The position numbers and the translations under genes are program-made. 64,000 nucleotides of DNA from an uncultured Pelagibacteraceae bacterium (GTDB lineage: Bacteria; Pseudomonadota; Alphaproteobacteria; Pelagibacterales; Pelagibacteraceae), in contig CACMIX010000004.1 in NCBI GenBank assembly GCA_902613855.1, positions 1-64,000 on the forward strand. Direction: 5' to 3'. Of this stretch, positions 1 to 64,000 are shown piece after piece. The notes under the pieces are model-generated. The model was given only the letters and a program-made list of their open reading frames with translations. It did not search any database and was not told the origin of the DNA. The stretch's first letter is position 1, and every line of letters begins with the position of its first letter.

Positions 1-123
1 AGCATTAAAGTTATCTGGTTGAATCTCTAATATAGTCCGATAACAATTTTCAGCTTCTTTAAAATTAGTCTTAGTTAAAGCATCGAGACCCTTTTGTAAA
101 AATTGATCGATTATCAATTTCAT
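1..123 (-). CDS. TPR-repeat protein, N-terminal fragment (runs off the window)
   Basis: An open frame on the minus strand starts with ATG at 123 and has no stop before the window edge, giving 41 residues. The segment KTNFKEAENCYRTILEIQPDN follows the tetratricopeptide consensus (hydrophobic-helix A, then A.. Y...L...P.N). It lies 20 bases upstream of no other minus-strand gene in the same direction except fabI, whose stop is at 144, so it may be the distal gene of the fabA-fabB-fabI run. TPR proteins are protein-interaction scaffolds; many alphaproteobacterial ones carry a sulfotransferase or other domain after the TPRs, which cannot be judged here. Confidence 0.6.
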   Translation of the reverse strand, partial: MKLIIDQFLQKGLDALTKTNFKEAENCYRTILEIQPDNFNA

Positions 124-143
124 TATTTTAAACTTACTCTACG

Positions 144-929
144 CTAAGTAAAATTCTTGGGGTCTGGCATCCCAACTTTATTGTATCCAGCATCTACATA
201 ATGAATTTCACCAGTAACTCCGTTTGCAAGGTCACTTAATAGATATAACGCAGAATTTCCAACATCATGAATATCAACGTTTCTTTTGAGTAAAGAATGG
301 TCTTCATTCCATTTATATAGGAATTTTGCATCTCCGATTGCAGAAGCTGCTAGTGTTTTAATAGGTCCTGCGCTTATAGCATTAACTCTAATATCTTTTG
401 CGCCCAAATCTCTTGCAAGATACTTAACGCTAGATTCTAATGCCGCTTTGCAAACACCCATTACGTTATAATTTGGAATAGCTTTGTTTGCTTCGTAGCT
501 TAGAGTAATTAGACTTCCCCCTTTTTTCATCACTTTAGAGGCTTCTTTTGCAACTTCAGTAAAAGAAAAGCATGAAATTAACATACTTTTTAAAAAATTT
601 TCTCTTGTTGTATTTAAATATTCTCCGGACAATTCTGATTTATCTGAAAAAGCAATAGCGTGAACTACAAAATCTATTTCACCCCATTTTAATTTAACAT
701 CTTGAAACAATTTTGTTACATCATCTTTTTTTTCTACATCACAGCTAAATGTGACTTTTGAATTTAATTTTTCTGCTAATGGAATAACTCTTTTCTTTAA
801 AGCGTCCCCTAAATAAGTAAATGCAAGATCAGCACCAGCTTCGGCAAGCTTTTGTGAAATGCCCCAAGCAATAGATCTTTCATTGGCAACTCCCATCACT
901 AATCCTCTTTTGCCTTTCATTAAACTCAT
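144..929 (-). CDS. fabI: Enoyl-[acyl-carrier-protein] reductase (NADH), FabI
   Basis: FabI performs the last reduction of the fatty acid elongation cycle, turning trans-2-enoyl-ACP into acyl-ACP in the cytoplasm. The 261-residue length is normal. The divergent Rossmann motif GVANERSIAWGI (about 13-24) is the FabI form of the NAD site. The catalytic pair is Y154 and K161 in YNVMGVCK, with the second conserved tyrosine Y145 in SYEANKA. The ATG at 929 is 2 bases after the fabB stop, so it is translated as part of fabA-fabB-fabI. This family is the target of triclosan-type inhibitors. The call is firm. Confidence 0.96.
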   Translation of the reverse strand: MSLMKGKRGLVMGVANERSIAWGISQKLAEAGADLAFTYLGDALKKRVIPLAEKLNSKVTFSCDVEKKDDVTKLFQDVKLKWGEIDFVVHAIAFSDKSELSGEYLNTTRENFLKSMLISCFSFTEVAKEASKVMKKGGSLITLSYEANKAIPNYNVMGVCKAALESSVKYLARDLGAKDIRVNAISAGPIKTLAASAIGDAKFLYKWNEDHSLLKRNVDIHDVGNSALYLLSDLANGVTGEIHYVDAGYNKVGMPDPKNFT

Positions 930-931
930 GG

Positions 932-2143
932 TTAAACTTTCTCAAAAATTAAAGCAGCATTGGTTCCACCAAAACCAAAACTATTAGACATTACTGTATT
1001 TAAAGTTGCTCCTGTCTCAGTTTTAGCAACTATTGGAAATTTTTTAGCCTCGTCATCCATTTCATTAATATTAGCAGATCCTGCTATAAAATTATTTTTC
1101 ATCATAATTAAACAATAAATCGCTTCATGAACGGATGCGGCTCCCAAAGGATGACCTGATAAAGATTTTGTTGAACTAATTTTTGGAATTTCATTTCCAA
1201 AAGCTTCTTTTACAGCATTTAATTCAGTAATGTCTCCAACTGGAGTAGATGTTCCATGAGTATTGATATAATCAATTTTATTTTTTGATGTTGCCATAGC
1301 CATCTTCATACATCTTACAGCGCCTTCTCCTGATGGAGCCACCATATCGTATCCATCTGAAGTTGCCCCATAACCAGTTAATTCCGCGTATATTTTGGCC
1401 CCTCTTGCTTTAGCATGTTCATATTCTTCTAGCACTAACACTCCACCACCACCAGCAATTACAAAACCATCTCTAGTTTTATCATATGCTCTTGATGCAG
1501 TTTCTGGTGTATCATTATATTTTGAAGATAAGGCTGTCATGGCATCAAACATTGCAGTCATCGCCCAGTGTATCTCTTCACTACCACCTGCAAAAACAAC
1601 ATCTTGTTTTCCCATTTGAATTAATTCCATTGAGTTTCCAATACAGTGGCCACTTGTTGCACAAGCAGAACTCATTGTGTAGTTTGTCCCTTTAATTTTA
1701 AATGGAACAGCAAGTGTAGCTGATGCTGTACTAGCCATGGTTCTTGGGACAATGAATGGTCCCATTAATTTTGGAGTTTTAGCTCTAGTCTTATCAGCTG
1801 CTAGAATTACATTTTCAATTGAGGGTCCACCCGAACCCATTACAATTCCTGTTTTAAAATTACTTACTTCTTTTTCTTCTAATCCAGAGTCTTCAATAGC
1901 TTCCTTCATCGCAATATAGTTATAAGCAGAACCAGAACCCATGAATCTTATTGTTTTTCTATCAATATGATCTTCAAGTTTTATTTTTGGTTTACCATGT
2001 ACATGACTTTTTAAATTGTGCTCTTTATATTCTTCGCTAAAAGATATTCCAGACTTTGTTTTCAATAATGACTGATGTACTTCTTCTTGATTGTTACCCA
2101 AGCATGAAACAACGCCCAAACCTGTGATTACTACTCTTCTCAT
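932..2143 (-). CDS. fabB: 3-oxoacyl-[acyl-carrier-protein] synthase I, FabB
   Basis: A condensing enzyme of 403 residues that extends acyl-ACP with malonyl-ACP; with FabA it makes unsaturated fatty acids. The Cys-His-His triad is visible: C161 in SSACATSG, H296 in [11 protein letters not shown] and H331 in [10 protein letters not shown], with the conserved lysine K326 in STKSLSG. The pairing with fabA directly upstream supports FabB rather than FabF. Its ATG overlaps the fabA stop by one base (TAATG), indicating translational coupling. Start and end are unambiguous. Confidence 0.95.
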
Positions 2144-2643
2144 TATTTAAACAGTCCTACTTTTAAACTATCTGCTGAATATATTTTTTTATCATCTGCA
2201 AAAACTACACCATTAGCAAGGCCAACAGTTGTGCCTCCTGGTGACATAATTTTTTTCATATCTATTTCATACCTTACATTTTTTACACTTTGTAAAACTT
2301 CACCAGTAAATTTTACTGTTCCAACACCTAGTGCTCTACCCTTGCCAGGATTTCCTAGCCAACCCAGGTAAAAACCCACTAGTTGCCACATCGCGTCTAA
2401 CCCTAAGCAACCAGGCATAACGGGGTCAGATTTAAAATGACAATCAAAGAACCAAAGATTATCTTTAATATCTAGCTCAGCCTTTAAAGATCCCTTGTTA
2501 AAGGTCCCGTTATTGTCGTTAATCTCTGTTATTCTATCAAACATTAGCATCGGAGGAAGGGGTAATTTAGCATTACCAGGGCCAAAAAGATCACCATTTC
2601 CGCAAGTAATTAGGTCATCATAGCTATAGGAGTTTTTTTTCAT
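2143..2643 (-). CDS. fabA: 3-hydroxydecanoyl-ACP dehydratase/isomerase, FabA
   Basis: A hotdog-fold enzyme of 166 residues that dehydrates 3-hydroxydecanoyl-ACP and isomerises trans-2- to cis-3-decenoyl-ACP, the branch point for anaerobic-type unsaturated fatty acids. Active-site H69 lies in [15 protein letters not shown] and D83 in GLDAMWQL, matching E. coli His70/Asp84. It is first in the minus-strand run fabA-fabB-fabI and divergent from irr across 93 bases. The irr-fabA pairing is conserved in many alphaproteobacteria. The call is firm. Confidence 0.96.
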
Positions 2644-2714
2644 AAAAATTGAGTTCCCTTATTACTTGATTTAATGATAATATAATATAATAAAACAATA
2701 CAATTTATAATTAG

Positions 2715-2731
2715 TTTAGAATTATTATAAA
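2715..2731. promoter_or_regulatory. Irr-box (ICE)-like imperfect palindrome before irr
   Basis: TTTAGAATTATTATAAA reads as TTTAGAA-TTA-TTATAAA, an inverted repeat with one mismatch, ending 5 bases before the irr start codon in the fabA/irr intergenic region. As I remember it, the alphaproteobacterial Irr/ICE operator is of the TTTAGAA-spacer-TTCTAAA type, so this could be an autoregulatory site. A nearly identical sequence in the other orientation lies before the rubrerythrin gene. The assignment is inference, as the whole region is AT-rich. Confidence 0.4.
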
Positions 2732-2736
2732 GAAAT

Positions 2737-3165
2737 ATGACAAAAAACTTCAATTTTATTGAAAAATTAAGAGAAACTGGGCTCAGACCTACAAAGCAAA
2801 GGGTTAAAATTTGTGAGGTTTTGTTCAACAGAGATAAAACTTTTCACTTCACAATTAACGATCTTGTTAAAAAAATATCTGAAGAGCTAAACGAAAAAAT
2901 ATCTCTCGCAACAGTTTATAACACTGTTCATGCCTTACAAAAAAAGGGATATTTAAAAGAGATATCAATAAACTCAGACAAAAGCTATTTTGATACTAAC
3001 ACCACTACTCATCACCATTTTTATGATGAAGATACCCATCAATTAATTGACTGTGATGAAAACGAAATAGAAAATGTGAATGTTAAAAATAATATCACTG
3101 GAAAAAAAATTAACTCAGTGGAAGTTCTGGTTAGAGTTGCGAGTGATAATCAAAATCAAAATTAA
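2737..3165 (+). CDS. irr: Fur-family iron response regulator, Irr-like
   Basis: A 142-residue Fur-superfamily repressor. The N-terminal winged helix carries LRPTKQRVKICEVL (about 12-27) and the recognition segment SLATVYNTVHALQKKGYL. The dimerisation part has the Irr-typical run of three histidines in TTTHHHFYDED, followed by HQLIDCDENEI. Fur proper would show additional cysteine pairs, which are absent. Irr in alphaproteobacteria controls iron storage and haem genes in response to haem status, and often sits next to fabA as here. Assignment as Irr rather than Fur, Mur or Zur rests on the HHH motif, lack of CxxC and the fabA neighbour. Confidence 0.82.
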   Translation: MTKNFNFIEKLRETGLRPTKQRVKICEVLFNRDKTFHFTINDLVKKISEELNEKISLATVYNTVHALQKKGYLKEISINSDKSYFDTNTTTHHHFYDEDTHQLIDCDENEIENVNVKNNITGKKINSVEVLVRVASDNQNQN

Positions 3166-3194
3166 TTCAATAAAATCAATTACTTAAATTATAA

Positions 3195-3242
3195 ATTATA
3201 ATTATTCTAAACTGTTGACAATCATTTTAGAAGTATTATATG
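3195..3242 (+). promoter_or_regulatory. Rubrerythrin promoter with two Irr-box-like sites
   Basis: A good -35 element TTGACA lies at 3215-3220, with a -10-like TATATG at 3237-3242 (16-base spacing). Directly upstream, 3195-3211 reads ATTATAATTATTCTAAA, almost the reverse complement of the site before irr. Downstream, 3226-3242 reads TTTAGAAGTATTATATG, which has the left half TTTAGAA and covers the spacer and -10. Two such sites bracketing a promoter suggest repression by Irr. The promoter is reasonably supported; the operator reading is inference. Confidence 0.45.
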
Positions 3243-3272
3243 GTTAGCAATCATTAAATTAAGGAGAATAAA

Positions 3273-3689
3273 ATGTCATTAAAAGGAAGTAAAACTGAAG
3301 AAAATTTAAAGGAAGCTTTTGCTGGTGAAAGTCAAGCAAACAGAAGATATCTTTACTTCGCACAAAAGGCTGACATCGAAGGTTACAACGATGTAGCTAC
3401 AGTTTTTAGATCAACTGCTGAAGGTGAGACAGGTCACGCACATGGTCATCTAGAGTATTTAGAAGAAGTTGGAGATCCTGGAACTGGTATGCCGATTGGA
3501 GAAACTAAAGCAAATTTAGCATCAGCTGTTCAAGGTGAAACACATGAGTACACTGATATGTACCCAGGTATGGCCAAAACAGCTAGAGAAGAAGGTTTTG
3601 AAGAAATTGCTGACTGGTTTGAAACTTTAGCAAAAGCTGAAAAATCTCATGCTGGTAAATTCCAAAAAACTTTAGAGTCTATTAGCTAA
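3273..3689 (+). CDS. Rubrerythrin, diiron domain only
   Basis: A 138-residue four-helix diiron protein. Iron ligands appear in [12 protein letters not shown] (E about 17), [21 protein letters not shown] and [10 protein letters not shown], matching the paired E/ExxH pattern of rubrerythrin. The C-terminal rubredoxin domain of classical rubrerythrin (about 190 residues) is missing, so electrons for peroxide reduction must come from a partner. The next two genes, an Fe-S oxidoreductase and a DUF3501 protein, are likely partners. A strong Shine-Dalgarno AAGGAG at 3261-3266 sets the start, and a promoter with Irr-box-like sites lies before it. Confidence 0.92.
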
Positions 3690-3749
3690 TTAATTCGTTT
3701 AGTGGACATTAACTTGTCCACTAAAAATCCAAATAAAAATTCAAAAATT

Positions 3750-5081
3750 ATGAGTAAAGAAGGTAGCTTAGATGCACCAACTAGACATCCAATTGATTTT
3801 GAGCACCCTGATTTTTTAAATCCTGAAAAATTAGACTCAGAAATGAGAAGAGTATTTGATATCTGCCATGGTTGCAGAAGATGCTTTAATCTTTGTGACT
3901 CTTTTCCAAAGTTATTTGATATGATTGACGAGTCTAAAGATGAAGACGTTGAGAGTATATCCAGTGAACAATTTGCCCCTGTTGTAGATGCATGTACTTT
4001 ATGTGATATGTGTTTTATGACTAAGTGCCCATATGTCCCTCCTCACGACTTTGATTTAGATTTTCCTCATTTAATGCTGAGATATAGAACTGCGCAGAAG
4101 AAGTTAGGAAAACTACCAAGTGTACCAACTCAATTAGCTAAAATTGATAGAAACGCAAAAATTGGGGTTATGTTCTCTAAACTTGTAAATTGGGCATCAA
4201 ATATTAAAAATAAATTTATAAGAAAAATTTTAGAATTCATATCTGGGATAGATAAAAGAGTGCAGTTACCAAAATATAACTCAGAGACATTTTCAAATTT
4301 TTTTAAAAAAAATAATGATAAAATTACGTATGATGCAATCAACAAAGATAGAAAAGTTGTAATATATTCTACATGTTTTGTAAATTTTAATAAAAAAAAT
4401 ACAGGTGTAGCTGCATTGAAAGTTTTAAAAAAAAATGGAGTGGAAGTTCAAGAAGCCTACCCAGGCTGTTGTGGAATGCCTTTTTTGGAACAGGCGGATC
4501 TTCCAAAAGTAGTTGAACAAGCCAAAAAAGTATCAAAAGATTTAATTGAATGGATTGACAAAGGTTACAAAGTAATAACTTTAACAGCAAGCTGTGGCTT
4601 GATGTTAAAATTTGAATGGCCCTTGTTATTACCTGAAAGTGAAAATGTAAAAAAATTGTCTTTAAATGTAATGGATATTGACGAGTATGTGGTTGATATC
4701 GCTAATAAAGAGGGATTGGCTGAAGGATTAGAGGAAATTGATGGTGGTGTTACAGTCCACCATGCGTGTCATGCAAGAGCACAGAACATGGGTATCAAGG
4801 CTAGAGATATGTTAAAAAATATTCCTAATGTGAAAATTGATGTTGTCGAAAGATGTGCTGGCCATGGAGGAACTTTTGGAGTGATGAAAGAAACACATGA
4901 TTTAGCAAATAAAGTTGGGAGACCAACAGCAAGACAAATAAAAAATAAAAATAATAAGTATATGGCATCGGATTGTCCTTTAGCTGGAAAGCATTTAAAA
5001 CAATTAGAAGTTGATACAAACATTTCAAACGATGAGGCACTACATCCTATAGAACTTATGGCAAAAAGTTATAAATTGTAA
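3750..5081 (+). CDS. GlpC/HdrD-like (Fe-S)-binding oxidoreductase
   Basis: A protein of 443 residues if started at the ATG at 3750; a GTG at 3702 would add 16 residues that look like poor coding sequence. Two ferredoxin-type motifs near the N terminus, CHGCRRCFNLC and CTLCDMCFMTKCPY, bind two 4Fe-4S clusters. Two cysteine-rich CCG domains follow, with GCCGMPF and HHACHAR plus RCAGHGG, as in GlpC and heterodisulfide reductase subunit D. Such subunits carry electrons between flavoproteins or quinones and a partner. Its place between rubrerythrin and DUF3501 suggests electron supply to the rubrerythrin. The true donor and acceptor are not known from the sequence. Confidence 0.83.
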   Translation: MSKEGSLDAPTRHPIDFEHPDFLNPEKLDSEMRRVFDICHGCRRCFNLCDSFPKLFDMIDESKDEDVESISSEQFAPVVDACTLCDMCFMTKCPYVPPHDFDLDFPHLMLRYRTAQKKLGKLPSVPTQLAKIDRNAKIGVMFSKLVNWASNIKNKFIRKILEFISGIDKRVQLPKYNSETFSNFFKKNNDKITYDAINKDRKVVIYSTCFVNFNKKNTGVAALKVLKKNGVEVQEAYPGCCGMPFLEQADLPKVVEQAKKVSKDLIEWIDKGYKVITLTASCGLMLKFEWPLLLPESENVKKLSLNVMDIDEYVVDIANKEGLAEGLEEIDGGVTVHHACHARAQNMGIKARDMLKNIPNVKIDVVERCAGHGGTFGVMKETHDLANKVGRPTARQIKNKNNKYMASDCPLAGKHLKQLEVDTNISNDEALHPIELMAKSYKL

Positions 5082-5083
5082 TT

Positions 5084-5677
5084 ATGCCCAAAGAAAAAAG
5101 AGAGATACAAAAATCTGATATAATGCCACTTGATGCATATATAAAAGACAGAAAAGAATTAAGAAAAAATATTGTTAACTTTAAAAAAAATCGAAGAGTT
5201 GCACTAGGACCTTACGCTACATTTTATTTTGAAAGCTATGAGACTATGTTAGCTCAAGTTCAAGAAATGCTTTATATTGAAAAAGGTGGAGATGAACAGC
5301 TGCATGATGAGCTAATTGCATACAATCCATTAATTCCAAATGGAAAAGAGTTAACAGCTACTCTTATGTTTGAAATAGATAACCCTATATCTAGATCGGC
5401 TTTTTTAGGAAAGGTTGGTGGAATTGAAGAAATGGTATTTATGAAGATAAATGGTGAGACTGTTAAGGCTGTTCCTGAAGAGGACGTTGACAGAACTTCT
5501 GCTGAGGGTAAGGCTTCTTCAGTTCAATTTATACATTTTAATTTTACAGATGAACAAATCCAAAAATTTAAATCAAGTGATGTTAATATTGAACTTGGAA
5601 TGGATCACAAAGAATACACTCACACCACTAAATTAAGCAAAGAAAATATAGCCTCTTTGTCTGAAGATTTTAGTTAA
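5084..5677 (+). CDS. DUF3501 family protein
   Basis: A soluble protein of 197 residues starting 2 bases after the stop of the Fe-S oxidoreductase. The segments IMPLDAYIKDRKELR, RVALGPYATFYFES and DELIAYNPLIPNG are what I recognise as the DUF3501 family, which travels with rubrerythrin and GlpC-like proteins in proteobacteria. No catalytic motif or cofactor site stands out; there are no cysteines, so it is unlikely to bind an Fe-S cluster itself. Function is unknown; linkage suggests a role in the peroxide- or iron-related work of the operon. The 3' end overlaps the convergent SH3 gene by 8 bases. Confidence 0.75.
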   Translation: MPKEKREIQKSDIMPLDAYIKDRKELRKNIVNFKKNRRVALGPYATFYFESYETMLAQVQEMLYIEKGGDEQLHDELIAYNPLIPNGKELTATLMFEIDNPISRSAFLGKVGGIEEMVFMKINGETVKAVPEEDVDRTSAEGKASSVQFIHFNFTDEQIQKFKSSDVNIELGMDHKEYTHTTKLSKENIASLSEDFS

Positions 5678-6128
5678 TTAAACCCCAAAGATCATCTGTT
5701 TTAATCCATCCATTAAAATTATCAGTTTTTATTTCGCACCAATTTTTTTCACATTTTTGAACAACTAATAACCTTCCTTTTTTTATTAATGCTATGGGTT
5801 TTGCAAATGATGTAGGTTTTTTGAATAAAATTTTATCGTTAGTAGCAATAACTGAATTAATTCTTTTTAGTTGTGAAACGTGTATCCAACCACTATTATT
5901 CTTTAAGTCAATTATTCTTCTAAAGTTTTCTTTTTTATCTATTTGTTTTATGGGAAGATTTACTTTTTTATAAACATACTTAACATCAGAGTCAAAACTA
6001 GGACCATAACGGACATTAACTTTATTTTTTTTCAAAGAAACAAAAATTTCATTTGCAGAACTAATTGTGCAAAAAAATAATAAATAAAATAATATAGAAA
6101 TTTCTTTAATCTTTATTTTTAAAATCAC
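5670..6128 (-). CDS. Exported bacterial SH3-domain protein
   Basis: A protein of 152 residues with an N-terminal signal-type segment (about 1-25, hydrophobic ISILFYLLFFCTISSA, probable cleavage after SSA). Two bacterial SH3-like stretches follow: KVNVRYGPSFDSDVKYVY with SGWIHVSQL, then a second with RLLVVQKCEKNWCEIKT and GWIKTDDLWG. SH3_3-type domains usually bind peptidoglycan or cell-wall-related targets. The start overlaps the stop of the upstream ThiF-like gene (ATGA), so it is the last gene of the ubiE run. The partner and precise role cannot be told. Confidence 0.75.
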   Translation of the reverse strand: MILKIKIKEISILFYLLFFCTISSANEIFVSLKKNKVNVRYGPSFDSDVKYVYKKVNLPIKQIDKKENFRRIIDLKNNSGWIHVSQLKRINSVIATNDKILFKKPTSFAKPIALIKKGRLLVVQKCEKNWCEIKTDNFNGWIKTDDLWGLIN

Positions 6129-6868
6129 TTTTTTCTTTTTTTTAATTTTACTCTTCTAATATTTAAATTTAATAAATCTAGAATTAAAATAAATCCGTTT
6201 AAATTTTGACCAATATTAAGAATTTTTTTTAAAATTTCGTTTGCTTGCATTGTTCCAACAATTCCTGCTACGGTACCTAAAATACCATCGTACTCACAAT
6301 TTAAAATATCATTGGTAACAATATCTTCTTGATAAAAATCTCTTAAACTAGGATTGTTTTTAATTTTAAAATCAAAATTGAAAATATGACCATCAAACTT
6401 ACTTATAGCACCGACTACAAGAAATTTTTTATAATCTAAACTTATATCATTAATTAAAAATTTACTTTCAAAGTTGTCCGTGCCATCAATAATGTAATCG
6501 TAATCTTTGATAATTTTATTTAATTTAATTTTATTTAATTGATAATTAAAAATATTTATTTTGGTTTTTGAATTAATCTCATTCAATTTTTTTTTTGCAA
6601 TTTTAACTTTTGATTTATTAACATCTTTCTCAGTATATAAAGTTTGTCTATGGATATTAGACAAACTAACTCTATCGTAGTCTACAATACCTAGTGTTCC
6701 AATTCCTGAGCGTGTTAAAAATTCAGCAGCAGGGCACCCCAAACCACCCATTCCAATAATTAAAACTTTTGCATCTTGTATCTTTCTTTGACCTATTGCA
6801 CCGATATTTTTTAAAATAATTTGACGAGAAAACTTTTCTATTTCTATTTTACTTAATTTTGTGCTCAT
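6125..6868 (-). CDS. ThiF/MoeB/HesA-family adenylyltransferase
   Basis: An E1-like enzyme of 247 residues that activates the C-terminal glycine of ThiS or MoaD with ATP. The nucleotide motif GMGGLG is at 39-44, with the following acidic IVDYDRVSLSNIHRQ and the DGTDNFESK segment. A cysteine in NCEYDGILG (C191) matches the family's conserved SCAEAGVLG cysteine. The two CxxC pairs that bind zinc in MoeB/ThiF are missing, as is a C-terminal rhodanese domain. Whether it serves thiamine or molybdopterin cannot be decided here; no thi or moa genes lie nearby. Confidence 0.82.
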   Translation of the reverse strand: MSTKLSKIEIEKFSRQIILKNIGAIGQRKIQDAKVLIIGMGGLGCPAAEFLTRSGIGTLGIVDYDRVSLSNIHRQTLYTEKDVNKSKVKIAKKKLNEINSKTKINIFNYQLNKIKLNKIIKDYDYIIDGTDNFESKFLINDISLDYKKFLVVGAISKFDGHIFNFDFKIKNNPSLRDFYQEDIVTNDILNCEYDGILGTVAGIVGTMQANEILKKILNIGQNLNGFILILDLLNLNIRRVKLKKRKK

Positions 6869-7302
6869 TTTCCTGTTGAGCCAAATCCACCCTCTCCTCG
6901 AACTGTTTCTGGCAAAGTTTCTGTTTCTTCTAGTTCCATTTTAACAACTGGTGTCAAAATCATTTGTGCTATTCTATCATTATTATTGATTATAAATTCA
7001 TTATTTCCATGGTTAAAGAGAATAACTTTTATTTCACCCCTATAATCACTATCAATTGTGCCAGGAGTATTTAATACACTAATATTATTTTTAGCTGCCA
7101 AACCAGATCTTGGTCTTATTTGTATTTCGAATTCCTCTGAAAATGCTACAGAAATACCAGTTGGTACCAAACAAGAAGATTGTGGTTTAAGAATTATTGT
7201 TTCAGAAATAAAAGCCATTAAATCCATCCCTGAAGCTCCACTAGTTTTATAAGTAGGTAATTGAACAGATGAAGCTAATTTTTTGATTAGAACTTTTGCC
7301 AT
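6865..7302 (-). CDS. dut: Deoxyuridine 5'-triphosphate nucleotidohydrolase (dUTPase)
   Basis: The trimeric dUTPase of 145 residues hydrolyses dUTP to dUMP and pyrophosphate, keeping uracil out of DNA and feeding dTMP synthesis. All five family motifs are present in order: SGASGMDLMA, RPRSGLAAKN, GTIDSDYRGEI, RIAQMIL and the C-terminal RGEGGFGSTGK that closes over the substrate. Its ATG overlaps the coaBC stop by one base. Coupling of coaBC and dut is a common proteobacterial arrangement. The call is firm. Confidence 0.97.
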   Translation of the reverse strand: MAKVLIKKLASSVQLPTYKTSGASGMDLMAFISETIILKPQSSCLVPTGISVAFSEEFEIQIRPRSGLAAKNNISVLNTPGTIDSDYRGEIKVILFNHGNNEFIINNNDRIAQMILTPVVKMELEETETLPETVRGEGGFGSTGK

Positions 7303-8507
7303 TAATTTAATTGATCAATAATTCTATCAACTATTTCATCAGATATTTCAGACTTTTTTTTATAAAAGAGTTTTTCGTTATTTATTTTTTTATTTTTGTA
7401 GTGAATAGTTACCTCATTAAAATCAGAATTAAATCCTATATTTTTATTTGCAACATCATTTGAAATTATCCAGTCACAATTTTTTTTATTTAACTTTTCT
7501 TTTGCATTATTTTCGTGGTCATTGGTCTCAGCTGCAAAGCCAATAACAAGACTTGGCCTCATTGAATTATGATTAGAAACGTAATTTAAAATATCAACGT
7601 TTTTTTCAAGATTTAAATTTAATGTCTCTTGTTTTTTAATTTTATTTGTATACTTTTTTTGTAACTTAAAATCAGCTACAGCTGCTGCAAAAATTGCCAC
7701 ATCAGTTGGTAAACTTTTTTGAGTTGCAAGAAACATTTCTTCTGCTGTTTCAACTTTAATTAGATTAATATCATCATCAATCTCTAAGTTAGTGGGACCT
7801 GAAATAAGCGTGGTATCGAAACCTTTTTTAGAGAGAGATTTTGCAATCTCATACCCTTGTTTGCCACTAGATTTATTAGTTATAAATCTTACAGGATCTA
7901 TGTATTCATTAGTAGGTCCTGCTGTAACTAAAGCTTTTAAATTTTTATTTCTTTTCTTATTTAAAAAAAATTGATCAATTTCTTCAGCAATTTTTCTTGG
8001 ATCTGACATTTTGCCCTCACCATATTCTCCACAAGCCATGTCCCCAATTTCAGGTCCAATGAATTTATAACCACAATCTTTCAATTTTTTTAAATTTTCT
8101 TTAGTAGTCTGATGTTCCCACATCCTTACGTTCATTGCTGGAGCTAAATAAATAATTTTATCTGAAGCGAGAACAACCGTCGAAGCTAGATCATCTGTTG
8201 TACCCTGAGCAAGCTTTGAAATAGTATTTGCTGTTGCAGGAGCAATAACAACAACATCAGCCCATCTTGAAAGCGAAATATGGTCCATTTCAGTTTCGTT
8301 TTCGACACTGAATAATTCACTGTAAACTTTGCCTTGAGATAGTGCGGTAATTGAAAGAGGTGTTACAAATTCTTTAGCACCTGCAGTAAGTATAGTTTTG
8401 ATTTCTGCACCACTTTTTTTAAAAAGCCTAATTGTCTCAAGACTTTTGTAGGCAGAAATTCCACCGCATATGATAAATAAAATTTTTTTGTTTAACAGAT
8501 TTTTCAT
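7302..8507 (-). CDS. coaBC: Bifunctional phosphopantothenoylcysteine decarboxylase/synthetase
   Basis: A 401-residue fusion in coenzyme A synthesis. The N-terminal flavoprotein half (about 1-185, CoaC) has IICGGISAYKS, the PATANTISKLAQG flavin site, the APAMNVRMWEH motif and the active-site cysteine in MACGEYGEGKM. The C-terminal half (CoaB) has VTAGPTNEYIDPVRFITN and SSGKQG, the CTP-dependent ligase site. Together they join 4'-phosphopantothenate to cysteine and decarboxylate the product. The length matches the family. Confidence 0.96.
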   Translation of the reverse strand: MKNLLNKKILFIICGGISAYKSLETIRLFKKSGAEIKTILTAGAKEFVTPLSITALSQGKVYSELFSVENETEMDHISLSRWADVVVIAPATANTISKLAQGTTDDLASTVVLASDKIIYLAPAMNVRMWEHQTTKENLKKLKDCGYKFIGPEIGDMACGEYGEGKMSDPRKIAEEIDQFFLNKKRNKNLKALVTAGPTNEYIDPVRFITNKSSGKQGYEIAKSLSKKGFDTTLISGPTNLEIDDDINLIKVETAEEMFLATQKSLPTDVAIFAAAVADFKLQKKYTNKIKKQETLNLNLEKNVDILNYVSNHNSMRPSLVIGFAAETNDHENNAKEKLNKKNCDWIISNDVANKNIGFNSDFNEVTIHYKNKKINNEKLFYKKKSEISDEIVDRIIDQLN

Positions 8508-8515
8508 TTCGAGAA

Positions 8516-10084
8516 TTAAAATACTATAAGTCCAAAAATTACAAGTAGTAATAAACCAATAACAGACTGATTTCTAAAAGCATTCATTTCTGCTTTTTTA
8601 TCATTTAAAGCAGTATAGGAGTTTGAATTCTGAGGGATTTGTCCGCTAGCTAAAAACGTTAAAGCTTGATTAGCTTTATCCATAATCTCAGGAAATTCTG
8701 GTAATCGCTTAATTACCTCAGAAGTACTCTTTAATGTCTCATTCAAATTTGTTATTGGATCTTTTGTTTCTCTCAACCAAGTCTCAAGCACAGGTTTAGA
8801 TGTCGTCCATATATTTGTACTTGGATTTAATTTTCTTGCAACACCCTCAACTACAACCATTGTTTTTTGTAGCATTAATAACTGTGGTTGAGTTTGCATG
8901 TTAAATTTTTCTGTCACATCAAATAGTTGTTTCAATAATTTTCCACCCGAGATATCTTTTACCTCTTGTCCAAAAATGGGCTCTCCTATTGATCTTAAAG
9001 CTTGAGCCAAGTCGTCTATTGGAACATCTTTTGGAACTAACCCAGCCATTAAGTGTACTTCAGCAACCTTACGGTAATCCCTTTGAATAAAACCAAATAA
9101 GATTTCTGCCAGAAATCTCTTACTAACTTTATCTAGCCTGCCCATTATACCAAAATCTATTGGTGCAATTTGACCATTATTATTAATAAAAATATTTCCC
9201 TGATGCATATCTGCATGAAAAAAACCATCTCTTACAGCGTGTCTTAGAAAATGTTGAATAATATCTTCTGCTATTTTACTAGTATCTAAATTTCTTTTTT
9301 TCAATTCTTCAGTTTCTCTAATTGAAACTCCATCAATCCAATCCAGAGTCATTACATTTTCACTAGTAAAATTCCAATAAATCATTGGAACTTTAAATCC
9401 AACATCATTCTTTGTATTCTCAGCATATTCGTTAGCAGCTGCTGCTTCAAATCTTAAATCCATTTCAAGATTTGTTATCTCTTTTAATAAAAAAACAACC
9501 TCTATTAGTTTTAATCTTTTTGTTTTTTTCACAAAAGACTCAATTATAAATGCAAACAACATCATTGCATCAATTTCTTCATTAAATATTTTTTTTATAT
9601 CTGGTCTTAAAATTTTTATGGCAACATCTTTAATTGTTCCATTGTCATTAATTTTTGCTTTATGTACTTGAGCAATTGATGCTGCTGCAACAGGTTCACT
9701 TAAATCAATTATAGAATTAAAAGACTCTTCTCCAAGATCATCTCTAATGATTTGTTTTGCCTCACTTAAAGAAAATGGAGGTAAACGATCTTGAAGATTT
9801 TCAAGTTTTTTCGATAATTCTTCCCCAATGATATCAGGTCTAGTAGCTAGAAATTGTCCCAGCTTTATAAAAGTAGTACCCATTGACTCTAGAGATCTAG
9901 AAAGTCTTTCTCCTTCGTCTTTATCTAAATTACTCTCTTCTTTTTTTTGAAATGAAAAAGATAATATTTTAAATAAAACAATTAAAATCAGTGGAGGTTT
10001 TTTAAACTTTGATGCAATTGAAAGTATATCTGATTTTGCAATTTTTCTTCCTAATTTAAACAAGGTAATTAACTTTCTTATCAT
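8516..10084 (-). CDS. ubiB: UbiB, ABC1/ADCK atypical kinase for ubiquinone synthesis
   Basis: A membrane-linked atypical kinase/ATPase needed for ubiquinone synthesis. It shows the family KxGQ-type segment TFIKLGQFLATRPD, the alanine-rich loop PVAAASIAQVH, the lysine motif VAIKILRP, the catalytic HADMHQGNIF and the metal motif IDFGIMGR. One or two hydrophobic helices at the C terminus (IGLLLLVIFGLIVF) anchor it. I chose the ATG at 10084, which overlaps the ubiE stop as TAATG; a GTG at 10096 would add four residues. It lies in one run with ubiE, the C-methyltransferase of the same pathway. Confidence 0.94.
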   Translation of the reverse strand: MIRKLITLFKLGRKIAKSDILSIASKFKKPPLILIVLFKILSFSFQKKEESNLDKDEGERLSRSLESMGTTFIKLGQFLATRPDIIGEELSKKLENLQDRLPPFSLSEAKQIIRDDLGEESFNSIIDLSEPVAAASIAQVHKAKINDNGTIKDVAIKILRPDIKKIFNEEIDAMMLFAFIIESFVKKTKRLKLIEVVFLLKEITNLEMDLRFEAAAANEYAENTKNDVGFKVPMIYWNFTSENVMTLDWIDGVSIRETEELKKRNLDTSKIAEDIIQHFLRHAVRDGFFHADMHQGNIFINNNGQIAPIDFGIMGRLDKVSKRFLAEILFGFIQRDYRKVAEVHLMAGLVPKDVPIDDLAQALRSIGEPIFGQEVKDISGGKLLKQLFDVTEKFNMQTQPQLLMLQKTMVVVEGVARKLNPSTNIWTTSKPVLETWLRETKDPITNLNETLKSTSEVIKRLPEFPEIMDKANQALTFLASGQIPQNSNSYTALNDKKAEMNAFRNQSVIGLLLLVIFGLIVF

Positions 10085-10788
10085 TAAACCTTCCACCCAC
10101 TATGAATTGAAACAATACCGTTAGAAAAATTCCTATAAGAACATTTTTGAAATTTGTGTTTTTGCATCAAATCAATTAGTTCTTCTTGATTAATAAACTG
10201 CTCAATACTTTTTACTAAATATTCATATGGCTCTTTTTCTCCTACTATGAATTGACCAATTATGGGGATTAACTTTGAGTAATTTTTGTAAATAAAATTT
10301 AGATTTGTGTTTTGGATTTTAGAGAATTCTAAGCAAAGATACTGGCCACCAGGCTTTAAAACTCTATAAGCTTCAGAAAGAGCCAGATCTAAATTTTTCG
10401 TATTTCTTAAACCAAAACTGATTGTGTAGTAGTCAAAAGAGTTATCAGTTAATGGCAATTTTTCAGCTGGAGCTATAATCCACTCAATATTTTCATATTT
10501 AGATAATTTGTTTCTGCCTTGACTAATCATTTTTTTGTTAGGATCTATAGATGTAACGTTGGATTTCTTATTAGTTTTGTCTAAAAAAAGTTTACCAATA
10601 TCACCAGTGCCACAAGCAACATCCACTAATTTTTTGTCAACAGATGGGTTCATCATGTTAATCAAACTTTTTTTCCAAAGTCTATGTATGCCAAGTGACA
10701 TAAAGTCATTCATCAAATCATAACGGTCATAGACTTGATCGAATACACCCTCTACTAGTCCTTTTTTATTTTGAAGATATTGTTGCAT
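10084..10788 (-). CDS. ubiE: Demethylubiquinone/demethylmenaquinone C-methyltransferase UbiE
   Basis: A SAM-dependent methyltransferase of 234 residues that adds the C-methyl group of the ubiquinone ring. The family signature YDLMNDFMSLGIHRLWK is near the N terminus, followed by SAM motif I VDVACGTGDIG and the acidic TSIDPNKKM, then SFGLRNTKN and RVLKPGGQYLCLEF. It heads the minus-strand run ubiE-ubiB-coaBC-dut and is divergent from mutM with 29 bases between start codons. The call is firm. Confidence 0.95.
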   Translation of the reverse strand: MQQYLQNKKGLVEGVFDQVYDRYDLMNDFMSLGIHRLWKKSLINMMNPSVDKKLVDVACGTGDIGKLFLDKTNKKSNVTSIDPNKKMISQGRNKLSKYENIEWIIAPAEKLPLTDNSFDYYTISFGLRNTKNLDLALSEAYRVLKPGGQYLCLEFSKIQNTNLNFIYKNYSKLIPIIGQFIVGEKEPYEYLVKSIEQFINQEELIDLMQKHKFQKCSYRNFSNGIVSIHSGWKV

Positions 10789-10817
10789 AAAAAATTATAT
10801 ATTGAATATAGTGTGAA

Positions 10818-11681
10818 ATGCCAGAATTACCAGAAGTAGAAATTGTTAGACTATCCTTAAATAAAAAAATTAATCAAAAAAGGGTGAAAAAAGTAATAAT
10901 AAGAAATAGAAACTTAAGATTTTTAATACCAAGTAATTTTAAAAGTTATATTAAAAATAAAAAAATAATTAAAGTAGATAGATTTTCAAAATATTTAATA
11001 ATACATTTTTTAGAAGGAGATTATTGTTTAATTCATCTAGGTATGTCAGGAACAATCCATATTGTTGATAGATTGAAAATATCAAAATTTACAAACACTA
11101 GTTTTTATCACTCACCAACACTTCCTAAAAAACATAATCACGTTGTATTTGAATTTGATAATTTTAAAGTAATTTACAATGACCCAAGACGTTTTGGTTT
11201 TTTTCAATTATTTAAAAATAAAAATGCTTTAAATGAAAGACTTAAACATTTGGGCCCAGAACCATTTGATAAAAAATTTAATTTAAATTATGTGATAGGT
11301 TTTTTTAAAAATAAAAATAAAGATATTAAAAGTTTTTTATTGGATCAAAGATTTGTTTCTGGAATTGGTAACATATATGCTTGTGAAATATTATTTTTAT
11401 CCAAAATTGATCCATTTAAACAGGCAAAATTATTAAATAAAAACGAATGTAAAAAAATTATTTTGAATTCTAAAAAAATTTTACATAGAGCAATAATTAA
11501 AGGAGGATCTAGTATTAGAAATTTTCAAGATATATCTGGAACATTAGGAGGTTATCAAAAAGAGTTCAAAGTTTATCAGCAAGAAGGAAACAGATGCAAA
11601 GTAATTGGATGTTTAGGTATTATAAAAAAAAAGGTAGTATCAAATAGATCAACTTTTTTTTGTGATTCCTGTCAAAAATAA
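10818..11681 (+). CDS. mutM: Formamidopyrimidine-DNA glycosylase MutM (Fpg)
   Basis: A base-excision repair enzyme of 287 residues that removes 8-oxoguanine and formamidopyrimidines and nicks the abasic site. The N terminus MPELPEVEIVR gives catalytic P2 and E3 after removal of Met. HLGMSGTI and the GIGNIYACEILF helix-two-turn-helix segment are present. The C-terminal zinc finger has C-x4-C (RCKVIGCLG) and FFCDSCQK, the spacing common in alphaproteobacteria. In alphaproteobacteria ubiE and mutM are often divergent neighbours as here. Confidence 0.96.
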   Translation: MPELPEVEIVRLSLNKKINQKRVKKVIIRNRNLRFLIPSNFKSYIKNKKIIKVDRFSKYLIIHFLEGDYCLIHLGMSGTIHIVDRLKISKFTNTSFYHSPTLPKKHNHVVFEFDNFKVIYNDPRRFGFFQLFKNKNALNERLKHLGPEPFDKKFNLNYVIGFFKNKNKDIKSFLLDQRFVSGIGNIYACEILFLSKIDPFKQAKLLNKNECKKIILNSKKILHRAIIKGGSSIRNFQDISGTLGGYQKEFKVYQQEGNRCKVIGCLGIIKKKVVSNRSTFFCDSCQK

Positions 11682-11693
11682 TAAAATAATATG

Positions 11694-11722
11694 TTGACCG
11701 CTATAAATTCTCAAGTTATACC
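11694..11722 (+). promoter_or_regulatory. Putative sigma-70 promoter of rpsT, nearly leaderless
   Basis: TTGACC at 11694-11699 and TATACC at 11717-11722 with 17-base spacing form a good housekeeping promoter. The expected start point is near 11729-11730, only 2-3 bases before the rpsT ATG at 11732, and no Shine-Dalgarno sequence is visible. This suggests a leaderless or near-leaderless transcript. The promoter is predicted by eye only. Confidence 0.5.
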
Positions 11723-11731
11723 CCTGCGCAG

Positions 11732-11992
11732 ATGGCAAACACAAAATCAGCAATTAAGAGAATACGAAGAATTTCGAAGCAAACAGTAGTTAATAAGGCT
11801 AGAAAAAGTAGATTTCGTAACGCTTTAAAGAAAATGAACCTTTTAATCGAGAAAAAAAAGAAAGATGAGGCTTTGAAATTCTTGCCGAAGCTAAACTCAG
11901 AGTTGATGAAGATTGCTAAGACTGGAATTATTAAAAAACAAAACGCATCTAGAAATGTTTCTAGAATAACCAAGAGGATTTCTGCAATCTAA
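11732..11992 (+). CDS. rpsT: 30S ribosomal protein S20
   Basis: An 86-residue, lysine- and arginine-rich protein that binds 16S rRNA in the small subunit. The N terminus MANTKSAIKRIRRI and the C-terminal KTGIIKKQNASRNVSRITKRI are typical S20. It stands alone between mutM and dnaA; rpsT just before dnaA is a frequent alphaproteobacterial order. No terminator with a GC-rich stem is clear after it. Confidence 0.95.
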   Translation: MANTKSAIKRIRRISKQTVVNKARKSRFRNALKKMNLLIEKKKKDEALKFLPKLNSELMKIAKTGIIKKQNASRNVSRITKRISAI

Positions 11993-12309
11993 GCGTTAAA
12001 AAAGTTTTATTTTATTAAACAACCTTCAGTAAGCACACTATCTATTTAATTTTAATTTGGTTTAACTATATTTAGACTTAGTAAATATTTACATTATATT
12101 AATTCAATCTATGTTTGATTCAATCCTAGTTTGATTCAATCCTAGTTTGATTCAATTTATAATTTTAATTTCTAAATTTAAAAAAAAAATTCAACTTTCA
12201 TATTGTGACATCTAAATCCACAATCCTAGATTTTATTTTTTTTTTAAATTTTTTATTAACTTGTTGCAAATTAATTTAAATCAGTTCTAAGTAGGTTTCT
12301 TCCAAATTT
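11993..12309. other. 317-base non-coding region before dnaA
   Basis: The longest gene-free stretch in the window. It is strongly AT-rich and holds three and a half 16-base direct repeats (12102-12160), a run of nine to ten A at 12181-12189, a DnaA-box-like AAATCCACA at 12214-12222 (two mismatches to TTATCCACA), and a possible dnaA promoter TTGCAA (12264-12269) with TAAGTA (12288-12293). It could be the control region of dnaA or part of an origin. No cluster of good DnaA boxes is visible, so an origin call would be speculative. Confidence 0.4.
12102..12160. repeat. 16-base tandem direct repeats upstream of dnaA
   Basis: Units ATTCAATCTATGTTTG (12102-12117), ATTCAATCCTAGTTTG (12118-12133), the same again (12134-12149), then a partial ATTCAATTTAT (12150-12160). 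Units two and three are identical. Each junction makes TTTGATTCAATC, which contains GATTC, a GANTC site, at 12117, 12133 and 12149, spaced exactly 16 bases. A role in dnaA control or replication start is inferred from location only. Confidence 0.85.
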
Positions 12310-13728
12310 ATGAACAAACTAACAAATAATCAAAACAGAGATAATTTTAAAACGAATAGCTTCGAATGGAAATTGGTTCAAGCTGACATGAAAGATAGAT
12401 TGGGATCTGAAGTTTATGAAAGTTGGTTAAAAAAAATTTCATTCATTGAGGAATTTAATAATTATATATTATTATCTTTACCAACCCGATTTATTAGAGA
12501 CTGGATAACGTCAAGATATCTAGATCAAATACTACAAATTATAAAGACTTACAAAAAAGATATTGTAAGAATTGAATTTAAAATAGTTGAGCAAGATCAT
12601 CCTGCCCAAGCTAAAGAGCTGTTAAACGAAGAAGGTAACTTAATAGAGAAAGTTTCTTTTATTAAAGACTCTTATTTGCAATATAATCGAATTGATCCCA
12701 ACAAACGATTTGATAACTTTATCACAGGATCAAGTAACAAGCTGGCTTATGAAGCATCACTAAAGGTTTCAGAAAATATTTCGCATTACAATCCACTTTA
12801 TATTTATGGTGGTGTTGGAATGGGCAAAACGCACTTGTTAAATTCTATTGGTTTTGAGTTAAAAAAAAGTAATAAGGTTATGTTTATTTCGGCTGAACGT
12901 TTTATGTATCAATTTGTAAAATCGATTAAATCAAATGATATGGTTAAGTTTAAAGAGTACTTTAGAAATACAGACATTTTATTAATTGATGATATTCAAT
13001 TCATAAGTGGTAAAGAAGCCATGCAAGAAGAATTTTTTCATACCTTTAATGCTTTATTAGACAAAGGTTCTCAAATAATAGTTTCTGCGGATCGACCTCC
13101 TAATAAATTATCAAGAATCCAGGAAAGAATTAAATCTAGATTTTCAGGTGGATTGGTAGTTGATATTCAAAAACCAGATCTAGAATTAAGAAAAAAAATT
13201 ATTAAAAAAAAAATGGAAGAACTGAATAATTTGTATTCAGATCAATTACAGATCTCAAAAGATATTGAAGATTTTATCAGTACTGAAATAAATGGTAGTA
13301 TAAGGGAGCTAGTTGGAGCAATAAATAGGGTGGTTTCTTTTTCAAGAATTTACGAGAAAGTTCCAAATTTATCTGAAACAAAAGTAGTTTTGAAGGATTT
13401 ATTAAATCTATCTGAAAACAATGTAACTATAGATTTAATTCAAACAGTAGTGTGTAAATTTTTCAAAATTAGTAAAAATGAGATGTTATCTTCGAGACGG
13501 TCTAGGTATTTAGTTAGACCAAGGCAAACAGCAATATACTTAACTAAAATTCTTACTTCAAAATCATTACCTGAAATTGGTAGAGATTTTTCAAATAGAG
13601 ACCACACTACAATCATACATTCAGTTAAAACTATTGAAAAAATTAAAGAAAAAGACCCAGAGATGGTTGAAAATATTAATAAATTAAAAAATCAAATATT
13701 ATACAATAACAAAAATAATGAAATTTAA
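12310..13728 (+). CDS. dnaA: Chromosomal replication initiator protein DnaA
   Basis: A 472-residue AAA+ protein that opens the origin and regulates its own gene. Walker A GGVGMGKTH is at 167-175, Walker B LLIDDIQFI follows, then the sensor region VSADRPPNKLSRI and SRFSGGLVVDI. The C-terminal DNA-binding domain carries the DnaA signature GRDFSNRDHTTIIHSVKTIE. The N-terminal domain I (SFEWKLVQADMKDRLGSEVYESWL) is intact. It overlaps dnaN by 11 bases; recF and gyrB are not in the usual cluster, gyrB being about 46 kb away. Confidence 0.97.
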   Translation: MNKLTNNQNRDNFKTNSFEWKLVQADMKDRLGSEVYESWLKKISFIEEFNNYILLSLPTRFIRDWITSRYLDQILQIIKTYKKDIVRIEFKIVEQDHPAQAKELLNEEGNLIEKVSFIKDSYLQYNRIDPNKRFDNFITGSSNKLAYEASLKVSENISHYNPLYIYGGVGMGKTHLLNSIGFELKKSNKVMFISAERFMYQFVKSIKSNDMVKFKEYFRNTDILLIDDIQFISGKEAMQEEFFHTFNALLDKGSQIIVSADRPPNKLSRIQERIKSRFSGGLVVDIQKPDLELRKKIIKKKMEELNNLYSDQLQISKDIEDFISTEINGSIRELVGAINRVVSFSRIYEKVPNLSETKVVLKDLLNLSENNVTIDLIQTVVCKFFKISKNEMLSSRRSRYLVRPRQTAIYLTKILTSKSLPEIGRDFSNRDHTTIIHSVKTIEKIKEKDPEMVENINKLKNQILYNNKNNEI

Positions 13729-14830
13729 CGTTAATCAACAAGACTTACAACAAGCACTTAATTACTGCCAGGGAGTTATAGAAAAGAGAAGCACTTTACC
13801 AATTTTGTCAAATATTTTAATAGATGCAAATAATTCTAACTTAATAATAACAGCAACAGACTTAGATTTAATATTTATTCATAAAATAAGTAATGTTGAA
13901 ATATTGGAGGAAGGAAAAACTACAACAGTATCGTCAACTATATATGATATTGTAAGAAAATTATCATCTGGAAAAAAAATTAATTTAACTTTAAATGAGA
14001 CAAGTAAACTTCATTTAGAATCAGAAAAATCTATTTTTAACTTAAATTGTCTCAGTCCCTCAGAGTTTCCACTTACAGATGAAAATTTTAACCAAAATGA
14101 ATTTGTCATAAAATCTAAACAACTCTTGAAACTACTAAATAAATGCAAATTTTCAGTTTCTAGCGATGAAACCAGACATTACTTAAGTGGAATTTATTTC
14201 CATCAAACAGAGGTAGAAGATAAAAATTATCTTACAGCTGTAGCTACTGATAGTCATCGAATGTCCATTTCTAAAATTAGATTAGATGAAAAAATTGATT
14301 TTGATCCAATTATTTTGCCAAAAAAAACAATATTTCAGCTATGTTCTCTTTTGGATAGCTATGACGGTGATGTAAAAGTTTCAAATGTTAAATCTAAAAT
14401 TAAATTTGAATTAAACAACAGCATATTAATATCAAAGCTTATAGATGGTAAATTTCCTAATTATATTCAGGTAATTCCTAAAAATAATCAAAAAAAATTA
14501 GAGATAGATCTAAAATTATTTCTTAATTCTGTTGATAGAGTAGCATCTGTATCTTTAGATAAAAAAGACGGAGTAAAATTTAGTTTATCAAAAGATACTT
14601 TAAACTTATCTGTGAACAATGCTAACAGTGGCGATGGTAAGGAAACAATAAGCGCTAAATTTGATGACGATTTAGAAATTAGTTTTAACTCTAGATATTT
14701 AATAGATGTAGCTTCCCAACTAGATGGGGAAAAAGTTGAAATATTTTTTAACGATACAGGCTCTCCAGCTTTAATAAAAGATCCAGGTGATTTTGACAGT
14801 ATATATGTTGTTATGCCCATGAAAGGTTAA
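13718..14830 (+). CDS. dnaN: DNA polymerase III beta subunit (sliding clamp)
   Basis: A 370-residue protein that forms the ring clamp holding the replicase on DNA. The N terminus MKFNVNQQDLQQALNYCQG, the segment KRSTLPILSNILI and the C-terminal YVVMPMKG are typical. SSDETRHYLSGIY and ATDSHRMS from the middle domain are also clear. Its start lies inside the end of dnaA in another frame. The final four bases overlap the convergent plsC gene. Confidence 0.96.
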   Translation: MKFNVNQQDLQQALNYCQGVIEKRSTLPILSNILIDANNSNLIITATDLDLIFIHKISNVEILEEGKTTTVSSTIYDIVRKLSSGKKINLTLNETSKLHLESEKSIFNLNCLSPSEFPLTDENFNQNEFVIKSKQLLKLLNKCKFSVSSDETRHYLSGIYFHQTEVEDKNYLTAVATDSHRMSISKIRLDEKIDFDPIILPKKTIFQLCSLLDSYDGDVKVSNVKSKIKFELNNSILISKLIDGKFPNYIQVIPKNNQKKLEIDLKLFLNSVDRVASVSLDKKDGVKFSLSKDTLNLSVNNANSGDGKETISAKFDDDLEISFNSRYLIDVASQLDGEKVEIFFNDTGSPALIKDPGDFDSIYVVMPMKG

Positions 14831-15528
14831 TTTAATAAGTTTAGCTCTTTATAAATTTTACTCTCTAAATCTTTTAAAAAATTTTCTTTTACTATTCCAG
14901 CATTTATAGGATTTAAAATTGAAACAGTTATTGTTTTATGACTATTTTTTGCACCTTTTTTAGGCCACACGTAACCAGAATTAATAGCAACCGGTTGGCA
15001 GGCTATACTTAACTCTTGATAAATTCTGGCAGCCCCCTTCTTGAAGGAAGGACGCTCATCAGGCAAAACTCTAGTTCCTTGAGGAAAAATTATCAATGGT
15101 CTATCACTATTGTTTACGGTTTTTAAAATATCCTCAAAAAATCCTAAATTATCTTTACTTACTTTGTTTCTATTTATTGAGATAGATCCAATTTTTTTTA
15201 AATACCATCCAAAAACCGGGATTCGGAGTAACTCTTTTTTTAAGATAAAAACTGGTGAATTGAAAACAGTTTGTAGATAGAATGTTTCAAACATCGACTG
15301 GTGGGAGGCAGCAATAAAAAATTTTTGATCAGTTACTATATTTTCCTTACCTTTAATTATAATTTTTACTGATAGAAAAACTCTTAGACAAAACCCAGCC
15401 CAATAACCCATCAATTTTCCTCCAAGTAAAGTAATTTTTCTTGGCAAAAGTAATGCAGGTAAAAATATTATTGAAATTATAATTATTCCTACAAAAAAAA
15501 ATATTGAAAATAATAAATTTCTGATCAT
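14827..15528 (-). CDS. plsC: 1-acyl-sn-glycerol-3-phosphate acyltransferase PlsC
   Basis: Makes phosphatidate from lysophosphatidate at the inner membrane. Two N-terminal hydrophobic segments (LLFSIFFFVGIIIISIIFLPALLL) precede the catalytic motif, seen here as ASHQSMFETF, an HX4E variant of the usual HX4D. The second motif is FPQGTRV in place of FPEGTR. Such variants occur in alphaproteobacteria as I recall. I chose the ATG at 15528 (233 residues); a TTG at 15537 would add three. It follows lysA by 12 bases. Confidence 0.87.
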   Translation of the reverse strand: MIRNLLFSIFFFVGIIIISIIFLPALLLPRKITLLGGKLMGYWAGFCLRVFLSVKIIIKGKENIVTDQKFFIAASHQSMFETFYLQTVFNSPVFILKKELLRIPVFGWYLKKIGSISINRNKVSKDNLGFFEDILKTVNNSDRPLIIFPQGTRVLPDERPSFKKGAARIYQELSIACQPVAINSGYVWPKKGAKNSHKTITVSILNPINAGIVKENFLKDLESKIYKELNLLN

Positions 15529-15540
15529 TTTTATCAAAAG

Positions 15541-16755
15541 CTAAATTAAGTCTGTATGCTTTTGTCTATTTTTAATTATTTTAATTGTTCTTCCTTTTAC
15601 AAGTAATTCAACAGGCTTTGGTCTAAGATTATAATTAGAGCTTAGAGACATTCCATATGCACCAACATCACATATAGCTATAAAATCTTTTTCTTTTAGT
15701 TTTTGAAATTTCTTTAAAGTTACAAATTTATCTGTACTTTCACAAATAGGACCTACAAATTCATAAATATTTTTTGAAACATTGTTTGATTTATTTACTG
15801 GTAATATTTTATGAACTGCTCCATATAGAGCTGGTCTCATAAGATCATTCATTGCAGCGTCTAAAATAATAAATTTTTTAGCACCACCATCTTTGATGTA
15901 AATTATTTTAGATATCAAAGTTCCTGTATTACCGATTATTGATCTACCTGGTTCAAAAATTATTTTTGTGTCATGTTTTTTTAAAAAGTTTTTAATTGCT
16001 GAATTATATTTTTTATAATTAAGCTTTTTAATTTTATCACTGTAAGAAATTCCCATGCCTCCACCTAAATCGACAAATTTAAATTTGTAATTTGTTTTAT
16101 TAATTATATTGCTTACAGCTTTGAGCATTCTTTCATATGGCTTATGATCTAATATTTGACTACCTATATGAACACTTAAACATTCCAGACTTATATTTTT
16201 AGAATTTTCACAGTATTTTACAAGCTCATAAAATTTTTTACTGTTAACACCAAATTTATTTTCACTTTTACCAGTAGAAATTTGTTTTAGAGTTTTTGCA
16301 TCAGTATTCGGATTTAGTCTTATACCAACTTTTACTATTTTCTTTTTTTGTTTTGCAATTTTATTAATCTCTTGAATTTCACTTTTTGACTCAGCGTTAA
16401 TAAGCAGTATTTTCTTTTCTATAGCAAAACTGATTTCTTCATAAGTTTTACCAACTCCTGAAAATACTATTTTACTTGGATTCACTCCTGCTTTTAAAGC
16501 TAACATAAGCTCTCCTTTTGAAACGACATCAGCTCCTAAACCAAATTTCTTAATTTCTTTAATTATATTAAGATTAGTATTCGATTTTACTGAAAAGCAT
16601 ATTAATGGAGAAAAGGATTTAAAATTTTCTTTAAAATTATTTATGTTTTCTTTTAATTTTGAGTATGAATAACAGTAAGCAGGTGTGCCAAATTTTTTTG
16701 CTAAACTTTGAAAATTGGTATTTTCCGTTGTTAATTGTTTATTCTTATATTTCAT
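15541..16755 (-). CDS. lysA: Diaminopimelate decarboxylase
   Basis: A PLP enzyme of 404 residues, fold type III, that converts meso-diaminopimelate to lysine. The Schiff-base lysine sits in LICFSVKSNTN. Other family marks are SVHIGSQI, the phosphate loop VDLGGGMGISY, FEPGRSIIGNTG, the substrate segment GPICESTDKF and GAYGMSLSSNYN. Its ATG overlaps the stop of the small lipoprotein gene by one base, and argH lies just upstream. The order argH-lipoprotein-lysA is common in proteobacteria. Confidence 0.95.
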   Translation of the reverse strand: MKYKNKQLTTENTNFQSLAKKFGTPAYCYSYSKLKENINNFKENFKSFSPLICFSVKSNTNLNIIKEIKKFGLGADVVSKGELMLALKAGVNPSKIVFSGVGKTYEEISFAIEKKILLINAESKSEIQEINKIAKQKKKIVKVGIRLNPNTDAKTLKQISTGKSENKFGVNSKKFYELVKYCENSKNISLECLSVHIGSQILDHKPYERMLKAVSNIINKTNYKFKFVDLGGGMGISYSDKIKKLNYKKYNSAIKNFLKKHDTKIIFEPGRSIIGNTGTLISKIIYIKDGGAKKFIILDAAMNDLMRPALYGAVHKILPVNKSNNVSKNIYEFVGPICESTDKFVTLKKFQKLKEKDFIAICDVGAYGMSLSSNYNLRPKPVELLVKGRTIKIIKNRQKHTDLI

Positions 16756-16892
16756 TAAGCTTTATTAATTGAAAGTAATTGCATATTTTTTTTTATCGTA
16801 GACTCTTTATATTCAGGATCACCTTTTTTCCCACAAGAGATTAATATGCAACACAACATCAAAGCTAAGGTAATTTTTCTGATCATATTCAT
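16755..16892 (-). CDS. Small LptM/YifL-type lipoprotein
   Basis: A 45-residue frame between argH and lysA. The N terminus is a lipoprotein signal ending in the lipobox LISC with acylated cysteine at C20, followed by GKKGDPEYKES, the CGxKGDP pattern of the LPAM_2 / LptM (YifL) family. In E. coli LptM helps the LPS translocon LptD mature; the alphaproteobacterial copies lie between argH and lysA as here. The ATG at 16892 overlaps the argH stop (ATGA) and the stop overlaps the lysA ATG (TAATG), supporting real translation. Another ATG at 16886 is possible. Confidence 0.82.
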   Translation of the reverse strand: MNMIRKITLALMLCCILISCGKKGDPEYKESTIKKNMQLLSINKA

Positions 16893-18274
16893 TTTTTATA
16901 TTTCATTATCATCTTTTTAATATTATCAAAAGATGTTCCCCCAAAAGATTTTTTTGAATTGACAGAATTGTTTAAATCAAACACTTTTAAAACATCTTCG
17001 GTAAGTTTAGGCTCAACTTTTTTAAGTTGATCTAAAGATAGTTCATCTAAATTTTTTTTTGTTTTTTCTGCTAAATTAACTATAGCTGAGGTTTTTTGAT
17101 AAGCTTTTCTAAATGACATTGAATGATTTATAACAAGATAGTCGGCTAAGTCTGTTGCAGTAATGTATCCATTATTTGCAAGTTCAAGCATTTTTTTTTT
17201 ATTAGGACTACAATTTTTTAATACCTCATCAAAAATTTTTAGACAATTTATAAGTGTATCGTTTGAATTAAACACTATCTCCTTATCGTCCTGTAAATCT
17301 TTAAAGTAAGATAATGGCAATCCTTTTAAAATAGTTAGCATAGAAAACAGATTTCCATAAGTACTTCCGGATTTACCTCTTAGATACTCTAAAAGATCGG
17401 GATTCTTTTTTTGAGGCATAATCGAAGATCCAGTTACAACTTTGTCTGACAAATTAATTAAATTAAATCCATCTGAGTTCCAAATAATCAACTCTTCTGC
17501 AATTCTTGAAATATGCATAGAGCATACTGATATGCTGTAAAGAAAATCAAGTACAAAATCTCTATCTGAAACTGTATCAATAGAATTGTTTGTAGGTTTT
17601 TTAAAACCAAGTTTTTTGGATGTATAATTTCTGTCTATATTAAATGATGTTCCAGATAAAGCAGCAACACCAAGAGGATTTTCATCTAAACTTTCTATAT
17701 TATTAGAAAATCTTTTTTTGTCTCTATTAAAAATTTCAACATAAGCCATTAAATAATGTGCAAATGAAATTGGCTGGGCGTTTTTTAAATGAGTAAAACC
17801 AGGCATAATAGTCTGAATATTTTTTTCAGCTAATTTTACAGAACTCTTAATCACTTTATCAAGATTGTTATTTATTTCTTTGGTTGCAGATTTTAACCAC
17901 AATTTAAAATCTGTTATTACCTGATCATTTCTTGATCTAGCTGTATGGACATACCCAGCCTCTTCACCAATAATTTGAAAAAGTCTTTTTTCAATATTCA
18001 TATGGATATCTTCGTATTTTTTATTGAATTCAAATTTTTTACTAGAAATTTCTCTTTCAATTTTATTCAGACCATAAACAATTTTATTTTTAATTTTAAA
18101 CGAGATAATTTTTTGTTTAAAAAGCATTTCAACGTGGACAATTGATCCTTTGATATCTTCTTTGTAAAGTCTTTTATCAATATCTAAAGAATTACCAACT
18201 TTTTGAAACAAGTTTGATGAATTTTTTTTAATACGTGTGTTCCATATTGCCTGGTTGTTTTTATTTTTTGCCAT
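16889..18274 (-). CDS. argH: Argininosuccinate lyase
   Basis: The last enzyme of arginine synthesis, splitting argininosuccinate into arginine and fumarate. The 461-residue length is typical. The fumarase/aspartase superfamily signature GSSIMPQKKNPDLLEYLRG contains the catalytic serine loop; other marks are HTARSRNDQV near residue 115 and MPGFTHLKNAQPISFAHYL. It is first in the run argH-lipoprotein-lysA-plsC. Divergent from tlpA with 24 bases between starts. Confidence 0.96.
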   Translation of the reverse strand: MAKNKNNQAIWNTRIKKNSSNLFQKVGNSLDIDKRLYKEDIKGSIVHVEMLFKQKIISFKIKNKIVYGLNKIEREISSKKFEFNKKYEDIHMNIEKRLFQIIGEEAGYVHTARSRNDQVITDFKLWLKSATKEINNNLDKVIKSSVKLAEKNIQTIMPGFTHLKNAQPISFAHYLMAYVEIFNRDKKRFSNNIESLDENPLGVAALSGTSFNIDRNYTSKKLGFKKPTNNSIDTVSDRDFVLDFLYSISVCSMHISRIAEELIIWNSDGFNLINLSDKVVTGSSIMPQKKNPDLLEYLRGKSGSTYGNLFSMLTILKGLPLSYFKDLQDDKEIVFNSNDTLINCLKIFDEVLKNCSPNKKKMLELANNGYITATDLADYLVINHSMSFRKAYQKTSAIVNLAEKTKKNLDELSLDQLKKVEPKLTEDVLKVFDLNNSVNSKKSFGGTSFDNIKKMIMKYKK

Positions 18275-18298
18275 GATATTTAATTATACCTATTTAAT

Positions 18299-18808
18299 AT
18301 GAGAATTTTAATATTATTTACCTTTTTAATCACAAATGCTCTTGGAAACGAATTACCAGATTTAAAAAATCTTGTAGTCCATAAAATCCCAAAAATATAC
18401 GATAATGTTATTTTTTTAGATGATGCAGATGAAGAAATTAATATTCAAAATTTAGATAGTAAGCTGATAATATTAAATTTTTGGGCAACTTGGTGTGAAC
18501 CATGTAAAGAGGAAATGCCATCTTTAAATAGGTTACAAGCAAATCAAAAGCTTAAGAACTTAAAAATATATCCGATTAATATTGGTAAAGAAAATCTAAA
18601 AAAAGTTAAAAGTTTTTTTACTGAATTAGATATAAATAATTTAAAGCCCTATTTTGATAATCCATCAACTCTAGCAAAAACTTTTTCTTTAAGAGGGCTT
18701 CCAACTACCATACTTTTAAATTCTAAAGGAGAAGAGTTTGCTAGGATCATTGGTTCAATAAATTTTGACGATGAAAATTTTATCAACTGGCTAAAAAATT
18801 TAAGTTAA
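18299..18808 (+). CDS. TlpA-like periplasmic thiol-disulfide protein
   Basis: A protein of 169 residues with a short N-terminal signal (ILILFTFLITNALG, probable cleavage after residues 16-18) and a thioredoxin fold. The active site is NFWATWCEPCKEEMPSL, and the cis-proline loop is GLPTTILLNSKGE. TlpA/ResA-type proteins reduce cysteines in apocytochrome c and cytochrome oxidase CuA sites in the periplasm. tlpA opposite argH is an arrangement seen in several alphaproteobacteria. The exact client is not visible. Confidence 0.87.
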   Translation: MRILILFTFLITNALGNELPDLKNLVVHKIPKIYDNVIFLDDADEEINIQNLDSKLIILNFWATWCEPCKEEMPSLNRLQANQKLKNLKIYPINIGKENLKKVKSFFTELDINNLKPYFDNPSTLAKTFSLRGLPTTILLNSKGEEFARIIGSINFDDENFINWLKNLS

Positions 18809-19008
18809 TCTTTAAAAAAATAAGCAAAAGCGACCAAAGCAATTATAGCAATAAATTGCAAAATGACTCTCATTTGCATTAACTTATTTGAATATTTTTT
18901 GCTTGTCTCTCCACCCTTAAAAAGAGTTCCTATACCTAATATCAGGACGACACCTACTGCAATTAAAAGAGCAATAGATAGAACTTTAACTATAATTCCT
19001 GATAACAT
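18805..19008 (-). CDS. HIG1-domain twin transmembrane protein
   Basis: A 67-residue protein with two membrane helices (about 9-28 and 48-65) joined by a basic loop, LFKGGETSKKYSNKLMQMRV. The loop and second helix, ending QFIAIIALVAFAYF, match the HIG1 (hypoxia-induced) domain, known from mitochondrial respiratory supercomplex factors Rcf1/Rcf2. The bacterial role is not well defined; association with cytochrome oxidase is an inference. It overlaps tlpA by 4 bases at the 3' end. Confidence 0.75.
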   Translation of the reverse strand: MLSGIIVKVLSIALLIAVGVVLILGIGTLFKGGETSKKYSNKLMQMRVILQFIAIIALVAFAYFFKD

Positions 19009-19057
19009 TTTTGTATTGTAGATTGTTTTTAAAAATAAAACACTTAATTAATTAACT

Positions 19058-19708
19058 ATGACATTTTGCCTTAACGCCGTGATTATTAAACCTGAAAATG
19101 GAATTGAAATAAAAAAAGCAATTATTTTATTACATGGATATGGTGGTGATGGAAAGGATATTAGTATGCTCTCATTAAATTGGAAAAGACATATGCCAAA
19201 TACAGTTTTTATATGTCCAAATGGACACGAGACATGTGCTATGAACCCTTCAGGATATCAATGGTTTGATCTTAGCAAAGAAGAACCATCTTATATATTG
19301 GAGCAATCAATTAAAGCTGAGAATGTAATTAAAAAATTTATAGAGGAAGTTAAATTAGAATTTGATTTATCAAATAAAGACATATGTTTATCTGGTTTTA
19401 GTCAAGGTTGTATGATGTCTTTAAATGTTGGCTTAACATCAGATGAAAAATTTTCTTGTATCGTTGGTTTTTCCGGAAAAATTATTGATAAGGATAACTT
19501 AAAAAATAGAATCAAAAATAAAACTGAAACTTTACTTATCCACGGTGATACTGATCAAATTGTCCCATCAATCAACTTACTAGAAGCTAAAGACTTTTTA
19601 ATAAGAAATAATGTCAAAGTTGATACACTTTTAATTAAAAATTGTGATCATCACATTCCTATACAAGCTTCTAGTACAGCATTGAATTATATATTAAAGA
19701 AACTTTAA
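19058..19708 (+). CDS. Phospholipase/carboxylesterase-type alpha/beta hydrolase
   Basis: A cytosolic hydrolase of 216 residues from the Abhydrolase_2 group (acyl-protein thioesterase / carboxylesterase). HGYGGDGKDI holds the oxyanion region, LSGFSQGCMM has the nucleophile serine, HGDTDQIVP gives the acid, and NCDHHIP gives the histidine. The FSQG elbow is characteristic for this group. No signal peptide. The natural ester substrate cannot be read from the sequence. Confidence 0.85.
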   Translation: MTFCLNAVIIKPENGIEIKKAIILLHGYGGDGKDISMLSLNWKRHMPNTVFICPNGHETCAMNPSGYQWFDLSKEEPSYILEQSIKAENVIKKFIEEVKLEFDLSNKDICLSGFSQGCMMSLNVGLTSDEKFSCIVGFSGKIIDKDNLKNRIKNKTETLLIHGDTDQIVPSINLLEAKDFLIRNNVKVDTLLIKNCDHHIPIQASSTALNYILKKL

Positions 19709-19755
19709 TTTCTCTTAATATTGATTAAGTAGATCAACTAAGTTAAAATTAGTTT

Positions 19756-20325
19756 ATGAATAACTTTATTGAACAAAACGTTTCATTAGAAAAATGTCCA
19801 GCATTAGTCTTAAATGCTGATTACAGACCGTTAAGTTATTATCCTTTATCATTATGGTCGTGGCAAGACACAGTAAAATCAGTTTTTTTAGATAGAGTGA
19901 TCATAGTTAGCAATTATGATAGAATTATCCGAAGCCCTTCTTTTAATATGCAATTACCAAGCGTTATTGCACTCAAAGATTATATTGTTCCACAATCAAA
20001 GCCTAGCTTTACAAGATTTAATGTATTCTTAAGAGACAAATTTTCTTGTCAGTATTGTGGTAGCGATGAGGAACTTACTTTTGATCATTTACTTCCAAGA
20101 TCAAAAGGTGGTGAGACTAACTGGGATAATGTAGTTACTGCGTGTTCTGCCTGTAATGTAAAAAAGGGGGGAAAATTATTAAAAAATTCAGGAATGAAAT
20201 TACATCAGTATCCTTATAGACCTTCAACAGAAGATTTACACAAAAATGGAAAACATTTTCCTCCAAACTTTCTTCATAAAAGTTGGATGGACTATCTATA
20301 TTGGGACGTAGAACTAGAAGCTTAA
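19756..20325 (+). CDS. HNH endonuclease-family protein
   Basis: A protein of 189 residues. After an N-terminal part (CPALVLNADYRPLSYYP...) comes a HNH domain at about 95-140: FSCQYCGSDEELTFDHLLPRSKGG, then NVVTACSACNVKKGGK. Two CxxC pairs bind a structural zinc, and the H-N-H residues (DH, TN/W, N) form the metal site. This chromosomal HNH family is widespread as a single copy in alphaproteobacteria and is not tied to a mobile element here. Target and role are unknown. Confidence 0.85.
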   Translation: MNNFIEQNVSLEKCPALVLNADYRPLSYYPLSLWSWQDTVKSVFLDRVIIVSNYDRIIRSPSFNMQLPSVIALKDYIVPQSKPSFTRFNVFLRDKFSCQYCGSDEELTFDHLLPRSKGGETNWDNVVTACSACNVKKGGKLLKNSGMKLHQYPYRPSTEDLHKNGKHFPPNFLHKSWMDYLYWDVELEA

Positions 20326-20861
20326 ATTTTTTCTGATATATTTATAGCAATTTTAGATCCAGTTTTTATTAATTTATCTAAAATAAAGTAAGGTCCTTTT
20401 TTGGTTGCACCTTTTTCATAAGCTATATCTTTATGATTTAGCTCATCTTCTCTGAATTTGATAATTTTTTTCTTTAACGTTTTTTCACTATTATCAAGTT
20501 GATTAATCTGATTTAAATAATGTTCATCAATAACTTCTTCAACAGAAGCAGTACAAAGCATTGCAGCTTTTTTACCCAATAAAGTAGATCCAAAACCTAA
20601 ACCTACACCTAACAAATCCCAAAGAGGTAAAAATTTCGTAGGAGCTATATTTCTCTTTTTTATTTCCTTTTCAAAAAAATCACGATGTTCTTTTTCATGA
20701 ATTTTCATTTCTTCAATAGTTTCTTTTAATTTATCATTTTTTACAAATGTATTTAAAGCAAGTAATTGACCTTCATAAATTTTTACAGCACCTCTTTCAC
20801 CAGCGTGATCCACTCTTATAAATTCCTCAATTTTTTTTTTATCTGTTCTTTTCATATCCAA
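20322..20861 (-). CDS. coq7: Coq7-type 2-polyprenyl-3-methyl-6-methoxy-benzoquinol hydroxylase
   Basis: A diiron hydroxylase of 179 residues that adds the last ring hydroxyl in ubiquinone synthesis, replacing the flavin enzyme UbiF. Diiron ligands appear in RVDHAGERGAVKIYEGQ, KIHEKEHRDFF, SVEEVIDEHY and EDELNHKDIA, the E, ExxH, E, ExxH pattern. Works with UbiE and UbiB encoded 10 kb away. The start overlaps the end of dsbB by 23 bases (or 17 with the ATG at 20855). A hydrophobic patch in the middle suits membrane-surface binding. Confidence 0.92.
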   Translation of the reverse strand: MDMKRTDKKKIEEFIRVDHAGERGAVKIYEGQLLALNTFVKNDKLKETIEEMKIHEKEHRDFFEKEIKKRNIAPTKFLPLWDLLGVGLGFGSTLLGKKAAMLCTASVEEVIDEHYLNQINQLDNSEKTLKKKIIKFREDELNHKDIAYEKGATKKGPYFILDKLIKTGSKIAINISEKI

Positions 20862-21324
20862 AGTAAATTTTTGTTAAACCAATAGTTAGTAATAAAGATA
20901 TTATAATATTGTAGTTTGTAAGTGATAATCCAAAAATTTTGAATGTTACATCTTTGCAACTTATATTTTTTTGTTGTAATTGCTTTAATATTTCATCTTT
21001 ATCAACAATATTTGCTCCCTTTTCAAGATCGCAAAGTAAAGACTCTTGTATAAAACCTTGTTCAATTCCTAAGTGATATAAAGACAATATTGTTGCTATT
21101 AAAAAAATTATAGCCAATGAGAGAATTAGATACTTTTCTAGTTTATTGTATTTAGAATTTATTAATACAATTAAGATTGCTAAAAAATATGGGATCCTTT
21201 CATATACACAAAGATTACAAGGTTGGTGACCAAGAACGTATTCTATGAAATATGCAGATATTAATGCAATAAAGCTTATTAAAAATATACCTGTAAATAA
21301 ATATTTTTTGCTGAGGTTAAACAT
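20839..21324 (-). CDS. dsbB: DsbB-like disulfide bond formation protein
   Basis: An inner-membrane protein of 161 residues with four predicted helices. The quinone-proximal pair is CNLCVYERIPYF in the first periplasmic loop, and a second pair of cysteines lies in the larger loop (SLLCDLEKG and NISCKDVTF). DsbB reoxidises DsbA and passes electrons to ubiquinone. It lies between yqaA and coq7 with overlaps on both sides (8 bases to yqaA). DsbA is not in this window. Confidence 0.88.
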   Translation of the reverse strand: MFNLSKKYLFTGIFLISFIALISAYFIEYVLGHQPCNLCVYERIPYFLAILIVLINSKYNKLEKYLILSLAIIFLIATILSLYHLGIEQGFIQESLLCDLEKGANIVDKDEILKQLQQKNISCKDVTFKIFGLSLTNYNIIISLLLTIGLTKIYFGYEKNR

Positions 21325-21922
21325 TAAATTTATAAAATAAAAATATTATTAAAAATATAATAACAAGTAATATCCCCAAAATGGTAAACCATTTTGATCC
21401 ATGTCTGTTCATAAAATCAGTAAATAAATATCCAAATTTATACGACAAGTAAGAAACAATAAAAAACCTAAGACTTCTAGAGATAAGACTTACAAGGATA
21501 AATATGAACAGATTAAAACCAATTAATCCACTAGCAATTGTGAAAGCTTTATAAGGCAAAGGAGTAAAACCTGCTAAAAAAAGTATACTTAGCCATGCTA
21601 GAAACCCCTCTCCAATAGATAGATTATATTTTAATTTTTCAACTTTATTTTCATATCCATAAAATTCGATCACACTTAAAGATAGATCATAAAAAAATGA
21701 TCCCAGGAAGTATCCAAAAACACCTCCCAAAACTGAAAAAATGGATGCTATCAAAAATATTTTTATGTAATTTTTTTTCTTTGCAATGACCATAGGCACA
21801 ATCATTACGTCTGGTGGTATGGGAAAAAAAGAACTTTCAATAAAAGAAACTAAACCCAAATAAAAGTTTGAGCTCTTATGTGATGCTAAATCTAAACATT
21901 TCCTGTAAAGAGTTTGAAACAT
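21317..21922 (-). CDS. YqaA/DedA-family membrane protein
   Basis: A protein of 201 residues with about five hydrophobic helices. The SNARE-associated/DedA (VTT) signature is seen in FIESSFFPIPPDVMIVPM and GFTPLPYKAFTIASGLIG, with conserved prolines and acidic residue; ending and length fit the YqaA branch. DedA-family proteins act in lipid flipping (undecaprenyl phosphate or phosphatidylethanolamine) and membrane homeostasis. The yqaA-dsbB pairing is common in alphaproteobacteria. Confidence 0.82.
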   Translation of the reverse strand: MFQTLYRKCLDLASHKSSNFYLGLVSFIESSFFPIPPDVMIVPMVIAKKKNYIKIFLIASIFSVLGGVFGYFLGSFFYDLSLSVIEFYGYENKVEKLKYNLSIGEGFLAWLSILFLAGFTPLPYKAFTIASGLIGFNLFIFILVSLISRSLRFFIVSYLSYKFGYLFTDFMNRHGSKWFTILGILLVIIFLIIFLFYKFNV

Positions 21923-21984
21923 TTTTTGGTTTTAATATAATTTTAGTTCTTATACTATTTAAATATAATTTAATTCAAATTAGC

Positions 21985-22069
21985 GGGCGAATGGCGGAAC
22001 TGGTAGACGCGCACGACTCAAAATCGTGTTTCGCAAGAAGTGAGAGTTCGATTCTCTCTTCGCCCACCA
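21985..22069 (+). tRNA. tRNA-Leu (anticodon CAA)
   Basis: The acceptor stem GGGCGAA pairs perfectly with TTCGCCC at 22059-22065, followed by A and an encoded CCA. The anticodon stem CACGA/TCGTG encloses CTCAAAA with anticodon CAA, which reads UUG. A long variable arm (TTTCGCAAGAAGT) and T arm GAGAG-TTCGATT-CTCTC are as expected for class II leucine tRNA. The acyl-CoA synthetase ATG follows 6 bases after the CCA. Confidence 0.97.
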
Positions 22070-22075
22070 AAAGAT

Positions 22076-23773
22076 ATGGAAATAAACAAACAAAATAATC
22101 TTTTAGAACTTTTTTATCAACAGTACTTAAAAGAAAAGCCTGATCAAATTTTTTTAAAATCATTAAAAAATTTAGAAAATAAATTTACATGGAAAGAAAC
22201 CTATTTAAATATTTTAAAACTATCTGAAGAGTTAAGTTTATTTATAGAAAATAAAGATCGTTGTTTATTAATTTCAGAAAATAGACCTGAATGGATGATC
22301 TCTGATTTAGCAATAATGTTATCAAAAGGTATTACTGTTCCAGCTTATACGACATATGTAGAAAGAGATTACGAATATTTAATTAATGATTGTAATCCAT
22401 CAGTTGTAATTGTTTCAGACTCTTTACAATATAATAAAATTAAAAATATAGTTAAATCCAAACCTTTCATAAAAAAAATATTATCTTTTGAAGAGATTAA
22501 AGATGCAAATGAGGTTATTTACGTCAAAAATATTTTTGAGAAAAAAAAATATCAGGTAAAAAATTTTCTAAATTTAGATATTTCTAGAAAAGATCTTGCC
22601 TGTATAATTTATACCTCAGGCACACAAGGAAACCCCAAAGGTGTGATGTTAAGTCATGGAGGAATATTGAGTAATTGTGAAGGAGCTTTATTTTTACTAA
22701 AAGAGTTTATTTCAAAAAAAGCTAGATTTTTAACTTGGTTACCATTGTCACACTCGTATGAGCATACTGTTCAATTTGTTCAAATAGCATTAGGCGCCAG
22801 AGTGTTTTATGCTGAAAGTATTGACAAGCTAATAAAAAATATGGGTGAATGTAATCCTGATATAATGACTGCTGTACCAAGATTTTATCAAAATTTATAT
22901 CAAAAGATAAATGCATCTTTTAACAAAACAAAAGGCCTTAAAAAATATCTTATCAACAAAATGCTTTCTCTTGGGGAAAAGGTTTTATTTAAAAATAAAT
23001 TATCTAAATTAGAAAAAGTACAAAACATTATTTGTGAAAAATTAGTTAGAAAAAAAATAAAAGCACAATTTGGTGGTTCCCTAAAGTTATTTATTTCTGG
23101 AGGTGGTGCTTTAGATAAAGATGTAGGGGTATTTTTAAATGCAATAGGATTACCGACATTACAGGGTTACGGTTTAACAGAAACCTCTCCAGTGGTTAGT
23201 TGTAATCCAAAAGATGATATAAGGATAGATACTGTTGGACCTACTTTTAGTGCAAATGAGGTTAAAATAGCAGATGATGGCGAGATCTTGGTTAAGGGTG
23301 AAAACGTTATGTTAGGCTATTGGAATAATGAGGAAGAAACCAAAAAAGTTTTAAATGATGGATGGTTATCTACTGGTGATATTGGTCATTTTGAAAATAA
23401 TTACTTAAAAATTACAGATAGAAAAAAAGATATACTAATTACTCCTGGAGGAGACAATATTTCACCAATAAAAATTGAAAATGATTTATTAAAAATTGAT
23501 TTTGTTGAGCAAACTTTAGTGTATGGAGATAATAAACCCTATTTGGTTGCTTTGTTAGTTTTAAATAAAGAAAAAATTAATACATCTAAAGAGACAATTT
23601 TAAAAGAATTGGAAATAGTAAATAAAAACTTATCAAAAATAGAAAAAATAAAAAAATTTGTTGTTATTAAAGATCAATTTACAATTGAAAATGGGTTGAT
23701 AACCCCAACATTAAAATTAAAAAGATATAAAATTATTAATAAATATAAAAATCATTTAGAAAGTCTTTACTAA
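22076..23773 (+). CDS. Long-chain fatty acid CoA ligase (AMP-forming)
   Basis: A 565-residue ANL-superfamily enzyme that activates fatty acids with ATP and CoA. The P-loop IIYTSGTQGNPKGVMLSH, the GYGLTETSP motif, STGDIGHFENNYLKITDRKKD hinge region and a C-terminal catalytic domain without the strictly standard ending are seen. The type resembles FAA1/long-chain synthetases (LPLSHSYEHT). I start at the ATG at 22076; an upstream GTG at 22040 lies inside the tRNA gene. Substrate chain length is inferred. Confidence 0.88.
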   Translation: MEINKQNNLLELFYQQYLKEKPDQIFLKSLKNLENKFTWKETYLNILKLSEELSLFIENKDRCLLISENRPEWMISDLAIMLSKGITVPAYTTYVERDYEYLINDCNPSVVIVSDSLQYNKIKNIVKSKPFIKKILSFEEIKDANEVIYVKNIFEKKKYQVKNFLNLDISRKDLACIIYTSGTQGNPKGVMLSHGGILSNCEGALFLLKEFISKKARFLTWLPLSHSYEHTVQFVQIALGARVFYAESIDKLIKNMGECNPDIMTAVPRFYQNLYQKINASFNKTKGLKKYLINKMLSLGEKVLFKNKLSKLEKVQNIICEKLVRKKIKAQFGGSLKLFISGGGALDKDVGVFLNAIGLPTLQGYGLTETSPVVSCNPKDDIRIDTVGPTFSANEVKIADDGEILVKGENVMLGYWNNEEETKKVLNDGWLSTGDIGHFENNYLKITDRKKDILITPGGDNISPIKIENDLLKIDFVEQTLVYGDNKPYLVALLVLNKEKINTSKETILKELEIVNKNLSKIEKIKKFVVIKDQFTIENGLITPTLKLKRYKIINKYKNHLESLY

Positions 23774-23893
23774 TTTATTTTTATAAAATGGTTTATTAAC
23801 CGCATAAACATTAACTTAATCAATCAATCTAAATTTAAAAAAAATATAAAAAATAAAAAATAATTTTTCAAATTTTATGTTTTAATTAAAGGT

Positions 23894-23950
23894 TTGACAT
23901 AACTTATAGAAAAAAATAAAAATATGTTAATAGCGAATCATTTTGATTCG
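23894..23950 (+). promoter_or_regulatory. Promoter and leader palindrome of the lysine-rich small protein
   Basis: TTGACA at 23894-23899 is a perfect -35; TAAAAA at 23917-23922 with 17-base spacing is a fair -10. The expected leader begins near 23929 and contains a perfect 7-base inverted repeat CGAATCA-TTT-TGATTCG at 23934-23950, followed by a GGGAG Shine-Dalgarno (23964-23968). The palindrome could be an mRNA hairpin or a protein site; it contains GAATC and GATTC, both GANTC sites. Function is not known. Confidence 0.5.
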
Positions 23951-23975
23951 TTTAACTAAAAAAAGGGAGCTAAAG

Positions 23976-24068
23976 ATGCCTAAGAAAAGAAAAAAAGCGG
24001 CAAAGAAAACTAAGAAAAAAGCTAAGAAAAAAGCTAAGAAAAAAGCAAAAAAAAGAAGAAGAAAATAG
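23976..24068 (+). CDS. Tiny lysine-rich histone-H1-like protein
   Basis: A 30-residue frame starting MPKKRKKAAKK, followed by three KKKA repeats and ending KKRRRK. Nearly every residue is Lys, Arg or Ala, which suggests nucleic-acid binding like H1-tail or AlgP-type repeats. Support for expression: a good -35/-10, a clear GGGAG Shine-Dalgarno 7 bases before the ATG and a strong terminator 20 bases after the stop. A 12-base unit (AAGAAAAAAGCT-like) is tandemly repeated in the gene. It faces the convergent carD, whose N-terminal tail has the same style of sequence. I know no named function. Confidence 0.7.
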   Translation: MPKKRKKAAKKTKKKAKKKAKKKAKKRRRK

Positions 24069-24088
24069 TAACTTAGTATTCTTTACAA

Positions 24089-24131
24089 AAAACGCTTCTC
24101 ATTACAGTTTGTGTGAGAGGCGTTTTTTTTT
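24089..24131. terminator. Strong bidirectional rho-independent terminator
   Basis: The arms 24089-24100 (AAAACGCTTCTC) and 24115-24126 (GAGAGGCGTTTT) pair over 12 positions with one G-T pair and a 14-base loop, followed by a run of T to 24131. On the minus strand the A run at 24087-24092 supplies a T tract after carD, so it can serve both convergent genes. Confidence 0.88.
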
Positions 24132-25032
24132 ACTCTTCAATAGGTTCGTCGGTATCTGAAATTGGTTCATCTACTGGTAGTTCAGTAGTAGCTGCTTTAG
24201 CGGCTATAGGTGTAGCTTGTGCTGGAGTCCCCATGTTTCTCTTTAATGCCTTATCTAATTTTTTTTGAGTATCTTCTAATGATAAATTCAAAATAATCTG
24301 GAATTCAGATAAAATTCTCTCATAAGCTTTTTCAAAGAGTTGTCTTTCACTATAAGATTGATCTACCATTAGATCATCACCCTTATTTAAATCTCTGACT
24401 ACTTCTGCTAATTCATAAATTTTTCCAGAGGAAATTTTTGCCTCATACTCTTGTGCACGCCTACTCCACATTGATCTTTTGATTTTTGGCTTACTTTTAA
24501 GAATTGAAATACACTTGTTGACCTGATTAATAGTTGCCAAGGGTCTTAAATGAGATTGTTTATTAACTGGCACCATTCCATTTGCTTTATCTTTTTCAAA
24601 TTTTATAACATAAGTCTCAACGTCTATTCCACCTATATTTATTTTTTTATACTCTGTAATTTGTCCAACACCATGTTTGGGATAAACAATATAATCTTTA
24701 ATTTTGTATTCTCTTTTTTCCGTTTCTTGCTTTTTAACTTTCTTTATTTCTGGTTTTAATTCGTTTGTTTTAGAGATTCTTAAGTTGTCAACTTTTGGCT
24801 CTATTGGACTTGAAACTGTTTTTTTATTTGATTTTTTTTTTATAGGTTTAGTAGGAACTTTTCTTACAACTTTTTTTATTTTTTTTGTAATTATTTTTTT
24901 TGTTTTTTTAACTTTACCTTTAACAACTTTTTTTTTGGTAACTTTTTTTTTCACTTTTTTTTCGGCTTTTCTGTTAAAGATTTTCTTTAAAATATTTTTC
25001 GTATTTATTTTGCTCATTCTTAAATTTTTCAT
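24130..25032 (-). CDS. carD: CarD-family transcription regulator with basic N-terminal tail
   Basis: A protein of up to 300 residues. The CarD/CdnL RNA-polymerase-binding module starts near residue 108 ([20 protein letters not shown]) and runs through the helical DNA-contact domain ([31 protein letters not shown]). CarD binds the RNAP beta subunit and stabilises open promoters. Unusual is a tail of about 100 residues before it, rich in lysine ([19 protein letters not shown]), and an acidic C terminus ([15 protein letters not shown]). The only Met codons (25032 or 25017) lie inside fdxA, giving a 44-59 base same-strand overlap; no later Met exists before the domain. Confidence 0.82.
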
Positions 25033-25300
25033 GATCCGGTGGAGGATCTTTTTTTTCGCTTATGTTTGGCCAGATCTCAGAATACTTCGTATTAATCTCT
25101 AACCATTTTGCACTTCCAGGTTCGGTATCTGCTTTAATGGCATCAACTGGACATTCTGGCTCACAAACGCCACAATCTATACACTCATCCGGTTTAATTA
25201 CAAGCATATTTTTTCCTTCATAAAAGCAATCAACTGGACATACATCAACACAGTCGGTTAACTTACATTTGATGCAATTATCATTAACAAGATAAGTCAT
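24974..25300 (-). CDS. fdxA: 7Fe ferredoxin FdxA
   Basis: A 108-residue ferredoxin with one 3Fe-4S and one 4Fe-4S cluster. The motifs are [21 protein letters not shown] near the N terminus and [15 protein letters not shown] at about 40-54. The C-terminal extension ([23 protein letters not shown]) is the usual one. Start overlaps the TerB-like stop (ATGA). Its last 15-20 codons overlap the start of carD in another frame. The order helicase-fdxA-carD is conserved in alphaproteobacteria. It serves as a low-potential electron carrier; partners are not shown. Confidence 0.93.
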
Positions 25301-25713
25301 TTTAAATTTTCATTCTTAATTTTGTTTTTAATATCTCCCATTATTTTACTATCTATGTAAAGTAGACCAGCAAGTCTTCTCATTAAATTAGTCTCGTATA
25401 AATCAGCATCTTTATTTGAGTATATTATAGCCCACAGTGCCTCTATTATTTTAATTTTATCATTTTCAGATAAATTTTTTACTTCTCTTGTAAATTCGAG
25501 AATTTGATTAGAATTTTCTTCAATAATTTTTGCATCCTTAATTGTAGAAGATAGATTTTCTTTGTTAACTCCCAATTCTAAAAGTGTTTTTTTAATTATT
25601 TCTTCTTCTTTGTCAGTATAATTTTCATCAATTTTAGCTGCATGGATTAACAAAGCGCCGACTTTAATTAAAAAGCTATCGTCAATTTTTTTATTATCTT
25701 TTTTAAAAAACAT
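25297..25713 (-). CDS. TerB-like (tellurite-resistance B fold) protein
   Basis: A soluble all-helical protein of 138 residues. [23 protein letters not shown] and the later [28 protein letters not shown] are the two halves of the TerB/DjlA-N fold, with acidic residues (D..D..E) that bind metal in TerB. It lies between the Suv3-like helicase and fdxA; in related genomes an S4-domain RNA-binding gene often occupies this area, and none is seen here. Function is unknown. Confidence 0.72.
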
Positions 25714-25718
25714 AATGA

Positions 25719-28199
25719 TTATCTTAGGTTTAAATTTTTTAAAATTTCAAAGGGATTTTCTTTTGAAATTTTTTTAATAGGAGCTTTTTTGAATTTTTTA
25801 ATTGGATTATATTTAAAATATATATCTTTTTCTTTTTCAAAAACTTTATAATTCATTTTCGATAAGAGTTTCTTAAAGTTTTCTTTACTGCATCCTAATA
25901 AATTTAGCATTTCAGGAACTACCTTAATGTCAGTTTTTTCTTTATTATTTGAATTAATGATTAACATAAATAGTCTTTCTAGAATATCTATCCTAACAAA
26001 AAATGCGTCAAATTTTTCAAAACCACATAAAAGCATGAAATTTTGATTTTTTAAGTCTTTATTGTCTATAAAATTTAGACCAAATGTAGGAGGTTTTAAG
26101 TTATAAAATTTTTGGTGAAAATTTTTCCACAATAAAGTTCTCAAAGAAACAGCTTCAGGCTTAATTAATTGATGCAGAAATACATGATACCGTCCAAATT
26201 TTACACCTAATTCCCTCAGAATTTTTCTTTCATTTTGACTTAGTTTTTTTAAGTATTCAGAAACCTGTTCTCTCTTCAGCACTCCATTATTTTCATAAAG
26301 CTGATAGGCTAAGGCTTTTATAGATGCGTTATTTTCTTTAATATTTTTTAGGTCAATAAGACTTTTTAATACCTCATTGATTTTTGTTTGAATCCATTTG
26401 TAAATATATTCATTTAATTTTTGCTTAGGGCCTTGATCAATTATATCATCTATAATTAAATTAAAATTAGGATTTAGATAATCTGCACCTGTAGAAAGCT
26501 TTGCAATCGGAAATTTGTTCCAATAAATTTTGAAATCTTCATGGAGTTGAATTAAACCTGTATCAATAATTGTCTGAATTCTTCTCTCAAGTTCTGGACC
26601 AATAGTCTGTCTTGCTGCTTTTTTTAATGATTTAATATCTGTCTCTAAAGCACCTTTTTTTAAGTCTAACTCTAATTTTAAACCATTTATTCTTCCAATA
26701 AATTGTTCATCAATCATTACGTTGTTATTTTCCAAGATTTCCGTTTTAAATTCCATGTCTTGTTTTAATCCCCTTGCAAGAACACTTGCTCTTTTATCAA
26801 TAAAAGTTTTAGTAAGTTCTTCATGAAGTCTATCTGAAAGTCTATCTTCTAAGTGTTTAGTTTTTTCAATCCAATAATCTTGATTTTCTACCCAATTATT
26901 TTTATTTGAAACATATGACCAAGTTCTTACATTTGCAATTCTATTTGATAAAGAATCAACATTTCCATCTAATTTATCAAGTTTCATAAGCTGTAATCTC
27001 AGATAGTCGTTAGAAATCACTCTTTTATCACTACTTAAAAACTTAAATACACTTCCAATAACCTCATAATGATTGCCATAAGTTTTTTTTACAAAATCAG
27101 GAATTTGACAACACTCCCATAGCAGACTTAGAGTTTTCTCATTAAATTTTAAATTAATAAAATTAGTATCTTTTAAAAAATATTTAAGGGCTTTTTCATC
27201 TTCACACTCATGTATTTTTCTTAACCATTCCATATGAGGTTTTTCATCTAAACTTTTAATTAAACTAGAGGAGTTATTAAAATTTAAATTTGAATTCCTC
27301 CAAAATAAAGTTCTTATTTCCTCAAATTTATGACTCTCTAAGAGATCTACATCTTCAGCTGTTATTTCTTTACATTCTCCAGTTATACCAAAACTGCCAT
27401 CATTTAAATATCTTCCGGCTCTTCCGGCTATTTGACCTATCTCAGAAAGATTAAGTCTCCTTAATTTTTTCCCATCAAATTTTTTAAGATTAGAAAAATA
27501 AACATGCTCTAAGTCCATATTAATACCCATTCCAATAGCATCAGTTGCAACTAAAAAATCCACATCTCCCGACTGATATAATTCTACTTGAGCATTTCTT
27601 GTTTTAGGACTAAGCGAACCCATTACTATAGCTGCTCCACCCTTTTGTCTTCTTATCAGCTCAGCTATTGCATAAACTTCTTCAGCAGAGAATGCTATAA
27701 TTGCTGTTTTTCTATTTATTCTAGAAATTTTTTTATGACCTGAATACGTAAGTTTTGACAGTCTATCTCTATTTATAAATTCTATATCACCATCTAACTT
27801 AGTGATAATATTTTTTATAGTATTAGATCCCATTAACATTGTAAGTTTTTCACCCCTCATATTTAAAAGTCTATCAGTAAAAATATGACCTCTTTCATGA
27901 TCGGCGCACATTTGTATTTCATCTACTGCAACAAATTCTAAATATTTGTCGATTGGCATAGACTCAACTGTGCATAAGAAATACTTGGCATTTGATGGAA
28001 TAATTTTTTCTTCACCAGTGATTAAAGCAACCTTATCAGTGCTTATCTTTTTTATTACTTTGTCATATACTTCTCTTGCTAATAATCTCAGAGGAAAACC
28101 AATCATTCCAGTTTCAAACGAGAGCATAGTTTCTATCGCAAGATGTGTTTTTCCAGTGTTTGTAGGTCCGAGAACAGCAGTAATTTTATTTTTCTTCAT
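25719..28199 (-). CDS. Suv3-like superfamily 2 helicase
   Basis: An 826-residue DExH-type helicase related to the mitochondrial degradosome helicase SUV3. Walker A is GPTNTGKTH at 11-19, motif II is VDEIQM, motif III-like MLMGSNT, and the second RecA domain has FLVATDAIGMGINM and QIAGRAGRY. C-terminal regions rich in helix and lysine follow. It is the first gene of a minus-strand run with TerB-like, fdxA and carD. In mitochondria SUV3 works with polynucleotide phosphorylase or an RNase in RNA decay; the alphaproteobacterial proteins are likely RNA helicases by ancestry. Confidence 0.88.
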   Translation of the reverse strand: MKKNKITAVLGPTNTGKTHLAIETMLSFETGMIGFPLRLLAREVYDKVIKKISTDKVALITGEEKIIPSNAKYFLCTVESMPIDKYLEFVAVDEIQMCADHERGHIFTDRLLNMRGEKLTMLMGSNTIKNIITKLDGDIEFINRDRLSKLTYSGHKKISRINRKTAIIAFSAEEVYAIAELIRRQKGGAAIVMGSLSPKTRNAQVELYQSGDVDFLVATDAIGMGINMDLEHVYFSNLKKFDGKKLRRLNLSEIGQIAGRAGRYLNDGSFGITGECKEITAEDVDLLESHKFEEIRTLFWRNSNLNFNNSSSLIKSLDEKPHMEWLRKIHECEDEKALKYFLKDTNFINLKFNEKTLSLLWECCQIPDFVKKTYGNHYEVIGSVFKFLSSDKRVISNDYLRLQLMKLDKLDGNVDSLSNRIANVRTWSYVSNKNNWVENQDYWIEKTKHLEDRLSDRLHEELTKTFIDKRASVLARGLKQDMEFKTEILENNNVMIDEQFIGRINGLKLELDLKKGALETDIKSLKKAARQTIGPELERRIQTIIDTGLIQLHEDFKIYWNKFPIAKLSTGADYLNPNFNLIIDDIIDQGPKQKLNEYIYKWIQTKINEVLKSLIDLKNIKENNASIKALAYQLYENNGVLKREQVSEYLKKLSQNERKILRELGVKFGRYHVFLHQLIKPEAVSLRTLLWKNFHQKFYNLKPPTFGLNFIDNKDLKNQNFMLLCGFEKFDAFFVRIDILERLFMLIINSNNKEKTDIKVVPEMLNLLGCSKENFKKLLSKMNYKVFEKEKDIYFKYNPIKKFKKAPIKKISKENPFEILKNLNLR

Positions 28200-28305
28200 T
28201 TCTATGTTTGGTATTATTTTTTTTTTACCTACCAGATATTGTTGCAGCCGTAGAACAAAAATAGACTAAAACATGACCGAATCGGAGGGTAAAAAGTTCT
28301 CATTT

Positions 28306-28704
28306 TTATTTTTTCAAAATTTTCCAAATACCTGAAGCAGAGGTTATAATTTTTTTATCACAGCTAAGTTCACAAAACAGAAAAACCAGTGTTTTAGTTC
28401 TTTTTAGAATTCTAGCGTGCCCAACTATTTCGTCACCTTCTTTTGAAGAACCAATAAATTTTATGTCTAAAGAAATTGTTACACAGGGAACTTTACCAGC
28501 AGCTCGATGAGCCGCAGTTCCAGCTCCTGAGTCGATTAGAGCTGACAAATATCCACCATGAGTTATGCCTATAGCATTCAAATGATTTTTATTTATTATG
28601 GATTTAAATTCATATTCTGTTTCTGATATTGTTCTAAATAAAACACCTCCATTATGTTTCATAAAACCAGGTTTAATACTTATCTGTTCAAATTCTTTAG
28701 TCAT
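28306..28704 (-). CDS. PaaI-type hotdog thioesterase
   Basis: A protein of 132 residues when started at the ATG at 28704; the frame extends upstream to 28797 but that part looks unlike the family. HLNAIGITHGGYLSALIDSGAGTAAH is the PaaI/YbgC-like active-site helix with the HGG motif, and VTISLDIKFIGSSKEGDEI is the typical strand. Such enzymes hydrolyse acyl-CoA thioesters. The substrate is unknown. It is separated from the helicase by about 100 bases that hold no gene. Confidence 0.82.
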   Translation of the reverse strand: MTKEFEQISIKPGFMKHNGGVLFRTISETEYEFKSIINKNHLNAIGITHGGYLSALIDSGAGTAAHRAAGKVPCVTISLDIKFIGSSKEGDEIVGHARILKRTKTLVFLFCELSCDKKIITSASGIWKILKK

Positions 28705-28818
28705 TCCTATAACAAGTAAGTTAAGATTATTAAAATTATCACAATAATGATAAAAAAATATACTACTGATTTTTGTAAAGAAGCTTTTATAAGCCAATCA
28801 AACATTTTAATTCCTATT

Positions 28819-28895
28819 TGGTGGACCGCCCAGAACTCGAATCTGGAATCTCCCGGTTCGTAGCCGAGCGCCTTATCCAATTTGGCCAGCGGTCC
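28819..28895 (-). tRNA. tRNA-Arg (anticodon ACG)
   Basis: On the minus strand the acceptor stem GGACCGC (28889-28895) pairs with GCGGTCC (28823-28829), followed by A and an encoded CCA at 28819-28821. The anticodon stem CTCGG/CCGGG encloses CTACGAA with anticodon ACG, which after A-to-I editing reads CGU, CGC and CGA. The T arm CCAGA-TTCGAGT-TCTGG is regular. Confidence 0.97.
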
Positions 28896-28968
28896 TTATT
28901 AGTTATATATTTCATATATCAAAGTTTTTGATGTAATTTAACTTATAAAATAATATGTTGACAATTTA

Positions 28969-30156
28969 ATGAGCAAAATTCCTAAAGACGTTGTTATTAC
29001 CTCAGCATTAAGAACACCAATAGGTAAATATAAAGGATCTCTTAAAAACATCAGTGCAGATAAGCTTGGTGCACTGGTTATTAAAGAGGCAATTTTCAAA
29101 TCGAGTCTTAAAGGAGAAGATATAGATGAGGTTATTATGGGACATGTTCTCACAGCAGGTCTTGGTCAAAATCCTGCAAGACAAGCTTCAATTCACGCAG
29201 GAGTTCCTGTTTCAAAACCTGCACACATAGTAAATCAAGTATGTGGATCTGGTTTAAGATCTATTGTATCCGCTTATCAATCAATAAAGCTAGGTGAGAA
29301 TGAGATTGTTGTTGCAGGTGGACAAGAAAACATGTCTAGAGCAACACATGCAATTTTCTTAAGAGATGATAAAAAATTTATTGAAGATAATTTGATAGAC
29401 ACAATGATAAAAGATGGACTGACAGACTCTTTTAACGATTATCATATGGGCGTTACAGCAGAAAATGTTGCAGAAAAATACAATATTTCCCGACAAGAGC
29501 AGGATATTTTTTCTATAAGTTCTCAAAAAAAAGCAAAAAAAGCTTATGAGGAAAAAAAGTTTAAGGATGAATTAATAAAGTTACAAATCCAAACCAACCA
29601 TGAAAAATTTATTTTTGAACATGATGAATATTTGCGAAATAATATAAATCTAGATGATTTAGAAAAGCTAAAAACAGTATTTAAAGAAAACGGAACTGTT
29701 ACACCTGGTAATTCCTCTGGATTAAACGATGGTGCTGCTGCTATAGTTTTAATGACTAGAGAAAAAGCTGAGTTAAAATCCTTAGAAATACTTTCAAACA
29801 TTGTGTCATGGGCATCCTCAGGAGTTGACCCTTCTCTTATGGGACTTGGACCAATCCCCTCAGTTAAAGAGGCTCTAAGTAAAGCTCAGTGGAAAATAGA
29901 GGATGTAGATTTGTTTGAAATTAATGAAGCTTTCGCAGCACAATCTATCGCAGTTATAAGAGAACTAAAAATCCCAGAGGAAAAGGTTAACGTAAACGGT
30001 GGAGCAATAGCTTTAGGTCATCCTATAGGTGCCTCAGGAACAAGAATACTTGTCACATTAATTCATGAACTTAAAAGACGAGGAAAAAAGAAAGGTTGTG
30101 CGGCACTCTGCATTGGTGGAGGTATGGGCATAGCCATGTGTGTTGAGAGAAATTAA
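28969..30156 (+). CDS. Acetyl-CoA C-acetyltransferase (thiolase)
   Basis: A 395-residue thiolase II-type enzyme that joins two acetyl-CoA or splits acetoacetyl-CoA. Catalytic cysteine lies in HIVNQVCGSGLRS (about residue 90), the histidine in NVNGGAIALGHPIGASGTR, and the second cysteine in AALCIGGGMGIA. Length and motifs fit PhaA/AtoB rather than the fatty acid beta-oxidation FadA type, but this is not certain. No PHA genes are nearby; the pyruvate dehydrogenase genes, which make acetyl-CoA, follow. Confidence 0.88.
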   Translation: MSKIPKDVVITSALRTPIGKYKGSLKNISADKLGALVIKEAIFKSSLKGEDIDEVIMGHVLTAGLGQNPARQASIHAGVPVSKPAHIVNQVCGSGLRSIVSAYQSIKLGENEIVVAGGQENMSRATHAIFLRDDKKFIEDNLIDTMIKDGLTDSFNDYHMGVTAENVAEKYNISRQEQDIFSISSQKKAKKAYEEKKFKDELIKLQIQTNHEKFIFEHDEYLRNNINLDDLEKLKTVFKENGTVTPGNSSGLNDGAAAIVLMTREKAELKSLEILSNIVSWASSGVDPSLMGLGPIPSVKEALSKAQWKIEDVDLFEINEAFAAQSIAVIRELKIPEEKVNVNGGAIALGHPIGASGTRILVTLIHELKRRGKKKGCAALCIGGGMGIAMCVERN

Positions 30157-30282
30157 CACATTACATTTAGTTTTTTTGTGAATTTTTGCACAATATCTTA
30201 ACAACATTAACAAAAAACTCATTAATGTGATAAAAATAGAATTTAATAAAGTTTTTTTGAGTATATAAAACAACTAAAAAAA

Positions 30283-33200
30283 ATGAGCGAAAAATTACTT
30301 GTCCCTGATATTGGTGAATTCGAAAATGTTGAAGTAATTGAAATATTAGTAAAATCAGGAGATAAAATACAAAAAAATGATCCTCTAATAACTATCGAAA
30401 GTGATAAATCTAGTGTTGAAATTCCTTCAACAGTGGATGGAAAAATTGAAAGCATTGGGCTTAAAGTTGGTGATAAAGTTTCAAAAGGAGATTTGATTTT
30501 AAATTATTTATCTTCAACGATAACTACAACTGCTGATACAATTCCAAAAGATACGCAAAATATAATTAAACAGGCAGAAGAAGTTATTGCTGTCCAAAAA
30601 GACAAAGAGAAAGAAAAAGAAATAAAAAATATTATTCCTGAAAAAAAACAATCAATTATTCAAGTCAGCAATGGTGCAGATATAGATCCTTTGGAAACGA
30701 AAGATTGGTTAGAGTCTTTATCAGCTGTAATTTCTAAAGATGGAAATCATAGAGCTCATTTCTTAATTAAAGAATTAATAAACAAAGCTTACCGTGAAGG
30801 TGCAAATATTCCTTACACTCAAAATACACCATATATTAATACAATACCCCCTGAAGCTGAGGTAAAATCTAATGGAGATCAAAATATTGAGAGAAGAATT
30901 AGGTCATTAATTAGATGGAATTCAGCTGCTATGGTAGTTAGGGCTAATCAAAAATTTCCTGAATTAGGCGGACATATAGGTACGTTTGCGTCAGCAGCAA
31001 CTCTGTATGATGTAGGAATGAACCATTTTTGGAGAGCAAAAAATAATAAATTTGGTGGAGATTTGATTTACTTTCAAGGTCATAGCGCTCCAGGAATGTA
31101 TGCAAGAGCATTTTTAGAGGGAAGATTAAATGAAAAACAGTTAGATAGTTTTAGACAAGAAGTCAAACCTGGAGGATTATCCTCTTATCCACACCCGTGG
31201 CTAATGCCAAAGTTTTGGCAATTTCCAACAGTTTCTATGGGTCTTGGTCCTATGCTAGCAATATATCAAGCCAGATACATGAAATATTTAATCAATAGAG
31301 GACTAATAAAAGATGAAGGAAGAAAAGTATGGGCTTTCTTAGGTGATGGAGAGATGGATGAACCAGAGTCAATGGGAGCAATAGGTTTAGCTGCTAGAGA
31401 GAATTTAGATAATTTAATTTTTGTTATTAACTGTAATCTTCAAAGACTGGATGGACCTGTAAGAGGTAATGGAAAAATAATTCAAGAACTTGAGGGGAGT
31501 TTTAGAGGGTCTGGTTGGAACGTAATTAAAGTAATTTGGGGTTCTTATTGGGACTCTTTACTGTCCAACGATAAAGAAGGCCATTTAGTAAAGCTTATGA
31601 ATGAGACAGTTGACGGAGAATACCAGGCAGCTAAAGCAAGGAATGGTGCTTATGTAAGAGAAAAATTCTTTGGAAAATATCCTGAAACTTTAGCAATGGT
31701 TTCAAGTCTATCAGATAAAGATATCTGGAGATTAAACAGAGGCGGCCATGATCCACATAAAGTTTATGCAGCATATGATAAAGCAACCAAACATCAAGGA
31801 AGCCCAACAGTTATTATTGCTAAAACTATTAAAGGATATGGTATGGGAAAATCTGGAGAAAGTGTTAACACAACCCATCAAACAAAAAAATTAGATGTAG
31901 ATGATCTAATGTATTATAGAGACCGTTTTGATGTACCTTTGACAGACGAACAAGTTAGAAATATTGAATATTTTAGACCGGATGAAAAATCTCAAGAAAT
32001 TAAATATTTAAAAGAGAGAAGAATTAAACTAGGTGGATTTTTGCCAGAGAGGTCAACTTTTGCAAAACCTATTAAAGCACCTTCAAAAGATATTTTTGAT
32101 TTTATGAAAGTATCAACTGGTGAAAAAGAAATGTCTACAACAATGGCTCTCGTTAGAATGTTAACTAATTTGATGAGAGATAAAAATATTTCTCCAAGAT
32201 TAGTTCCTATAATTCCAGATGAAGCAAGAACATTTGGTATGGAAGGATTTTTTCAAAAAATTGGAATTTATGCTCATGAAGGTCAAAAATATGAACCAGA
32301 AGATTCTGCACAATTAAGCTCATATAGAGAAGAAAAAAGCGGACAAGTTCTAGAGGAAGGAATTAATGAGGCAGGTGCAATGTCATCATGGATTGCTGCA
32401 GCAACAGCTTACACAAATCATGATATTGAAATGATTCCAATCTACACTTTTTATTCTATGTTTGGTTTTCAAAGAATTGGAGACCTTGCTTGGGCAGCTG
32501 GAGATAGTCAAGCCAGAGGTTTTTTGATTGGTGCTACTGCAGGAAGGACAACATTAGCTGGAGAAGGTCTACAACACCAGGATGGTCATAGTCATTTAAT
32601 TGCTTCTACTATTCCAAATTGTGTAGCTTATGATCCAACATTCCATTATGAACTGGCAGTAATTTTTAGAGAAGGTTTGAGAAGGATGCACGAGAAAAAA
32701 GAAAATGTCTTTTATTACATTACGACAATGAATGAAAATTACTCTCATCCAGAAATGCCAAAAGACAAAAATACAGAAGAAGGAATATTAAAAGGGATGT
32801 ACAAAATAAAAGATTTTGACAAACATAAAAAAACTAAAATTCAACTTCTTGGATCAGGTACAATACTCCGAGAAATGATTTCAGCAGCTGAAATTTTGCA
32901 AAAAGATTATCAAATTGATAGCGAAATTTGGAGTGTTACTAGTTTTAATGAACTTAGAAAAGATGGAATGGAGGTTGAGAGATATAATTTGTTAAATCCA
33001 GACAAAGAACCAAAAATATCTTTTGTTGAGCAATGTTTAAGTAAAACAGAGGGTCCAATTATGGCTGCTTCAGATTATATGAGAATGAATTCAGATCAAA
33101 TTAGACCTTATACTAATAAAAGTTTCTACTCTCTGGGGGCTGATGGTTTTGGAAGGAGTGATACAAGAAAAAACTTAAGAAAATTCTTTGAAGTGGATAA

Positions 33201-33327
33201 AGAGCACATAGTTGCATATGGATTAAGTATTTTGGCAAAAGAGCAACTTATAGCCTCAAAACATGCAAAAGAAGCAATGAAAAAATATAACATTGATGGC
33301 AACAAGCCAATGCCCACTAAATTATAA
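30283..33327 (+). CDS. aceE: Pyruvate dehydrogenase E1, homodimeric type, with N-terminal lipoyl domain
   Basis: A 1014-residue E1 that decarboxylates pyruvate with thiamine diphosphate. Residues 1-77 form a lipoyl domain with the lipoyl-lysine K42 in IESDKSSVEIP, then a charged linker (about 78-140) and the full E1 starting ADIDPLETKDWLESL. The thiamine motif begins GDGEMDEPESMG near residue 354 and ends INCNLQRLDGPVRGN. Typical AceE is about 890 residues with no lipoyl domain; the extra 125 residues here are the added domain and linker. The lipoyl domain closely resembles that of the next gene, aceF. The ATG at 30283 is before the domain, with the domain in frame. Confidence 0.95.
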   Translation: MSEKLLVPDIGEFENVEVIEILVKSGDKIQKNDPLITIESDKSSVEIPSTVDGKIESIGLKVGDKVSKGDLILNYLSSTITTTADTIPKDTQNIIKQAEEVIAVQKDKEKEKEIKNIIPEKKQSIIQVSNGADIDPLETKDWLESLSAVISKDGNHRAHFLIKELINKAYREGANIPYTQNTPYINTIPPEAEVKSNGDQNIERRIRSLIRWNSAAMVVRANQKFPELGGHIGTFASAATLYDVGMNHFWRAKNNKFGGDLIYFQGHSAPGMYARAFLEGRLNEKQLDSFRQEVKPGGLSSYPHPWLMPKFWQFPTVSMGLGPMLAIYQARYMKYLINRGLIKDEGRKVWAFLGDGEMDEPESMGAIGLAARENLDNLIFVINCNLQRLDGPVRGNGKIIQELEGSFRGSGWNVIKVIWGSYWDSLLSNDKEGHLVKLMNETVDGEYQAAKARNGAYVREKFFGKYPETLAMVSSLSDKDIWRLNRGGHDPHKVYAAYDKATKHQGSPTVIIAKTIKGYGMGKSGESVNTTHQTKKLDVDDLMYYRDRFDVPLTDEQVRNIEYFRPDEKSQEIKYLKERRIKLGGFLPERSTFAKPIKAPSKDIFDFMKVSTGEKEMSTTMALVRMLTNLMRDKNISPRLVPIIPDEARTFGMEGFFQKIGIYAHEGQKYEPEDSAQLSSYREEKSGQVLEEGINEAGAMSSWIAAATAYTNHDIEMIPIYTFYSMFGFQRIGDLAWAAGDSQARGFLIGATAGRTTLAGEGLQHQDGHSHLIASTIPNCVAYDPTFHYELAVIFREGLRRMHEKKENVFYYITTMNENYSHPEMPKDKNTEEGILKGMYKIKDFDKHKKTKIQLLGSGTILREMISAAEILQKDYQIDSEIWSVTSFNELRKDGMEVERYNLLNPDKEPKISFVEQCLSKTEGPIMAASDYMRMNSDQIRPYTNKSFYSLGADGFGRSDTRKNLRKFFEVDKEHIVAYGLSILAKEQLIASKHAKEAMKKYNIDGNKPMPTKL

Positions 33328-33328
33328 A

Positions 33329-34585
33329 ATGAAAGAGATTGATATTAAGGTTCCTAATATTGGTGATTTCACAGACGTTGAAGTAATAGAAGTTTTGGTA
33401 AATGAAGGACAAGATATATTAAAAAATGATCCATTAATAACAATTGAGAGTGATAAATCTAGCGTTGAAATTCCATCAAACTTTGAAGGAAAAGTCAAAT
33501 CTCTTAAATTAAAAGTCGGCGATAAAGTTTCTGAGGGTGATTTAATTTTAATTTTAGAAAGTTTGTCAAGTGAAAGTAAAATTAAAGAAGAAGCAAAAAT
33601 TGAAAAACAATCTGAACCAATTGTAGAAATAAAAAAGGCAGCAGAACAAATTTCTATATCCCAAGAAAAAATTAAAGATATTTCCTCTGCAAGTCCAAAA
33701 GCTAGAAAATTTGCAAGAGAGCTTGGTATTAATATTGATGATGTGATAGGTAGTGAAAAAGATGGAAGAGTAATAGAGGATGATATTAAGAAATTTGTTT
33801 CTTCAAAATCAGCAAATAATTATCAAGCAAAAGAAATCAAACCAATTAAAATCAAGAATGAGTACGAACACGCAGATTTTGGAAAAGTTGAGATTAAAGA
33901 TATACCAAGAGTAAAGAAATTAGCTTCAACTTATCTTACAAATTCTTGGACAACCATTCCTCATGTAACTAATCATGATGAAGCGGATATAACTGAAATG
34001 GAAAGTTTTAGAACTTCTTTGAAAGATATTTATACTGGAGAAAAAATAAAAATTACCCCTTTGGCATTTATTATAAAAGCGTTAGTTGCTTCTTTAAAAA
34101 AGTTTCCAAGTTTTAATTCTTCAATAGATGAGATTGAAAGTGGAAAAATGACTTTAAAAAAATACTATCATATTGGAATTGCAGTTGATACTCCAAATGG
34201 ATTGATGGTTCCAAAAATCAGAGATGCAAATAATAAAAAAATTTCATTAATCAGTAAAGAGTTAAAACAAGTCAGTGAACTTTGCAGAAATCTAAAAATA
34301 GATAAAAAAGAATTATTTGGAGGATCAATGACGATTACAAGCCTAGGAGGAATTGGCGGATCTTTCTTTACACCAATTATAAATTATCCTGAAGTAGCTA
34401 TTTTGGGTGTTGGAAGGTCAGAAAAAAAACAAGTTTTTTTAAATGGAAAGTTTCAAATAAGAACAATGTTACCAATTTCTCTTTCTTATGATCATAGAAT
34501 TATTGACGGAGCAGAAGCTGCTCGGTTTAATAAAGATTTAAAAGAAAATTTAGGAAATAATTTCGCTTATAAGTTAGCCGTATAA
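33329..34585 (+). CDS. aceF: Pyruvate dehydrogenase E2, dihydrolipoyl acetyltransferase
   Basis: A 418-residue E2 with one lipoyl domain (1-78, lysine K43 in IESDKSSVEIP), a peripheral-subunit-binding domain (SPKARKFARELGINIDDVIGS...GRVIEDDIKKF, about 120-155) and the catalytic acetyltransferase domain ending with SYDHRIIDGAEAARF, where H and D form the active site. I use the ATG at 33329, one base after the aceE stop; an earlier in-frame ATG lies inside aceE. E. coli E2 has three lipoyl domains; this one has one, and the E1 carries another. The E3 gene is not in the window. Confidence 0.95.
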   Translation: MKEIDIKVPNIGDFTDVEVIEVLVNEGQDILKNDPLITIESDKSSVEIPSNFEGKVKSLKLKVGDKVSEGDLILILESLSSESKIKEEAKIEKQSEPIVEIKKAAEQISISQEKIKDISSASPKARKFARELGINIDDVIGSEKDGRVIEDDIKKFVSSKSANNYQAKEIKPIKIKNEYEHADFGKVEIKDIPRVKKLASTYLTNSWTTIPHVTNHDEADITEMESFRTSLKDIYTGEKIKITPLAFIIKALVASLKKFPSFNSSIDEIESGKMTLKKYYHIGIAVDTPNGLMVPKIRDANNKKISLISKELKQVSELCRNLKIDKKELFGGSMTITSLGGIGGSFFTPIINYPEVAILGVGRSEKKQVFLNGKFQIRTMLPISLSYDHRIIDGAEAARFNKDLKENLGNNFAYKLAV

Positions 34586-34591
34586 TTATTT

Positions 34592-35485
34592 ATGACAAAA
34601 TCTATATCTTTACTCAGTGCTTTACTGTGTACTTTTATTTGGGGAACAACTTTTATAGCTCAAGATACTGGGATGGACAATATAGGACCCTTTACATTTA
34701 ATGCAGCTCGATTTTTTATAGGTTTTTTAGCTATTATTCCCTTGGTACTCCTATTTGAGGTAAAAAAAATGAAATCTGAGTTTAAGGTTGATTTTAAAAC
34801 ATTTGCAATTTTCTCTTTTTTGATTGGTTCTTCTCTTTTTTTAGGGTCTGGTTTGCAACAGGTTGCTTTACTTTATACCGATGTTGCTAATGCAGCTTTT
34901 TTTACAATTTTTTATGTTCCAATGGTGCCGATTATAATTTTTTTGTTTGGAAAAATTTCTATACATTGGAGTATATGGCCATCTGTAATTTTATGTTTAA
35001 TAGGAGGGTATTTATTAACGAATTTTTATGATGCTACAATTAGGCTTGGAGACGGCTTAGTTATTTTAGGGGCACTTTTTTGGAGCACTCATATTATTTT
35101 TGTGGGAATTATAGTAAAAAAATACAATCTACCACTTACTATAGGTGCTGTACAAACATTAATAGTCTCAATGTTTTCATTTGCTATTGGTTTAGTTTAC
35201 GAGGAATTTATTTTAGTAAATATATTAAAAGAATTAGATTCAATATTATATGCAGGAATTTTATCTGGAGGATTAGCATTTGTATTACAGATTTATGCAC
35301 AAAAAAATATTTCACCTGCACCAGCAGCAATTATTTTTTCACTTGAGGGAGTGTTTGCCACAATAGCTGCTTGGTTTCTATTGAGTCAGATTTTAGATAT
35401 TAATAACTTACTTGGCTGTTTTTTCATTTTGTGTGGAGTACTATTATCTCAGTTACTTCCTTTAATGAAAAAAAGATATCTTTAA
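34592..35485 (+). CDS. EamA/DMT-family transporter
   Basis: A membrane protein of 297 residues with about ten helices in two repeated EamA halves (first TFIWGTTFIAQDTGM, second GALFWSTHIIFVG). The WGT motif and the AxxPxxxxL-type pattern fit drug/metabolite transporters. It starts 6 bases after aceF and may be cotranscribed. The substrate cannot be read; amino acids, osmolytes or nucleosides are typical of the family. Overlaps the convergent uppP by 4 bases. Confidence 0.85.
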   Translation: MTKSISLLSALLCTFIWGTTFIAQDTGMDNIGPFTFNAARFFIGFLAIIPLVLLFEVKKMKSEFKVDFKTFAIFSFLIGSSLFLGSGLQQVALLYTDVANAAFFTIFYVPMVPIIIFLFGKISIHWSIWPSVILCLIGGYLLTNFYDATIRLGDGLVILGALFWSTHIIFVGIIVKKYNLPLTIGAVQTLIVSMFSFAIGLVYEEFILVNILKELDSILYAGILSGGLAFVLQIYAQKNISPAPAAIIFSLEGVFATIAAWFLLSQILDINNLLGCFFILCGVLLSQLLPLMKKRYL

Positions 35486-36246
35486 TAAATTAAGCTAAAT
35501 AAAATTAAAGCTATTATTATTCTATAAATTACAAAAGCATTCATAGAAAATTTATTTATATAAATTAAAAAAAATTTGACTGTCATAAAAGACAATAAAA
35601 AAGATGATATTATTGCAACAAATACCAAATAATTTAATTGAATAGGTTGATTTACAATATCTTTCAAACCTAAAAAGCTTGCTCCAATAAGTGCAGGAAT
35701 AGAAAGTAAAAAAGATATTTTACTAGAGTCTAATCTATTAAATTTTAAAATTCTAGCCGCTGTTATAGTAATACCTGCCCTACTTACACCTGGAACAAGA
35801 GATAAAATTTGAAAAAAACCAATAAAAAATATTGTTTGAATATTTAAGTTTGTTGAAATTTTCTTATCAAATCTATTTTTATCTGCGATGTATAAAACTA
35901 TTGCAAATACCAGAGTAGTCCATGCAATTAATTTTACATCTCTTAGTGCGTAAATAAAATTTGTAGAGTATAAAATATATCCAACAATTATTAATGGAAT
36001 AGAACCAAGAATAATTAAACTTAATAATCTTTTGTTATTTTTAACATCTAATAATTCTTCTCTAAAAAAATAAATTATTGCTAACAAAGATCCTAAATGA
36101 AGACTAATATCTATTAACAAAGAATTAGATTTAAACTCATACAAGCTTGAAACCAGAATTAAATGTGCTGATGAACTTACTGGCAAGAACTCCGATACAC
36201 CTTGAATTACTGAAAGAATTAATACTTCTATAATATTTTGAAACAT
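35482..36246 (-). CDS. uppP: Undecaprenyl-diphosphatase UppP (BacA)
   Basis: An integral membrane phosphatase of 254 residues that recycles undecaprenyl diphosphate to the lipid carrier used for peptidoglycan and surface glycans. The motifs GVSEFLPVSSSAHLIL (glutamate- and serine-rich active loop) and the second repeat PGVSRAGITITAARIL are clear. About eight helices. Slightly shorter than E. coli UppP (273). Single gene facing the EamA transporter. Confidence 0.94.
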   Translation of the reverse strand: MFQNIIEVLILSVIQGVSEFLPVSSSAHLILVSSLYEFKSNSLLIDISLHLGSLLAIIYFFREELLDVKNNKRLLSLIILGSIPLIIVGYILYSTNFIYALRDVKLIAWTTLVFAIVLYIADKNRFDKKISTNLNIQTIFFIGFFQILSLVPGVSRAGITITAARILKFNRLDSSKISFLLSIPALIGASFLGLKDIVNQPIQLNYLVFVAIISSFLLSFMTVKFFLIYINKFSMNAFVIYRIIIALILFSLIY

Positions 36247-36344
36247 CGCTTCTTCGTAGCTTATAAAATATCGATTTAAAACAATTCGATTTGATCATAT
36301 TAGGTATGCATTTATTAGAAAGTTGTTTAAATTTATGGAGAGTT

Positions 36345-36379
36345 ATAAAATAAAGGTCATAATTTATGACCTATTTTAT
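36345..36379 (+). promoter_or_regulatory. Long palindrome / hairpin upstream of gltD
   Basis: AGGTCATAATTTATGACCT at 36354-36372 is a perfect inverted repeat (9-base arms, single-base centre). Flanking ATAAAATA (36345-36352) and TATTTTAT (36372-36379) can extend the stem, with a two-base bulge. It lies 50-85 bases before the gltD ATG, in the 184-base gap after uppP. It could be an operator for the nitrogen-assimilation genes or a leader hairpin; no T tract follows, so it is a poor terminator. No named regulator site fits. Confidence 0.5.
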
Positions 36380-36430
36380 ACTTTATTTAATAAAATCAAG
36401 CTATAACTTGGCATAAATTATAAAATTATT

Positions 36431-37870
36431 ATGCCTGATAAAATGTTAAAATTTGTAAAAATAGGTCAACAAACACCACCTAAAAGGGAAGTTGGGTCTA
36501 GAAAACAAGATTTTAATGAGATCTACGACGAATATATAAATGAAAAAGCTAAAGAACAGTCTAGTAGATGCTCACAATGTGGAGTTCCTTTTTGTCAAGT
36601 TCATTGCCCTTTAAGCAACAATATACCTGATTGGCTAAAGCTTACTGCCGAAGGAAGACTTAAAGAAGCTTACGAGTTGTCTCAAAGTACAAATAATATG
36701 CCTGAAGTTTGTGGGAGAATATGTCCCCAAGACAGATTGTGTGAAGGAAATTGTGTCATTGAACAATCTGGTCATGGAACTGTAACTATTGGTTCTGTAG
36801 AAAAATATATTACTGATAATGCATGGGAACAAGGCTGGGTGAAACCAATTCAAGTTAAACAAGAAAAAAATCAAAGTGTAGGCATTATTGGAGCAGGTCC
36901 AGCAGGATTAGCAGCTGCAGAGCAATTAAGAAAAAGTGGATATAAAATCACTGTTTATGATCGATATGATCGAGCAGGTGGTTTGTTAATATATGGAATT
37001 CCAAATTTTAAATTAGAAAAAGAAATTGTTGAAAGAAGAACGAAACTTTTAAAAGATGGAGGAATAGAGTTTGTTCAAAATTTTGAGGTTGGTAAGGATG
37101 CAACTTTAGATCAATTACGTAAAAAGCACGATGCAATTTTGATTGCAACTGGAGTTTATAAAGCAAGAGAAATTGGGCTAAAGGGAAATGATTTAGATAA
37201 TATTTTTCCAGCCATGGATTTTTTAACTGCATCAAATAAAAAAGGTTTAGGAGATGAAGTTGAATTATTTGACAAAGGAATTTTAAATGCTGAAGGTAAA
37301 GATGTTGTTGTAATTGGAGGTGGTGATACCGCTATGGATTGTGTAAGGACCTCTATCAGACAAAAAGCAAAATCTGTAAAATGTTTATACAGAAGAGATA
37401 AAGAAAATATGCCTGGTTCAGCTAGAGAGGTAGCTAATGCTGAAGAAGAAGGAGTGCAATTTGTTTGGCTATCAAGTCCAAAAGAATTTAAAGGTACAAA
37501 TAAAATTGAAAAATTAGTTGTAGATCAAATCAAACTTGGTGATCCTGACGAAAGTGGAAGAAGGAAACCACAGGTTCAGGATGGTTCAAGTTATGAAATC
37601 AATGCAGATATGGTTATAAAGGCTTTGGGCTTTGATCCTGAAGATTTACCAAAAATGTTTGAAGCAAATGAGTTACAAGTAACAAAATGGGGAACAATTA
37701 AAGCTGATTTTGATACTATGGAGACCAATATTAAAGGTGTATTTGCTGCTGGCGATATAATTAGAGGTGCTTCTTTAGTAGTTTGGGCGATTAAAGATGG
37801 AAGAGATGCTGCAACATCAATTAAAAATTATTTAGAGAATAAGTCTTTAAAAGAAAGAAGAGTAGCTTAA
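36431..37870 (+). CDS. gltD: Glutamate synthase (NADPH) small subunit
   Basis: The 479-residue beta subunit passes electrons from NADPH through FAD to the Fe-S centres of the large subunit. The N-terminal Fe-S region has CSQCGVPFCQVHCPLSNNIP and CGRICPQDRLCEGNC; the FAD motif is GAGPAGLAAAEQLR; the NADPH motif is IGGGDTAMDCVRT; the second FAD contact is FAAGDIIRGASLVV. Its stop overlaps the gltB ATG by one base. A palindrome lies 60 bases upstream. Here gltD precedes gltB, the reverse of E. coli. Confidence 0.95.
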   Translation: MPDKMLKFVKIGQQTPPKREVGSRKQDFNEIYDEYINEKAKEQSSRCSQCGVPFCQVHCPLSNNIPDWLKLTAEGRLKEAYELSQSTNNMPEVCGRICPQDRLCEGNCVIEQSGHGTVTIGSVEKYITDNAWEQGWVKPIQVKQEKNQSVGIIGAGPAGLAAAEQLRKSGYKITVYDRYDRAGGLLIYGIPNFKLEKEIVERRTKLLKDGGIEFVQNFEVGKDATLDQLRKKHDAILIATGVYKAREIGLKGNDLDNIFPAMDFLTASNKKGLGDEVELFDKGILNAEGKDVVVIGGGDTAMDCVRTSIRQKAKSVKCLYRRDKENMPGSAREVANAEEEGVQFVWLSSPKEFKGTNKIEKLVVDQIKLGDPDESGRRKPQVQDGSSYEINADMVIKALGFDPEDLPKMFEANELQVTKWGTIKADFDTMETNIKGVFAAGDIIRGASLVVWAIKDGRDAATSIKNYLENKSLKERRVA

Positions 37871-40800
37871 TGAAAAACTACATTAAGAATAAAGAATTAT
37901 TAAAACAAAATCATGTGTACTCTGACGATATGGAGCATGATGCATGTGGAGTTGGAATTATTGCATCCACTGAAGGTAAAAAATCTCGTAAAGTTGTTGA
38001 GTACGGTATTGAAGCTCTAAAAGCTGTTTGGCACAGAGGTGCAGTAGATGCAGATGGAAAAACAGGAGATGGAGCAGGAATTCATGTTGAAATTCCAAAA
38101 GATTTTTTTATAGAAAAAATAGAAGTGACTGGTCATACCCATGATAACTCTGAAATAGGCGTAGGTATGATTTTTTTACCTAGAAATGATTACGAAGCTC
38201 AAGAAAGCTGCAAAACAATTGTGGAGAGTGAATTAACAAAAAATGGTTTTAGTATTTATGGTTGGAGACAAGTTCCAATTAATCCAAAAGTATTAGGTGA
38301 AAAGGCACTACAGACTATGCCTGAAATCATTCAGGTTTTGTTTAAATCGTATGATCCAGAACTTATAAATAAAGATTTAGAAAGAAAAATATATGAAACT
38401 AGAAGAAAAATAGAAAATGAGACATTTAAAAAATCCTTAAATCATTTTTACATTTGTTCATTAAGCTCTAAGTCAATTATTTACAAAGGTATGTTTTTAG
38501 CTGAGGCAATTTCAGATTTTTATTTAGATTTAAAAGATGAAAGATTTATTTCAAGATTTGCAATTTTTCATCAAAGATTTTCGACGAATACGGCTCCAAG
38601 TTGGAATTTAGCCCAACCATTTAGAGCAATCGCTCATAATGGTGAAATAAATACATTCAGAGGAAATAAAAATTGGATGAAAGTTCATGAACAAGAAATG
38701 AATAGCAATCTTTTTGAAAATATAGAAAATTTAAAACCAGTAATTCAACAAGGTACTTCAGATTCTGCTGCGCTAGATAACGTGTTTGAACTGCTCAATA
38801 TTTCTGGTCAGCCTGCACCTTTAGCTAAGTTAATGTTGGTTCCAGATGCTTGGTCTAAAAAAAACGATACTTTACCTAAAGATCACCAACAATTGTTTAA
38901 TTTTTTAAACAGTACAATGGAACCATGGGATGGTCCAGCAGCTATTGCAGGAACAGATAACGAATGGGTAATTGCTGCTAATGACAGAAATGGATTACGA
39001 CCATTAAGATATGCAATTACAAAAGATAAATTATTATTTGCAGGATCAGAGACTGGCATGATTGAACTCAATGAAAAAAGAATACTTTCTAAAGGTAGAT
39101 TAGGACCAGGAGAAATCATTGGTGTTAGAATAGAAAAAGGAAAAGTTTTTAAAAATAAGCAAATTAAAGATTATCTAGCAAAAGAGTACAAACATTTTAA
39201 TTCTCAAATTATTGACTTAGATGAAAAATTAACAATTTCTGACGAGAAAAATTCTTATTCTGGAGACGAATTAAGAAGAAGACAATATGCATTTGGAATT
39301 AGTCTAGAAGATTTAGAATTGATATTACATCCGATGGCAGAGGATGCCAAAGAAGCTATAGGGTCAATGGGGGATGACACTCCTCTGGCAGTATTATCAG
39401 ACAGATATAGACCCCTATATCATTTTTTTAGACAAAACTTCAGTCAAGTAACAAACCCTCCAATAGACTCTTTAAGAGAAAATAAAGTGATGAGTCTAAA
39501 AACAAGATTTGGAAATCTTGGAAATATCCTTAATTTTGACAATCTAACAAAGCAAAATATTTACGTTTTAAACAGTCCAATTTTATCAAATTCACAATTT
39601 GAGAAGTTCATCAATTTTTTTGGGAAAAATTCTTCTATAATTGATTGTACTTTCTCAGACAAAGAAAATTTGCGTGAGTCTATAAAAAGAATTCAAAAAG
39701 ACGCAGAAATAGCAGTAAGACAAGGAGTTACACAATTAATTTTAAGTGACAAAGAGCTTTCAAACACGAAGCTTCCAATTCCGATGTTACTCGCAGTTGG
39801 TGCGATCAACTCATTTTTAATTGAAAAAAAATTGAGAGGGTATGTTTCTATCAACGTCCAGTCAGGAGAAGCAATAGATACTCACTCTTTTGCAACTTTA
39901 ATAGGAGTTGGTGCAACCACAGTAAATCCATATCTAGCTTTTGACAGCTTATATCAAAGGCATGAAAAGAAATTGTTTGGAAAATTTAGTTTTGATGAAT
40001 GTGTTGAAAGATATATCAAGTCGGTAAATGCAGGACTTCTAAAGATAATGTCTAAGATGGGAATTTCTGTTTTAAGTTCTTATAGAGGAGGATGTAATTT
40101 TGAGACGGTTGGTTTAAGTAGAACAATTGTTGCAGACTATTTTCCTGGAGTAATATCAAAAATTTCAGGCATAGGACTAACAGGAATTGAAAAAAAAATT
40201 AGAGAAATACACAAAGAAGCTTTTGAAAGCAGTGATACAATTCTCCCTATAGGTGGAATTTATAGATATAGAAAAAATGGAGAGACTCATCAGTATCAAG
40301 GAAAATTAATTCATTTACTTCAAAGCGCTGTAGGTTCTAATTCTTATGATGCTTACAAAAGGTATGCAGAGGGTATTTATAATCTACCACCAATAAATTT
40401 AAGAGATTTAATTGATTTTAGAACAAAAAAATTAAAAGGATCAATTGATATTTCTGAAGTGGAGCCTCTAGCAAATATATTAAAAAGATTTGGAAGTGGA
40501 AGCATGTCACATGGTGCCTTGTCAAAAGAAGCTCATGAAACATTAGCTACTGGAATGAATAGAATTAAAGGTGCCTCTTGCAGCGGAGAAGGAGGAGAGG
40601 ATGAAAAAAGATTTAAGGTATTGGAAAATGGAGATAGCGCAAATTCTAGAGTAAAACAGATAGCCTCTGCAAGATTTGGAGTAACAGTTAACTACTTAAA
40701 TAATTGTAACGAAATTGAAATTAAAATTGCACAAGGTGCAAAACCAGGAGAAGGCGGCCAGCTTCCAGGATTTAAAATTACGAACGAAATTGCAAGACTT

Positions 40801-42372
40801 AGACATTCTACACCAGGAGTAACATTAATCTCTCCTCCACCTCATCACGATATTTATTCAATAGAAGATCTTGCGCAATTAATTTATGATTTAAAACAAA
40901 TCAATCCTAAAGCAAGAATAGGAGTAAAACTAGTTGCTTCTTCTGGTGTTGGAACAATTGCAGCTGGTGTTGCCAAAGCTAAAGCTGATATAATTTTGAT
41001 ATCAGGACATAATGGTGGAACTGGAGCAACACCTCAAACTAGTGTTAAGTATGTTGGAATACCATGGGAAATGGGTTTGACTGAAGCCAATCAAGTTTTA
41101 ACTTTAAATAACCTTAGACACAAAGTTACTTTGAGAACTGATGGAGGAATTAAAACTGGAAGAGATGTTGTTATTGCAGCCATGATGGGAGCTGAAGAGT
41201 ATGGTGTTGCTACTACAGCTTTGGTGGCAATGGGCTGCATTATGGTAAGACAATGTCATTCGAATACCTGTCCAGTAGGTGTTTGTACCCAAGATGAAAA
41301 ATTGAGAGAAAAATTTTCTGGTACACCAGAAAAGATTGTCAATCTTTTCACATTCATTGGAACTGAAGTAAGAGAAATATTAGCAAAACTAGGATTTAAA
41401 TCTTTAAATGATATAATTGGTAGAACCGATTTATTAAGACAGGTTAGTAAAGGATCTCCAAATTTAGACGATTTAGATTTAAATCCACTATTTGTTCAAG
41501 CTGATACTGGAAATAACAAAAGGTATTGTGATATTCCAGAAATAAATAGTGTTCCAGATACTTTGGATCAAAAGATTTGGCCTGAAATAGAAAAGTCTTT
41601 AGATAGTTCAGAAAAAATTGAAAAGATTTATCAAATACAAAATACACATAGAGCTGTTGGAACAAGAATCTCTCATCATCTCTACAAAAAATATGGATAT
41701 GAAAAACTTAATGACGATTTTTTAATTTTAAATTTTAAAGGATCTGCTGGACAATCTTTTGGAGCATTTTCTTCTAAAGGGTTAAAATTAGTTCTTAAGG
41801 GAGATGCTAACGACTATGTTGGGAAAGGTTTGTCAGGTGCAACAATTTCAATTAAATTGCCAGAGGAAAGTAATTTAGTTTCTAATGAAAATACAATTTT
41901 AGGAAATACAGTTCTTTATGGTGCTACTTCGGGTAAACTTTTTGCAGCAGGTCAAGCAGGAGAAAGATTTGCTGTAAGAAATTCTGGAGCTACAACAGTG
42001 ATCGAGGGATGTGATTCAAATGGTTGCGAATATATGACTGGTGGAATGGTAGTAATTTTAGGAGAGGTAGGAGATAATTTTGCAGCAGGAATGACAGGTG
42101 GTATGGCTTTTATTTACGATAAATCGCATCAATTTACAAAAAAAGTAAATCCTGAGTCAGTTGTTTGGCAAACTGTAGAAACAGATTATTGGAAAGAAAT
42201 TTTAAAGAATTTAATATCTGAACATTCTAGGGAAACGGGATCTGAATTTTCAAGAAATATAATTAAAAATTATGACGAGGAGTTAATTAATTTTATTCAA
42301 GTTTGTCCTAAAGAAATGTTAGATAAACTAGACAACCCAATAACTCTTAAAGGCATTAAAAAAGTTAGTTAG
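37870..42372 (+). CDS. gltB: Glutamate synthase (NADPH) large subunit
   Basis: A 1500-residue flavo-Fe-S enzyme making two glutamates from glutamine and 2-oxoglutarate. The class II glutaminase nucleophile is C26 in EHDACGVGII, which is exposed after removal of a 25-residue propeptide. The FMN/synthase domain has ISGHNGGTGATPQTSVK, the 3Fe-4S cluster CIMVRQCHSNTCPVGVC, and the C-terminal GXGXG-repeat beta-helix domain. The length fits the family. It forms an operon with gltD and is the main ammonia assimilation route with glutamine synthetase, which is not in this window. Confidence 0.97.
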   Translation: MKNYIKNKELLKQNHVYSDDMEHDACGVGIIASTEGKKSRKVVEYGIEALKAVWHRGAVDADGKTGDGAGIHVEIPKDFFIEKIEVTGHTHDNSEIGVGMIFLPRNDYEAQESCKTIVESELTKNGFSIYGWRQVPINPKVLGEKALQTMPEIIQVLFKSYDPELINKDLERKIYETRRKIENETFKKSLNHFYICSLSSKSIIYKGMFLAEAISDFYLDLKDERFISRFAIFHQRFSTNTAPSWNLAQPFRAIAHNGEINTFRGNKNWMKVHEQEMNSNLFENIENLKPVIQQGTSDSAALDNVFELLNISGQPAPLAKLMLVPDAWSKKNDTLPKDHQQLFNFLNSTMEPWDGPAAIAGTDNEWVIAANDRNGLRPLRYAITKDKLLFAGSETGMIELNEKRILSKGRLGPGEIIGVRIEKGKVFKNKQIKDYLAKEYKHFNSQIIDLDEKLTISDEKNSYSGDELRRRQYAFGISLEDLELILHPMAEDAKEAIGSMGDDTPLAVLSDRYRPLYHFFRQNFSQVTNPPIDSLRENKVMSLKTRFGNLGNILNFDNLTKQNIYVLNSPILSNSQFEKFINFFGKNSSIIDCTFSDKENLRESIKRIQKDAEIAVRQGVTQLILSDKELSNTKLPIPMLLAVGAINSFLIEKKLRGYVSINVQSGEAIDTHSFATLIGVGATTVNPYLAFDSLYQRHEKKLFGKFSFDECVERYIKSVNAGLLKIMSKMGISVLSSYRGGCNFETVGLSRTIVADYFPGVISKISGIGLTGIEKKIREIHKEAFESSDTILPIGGIYRYRKNGETHQYQGKLIHLLQSAVGSNSYDAYKRYAEGIYNLPPINLRDLIDFRTKKLKGSIDISEVEPLANILKRFGSGSMSHGALSKEAHETLATGMNRIKGASCSGEGGEDEKRFKVLENGDSANSRVKQIASARFGVTVNYLNNCNEIEIKIAQGAKPGEGGQLPGFKITNEIARLRHSTPGVTLISPPPHHDIYSIEDLAQLIYDLKQINPKARIGVKLVASSGVGTIAAGVAKAKADIILISGHNGGTGATPQTSVKYVGIPWEMGLTEANQVLTLNNLRHKVTLRTDGGIKTGRDVVIAAMMGAEEYGVATTALVAMGCIMVRQCHSNTCPVGVCTQDEKLREKFSGTPEKIVNLFTFIGTEVREILAKLGFKSLNDIIGRTDLLRQVSKGSPNLDDLDLNPLFVQADTGNNKRYCDIPEINSVPDTLDQKIWPEIEKSLDSSEKIEKIYQIQNTHRAVGTRISHHLYKKYGYEKLNDDFLILNFKGSAGQSFGAFSSKGLKLVLKGDANDYVGKGLSGATISIKLPEESNLVSNENTILGNTVLYGATSGKLFAAGQAGERFAVRNSGATTVIEGCDSNGCEYMTGGMVVILGEVGDNFAAGMTGGMAFIYDKSHQFTKKVNPESVVWQTVETDYWKEILKNLISEHSRETGSEFSRNIIKNYDEELINFIQVCPKEMLDKLDNPITLKGIKKVS

Positions 42373-43112
42373 ATTAATAGTTTCAACTCTTTAAGTATTA
42401 TTTTTAGACCTTTCTTAGTAGATAAACTATGATCACCATTTTTGACTATATTTAACTTTTTTTTTGCATTTGGAAAAAGTTTTAAAACTTTTCTAGAATA
42501 AGAAACCTTAACAGCCTCATCTTTTTCTCCATGAACCATAGTAACTTTAATTTTTAAATTAATTTTTTTATTTAAAACTTTGTTTTTTCTTCCATCTTTA
42601 ATTAGTTGATATGTTATAGGATATTCATAATTTCCATGTTTTAAATTATAAATCCCTTTTGTAATTGTCTCTTTTTTCATTTTTTTGGAAAATTTTTTCC
42701 ACATAATATTTTCTAAAAATTCAGGAGCTGACCCAATACCCAAAAAACCAACAATTTGATTTTTAAAAATTTTAAATTGTTTTAAAGCAATCCAAGCACC
42801 CATACTTGAACCTATAAATATTATTTTGTGGTCTTTTGCATATTTTTTAACTAATTTTGAAGTTTCATCACTCCATTTTGAAATATTACCTTTTGTAAAT
42901 TTTCCTGAAGATTTACCGTGCCCAGAATATTCAAGTGCCAAGAAATTAATTTTTTTTTTTTTAGCAAAATTTAGTAATGTTTTAGGCTTCTCTCCTTCAA
43001 GATCTGACATAAATCCATGCAGAAAAACTATAGACAAACTATTTTTATAAATTTTAGAAATATATCTAATTTTCTTGGTTTTTGAGATCTTATGATATCT
43101 GAAATTTGCCAT
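42369..43112 (-). CDS. Alpha/beta hydrolase, prolyl-oligopeptidase-like
   Basis: A 247-residue hydrolase. FLHGFMSDLEG holds the oxyanion loop, SGHGKSSGKF follows, the nucleophile elbow is IGSSMGAWIAL, the acid is in VHGEKDEAVKV and the histidine in NGDHSLSTK. Many lysines reflect the low GC content. No signal peptide. Family resembles small serine esterases/palmitoyl thioesterase ABHD10 (mitochondrial), which fits the alphaproteobacterial origin, but that is only a suggestion. Convergent overlap of 4 bases with gltB. Confidence 0.8.
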   Translation of the reverse strand: MANFRYHKISKTKKIRYISKIYKNSLSIVFLHGFMSDLEGEKPKTLLNFAKKKKINFLALEYSGHGKSSGKFTKGNISKWSDETSKLVKKYAKDHKIIFIGSSMGAWIALKQFKIFKNQIVGFLGIGSAPEFLENIMWKKFSKKMKKETITKGIYNLKHGNYEYPITYQLIKDGRKNKVLNKKINLKIKVTMVHGEKDEAVKVSYSRKVLKLFPNAKKKLNIVKNGDHSLSTKKGLKIILKELKLLI

Positions 43113-43153
43113 TTCGTTTATATATTTAGTCTAATAATATATAAGTTTATCAG

Positions 43154-44308
43154 ATGGCAACTAATTTAAAAGTTTTACAAGTTATACCTAAATTAGGATA
43201 TGGAGGCGCAGAAACAGGCTGCTTTGATATAGCCCACTATTTGCCTGAAAATAATTGTGAGTCATTTATTGTAACTAGTGGTGGTGAATTACTAAAGTTT
43301 GTTGACAGAAAAAAGGTAAAAATTTTTAAGCTTCCTGTGCAGAGCAAAAATCCTTTATTAATTTTTATTAACTCAATTATTTTAATTGGAATTATTTTAT
43401 TAAATAATATTTCGATAGTTCATGCTCGAAGTCGAGCACCTGCGTGGTCCTGTTTGATAGCATCAAAAATAACTGGAAGAAAATTTGTGACAACTTTTCA
43501 TGGCACTTACAATTTTAAATCTAGTTTGAAAAAATTTTATAATTCAGTAATGGTAAGATCTGATTTAATTATTGCAGGATCAAATTTTATATTTTCTCAT
43601 ATTAAAGAAAATTATTCTATGTATTTAAATTATAAAAAAAAATTCTTAGTGATTTTTAGAGGTATTAATGTTGATTATTTTGACTCATCCACAACTCTTG
43701 AAAATGATGAAAAAAAATTATTAAAACAATGGGATATTGAGAAAGATAAAAAAATTATACTTTTGCCAGGTAGGCTAACTTCATGGAAAGGTCAGGAAGT
43801 ATTTATTGAAGCAGTCAATTTAATTAATATAGAACTTGGATATGAAGCATTTTATACTGTCATTCTTGGTAGTGACCAAGGTCGTGAACTCTATAAAAAA
43901 AAATTAATTAGACTCTCAGAACAATTTAGGATGTCAAAACAAATACGATTTATAGATCATTGTAAAAATATGGCTTTAGCTTACAAAGTTTCAGATATAA
44001 TAGTTTCAGCTTCAAATGAACCAGAGGCCTTTGGAAGAGTGTCAGTGGAAGCCCAATCTATGGGAAAACCTATAGTAGCTAGCAATATCGGTGGATCGAA
44101 TGAAACAGTCATTGATGAAAAGACAGGTTTTTTATTTGAGTCAAACAATGCCAAATCTTTAAGTAAACAAATTTTAAGAGTTCTTAATATGGATGAAACA
44201 TCTCTAAAAATGATGGGAATAGAGGCCAGAAAAAACGTTACTCAAAGATTTAATGTTGAAAAAATGTGTTTTTCTACTTATTCAGAGTATAAAAGACTAT
44301 TAAATTAA
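43154..44308 (+). CDS. GT4-family glycosyltransferase
   Basis: A 384-residue GT-B enzyme. The N-terminal acceptor domain starts LQVIPKLGYGGAETGCFDIA, the donor domain has LPGRLTSWKGQEVFIEA and the EPEAFGRVSVEAQSMGKPIVASNIGG motif with the E-x7-E nucleotide-sugar signature. One or two hydrophobic stretches (LLIFINSIILIGIILL) suggest membrane association. It ends directly at the thrS ATG. Alphaproteobacteria often have this gene in LPS core synthesis; acceptor and sugar are not known here. Confidence 0.87.
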   Translation: MATNLKVLQVIPKLGYGGAETGCFDIAHYLPENNCESFIVTSGGELLKFVDRKKVKIFKLPVQSKNPLLIFINSIILIGIILLNNISIVHARSRAPAWSCLIASKITGRKFVTTFHGTYNFKSSLKKFYNSVMVRSDLIIAGSNFIFSHIKENYSMYLNYKKKFLVIFRGINVDYFDSSTTLENDEKKLLKQWDIEKDKKIILLPGRLTSWKGQEVFIEAVNLINIELGYEAFYTVILGSDQGRELYKKKLIRLSEQFRMSKQIRFIDHCKNMALAYKVSDIIVSASNEPEAFGRVSVEAQSMGKPIVASNIGGSNETVIDEKTGFLFESNNAKSLSKQILRVLNMDETSLKMMGIEARKNVTQRFNVEKMCFSTYSEYKRLLN

Positions 44309-46225
44309 ATGCCTACAATAACATTACCAGACGGAAATAATCTAAATTTTACAAAAAAAGTTACTGGAGTTGAAGTAGCTGAGAAAATAAGTAAGTCATT
44401 AGCAAAACAAGCAATGGTTATAAGTGTTGATGGTGAACTTAAAGATTTAGATTATTTGATAGAAAAAGACTGCTCAGTAAAAATTTTTACTTCAAAAAAT
44501 CCAGAAGGGCTGGAAACAATTAGACATGACACAGCTCACATATTAGCAATGGCTGTTCAAGAATTATTCCCAGGTACTCAGGTCACAATTGGTCCAGTTA
44601 TTGAAAATGGATTTTACTATGATTTTGCAAGAAAAGAACCTTTTACTGAAAACGATTTAGTCAAAATTGAAAATAAGATGAAAGAAATTGTAGATAGAAA
44701 TGAAATTACCAAGAGAGAAGTTTGGGATAGAAATAAAGCCATTGATCATTTTAAAAAAAAAGGCGAAATTTATAAATCTGAATTAATTAAAGCTATTCCT
44801 GAGAAAGAAGATGTCTCAATTTATTTTCATGGTGACTGGCATGATCTTTGTAGAGGTCCTCATTTATCTTCAACAGGCAAAATTGGAAAGTATTTTAAAC
44901 TAACCAAAGTATCTGGTGCTTATTGGAGAGGAGACTCAAAAAATGAAATGCTTCAAAGAATATATGGTACTAGTTGGGCAACTCAAAAAGATTTAGATGA
45001 ACATCTTAAAAGAATAGAAGAAGCAGAAAAGAGAGATCATAGAAAATTAGGAAAAGAAATGGATTTATTTCATTTTAGAGAAGAAAGTCCAGGATCTGTT
45101 TTTTGGCACGAAAGAGGCTGGGCGTTATTCCAAAATTTAATTAACTATATGAGAAATAGACAGGATGCAGCTGGTTACAAAGAAATAAATACACCTGAAG
45201 TATTGGATAGACAATTATGGGAAAAATCAGGACATTGGGGGAAATATGGTGACAACATGTATACATCTGAAACACCAGATGAGAAGGTGTTTGCAATAAA
45301 ACCAATGAATTGTCCAGGACATGTTCAGGTATTTAATCAAGGGCTAAAAAGTTATCGAGATCTTCCTTTGCGTTATGCAGAGTTTGGAAAAGTTCATAGA
45401 TATGAACCATCAGGAGCTTTACATGGTTTACTTAGAGTGAGAGCTTTTACACAAGACGATGCGCATATTTTTTGTTCAGAGAATCAAATTACAAGTGAGT
45501 GTTTAATTGTTACTAATTTAATTTTGGATATTTATAAAGACCTTGGATTTGAAAATGTAATTCTTAAATACGCAGATAGACCAGAGGTAAGAGTTGGTGA
45601 TGACGAAGTTTGGGATAAAGCAGAAGCATCATTACTAGAGGCAGTGAAAGCCTCAAAATTAGAATATAGTATTAACAAGGGAGAAGGAGCATTCTATGGT
45701 CCTAAAATTGAGTTTGTCCTAAGGGATGCTATTGGAAGAGATTGGCAATGTGGAACTTTGCAAGTTGATTTAAATTTACCTGAGAGATTAGGTGCTTCTT
45801 ATGTTGATAAAGATGGGAGTAGGAAAATTCCTGTAATGCTTCATAGAGCTCTATTTGGATCTTTAGAAAGATTTATTGGAATTTTAATTGAAAACTATGC
45901 TGGTAAATTTCCGTTCTGGATATCGCCTTTACAAACAATGGTAATTCCTATTTCAGAAGAATTTAATGATTATGCTACTGATATTTCTAAGAAAATTATA
46001 AATGTAGGTATTAGCTCTTCTGTTGATTTAAAAAATCAAAATTTAAATTATAAAATACGAGATCATTCGTTAGCTAAAATCCCTCTTTTGTTAATTTGTG
46101 GTAAAAAAGAAGTTGACTCCAATTCTGTAACGATTAGAAGATTAGATTCTAACAAACAAGAAAATATGGATATAGACACATTCTTAAAAACTTTCTCTGC
46201 TTTAAATAAAGCATCTTCAAACTAA
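44309..46225 (+). CDS. thrS: Threonyl-tRNA synthetase
   Basis: A 638-residue class II synthetase. The N-terminal TGS domain starts MPTITLPDGNNLNF, the editing domain has RHDTAHILAMAV and GDWHDLCRGPHL, then the catalytic core with motif 2 RYEPSGALHGLLRVRAFTQDDAHIF and motif 3 MLHRALFGSLERFIGILIE, and the C-terminal anticodon domain. Zinc ligands C, H, H (NCPGHVQ and others) are present. It opens the translation block and its stop is followed immediately by the infC GTG. Confidence 0.97.
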   Translation: MPTITLPDGNNLNFTKKVTGVEVAEKISKSLAKQAMVISVDGELKDLDYLIEKDCSVKIFTSKNPEGLETIRHDTAHILAMAVQELFPGTQVTIGPVIENGFYYDFARKEPFTENDLVKIENKMKEIVDRNEITKREVWDRNKAIDHFKKKGEIYKSELIKAIPEKEDVSIYFHGDWHDLCRGPHLSSTGKIGKYFKLTKVSGAYWRGDSKNEMLQRIYGTSWATQKDLDEHLKRIEEAEKRDHRKLGKEMDLFHFREESPGSVFWHERGWALFQNLINYMRNRQDAAGYKEINTPEVLDRQLWEKSGHWGKYGDNMYTSETPDEKVFAIKPMNCPGHVQVFNQGLKSYRDLPLRYAEFGKVHRYEPSGALHGLLRVRAFTQDDAHIFCSENQITSECLIVTNLILDIYKDLGFENVILKYADRPEVRVGDDEVWDKAEASLLEAVKASKLEYSINKGEGAFYGPKIEFVLRDAIGRDWQCGTLQVDLNLPERLGASYVDKDGSRKIPVMLHRALFGSLERFIGILIENYAGKFPFWISPLQTMVIPISEEFNDYATDISKKIINVGISSSVDLKNQNLNYKIRDHSLAKIPLLLICGKKEVDSNSVTIRRLDSNKQENMDIDTFLKTFSALNKASSN

Positions 46226-46771
46226 GTGGCAGATTTTAAACAAAATTATTTTCAAAGAAGAACTAAGGATAGAGGCCCAAGATCTAATAATAGAATCTCC
46301 TCTCCTGATGTTCAGGTTATAGCAAGCGATGGTGAAAATCTTGGTGTACTCAATACTAATGAAGCTATCTCAATGGCAAAAAATCAAGGGCTTGATTTAA
46401 TTGAAATAGCACCAAATGCAAACCCTCCAGTTTGTAAAATCATGGATATGGGTAAGTACAAATATGATGCCCAAAAAAAAGCAAATCTTGCAAAAAAGAA
46501 ACAAAAAATAGTTTTGTTAAAAGAAATTAAAATGAGACCTGTAACAGAAACGCATGATTATGATTTTAAAGTTAAAAATGCAAAAAAATTTATCGCTAAA
46601 GGGGATAAGGTAAAATTCACAATTAGATTTAAAGGTAGAGAACTACAACACTCACACTTAGGAAACGAGTTAATGGGTAAAATCAAGGAAGACATGAAAG
46701 ATATTGGCAAGGTAGAGCTTCATCCAAAATTTGATGGTAAGCAAATGATTATGGTTATCCAACCTTTATAG
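46226..46771 (+). CDS. infC: Translation initiation factor IF-3
   Basis: A 181-residue protein that binds the 30S subunit and checks the start codon. ISSPDVQVIASDGENLGVL is the N domain, LDLIEIAPNANPPVCKIMDMGKYKY the linker region, and the C domain has KEIKMRPVTETHDYDFKVKNAKKF. The start codon is GTG at 46226, directly after the thrS stop. Many bacteria use AUU or AUC for IF-3 autoregulation; this one uses GTG, which would weaken that control unless the true start differs. Some upstream extension is possible. Confidence 0.94.
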   Translation: MADFKQNYFQRRTKDRGPRSNNRISSPDVQVIASDGENLGVLNTNEAISMAKNQGLDLIEIAPNANPPVCKIMDMGKYKYDAQKKANLAKKKQKIVLLKEIKMRPVTETHDYDFKVKNAKKFIAKGDKVKFTIRFKGRELQHSHLGNELMGKIKEDMKDIGKVELHPKFDGKQMIMVIQPL

Positions 46772-46784
46772 GGTTTAATAGAGG

Positions 46785-46813
46785 TTGTAAAATTATACCA
46801 TTCTTTGTATAAG
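46785..46813 (+). promoter_or_regulatory. Putative promoter of rpmI with very short leader
   Basis: TTGTAA at 46785-46790 and TATAAG at 46808-46813 have 17-base spacing. The expected transcript start near 46820 would leave only about 5 bases before the rpmI ATG at 46825. No room remains for an L20 leader of the E. coli kind. Predicted by eye. Confidence 0.4.
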
Positions 46814-46824
46814 TCCGCAGAATT

Positions 46825-47031
46825 ATGCCTAAATTAAAAACAAAAAGCTCAGCAAAAAAAAGATTTAAGATATCAGCCAAGGGGAAAGTGATGACAGCCC
46901 AAGCTGGAAAGAGGCACGGAATGATTAAAAGAACAAATTCTCAAATTAGAAAATTAAGAGGCACTACAACAATGTCCAAGCAAGATGGAAAAATTGTTAA
47001 ATCATACATGCCCTACAGTTTAAGAGGTTAA
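46825..47031 (+). CDS. rpmI: 50S ribosomal protein L35
   Basis: A 68-residue basic protein, [21 protein letters not shown] and [17 protein letters not shown], the standard L35 pattern. It lies in the conserved infC-rpmI-rplT order. rplT follows after 2 bases. The call is firm. Confidence 0.97.
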
Positions 47032-47033
47032 TA

Positions 47034-47390
47034 ATGGCGAGAGTTAAAAGAGGTGTAACAAGTAAAGCTAAGCATAAAAAAGTCTTAAAAGCTGTAAAAG
47101 GCCAATGGGGCAGAAGAAAAAATACTATAAGAGTTGCAAAGCAGGCAATGGAAAAATCAATGCAATATGCTTATAGAGACAGAAGAAACAAAAAAAGAGA
47201 TTTCAAATCTTTATGGATACAAAGAATCAACGCAGGTGTCAGAGCTGAAGGAATGACATATTCTAAATTCATAAATGGATTAAGTAAATGTGGTATTGCA
47301 ATAGATAGAAAGATTCTTGCTGAAATTGCTTATGATAGCCCAGAGGCATTCAAAACAATTGTACAAAAAGCCCAATCAGCATTGAATTAA
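47034..47390 (+). CDS. rplT: 50S ribosomal protein L20
   Basis: A 118-residue protein needed for early 50S assembly, with [19 protein letters not shown], the helix [25 protein letters not shown] and ending [10 protein letters not shown]. In E. coli L20 represses the rpmI-rplT mRNA; here the space before rpmI is short, so a comparable leader structure is not visible. In frame start ATG 2 bases after rpmI. Confidence 0.97.
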
Positions 47391-47433
47391 TTTTCATTGT
47401 TGTTTTTCTAAGGTTAACAAATATTCTACAGAT

Positions 47434-48501
47434 ATGTCTGATATTAAAAAATTAAAAGATGAATTCCTACATAAATTAAATGCAGCTTTAAACATTGAAA
47501 GTATAAATCAAATCAAATCTGAGTTATTTGGTAAGAAGGGTAAAATTTCTAATTCTTTTAAAAATCTTGGATCTTTACCAACTGAAGAACGGAAAAAATT
47601 TGCATCGGATTTAAATTTTGTAAAAGATGAACTACAAGAAAAAATTAATAAAAAAATTCAAGAAATAGAAATAAAAGAAATAAATTCAAAGCTAGAGAAT
47701 GAAAAAGTAGACGTAACTTTGCCTGAAAGAAATATTGTTCAAGGTAAGATACATCCTGTTTCTCAAGTTATAGATGAAATATCCTCTATATTTTCTGAAA
47801 TTGGTTTTAGTGTTGAAGAAGGACCAGATGTAGAGAATGAGCATTACAATTTTACTGCATTAAATACCCCAGACAACCATCCAGCAAGAGACATGCACGA
47901 TACTTTTTATCTAGATGATAAAAAAGAATTACTTTTAAGAACTCATACATCTCCAGTTCAAGTAAGAACAATGCTAAAAGGGAAACCTCCTTTTAAAATC
48001 ATTGCTCCCGGTAGAACATATAGATCTGACAGTGATCAAACTCATGCTCCAATGTTTCATCAAGTTGAGGGACTTCATATTGATAAAAATGTGAATATGG
48101 GACATTTAAAAGGTTGCCTAAATTATTTTATAAAATCCTTTTTTGAAGTTGATAAAATCAAAATGAGATTTAGACCAAGTCACTTTCCCTTTACAGAACC
48201 ATCGGCCGAAGTTGACATTGGTTATGAATTGAAAGATGGCAAAATAGTCATCGGTGAAGGAGATAAATGGTTGGAGATTTTAGGTTGTGGGATGGTGCAT
48301 CCAAACGTGCTTAAAAATGTAAAAATAAACCCAGACAAGTATCAAGGTTACGCATTTGGGATTGGCATAGATAGATTGGCAATGCTTAAGTATGGAATAA
48401 ATGATCTAAGAGCTTTTTTTGAGACTGATTATAGGTGGCTAAATCACTTTGGGTTTGATCCATTAGACGTACCATCAAATTACAGAGGTCTTAGTCGATG
48501 A
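47434..48501 (+). CDS. pheS: Phenylalanyl-tRNA synthetase alpha subunit
   Basis: A 355-residue class II catalytic subunit. An N-terminal coiled coil is followed by [58 protein letters not shown] (motif 2) and [10 protein letters not shown] plus [15 protein letters not shown] (motif 3). Overlaps pheT by 4 bases (ATGA). A weak TTGTTT/TATTCT promoter-like pair ends just before the ATG. The alpha2beta2 enzyme needs PheT. Confidence 0.96.
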
Positions 48502-50906
48502 AATTTACAATAGACTGGCTTAAAGAACATCTTGATACTAAGTTAAAGGATAATCAAATAATTGAGAAGTTGACGGATGTTGGGCTTGAAGTTGAGAGCT
48601 TTGAAAAAGTTAGTTCTGACTTAGATAATTTTAAAGTAGCAAAAATTATAAATGCCGAGCAACACCCAAATGCAGATAAGTTAAAAGTATGTGATGTTGA
48701 TATAGGGGAACAAAATACGGTTAAAGTTGTTTGTGGGGCACCTAATGCCAAGAAAGACCTTTTGACTGTTTATGCCAGACCTGGATCTGTGATTCCAAAA
48801 AATAACATGAAACTCACAGTTAGCAAAATAAGGGGTGTAACTTCATATGGGATGTTGTGCTCAGAGTCAGAATTAAATTTATCTGATGAAAGTGACGGAA
48901 TAAAAGAACTAAAGTCAAATAAGTACTCTGACAAAGTAGGTAAAAATTTTTTTAAAAATAATACTGAAAAAGTTATTGATTTATCTATCACTCCTAATCG
49001 ACCTGATTGTTTAGGTGTAAGAGGAGTAGCAAGAGATCTTGCAGCGGCGGGAGTTGGTAAATTAAAAAATATCTCTAATATGAAAATTAAAAATAGTGAG
49101 ACTCAAAAAATTAAAGTTTCTATTACAAAAGATAAAAATCAAGGTTGTACCATATTTGGTAGCTGTTTAATTAAAGATGTTACAAACAAAGAAAGTCCAA
49201 AGTGGCTGAAGGATAAAATCATATCTCTAGGTCAGAAGCCTATTTCAGCAATTGTAGATATAACTAATTATGTGATGCTGGATTTAAATAGACCACTTCA
49301 TGCATATGATTCAGACAAAATTGATAAGGAAATTATTGTAAGAAATTCAGAAAAAGGTGAAACATTCGAAGCTCTTGATAACAAAAAGTATAAATTAGAT
49401 AATGATATGTGTGTTATTTCTGATAAGTCTGGCGTATTAGGTTTGGGTGGAATAATAGGAGGTACACGCTCAGGTACTGAGTTTAATACTAAAAATATTT
49501 TGTTAGAATCTGCATATTTTTTGCCTAGATCTATTAGAAAAACTTCAAAGTTGCTGAACATTGATACTGACGCTAAATTTAGATTTGAAAGGGGTATTGA
49601 TCCTCAATCTATTGAAATAGGCCTAGATAAAGCTGCACAATTAATAACTAAAATTTGTGGAGGAAAAGTTAGTAAGTTTGATGTTCAAAGCATTAGGAAA
49701 ATTAAAAAAAATAAAATCAAATTTAAAATATCTTTGTTTGAAAAAATTGCAGGATTTAAAATAAAAGATAAAGAGGTCATAAAGATCTTAATAGATTTAG
49801 GTTTTAAAGTTTCTAAAAAGAAATCTGAATTAGAATTAACAATTCCTACATGGAGACCTGATATCACTCAACCTATAGATATAGTTGAGGAGATAGTAAG
49901 AATAAAGGGTTACAATAATATAAAAATACTAGAACCTGAAAAAAATAAAATTAAAGACACACTTAATAAGCAACAAAAACTTTTTCATTTTTTACAACGT
50001 TCTGTAGCATCAAAAGGCTATTTTGAGACGGTAACTTGGTCATTTACAGACTCAAAAATAAATAATTTTTTCAAAGAAAATTACAAAGAAATAAAAATAG
50101 TAAATCCAATAAGTTCAGACTTGGATGTTTTAAGAAATTCAATATTTCCCAATTTGGCGTTCTATCTAAAGAAAAATTTAGATAGAGGATTTAGAGATAT
50201 TTCTCTTTATGAAATAGGGCCAATTTTTAAAGACAACAAACCCGGAGAACAATTAACAATAATTGGTGGGATAAAATCGGGAAAGATATCAAGGTTAAAC
50301 TGGAATGAACAAAACAGATTGGTTGATGTTTTTGATGCAAAAAAAGATACAATTCAAACCCTAATCGAAGCTGGATATGATAGACAAAGTTTATTTATAA
50401 GAGAAAAATCTCCTTCTTATTATCATCCTGGTAAATCTGGCTCTGTATATCTAGATAAAGACGATATTGATCCAGTGGCTTATTTTGGGGAAATTCATCC
50501 AAACATTATAAAAAAACTTGATATAAAAACTGAAGCATTGGTTGGTTTTGAGATTTATTTAGATTACTTAAAAGATAAAAAACTTAAACTCAAAGATTCA
50601 AAATCAAAATTTCAATTTTCTGACTACCAAAAATCAGACAGAGACTTTGCTTTCGTTGTCGATAAAAATTTTAAAGCTCAAGATTTAATAGAAATAATAT
50701 CTTCTATTGATCAAAGTTTAATTAAATCAGTAAAAATTTTTGATGTCTATGAAGGTGAAAATATTCCTAAAGATAAAAAGTCTATAGCTCTCAATGTAAC
50801 CATTCAATCTGAAGAAAAAACATTAGAGGAAAGTGATCTTGAAAAAATTAATAAATTAATAATTTCAACTGTTGAGACTAAATCAGGCGCAAAGATTAGG
50901 TCCTAA
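48498..50906 (+). CDS. pheT: Phenylalanyl-tRNA synthetase beta subunit
   Basis: An 802-residue protein. The N terminus [14 protein letters not shown] leads to the EMAP-II tRNA-binding-like domain ([11 protein letters not shown], AGVxCGAPN-like [10 protein letters not shown]), the B3/B4 editing domain ([23 protein letters not shown]), the B5 DNA-binding-like domain ([12 protein letters not shown]), and the C-terminal ferredoxin-fold anticodon-binding domain ([23 protein letters not shown]). Length is standard. Ends directly before lepA. Confidence 0.96.
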
Positions 50907-52718
50907 ATGCCCAGTGATATTGATAATATAAGAAATTTTGCAATTATTGCACATATTGATCATGGAAAATCTACTATTGCCGATAGAATTATTCATAGCT
51001 GTGGAGGTTTAACAGAAAGAGAGATGAAAGCACAAGTCCTCGATTCAATGGATATTGAGAGAGAAAGAGGAATTACAATTAAAGCTCAAACTGTAAAATT
51101 AAGTTATAAAGCAAAAGATGGTAAAGAATATATTTTAAACATCATAGACACACCAGGTCATGTAGATTTTAGTTATGAGGTAAGTAGATCTCTTTATGCA
51201 TGCGAAGGCTCTATTCTTATTGTTGATAGCACACAAGGTGTTGAAGCTCAGACTTTAGCGAATGTTTATCAGGCTTTAGATACGAACCATGAAATTGTTC
51301 CAGTATTAAATAAGGTTGATTTACCTGCATCAGATCTAGAAAAAACAAAAAAACAAATTGAGGATGTCATTGGAATTGATACTGAAAATGCTATCCCATG
51401 TTCAGGTAAAACAGGAGAGGGTATTGAAGACATCTTAGAGCAAATAATAACTACTCTACCCTCACCTAAAGGAGAAACTACATCAGATTTAAAATGTTTA
51501 CTTGTTGATAGTTGGTATGACACTTATTTAGGTGTGGTAATTTTAGTTAGAGTGATTGATGGTAAATTGTCAAAAAATATGAAAATTAAAATGATGTCAA
51601 CAAATCAAGAGTATGTCGTAGAAAAAGTTGGTGTATTCACGCCCAAGCCTACAGATATAAACGAGTTAAAAACAGGCGAAATAGGTTTCATAACTACAGG
51701 AATTAAAGTCCTATCAGAAACAAAAGTTGGTGATACTATTTGTGATGCAACAAAACCATTAAAAGACGCCCTGCCAGGTTTTAAACCTAGTAAGCCAGTA
51801 GTATTTTGTGGTTTGTTTCCTGTTGATAGTTCAGAATATCAAAAATTAAAAGATGGACTAGCCAAACTTCAATTAAATGATGCAAGTTTTTCATTTGAAC
51901 CTGAGTCATCTTCAGCTTTAGGATTAGGATTTAGGTGTGGTTTTTTAGGTTTATTACATCTTGAAATTGTAACTGAAAGACTAGAAAGAGAATTTGATGT
52001 AAACTTATTAACCACTACCCCTGGAGTTGTTTATAAAGTTCATCTAAACAGCGGAACAATAGTAGATTTACAAAATCCATCGAGTTTACCTGATCCGACA
52101 TTAATTAAAATGATAGAGGAACCTTGGATTAAAGCTACAATTATAACTCCAGATCAGTATTTAGGATCTATAATTAAAATGTGTCAGGATAAAAGAGGAA
52201 TACAAACTAATTTAAGTTATTCAGGAAACAGAGCAGTTGTAAATTATGAGCTTCCACTAAATGAGGTAGTTTTTGATTTCAACGATCGTCTCAAATCAAT
52301 GACGAGTGGTTATGCTAGTTTTGATTATGAAATAATAGAACATCGAGAAGGAGATTTAGTAAAACTAGGTATTTTAGTGAATACTGAACCTGTTGATGCT
52401 TTAGCAATGATGATACATAAAGATTTTGCACAAAGAACTGGAAGGGAAGTTTGCGAAAAATTAAAAGATTTGATACCAAGACATAATTTTATGATCCCAG
52501 TTCAAGCTGCAATTGGAGGTAAGATTATTGCTAGAGAAACCATAAAAGGTTTTAAAAAAGATGTTTTGACAAAAATTCATGGAGGAGGAGCCACGGACAG
52601 AAAAAGAAAACTTTTAGAAAAACAAAAAAAAGGTAAAGCCAGATCTAAACAGTTTGGAAGAGTGGAAATTCCTCAGGAAGCATTTATTGGGGTTCTAAAA
52701 ATTAGTAAGGAAAAATAA
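50907..52718 (+). CDS. lepA: Elongation factor 4 (LepA)
   Basis: A 603-residue GTPase that back-translocates or assists stalled ribosomes and initiation. G1 [10 protein letters not shown]2 [13 protein letters not shown]3 DTPGHVDF and G4 NKVDLP are present. The LepA-specific C-terminal domain, [50 protein letters not shown], is complete. Starts at the base after the pheT stop. The 3' end is 5 bases from the convergent sugar island, with no terminator visible between. Confidence 0.97.
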
Positions 52719-52723
52719 CAAAA

Positions 52724-53659
52724 TTATTTTTTTTCAAGTCTTTCAATAATGTTTAATATACTTAAGCTAGTCTGATATCTTTCATTAAATAATTTGCTCT
52801 TATTTGATAACATATCTTTAAAAGCTAAATTTATCTGGTTTGATTTTGATACTTTAATTACTTTTGATTTTTTTTTTCTATAAACAATTATTTTTCCGTC
52901 TTGAATTACGTCCTTAGAGAAAATGAAATCAACTAATAAACTACCTTCAGTTCCATATACAATTAAACTATTTTTGTAAGAACTCCTAAAGCCCCAGTCT
53001 AGGTCAAAGATTACATTATTTTCATTTTGAGCATTAATGTTACCCATTAAATCTAATCTATTTTGTCTTATTATTTTAGACCTTAACAATTTAATTTTTT
53101 TTGAGTTAAACAAGGTAAACATTATTGATATTGGATAAAAACCAACATCATATAATGCACCACCACCTAAATTTTTATTAAATCTGAAGTTCTTTTTATC
53201 ACTTAATGGAACTTTAAAAGAGCTTTTGACTCTCAAAACTTTTCCAATTGAATTACCTTTAATTATAGTCTTCAACTTAGCAAAAAGTGGATGATGAACA
53301 TATTGTATAACTTCATAAAATTTCTTCTTTTTTTTTACTGCCAAGTTTTTTAGTTTATTAAGTTGGCGTTTATTTAAACAAATAGGTTTTTCACAGATGA
53401 CATTTTTATTATTTTCTAGTGCAAATCTACAATGATTATAATGCTTTGAGCTTACCGATGAAATATAAACATAGTCAAATTTATTTTTGAGAAAGAATTC
53501 TTTTTTATTATTATAAAAAAATATTTTTTTTAATTTAAAATCTTTACGTTTTTTATTTGAGAGTACAGAAATAATTTTAATTTTTCTGTTAGATAAAATA
53601 CTTGGTAAAACTTTTTTTTGAAAATGACTACTTAGTGACCAGATAGACAATAAATGCAT
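52724..53659 (-). CDS. Gfo/Idh/MocA-family oxidoreductase, probable sugar 3-ketoreductase
   Basis: A 311-residue dehydrogenase-like protein. NVICEKPICLNKRQLNKL carries the family EKP motif, with the catalytic-type region GGGALYDVGFYPISIM later on and GTEGSLLVDFIF. The expected N-terminal GxGxxG loop is replaced by SIWSLSSH, although the rest of the first strand-helix aligns (VLPSIL). The ATG follows an in-frame TAA directly, so no longer start is possible in this frame. It adjoins a 2,3-dehydratase without a gap; in antibiotic sugar clusters this pair makes a 2-deoxysugar (dehydration then 3-keto reduction). Cofactor use is uncertain because of the altered loop. Confidence 0.78.
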   Translation of the reverse strand: MHLLSIWSLSSHFQKKVLPSILSNRKIKIISVLSNKKRKDFKLKKIFFYNNKKEFFLKNKFDYVYISSVSSKHYNHCRFALENNKNVICEKPICLNKRQLNKLKNLAVKKKKKFYEVIQYVHHPLFAKLKTIIKGNSIGKVLRVKSSFKVPLSDKKNFRFNKNLGGGALYDVGFYPISIMFTLFNSKKIKLLRSKIIRQNRLDLMGNINAQNENNVIFDLDWGFRSSYKNSLIVYGTEGSLLVDFIFSKDVIQDGKIIVYRKKKSKVIKVSKSNQINLAFKDMLSNKSKLFNERYQTSLSILNIIERLEKK

Positions 53660-54367
53660 TTATATAAATGAAACCAGAGTTCTTAAATGTGGATTGACTA
53701 TTGCATTTTCTAAAACAAGTTCTTTTATTTGACTTAACGTAACCCATTTAAAATCTGATCCTAATTCAATTTTTTTGTTTGATTTATACTCCAGCATTAT
53801 AGCAAGGTTTCTTTTATTTCTTAGTCTTCCGCCTTCTTCTGAAACCCACTGTTTAAATATTATTTTACAATTTTTTTTGTATGGAGATTTGAAAAACTCT
53901 AAAAATTTAACCTCACGGCCTCCATGCGCTTTTTTTATATTACTAAAGGTTGCCTGCACAGTTGGACTAAGTTGTATAAAATTATAATTTCCTGGTTCGA
54001 ATTTTGCGTTAATTAAATAATGTGGCGTATTATTAATTTTCTTTTTAAGTAAACCTAGGATTCCACCATCGTAACCAGGCTCTGTAAACATTGGCTGGTC
54101 CCAACCACCTTTAGCCTCTCTTTTATAACTATTCAAGACTCTTACACCTTCAACTCTATAAAATGATCCTGAAGTATGTGAAATAAAACCCTTTTTATTA
54201 ACTTTCCAATTTTTGCATTTATTCAATGGTATCGTTTTTATCTTGATTTTGGATTGTTTGATTATTTTTTTATACCAACTTTTAATGTCATCCATTTTGT
54301 GCAATGGTTTAAAATTTTTATTTAGTTCTGATCTTAAAGCATAAATTATTTTTTTTGAAGGTTTCAT
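53660..54367 (-). CDS. NDP-hexose 2,3-dehydratase family protein, single module
   Basis: A 235-residue protein. HTSGSFYRVEGVRV, GGWDQPMFTEPGYDGGILG, AKFEPGNYNFIQLSPTVQAT and WVSEEGGRLRNKRN match the EvaA/TylX3/OleV 2,3-dehydratases, which remove water from NDP-4-keto-6-deoxyglucose to start 2-deoxygenation. Those proteins have about 460-480 residues in two repeated Nudix-like modules; this has one module, about half. A single module might work as a homodimer. The stop touches the ATG of the Gfo/Idh gene. Its start overlaps the C-methyltransferase stop by 4 bases. Confidence 0.8.
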   Translation of the reverse strand: MKPSKKIIYALRSELNKNFKPLHKMDDIKSWYKKIIKQSKIKIKTIPLNKCKNWKVNKKGFISHTSGSFYRVEGVRVLNSYKREAKGGWDQPMFTEPGYDGGILGLLKKKINNTPHYLINAKFEPGNYNFIQLSPTVQATFSNIKKAHGGREVKFLEFFKSPYKKNCKIIFKQWVSEEGGRLRNKRNLAIMLEYKSNKKIELGSDFKWVTLSQIKELVLENAIVNPHLRTLVSFI

Positions 54368-55548
54368 ATAATTTTTGGATATGGTACATGAGAAATAAAT
54401 TTTCCACCTCTTTTAATAAATTTTTTTTCTTTCTTGAAAATTTCATCCTTGAAGTTCCAAGCACCAAGAAAAACGTAACGAATATCATCAGATATTTTTT
54501 TATACTTAAAAATAGGTATGTGCGTGCCAGGTGTAAATTTCCCAATTTTTGTAGGCGTTGTATCTAAAAAATAATCAATATATTTGTTGTTTAAATTACA
54601 ATAATTCAACACAGTGCTTGATTTGTACGTTGCACCATAACCAATTATTTTTTCTTTATTTTTCTTTAAATTTTCAAAAATTTTTATTAATTTTTTTTTA
54701 GAATTTTTAACTTCTTTTGAAAAATCTTTATAAACTTTAATTTTATTTATCCCAAGTTTTTTTTCTTTTATCAAATGATCAGAGACTACTTTAGATACTC
54801 TAATTTTTTTATTAGAGGTTTTTTTAAAATATATTCTATTAGAGCCACCGTGTGTTTTTAGTTTTTCGATGTCAAACATTTTTAGACCAGTTTCCTTTGT
54901 GATATTTTTTAATGCTGAAATTGAAAAAACATAAGCGTGCTCATCATAAAACTGGTCATATGATTTATTTTTTAAAACTTCTACGAGTGACGGATCTTCA
55001 AGAATGAACACACCATTTTCATGAAGTGTATAATCAATAGCTTTAAAAGTTTCATTAAGATTATGGATATGACTTATTGTATTTGCTGAATATATCACAT
55101 CAACTTTTCCATTTTGATTTACTATTTTTTTTGCTATTTTTTGCGTCCAAAACTCGTCATATGTTTTTAATCCAGCTTGTTTAGTAATACTTGCAAGGTT
55201 TTTGCAAGGCTCTACACCTAAATTTTTAATTTTTTTAAAATGTTTTATAAAAACTCCATCGTTACTTCCAATTTCTAATATTGATTTTGGCTTAAATCTT
55301 TTTTTAATTGATTTTGCTAATTTTGAATATGCCAGAGACATAGTTTTAGATGCAGATGCTCTGTGTGCATATCTTTCATTAAACATCTTTTTTGGTGGTA
55401 CAAATTTGGCAAGTGAAACAAGTTTTGAACCTTTATGAAAAATTAATTTTAAGCTATAAAAAAATTCATTCTTTGGATTTTTTTTAATTAGAAAATTATT
55501 AGTAATTGGTTGCTTACCCAAGTCAAGAAATTGTACTTTAGTTTTCAT
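54364..55548 (-). CDS. SAM-dependent C-methyltransferase, TylC3/NovU-like
   Basis: A 394-residue protein with three parts: a short N-terminal part (LDLGKQPITNNFL) that in the family forms a zinc-binding domain; a central SAM fold with SILEIGSNDGVFIKHF, GVEPCKNLASI and the catalytic-type YDEHAYVFS and KTHGGSNRIYF; and a C-terminal domain with GYGATYKSSTVLNYC. Members (TylC3, NovU, EvaC, TcaB9) add a methyl to C-3 or C-5 of a dTDP-4-keto sugar. The four zinc cysteines at the N terminus are absent here; the start is fixed by overlap with the upstream gene. Confidence 0.8.
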   Translation of the reverse strand: MKTKVQFLDLGKQPITNNFLIKKNPKNEFFYSLKLIFHKGSKLVSLAKFVPPKKMFNERYAHRASASKTMSLAYSKLAKSIKKRFKPKSILEIGSNDGVFIKHFKKIKNLGVEPCKNLASITKQAGLKTYDEFWTQKIAKKIVNQNGKVDVIYSANTISHIHNLNETFKAIDYTLHENGVFILEDPSLVEVLKNKSYDQFYDEHAYVFSISALKNITKETGLKMFDIEKLKTHGGSNRIYFKKTSNKKIRVSKVVSDHLIKEKKLGINKIKVYKDFSKEVKNSKKKLIKIFENLKKNKEKIIGYGATYKSSTVLNYCNLNNKYIDYFLDTTPTKIGKFTPGTHIPIFKYKKISDDIRYVFLGAWNFKDEIFKKEKKFIKRGGKFISHVPYPKII

Positions 55549-56249
55549 ATAATATTTTTTAATTTATTAAGATTTAAACTAGTATCTTTTCCCAGTAATT
55601 CAGCATCTTTCTTATTTAATTTTTTTTTAAGCACCTTTGAATTCAAAACTTTAGCAAAATCGTATGCAGATTGTTTTTTTCCTCCAATATTAATAATTCC
55701 TTTTTTATTTAAAAGTTTAAGAGTGATTTTAGCAGCTTCTGTTTTTTTTAAGAAACTCGTTAAATAATTTGTAAATGCAGACTTATGAGGAAAATAATCA
55801 TCATTCATACACATTCTTAATATTAAGGTATTCTTATAAATATGCATTGCTGCCTCACCTCCAAGTTTAGACCACCCGTACTCATTCACAGGATACAAAT
55901 AATCATCTTCTTTGTAGCCACCTTCTTTACCCGGATACACGAAGTTAGTAGAAATATAGATTAACTTAATAGATTTTTTCATACAAACAAGTGCAACGTT
56001 TGCTGAGCCAATAATATTTGTTTCAATACTTTTTTTTATTTGAGTTCTGTGTTGCTGCATAGGTGTAGTAAAAGCTGCAGCATGCACGAAATAATGAATT
56101 TTTTTTTTTGAAATATAATTGGAAATTGAGCTTTTACTTAAGATATTCATTTGACTTTTATTAGGGGCAAAAATTTTATATTTATTGTTGGCTTGCATTA
56201 ATGCTTTGGCAAATTTCCCTTTCCCTCCTGAAATTAAAATCCTTTTCAA
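55545..56249 (-). CDS. RfbD-like NAD(P)-dependent sugar epimerase/reductase
   Basis: An extended SDR protein of 234 residues. The cofactor loop is LISGGKGKFAKAL, and the catalytic pair is in NEYGWSKLGGEAA (Y and K); STNFVYPGK provides the serine/threonine region. It is shorter than RmlD (about 290-300). In the context of the island it would reduce the 4-keto group of a dTDP-deoxysugar, the role of TylC2. It sits between RfbC and the C-methyltransferase, with overlap to the latter. Confidence 0.78.
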   Translation of the reverse strand: MKRILISGGKGKFAKALMQANNKYKIFAPNKSQMNILSKSSISNYISKKKIHYFVHAAAFTTPMQQHRTQIKKSIETNIIGSANVALVCMKKSIKLIYISTNFVYPGKEGGYKEDDYLYPVNEYGWSKLGGEAAMHIYKNTLILRMCMNDDYFPHKSAFTNYLTSFLKKTEAAKITLKLLNKKGIINIGGKKQSAYDFAKVLNSKVLKKKLNKKDAELLGKDTSLNLNKLKNII

Positions 56250-56251
56250 AA

Positions 56252-56722
56252 TTATATATAGTCTCCTAATTTTTTATCTTTTGTTGATAAAATTGGTTTT
56301 TTTATACCCCATTTAATATTAAATTTTTTGTTTTTCCAAAAAAAACCTGAATTATTTTTGGGGGCGTATTTTTTATTTAGTAAATATAATATTGTATTTT
56401 TACTTTCCAAACAAAGATAACCATGAGCAAATCCTCTAGGTATTAACAAAATATCGTGTTTTTTTAATCTATTGTAGAATATTTTTCCAAAACTTTTACC
56501 CTTATTAAGATTGATTGTTATATCAAGTACTTTGCCATCTAAAATATAAACTAATTTTTCCTCATTTTTTTTTTTATTAAAATGCATTCCACGTAATACA
56601 TTTTTCTTTGATTCAGTTATAATACTGTAAATAAATTTTTTTTTAATTTTTTTTGGTACTACCTCAATTAAAAATCCTCTGTTATCTTTATACTTAGTTC
56701 CTTTAATTTTCTGAGGTTTCAT
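56252..56722 (-). CDS. rfbC: dTDP-4-dehydrorhamnose 3,5-epimerase-like protein
   Basis: A cupin-fold epimerase of 156 residues. KNVLRGMHFNKKKNEEKLVYILDGKVLDITINL contains the catalytic histidine and nearby acidic residue, then IPRGFAHGYLCLE, and YLLNKKYAPKNNSGFFW with the family tyrosine. It is a little shorter than RmlC (about 180). In the island it would epimerise C-5 (and maybe C-3) of the 4-keto sugar, giving the L-configuration. Confidence 0.86.
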   Translation of the reverse strand: MKPQKIKGTKYKDNRGFLIEVVPKKIKKKFIYSIITESKKNVLRGMHFNKKKNEEKLVYILDGKVLDITINLNKGKSFGKIFYNRLKKHDILLIPRGFAHGYLCLESKNTILYLLNKKYAPKNNSGFFWKNKKFNIKWGIKKPILSTKDKKLGDYI

Positions 56723-56727
56723 TTACT

Positions 56728-57594
56728 TTATATTAGTTTTCTTAAGTATTTAGAATAATCTGTATTACCACAAAACTTAATTCTATTAATAATATTTATT
56801 TTTTTTATCCAATTATTATTAAATGCTATTTCCTCAAGGCATCCAATTTTATAGTTTTGTCTTTGTTCTACATTTTGAATAAAATTACTTGCACTTTGCA
56901 AATCATTAAAATTTCCAACATCCATCCATGCTGACCCACGTCCAAGTTTTGTTACTTTAAGTTTATTTTTATTTTTATATAAATTAATTAAGTCGACAAT
57001 TTCCAACTCTTTTCTTATTGATGGTTTTAATTTGTTTGTAAAATTAACTACATTTTTATCAAATACGTAAAGACCCGTAATTATGGAGTTTGAATTTGTT
57101 TTTTGTGGTTTTTCTACAATTTTTTTTATTTTATTTTTTTTATTAAATTCTACAACTCCATAAGAGGAAGGTTTATTGCTTGGATATAGATAAATATTAC
57201 ATCCACTTTTTGATTTAAATGATTTTTTAATTAGTGGGGATAACATGCTACCAAAGAAAAAGTTATCTCCAAGTATCATCGCTATTGATTGATTTTTTAT
57301 AAATTTTTTAGCAATTGAAAATGCATCAGGCAAACCTCTTGGCTTCTCTTGAGTTACAAATTTAACTTTAATTCCTAAATCATTTTCATTTCCAAGAGCT
57401 TTACGAAAATTTTTTTCTTGATCTTTGTTTATAATAAAAATGTAATCCCTAATACCACACAACATTAGTAAAGACAGAGGATAATAAAACATTGGTTTAT
57501 CTAAAATTGGCAAAAGCTGCTTGTTAACAGAATGAGTTAGTGGAAACATTCTTGAACCAGTACCACCGCATAAGATAATCGCTTTTTTAATCAT
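56728..57594 (-). CDS. rfbA: Glucose-1-phosphate thymidylyltransferase
   Basis: A 288-residue nucleotidyltransferase that makes dTDP-glucose. The N-terminal activation motif AIILCGGTGSRMFPLTHSVNKQLLPI and the segment KPMFYYPLSLLMLCGIRDYIFI are typical RmlA. VEKPQKTNSN and WMDVGNFNDLQSAS are also conserved. First committed step of the dTDP-sugar path. Overlaps rfbB by 8 bases. Confidence 0.94.
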   Translation of the reverse strand: MIKKAIILCGGTGSRMFPLTHSVNKQLLPILDKPMFYYPLSLLMLCGIRDYIFIINKDQEKNFRKALGNENDLGIKVKFVTQEKPRGLPDAFSIAKKFIKNQSIAMILGDNFFFGSMLSPLIKKSFKSKSGCNIYLYPSNKPSSYGVVEFNKKNKIKKIVEKPQKTNSNSIITGLYVFDKNVVNFTNKLKPSIRKELEIVDLINLYKNKNKLKVTKLGRGSAWMDVGNFNDLQSASNFIQNVEQRQNYKIGCLEEIAFNNNWIKKINIINRIKFCGNTDYSKYLRKLI

Positions 57595-58612
57595 ATAAAC
57601 CTAATCTTTTGTAATGATATTTTTTTCTTGTTTCTTTTAGCCAATTTTTATTTTCAATATACCAGTTAATAGTCTGATTTAATCCAGATACTAAATTTAT
57701 TTTCATTTTATATTTAGTATAATTTTTAAATAGTTTAGAATTTAAAGCATATCTTAAGTCATGTCCTGGTCTGTCTTTAACTTTTTTTAAGTAATTAGAG
57801 TTACTTAATTTTGTTAAATTTTTAGATTTCATCAAATTAAAAACAATTTTCAATATCTCAATATTAGAGTATCTTTTTTCAGTACCAATGTTCATTCTGT
57901 CAAATTTTTTGTTTAATTTCATAATTTCCCATATAGCTTCACAGCTGTCGGAAACATGCATCCATTCCCTAAAATTTTTACCATTACCATATAATGGAGC
58001 AGCCTTATTTTTCAAAAAATGAAATATTAAAGTTGGAATAAATTTTTCTGGAAATTGATAAGGTCCATAATTGTTTGTTAAATTTAAAATTTTAATATTT
58101 GTATTATAAGTTTTATTAAATGACTCTGCTATTAAATCAGTACTTCCTTTAGAAGCTGAGTATGGAGAGGATGGGTTATAAGAATTTTTTTCTTTAAAAC
58201 TTCCTTTTTTAATTGATCCATAAACCTCATCAGTCGATATATGGAAAAACTTTATTTTATTTTTATTATTCATCATAGAGAATGCATAAAAAAGATTTGT
58301 AGATGTCATTATGTTATTTTTAATAAAATAAATAGGATCAGTAATTGATCTGTCTACATGACTTTCAGCAGCGAAATTGATAATAAAATGAGGATTATAT
58401 TTTTTTAAAATTGAGTAAATGTTATATGGATCTTTTAAATCATATTTGATGAATGTATAATTTTTTTTAAAATAAATTTTTTTAAACTTCTCTTTCGTAG
58501 ATATTAATGAAAGTTTATCTATATTTAGAATTTGGACTTTTTTTTTTGACAAAAAATTTATAAAATTTGTTCCAATGAAACCAGATCCACCAGTAATTAA
58601 TATTTTTTTCAT
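57587..58612 (-). CDS. rfbB: dTDP-glucose 4,6-dehydratase
   Basis: A 341-residue extended SDR that makes dTDP-4-keto-6-deoxyglucose, the common precursor of 6-deoxysugars. NAD loop ILITGGSGFIGTNF, HISTDEVYGS with the catalytic acid and threonine, and the Y-x3-K motif YSASKGSTDL are clear, then NNYGPYQFPEKFIPT and EWMHVSDSCEAI. Length and motifs are standard. It is the only such gene in the island. Confidence 0.95.
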   Translation of the reverse strand: MKKILITGGSGFIGTNFINFLSKKKVQILNIDKLSLISTKEKFKKIYFKKNYTFIKYDLKDPYNIYSILKKYNPHFIINFAAESHVDRSITDPIYFIKNNIMTSTNLFYAFSMMNNKNKIKFFHISTDEVYGSIKKGSFKEKNSYNPSSPYSASKGSTDLIAESFNKTYNTNIKILNLTNNYGPYQFPEKFIPTLIFHFLKNKAAPLYGNGKNFREWMHVSDSCEAIWEIMKLNKKFDRMNIGTEKRYSNIEILKIVFNLMKSKNLTKLSNSNYLKKVKDRPGHDLRYALNSKLFKNYTKYKMKINLVSGLNQTINWYIENKNWLKETRKKYHYKRLGLYD

Positions 58613-58614
58613 GT

Positions 58615-59415
58615 TTATTTTATCTTAGGCCTATACCATGATGGGCGTGACTGATATCCATTTATTAGCCCATTAAACCTAGCTTTATACTTAACTTTTT
58701 TTTCTTTATTTTTATAATTCAAAATAATTTTTAATACAGATCTCAATAAATAGGGTAAATTTATAAAAAAAGACAACAGGTAATTATTGTGTTTCCTACT
58801 AAAATAAAATTTAGACCACATATAATGCCAATTTCTATTTATTTCAATTTCAAGATTATAAATATGATCATGGGACCCATGATTATTTTTAAAAGTTATT
58901 GGAACTTTATAAATTGATAAATTATTACTTAAGTACCTTTTCACTAAATCAACATCCTCATAATATAAGAAGAAATTCTCGTCAAAACCTGACAACTTAA
59001 TAAAATTAGTTCTTTTTGTAAAAAAAGATGACATCCCAACTTCTTTATCTACTTGAATTATTTCAACTTCTTTACTCTTTTCATCTGTAAGTATGAGTAA
59101 ACCAAAATTTTTATATTTATTTGCAGTCTGTTCTAATTTAGAGACAGTATGAGCTTCTATAAAATTATCTGGACTGCAAAAAAAAATATACTCAGTATTA
59201 GCTAAATTTGCACCAAGGTTTGCAGCTTGACCAAACCCTTTGTTATCATTCAAAATTACCTTAACATTTTTATATTTTTCTTCTATATAGCTTTTAAAAT
59301 TTTTATTATAAGAATTATCAATAATTATAATCTTACAATTAAGATCAAGCTCATTGAGATTTTTTTCAATTATTTTTTCGCTTTTATAAGCAACAATTAT
59401 TACAGTCGTATTCAT
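58615..59415 (-). CDS. GT2-family glycosyltransferase, rhamnosyltransferase-like
   Basis: A 266-residue GT-A enzyme. TVIIVAYKSEKIIEKNL starts the fold, NDNKGFGQAANLGANL is the typical WbbL/rhamnosyltransferase segment, CSPDN stands in the DxD position, and GFDENFFLYYEDVDLVKR is the catalytic ED motif region. Likely transfers the deoxysugar made by the neighbouring enzymes onto a lipid-linked or LPS acceptor. Overlaps the GT9 gene by 4 bases. Confidence 0.85.
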   Translation of the reverse strand: MNTTVIIVAYKSEKIIEKNLNELDLNCKIIIIDNSYNKNFKSYIEEKYKNVKVILNDNKGFGQAANLGANLANTEYIFFCSPDNFIEAHTVSKLEQTANKYKNFGLLILTDEKSKEVEIIQVDKEVGMSSFFTKRTNFIKLSGFDENFFLYYEDVDLVKRYLSNNLSIYKVPITFKNNHGSHDHIYNLEIEINRNWHYMWSKFYFSRKHNNYLLSFFINLPYLLRSVLKIILNYKNKEKKVKYKARFNGLINGYQSRPSWYRPKIK

Positions 59416-60326
59416 TTTAAATTAAGTGTATCTAATATACCTTCAATTATATCTTCTTCCTTAGTTATAGTTGAGTTAAAATATTTAACATCTCCATTAA
59501 TTATTGAACTTTCAGGTTGAGTATATTTCTCATCATAAATTGAAATAACTTTCTTTCCATAAGATAAACCTAAACAAATTAAACCTGACTCATTACCAAC
59601 AACTATCTGACAACTTTGTAATATTTGAAGAATTTTATTAAAATTAAATTGATATGTTAACGTAATATTTGAACTGCTCAAAATATTTTCAGGTATTTCC
59701 TTAATAAAAGAAATATTATTTGGAGAAAAATTAATAAAAACTCTATCAAAATTATATTTAACTTTATTTATTATGTATATAAAGTTTTTAATAGGCCAAT
59801 TGTTTTGACCATGGTGAGAGTCTATATTAAAAAAAATACTTTTTTCTAAAAAATTTCTTTTTGATAATTTTAATTTAAAATTTTTCGTGAAGCTCTTAAG
59901 ATTTAAATTTTTTGTATTGTTATAAATTTTTTTACAACTAAGAAGATTTTTAGTTTTTGGATCTCTAGAATTAAAAAAAAATAAATCAAACATTTTTTTA
60001 TTTTGTGCATTGCTTAAATGATATGGTATTATTAATGAACTATGTCTACCTGTTACTATCAACAAGTTAGCTTTATAAGAATTAATTTTACTTAAATATT
60101 CTAACTTTTTTTTTATATTAAATATTAAATTTTTATGATCAAGTTCAAATTCTTGGATTGATTTAACGAAATCTTCATTCTCATAAACGTATTTAGCTTT
60201 ATTGGATAAATTTGATAGAATATCAATTTTTACAGTGTATGTTTGATAAAGAGACTTTAAAAGAGGCAAAATATAAACTAAGTCTCCTAGGCCTCTATGT
60301 GGAATCAACACTAAAATTTTTTTCAT
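59412..60326 (-). CDS. GT9 heptosyltransferase-like glycosyltransferase
   Basis: A 304-residue GT-B protein. The N terminus ILVLIPHRGLGDLVYILPLLKSLY matches the ADP-heptose:LPS heptosyltransferase start (GDxxxxxP..L..L), and VVGNESGLICLGLSYGKKVISIYD is the donor-site loop in place of the usual SGxxHLA. It is the first gene of the minus-strand sugar run, 71 bases from tRNA-Ser. Heptose itself is not proven; the substrate is unknown. Confidence 0.78.
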   Translation of the reverse strand: MKKILVLIPHRGLGDLVYILPLLKSLYQTYTVKIDILSNLSNKAKYVYENEDFVKSIQEFELDHKNLIFNIKKKLEYLSKINSYKANLLIVTGRHSSLIIPYHLSNAQNKKMFDLFFFNSRDPKTKNLLSCKKIYNNTKNLNLKSFTKNFKLKLSKRNFLEKSIFFNIDSHHGQNNWPIKNFIYIINKVKYNFDRVFINFSPNNISFIKEIPENILSSSNITLTYQFNFNKILQILQSCQIVVGNESGLICLGLSYGKKVISIYDEKYTQPESSIINGDVKYFNSTITKEEDIIEGILDTLNLK

Positions 60327-60397
60327 TTTATTTTTTTCTTTTCATTTTAATTAATATAAATTTTATTATAATTTACCATTATATTACTTAAATAAAC

Positions 60398-62661
<2,264 letters not shown>

Positions 62662-62663
62662 AA

Positions 62664-63944
62664 ATGAAGTTTTTTGAAACTTCAAAACAATACTCTTTTA
62701 AAAAATCGACCTATATAACTTTAAGGTGGATTGGTATTATTGGGCAATTTGTAGCTGTAAACTTTGTTTATTTAATTTTAAATTTTAAATTTGATTTTAT
62801 TTTATCAAACTTAATAATCATACTTGGGATTCTTAGTAATTTGTATTTAATTTATATTTACAAAAAAACTCAACTATCAGATAGATCTGCTTTTATTTTC
62901 TTGTTAATCGATATAATTCAACTGAGTGCTTTACTGTATTTGACTGGAGGTATTGTAAATCCATTTGTTATATTTCTACTAATACCAAGTGTATTTTCCT
63001 CTTCAAACTTAAGTTTTAAAACTAATTCATTACTAGTTAGTTTGACTGCTGCCTCAGTTTTATTTTTGACTTTTTATTCTAAAGATTTGCCCTCACCTTT
63101 GAGTGATCATTTTCATGTAAGCCCTTATTATTATTTTTCTATACCAATTGCATTTCTGATTGCTTTGGTTTTTTTGAACTATTTTGCAATGACATTTGGT
63201 TCACAATCACGTTTGAGAAAAGATGCTTTGTCAAAAATGGAAGAAGTAATGGCAAAAGAACACGAATTATTATCTTTAGGCGGTCAAGCAGCAGCAGCAG
63301 CACATTCACTAGGAACTCCACTTTCAACAATTAAAATAATTATTCAAGATTTAACCAAACAATTAGAAAATAATAAAGAATTTGAGAAAGATCTAGAGTT
63401 ACTAAATAGTCAGGTAGAAAGGTGTAATGAAATTTTAAAAAGATTAAGCCTTAATCCAGTTGAAGAAGATGATTTTATAGATAAAGATATAACCATAAGA
63501 GAATATTTATCTGAGATTATTGTTTCATTCAAAGAAATAAGTAAAAAAAATTTTGTATTTAATTTTGATCAGGACTCTAACCCAAAAAAAATAAGTAAAT
63601 CTATAGAGATTGTATACGGATTGAGGAATTTTATAGGTAATGCCAACAAGTTCTCAAAAGAAAAAATTTTTATAAATTTGAAAAGTGATAGTGAAATGAC
63701 AGAAATTACAATAGAAGATGATGGAGATGGCTATCCTAGAGATATTCTATCGAAAATTGGTGAACCCTATTTAAAAGCCAGTAACCCTGAAGATAAATCA
63801 AAAACAGGTTTAGGACTTGGACTATTTATTGGAAAGACTTTACTAGAAAAAAACTTTGCTTCATTAAATTTCAGAAACTCTAAAACTAGAAGTGGAGCAG
63901 AGGTTTTAATTCATTGGCGGAACGCTGACTTGTTTAATATTTAA
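62664..63944 (+). CDS. regB: RegB/PrrB-type redox-sensing histidine kinase
   Basis: A 426-residue membrane sensor with about six helices in residues 20-175. The conserved heptapeptide GGIVNPF at 95-101 is the quinone-responsive motif of RegB. The phosphoacceptor histidine is H214 in AAAHSLGTPLSTIK, and the redox-active-type cysteine is C254 in VERCNEILK. The ATPase domain has GNANKFSKE, DDGDGYPRD and GLGLGLFIGKTL. RegB turns on respiratory and energy genes through RegA at low oxygen; the regA start seems to follow. It begins 2 bases after gyrB. Confidence 0.9.
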   Translation: MKFFETSKQYSFKKSTYITLRWIGIIGQFVAVNFVYLILNFKFDFILSNLIIILGILSNLYLIYIYKKTQLSDRSAFIFLLIDIIQLSALLYLTGGIVNPFVIFLLIPSVFSSSNLSFKTNSLLVSLTAASVLFLTFYSKDLPSPLSDHFHVSPYYYFSIPIAFLIALVFLNYFAMTFGSQSRLRKDALSKMEEVMAKEHELLSLGGQAAAAAHSLGTPLSTIKIIIQDLTKQLENNKEFEKDLELLNSQVERCNEILKRLSLNPVEEDDFIDKDITIREYLSEIIVSFKEISKKNFVFNFDQDSNPKKISKSIEIVYGLRNFIGNANKFSKEKIFINLKSDSEMTEITIEDDGDGYPRDILSKIGEPYLKASNPEDKSKTGLGLGLFIGKTLLEKNFASLNFRNSKTRSGAEVLIHWRNADLFNI

Positions 63945-63957
63945 TGGTATTTTTTTT

Positions 63958-64000
63958 TTGTTTCAAAAAGAGAACTTAATTGGGAAATCATCACATCTCC
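63958..64000 (+). CDS. Possible start of a RegA-type response regulator (partial)
   Basis: After regB, a frame beginning with TTG at 63958 reads LFQKENLIGKSSHL to the window edge. Its position behind regB and the approach toward a typical HLLIVDDD receiver start suggest regA. No ATG in this frame is found downstream of the regB stop; an ATG at 63944 leads into a frame that stops after 11 codons. The ten-T run at 63950-63959 makes the start uncertain. Confidence 0.35.
   Translation, partial: MFQKENLIGKSSHL

Follow-up and report, generated by a model that had tools for sequence, protein, structure and literature searches.

The 317-bp gap between rpsT and dnaA in a SAR11 (Pelagibacteraceae) genome holds a conserved, dnaA-specific cis-regulatory array of 16-bp tandem units. 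On balance we think it probable that this array is a conserved operator in the dnaA control region, to which a predicted factor reading ATTCAAT(C) would bind. SAR11 bacteria rank among the ocean's most abundant cells, and a conserved operator that is specific to dnaA and coincides with methylation sites would offer a concrete handle on the control of their replication, apparently without CtrA. In the open-access literature searched, as far as the available text of these sources goes, we found no description of the array and no account of the timing of SAR11 chromosome replication (see PMC3973325, PMC2877005, PMC9516812, PMC3667746, PMC7987155, PMC2704228, PMC9426551, and PMC1914354).

A phased array ahead of dnaA

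The window (the whole stretch of 64,000 nucleotides analysed here) belongs to contig C4 of an assembly that spans 1.21 Mb in 21 contigs and is 97% complete. The nearest DnaA relatives in named genomes were Pelagibacteraceae, at most 93% identical among the matches listed (at least 80 loci). The 86-aa ORF preceding the gap is presumably rpsT, named from its sequence, as were the window genes that we take to be coaBC, ubiB, ubiE, mutM, and dnaN. Features of the gap and its flanks are collected in Table 1.

Table 1 Features of the rpsT-dnaA region, in window coordinates; identities are mean pairwise values from 91 gaps.
Feature	Position	Strand	Remarks
rpsT (presumed; ribosomal protein S20)	11732..11992	+	86-aa ORF, 5' of the gap
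Near-palindrome, clade form TTACTA-N10-TAGTAA	12063..12085	.	5' of the array; in the window its left arm is imperfect
Array unit 1, ATTCAATCTATGTTTG	12102..12117	+	Identity 0.842
Array unit 2, ATTCAATCCTAGTTTG	12118..12133	+	GANTC site 12117-12121; alignment identity 0.556
Array unit 3, copy of unit 2	12134..12149	+	GANTC site 12133-12137; identity 0.688
Site A, partial unit ATTCAAT and conserved tail TTATAATTTTAA	12150..12169	+	GANTC site 12149-12153
Site B, CACAATCCTAGATTTTATTTTTTTTTT	12219..12245	+	CAATCCTAG common to site B and array units; identity 0.932
Candidate core dnaA promoter, TTGTTG ... TCTAAG	12261..12291	+	Identity 0.928 over 12253-12291
dnaA, 472 aa	12310..13728	+	Pfam Bac_DnaA, Bac_DnaA_C, DnaA_N; TIGR00362 478 bits, above cut-off

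The initial annotation had described three and a half tandem 16-base units before dnaA, with GATTC recurring at exact 16-base spacing at three junctions, and both features proved real. TRF placed the repeat at 12102-12156 with period 16, 3.4 copies, and consensus ATTCAATCCTAGTTTG, and its score of 94 was the highest of 103 rows for the window. The units run in the order ATTCAATCTATGTTTG, ATTCAATCCTAGTTTG twice in identical form, then ATTCAAT. GATTC starts at 12117, 12133, and 12149, which is 161-193 bp 5' of the dnaA ATG. These are the only GANTC pairs spaced by 16 bp among the 97 GANTC of the window, and nowhere else in the window do three GANTC fall inside 60 bp. Among 20,000 dinucleotide shuffles of the gap, at least three GATTC arose in 0.035% and any 16-bp pair in 0.01%, while a phased triple never did; the longest periodic run (28 nt) was matched by 0/3,000 shuffles at any period from 8 to 30. 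A separate set of A/G-rich tandem repeats (units such as AAAGCTAAGAAA) occupies window positions 23958-24065 and is perhaps lysine-rich coding sequence.

Conservation among relatives

An alignment of the gap among strains had been proposed as a check. The gap set came from 139 loci, which yielded 130 rpsT-dnaA gaps after removal of three without a DnaA motif match and six without the rpsT end. Forty further gaps (from 37/40 newly fetched loci, plus three missed ones) brought the total to 170, of which 150 were distinct: 92 carried arrays, 56 were others, and two (L027 and L028) belonged to neither class. Conserved blocks were read from the alignment of 88 distinct gaps holding at least two GATTCAA, and pairwise identity was computed from 1,500 random pairs among 91 gaps unselected for the array. 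Classes by DnaA identity rest on values transcribed by hand.

Five conserved blocks emerged from the 88-gap alignment: the stretch following rpsT, the near-palindrome, the array, site B (CAATCNTAGATTTTATTTTTTTTT), and TTGTTGCAA...GTTCTAAC. We take the last as a candidate core dnaA promoter, whose sequence would supply -35 and -10 elements. A sigma-70 consensus scan of the gap gave five matches (3.2 +/- 1.9 in shuffles), none of them at this conserved candidate, and the gap held no intrinsic terminator.

Across the 91 gaps, mean identity was 0.963 for the last core of the array (GATTCAAT, 12149-12156) and 0.809 for the tail of site A (12157-12169). The corresponding values were 0.656 for fourfold-degenerate positions of dnaA and 0.528 for adjacent spacer; the cores stand so far above both controls that purifying selection is indicated. 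Site B and the promoter block were likewise highly conserved (Table 1). The array combines a repeated core, purifying selection, and fixed spacing, as an operator array should, though its two middle units are weakly conserved, an effect that stems partly from alignment around an insertion.

Other parts of the gap showed patterns of their own. Identity was 0.897 over 12064-12092, at the near-palindrome, and 0.697 in the rpsT-proximal stretch. The near-palindrome, in the form TTACYA-N9..11-TRGTAA, was present in 86 of the 150 distinct gaps, some outside the array clade, and was about as conserved as the promoter block. A GTTGATTCAAC palindrome directly after rpsT occurred 20 times, in gaps lacking the array (e.g., L231 and L233), and in other lineages the rpsT-proximal end seemingly forms a longer-looped hairpin.

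Two exact ATTCAA 16 bp apart were present in 15/16 distinct gaps at DnaA identities of at least 89% and in 75/76 at 84-88%, so that the array was conserved across the clade in 90/92 gaps; the count fell to 2/45 at 79-83%. Below 79%, the pair was found in 5/13 gaps, always at site B, 72-85 bp 5' of the ATG. Counted by TTCAAT, site B was doubled in six genomes (L018, L021, L024, L026, L027, and L028), 71-85 bp before the dnaA ATG and with no upstream array. Because these six are related, the doublings may represent one or few events, and species counts should not be taken as independent events. The 57 gaps that fall outside the main clade contained 12 TTCAAT pairs lying 8-60 bp apart, and 8 of these were spaced by exactly 16 bp, namely the six site-B doublings and two from L232, the sole array-bearing genome there. 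Site B was also present three times in L009, spaced 42 and 43 bp, and twice in L006, 38 bp apart.

The 92 arrays located 5' of site B comprised 52 with one exact pair and 40 with two or more. The 56 gaps without such an array included 31 with a single related site, TTCAATtatAAATTT, and 25 without that pattern. Three ATTCAA pairs spaced by 16 bp were found only in the window gap among the 150 distinct gaps, and since units 2 and 3 are identical, the newest copy is recent. The four-unit array of the window, unique in the set, arose by recent duplication, and slippage therefore occurs at the array.

Could the array be a neutral, functionless tandem duplication? The identity of units 2 and 3 fits such an origin, as does an insertion of ~26-27 bp within the array of many relatives (gap lengths of 285-286 versus 311-314). 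Against this stand conservation well over that of fourfold-degenerate sites, retention across nearly the whole clade, and recurrence of the 16-bp spacing at the other site in distant relatives; with these in hand, we find a neutral origin scarcely credible.

Genome-wide searches matched the double-unit pattern without mismatch only in its three copies at dnaA. There were 29 further matches, two with two mismatches and the rest with three, compared with 18 for the reversed pattern. Site B gave one exact match, two with two mismatches, and 27 with three (reversed pattern, 18). The uniqueness of the unit and of site B argues for a dnaA-specific element rather than a scattered regulon motif, and the array indeed looks dnaA-specific, although degenerate sites may exist elsewhere.

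A model for operator function

Position, phasing, conservation, shared motif, lineage distribution, and absence from the putative origin locus are observed properties of the array. To these the operator model would add protein binding, cooperativity, and a direction of regulation, all of which we infer from sequence. A sequence-specific DNA-binding factor would recognise ATTCAAT(C) and bind neighbouring sites cooperatively at 16 bp, or about one and a half helical turns. Site B, ~90 bp 5' of the dnaA start codon, probably serves the same factor, and together the array and site B would set dnaA transcription. Occupancy may plausibly also depend on how GATTC, which the unit junctions form in this clade, is methylated once a replication fork has passed. 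Cooperative binding of a factor is suggested chiefly by the multiplication of one motif at two places, each time at a spacing of 16 bp. Sites A and B differ in detail (TTCAATTATAAATTTTATTT versus CAATCNTAGATTTTATTTT), so that their recognition by one factor is presumed. Against the operator model count the poor conservation of the middle units, the lack of even the single-site pattern in 25 of the 56 array-less gaps, the relatedness of the six genomes with a doubled site B, and the slippage seen in the window. The array could be used as a short DNA bait for the regulator, and its methylation should be readable from existing long-read data.

Among known DNA-binding proteins, IHF and Fis were set aside as candidates, their consensus sequences showing no good match by eye. 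CtrA, for which footprinting had been suggested in the initial annotation, does not appear to be available either. Two OmpR-type (Trans_reg_C) proteins were found in this 97%-complete assembly, compared with four in each of three relatives, and for neither was CtrA a passing or leading NCBIfam match. Both matched other response regulators best; the CtrA model scored 20.9 (cut-off 350) in one and fell outside the best 25 of 87 families in the other. A published survey likewise has no ctrA ortholog for Pelagibacter, as far as its available text goes (PMC2877005), and CtrA footprinting would probably not inform here.

The array could also act as RNA, as part of either an extended dnaA leader or a transcript that continues from rpsT into dnaA. 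It folds better than most of its shuffles (z -2.68, 3/200 as good), as does 12170-12309 (z -2.26, 3/200), but the repeat contains TTGATTCAA palindromes that can account for such folding, and neither 12058-12095 (z -0.74) nor 11993-12060 (z 1.92) folded clearly better than shuffles. Moreover, the well-conserved block just 5' of the ATG resembles a promoter, and transcripts starting there would not include the array. At the gathering threshold no Rfam family fell in the gap, three tRNAs being the only matches across the window, and a term search of the main text of a Pelagibacter structured-RNA survey returned no dnaA, rpsT, or S20 (PMC2704228). We therefore regard an RNA element as very unlikely.

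Possible methylation at the unit junctions

GATTC at the unit junctions is a site for CcrM (GANTC), and the initial annotation had proposed cell-cycle methylation as a role for the repeats. CcrM in SAR11 and GANTC methylation in Pelagibacter have both been reported (see PMC3973325 and PMC9516812), with GANTC described as enriched between genes in Pelagibacter (PMC9516812). The genome encodes a CcrM homologue with N6_N4_Mtase and RAMA domains, which adjoins an ORF reading as rnhB. Methylases of its Pfam family were found in 8/8 genomes and GcrA in 10/10, all at Pfam cut-offs, but the best NCBIfam models, CcrM (584 of 830 bits) and GcrA (114 of 280), stayed below their curated cut-offs. The same genome (G000) has a second N6/N4 DNA methylase (contig C2:181782-182456), which a search of seven other genomes did not recover.

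Caulobacter crescentus offers a close parallel: it too is an alphaproteobacterium with CcrM and GcrA homologues and GANTC 5' of dnaA, and its dnaA is reported to respond to the GANTC state (PMC3973325). In Pelagibacter, GANTC is also methylated (PMC9516812). The array differs from the Caulobacter promoter in holding three 16-bp-phased GANTC within a longer conserved motif, far 5' of the candidate promoter; the present genome differs in that no CtrA was found and in that any methylation dependence of dnaA is putative.

By analogy with Caulobacter, the methylation site itself might be what is read, with GcrA and sigma-70 RNA polymerase switching dnaA as replication proceeds. GANTC is depleted in the single-contig relative G012 (591 kb; 0.67 of Markov expectation, with GATTC at 209 versus 409 expected), yet GATTC is kept in 92/92 last and 87/92 penultimate array units. 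Seven other palindromic 5-mers in G012 were at 0.83-1.14 of expectation. In the window, GANTC was at 0.77 of expectation overall, with 12 between genes where 7.0 were expected; the array contributes three of these 12. In f2, the order's other family, ATTGCGATTCA stood 5' of dnaA in 16/16 genomes fetched (L268-L270 and L279-L291), a GANTC beside a TTGC that could be a -35 element. A DnaA match was present in 18/24 genomes of f2, of which these 16 were fetched; the two left out were G042, which was partial and lay at a contig start, and G060, where the match was split.

Other features fit poorly with the site itself being read. Just 51/92 gaps have GATTC in the unit that opens the exact 16-bp chain, while ATTCAATCTA is kept; the array search required ATTCAA but not the G, and this first unit is also the penultimate one in 52/92. 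GANTC is absent altogether from 22/150 gaps, including 21 of the 53 without a 16-bp pair, and some doubled copies of site B lack the G (L018 and L026). The GATTC sites lie ~110-145 bp 5' of the candidate promoter, unlike the arrangement reported for Caulobacter ctrA P1, where GcrA covers the -35 region (PMC3667746). Between genes, GANTC in G012 is less depleted (100 versus 114 expected, 0.88) than within them (632 versus 986, 0.64) but is not above expectation. The shortfall of GcrA and CcrM against the NCBIfam cut-offs points the same way, and few likely GcrA targets are predicted in Ca. P. ubique in the available text of PMC7987155. Given these data, a switch that reads methylation alone seems to us rather unlikely. 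Methylation probably touches the array, but the conservation of the array extends beyond GANTC and is not accounted for by methylation alone; the initial proposal of cell-cycle methylation is compatible with the data.

A combined scheme for replication control in SAR11, apparently without CtrA, is conceivable: a ATTCAATC-binding factor and CcrM would compete at the same junctions, passage of the fork would reset dnaA expression a single time in each cycle, and the response would be tuned by how many units are present (four here, two or three in relatives). We hold this scheme to be a speculative and rather improbable elaboration of the operator model.

The counts of individual GANTC forms also varied. 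In G012, GAATC and GATTC were about two-fold rarer than expected, and GACTC and GAGTC somewhat exceeded expectation; the window was likewise poor in GAATC (18 versus 39.9 expected) and GATTC (30 versus 42.3), and GAGTC was not commoner there.

A putative replication origin elsewhere

Plasmid iterons and initiator arrays are short, direct, strictly phased repeats beside an initiator gene, and the array resembles them in these respects. It differs in lying off the putative chromosomal origin, in having units unlike DnaA boxes, and in being built of a 9-bp core with a variable 7-bp spacer, a spacing that recurs at a second operator-like site. Binding of DnaA itself, either in dnaA autoregulation or at an initiator/iteron array acting as origin, would account for tandem phased repeats 5' of dnaA, and 37/89 clade gaps do contain, outside the array, a DnaA box with one mismatch (ATATCCACA in 33 cases; none in the other 52). 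The units are nonetheless unlike the DnaA box TTATNCACA, and the window gap has no TTATCCACA-like 9-mer at 0-1 mismatches. Regulation of dnaA is the best supported of the three roles first proposed for the repeats.

Gene context points to an origin at another locus. Published work places the origin of Caulobacter in the hemE|RP001 context and predicts the same for Rickettsia (PMC1914354). Here hemE and a divergent RP001/COG1806-like gene lie on contig C3, followed by maf, aroE, coaE, and dnaQ, with rho, trmE, gidA, gidB, parA, and parB on the other side (hemE and parB were identified by family search and the other names read from sequence). The genome thus contains the gene pair of a Cori-type origin, with DnaA-box-like 9-mers, and the array differs from this locus in lying on another contig and in sharing no unit with the 290 bp examined there. 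In 6/6 genomes, neither ATTCAAT nor CAATCNTA nor GANTC occurred in the 290 bp next to hemE, but each had one or two DnaA-box-like 9-mers at one mismatch.

The distance from dnaA to hemE was 60-62 kb in three single-contig relatives (G012, G408, and G106). In G012, the finer raw cumulative skew curve, covering 291 kb, had a low, broad plateau at 1.227-1.311 Mb that contains hemE (1.261 Mb) and excludes dnaA (1.198 Mb). Most of the skew in the sampled chromosome reflects the coding strand, and noise in a fourfold-site correction prevented placement of an origin; because it tracks gene orientation, skew alone is weak and coarse evidence. An origin at dnaA was rejected on gene context, motif content, and this coarse skew. 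The array itself thus seems not to be the origin of replication, the suggestion of initiator iterons fails accordingly, and direct binding of DnaA at the array, in either form, is in our view quite improbable. The initial annotation had named a distant skew minimum and a freely varying repeat number as signs against its proposals; the minimum is indeed tens of kb away, but repeat number is not freely variable.

The putative chromosomal origin of the window's genome, between hemE and RP001 at 15204-15475 of L226 (contig C3), has no GANTC in the 290 bp examined and contains a one-mismatch DnaA-box-like 9-mer and, by eye, repeated TTATTAAC.
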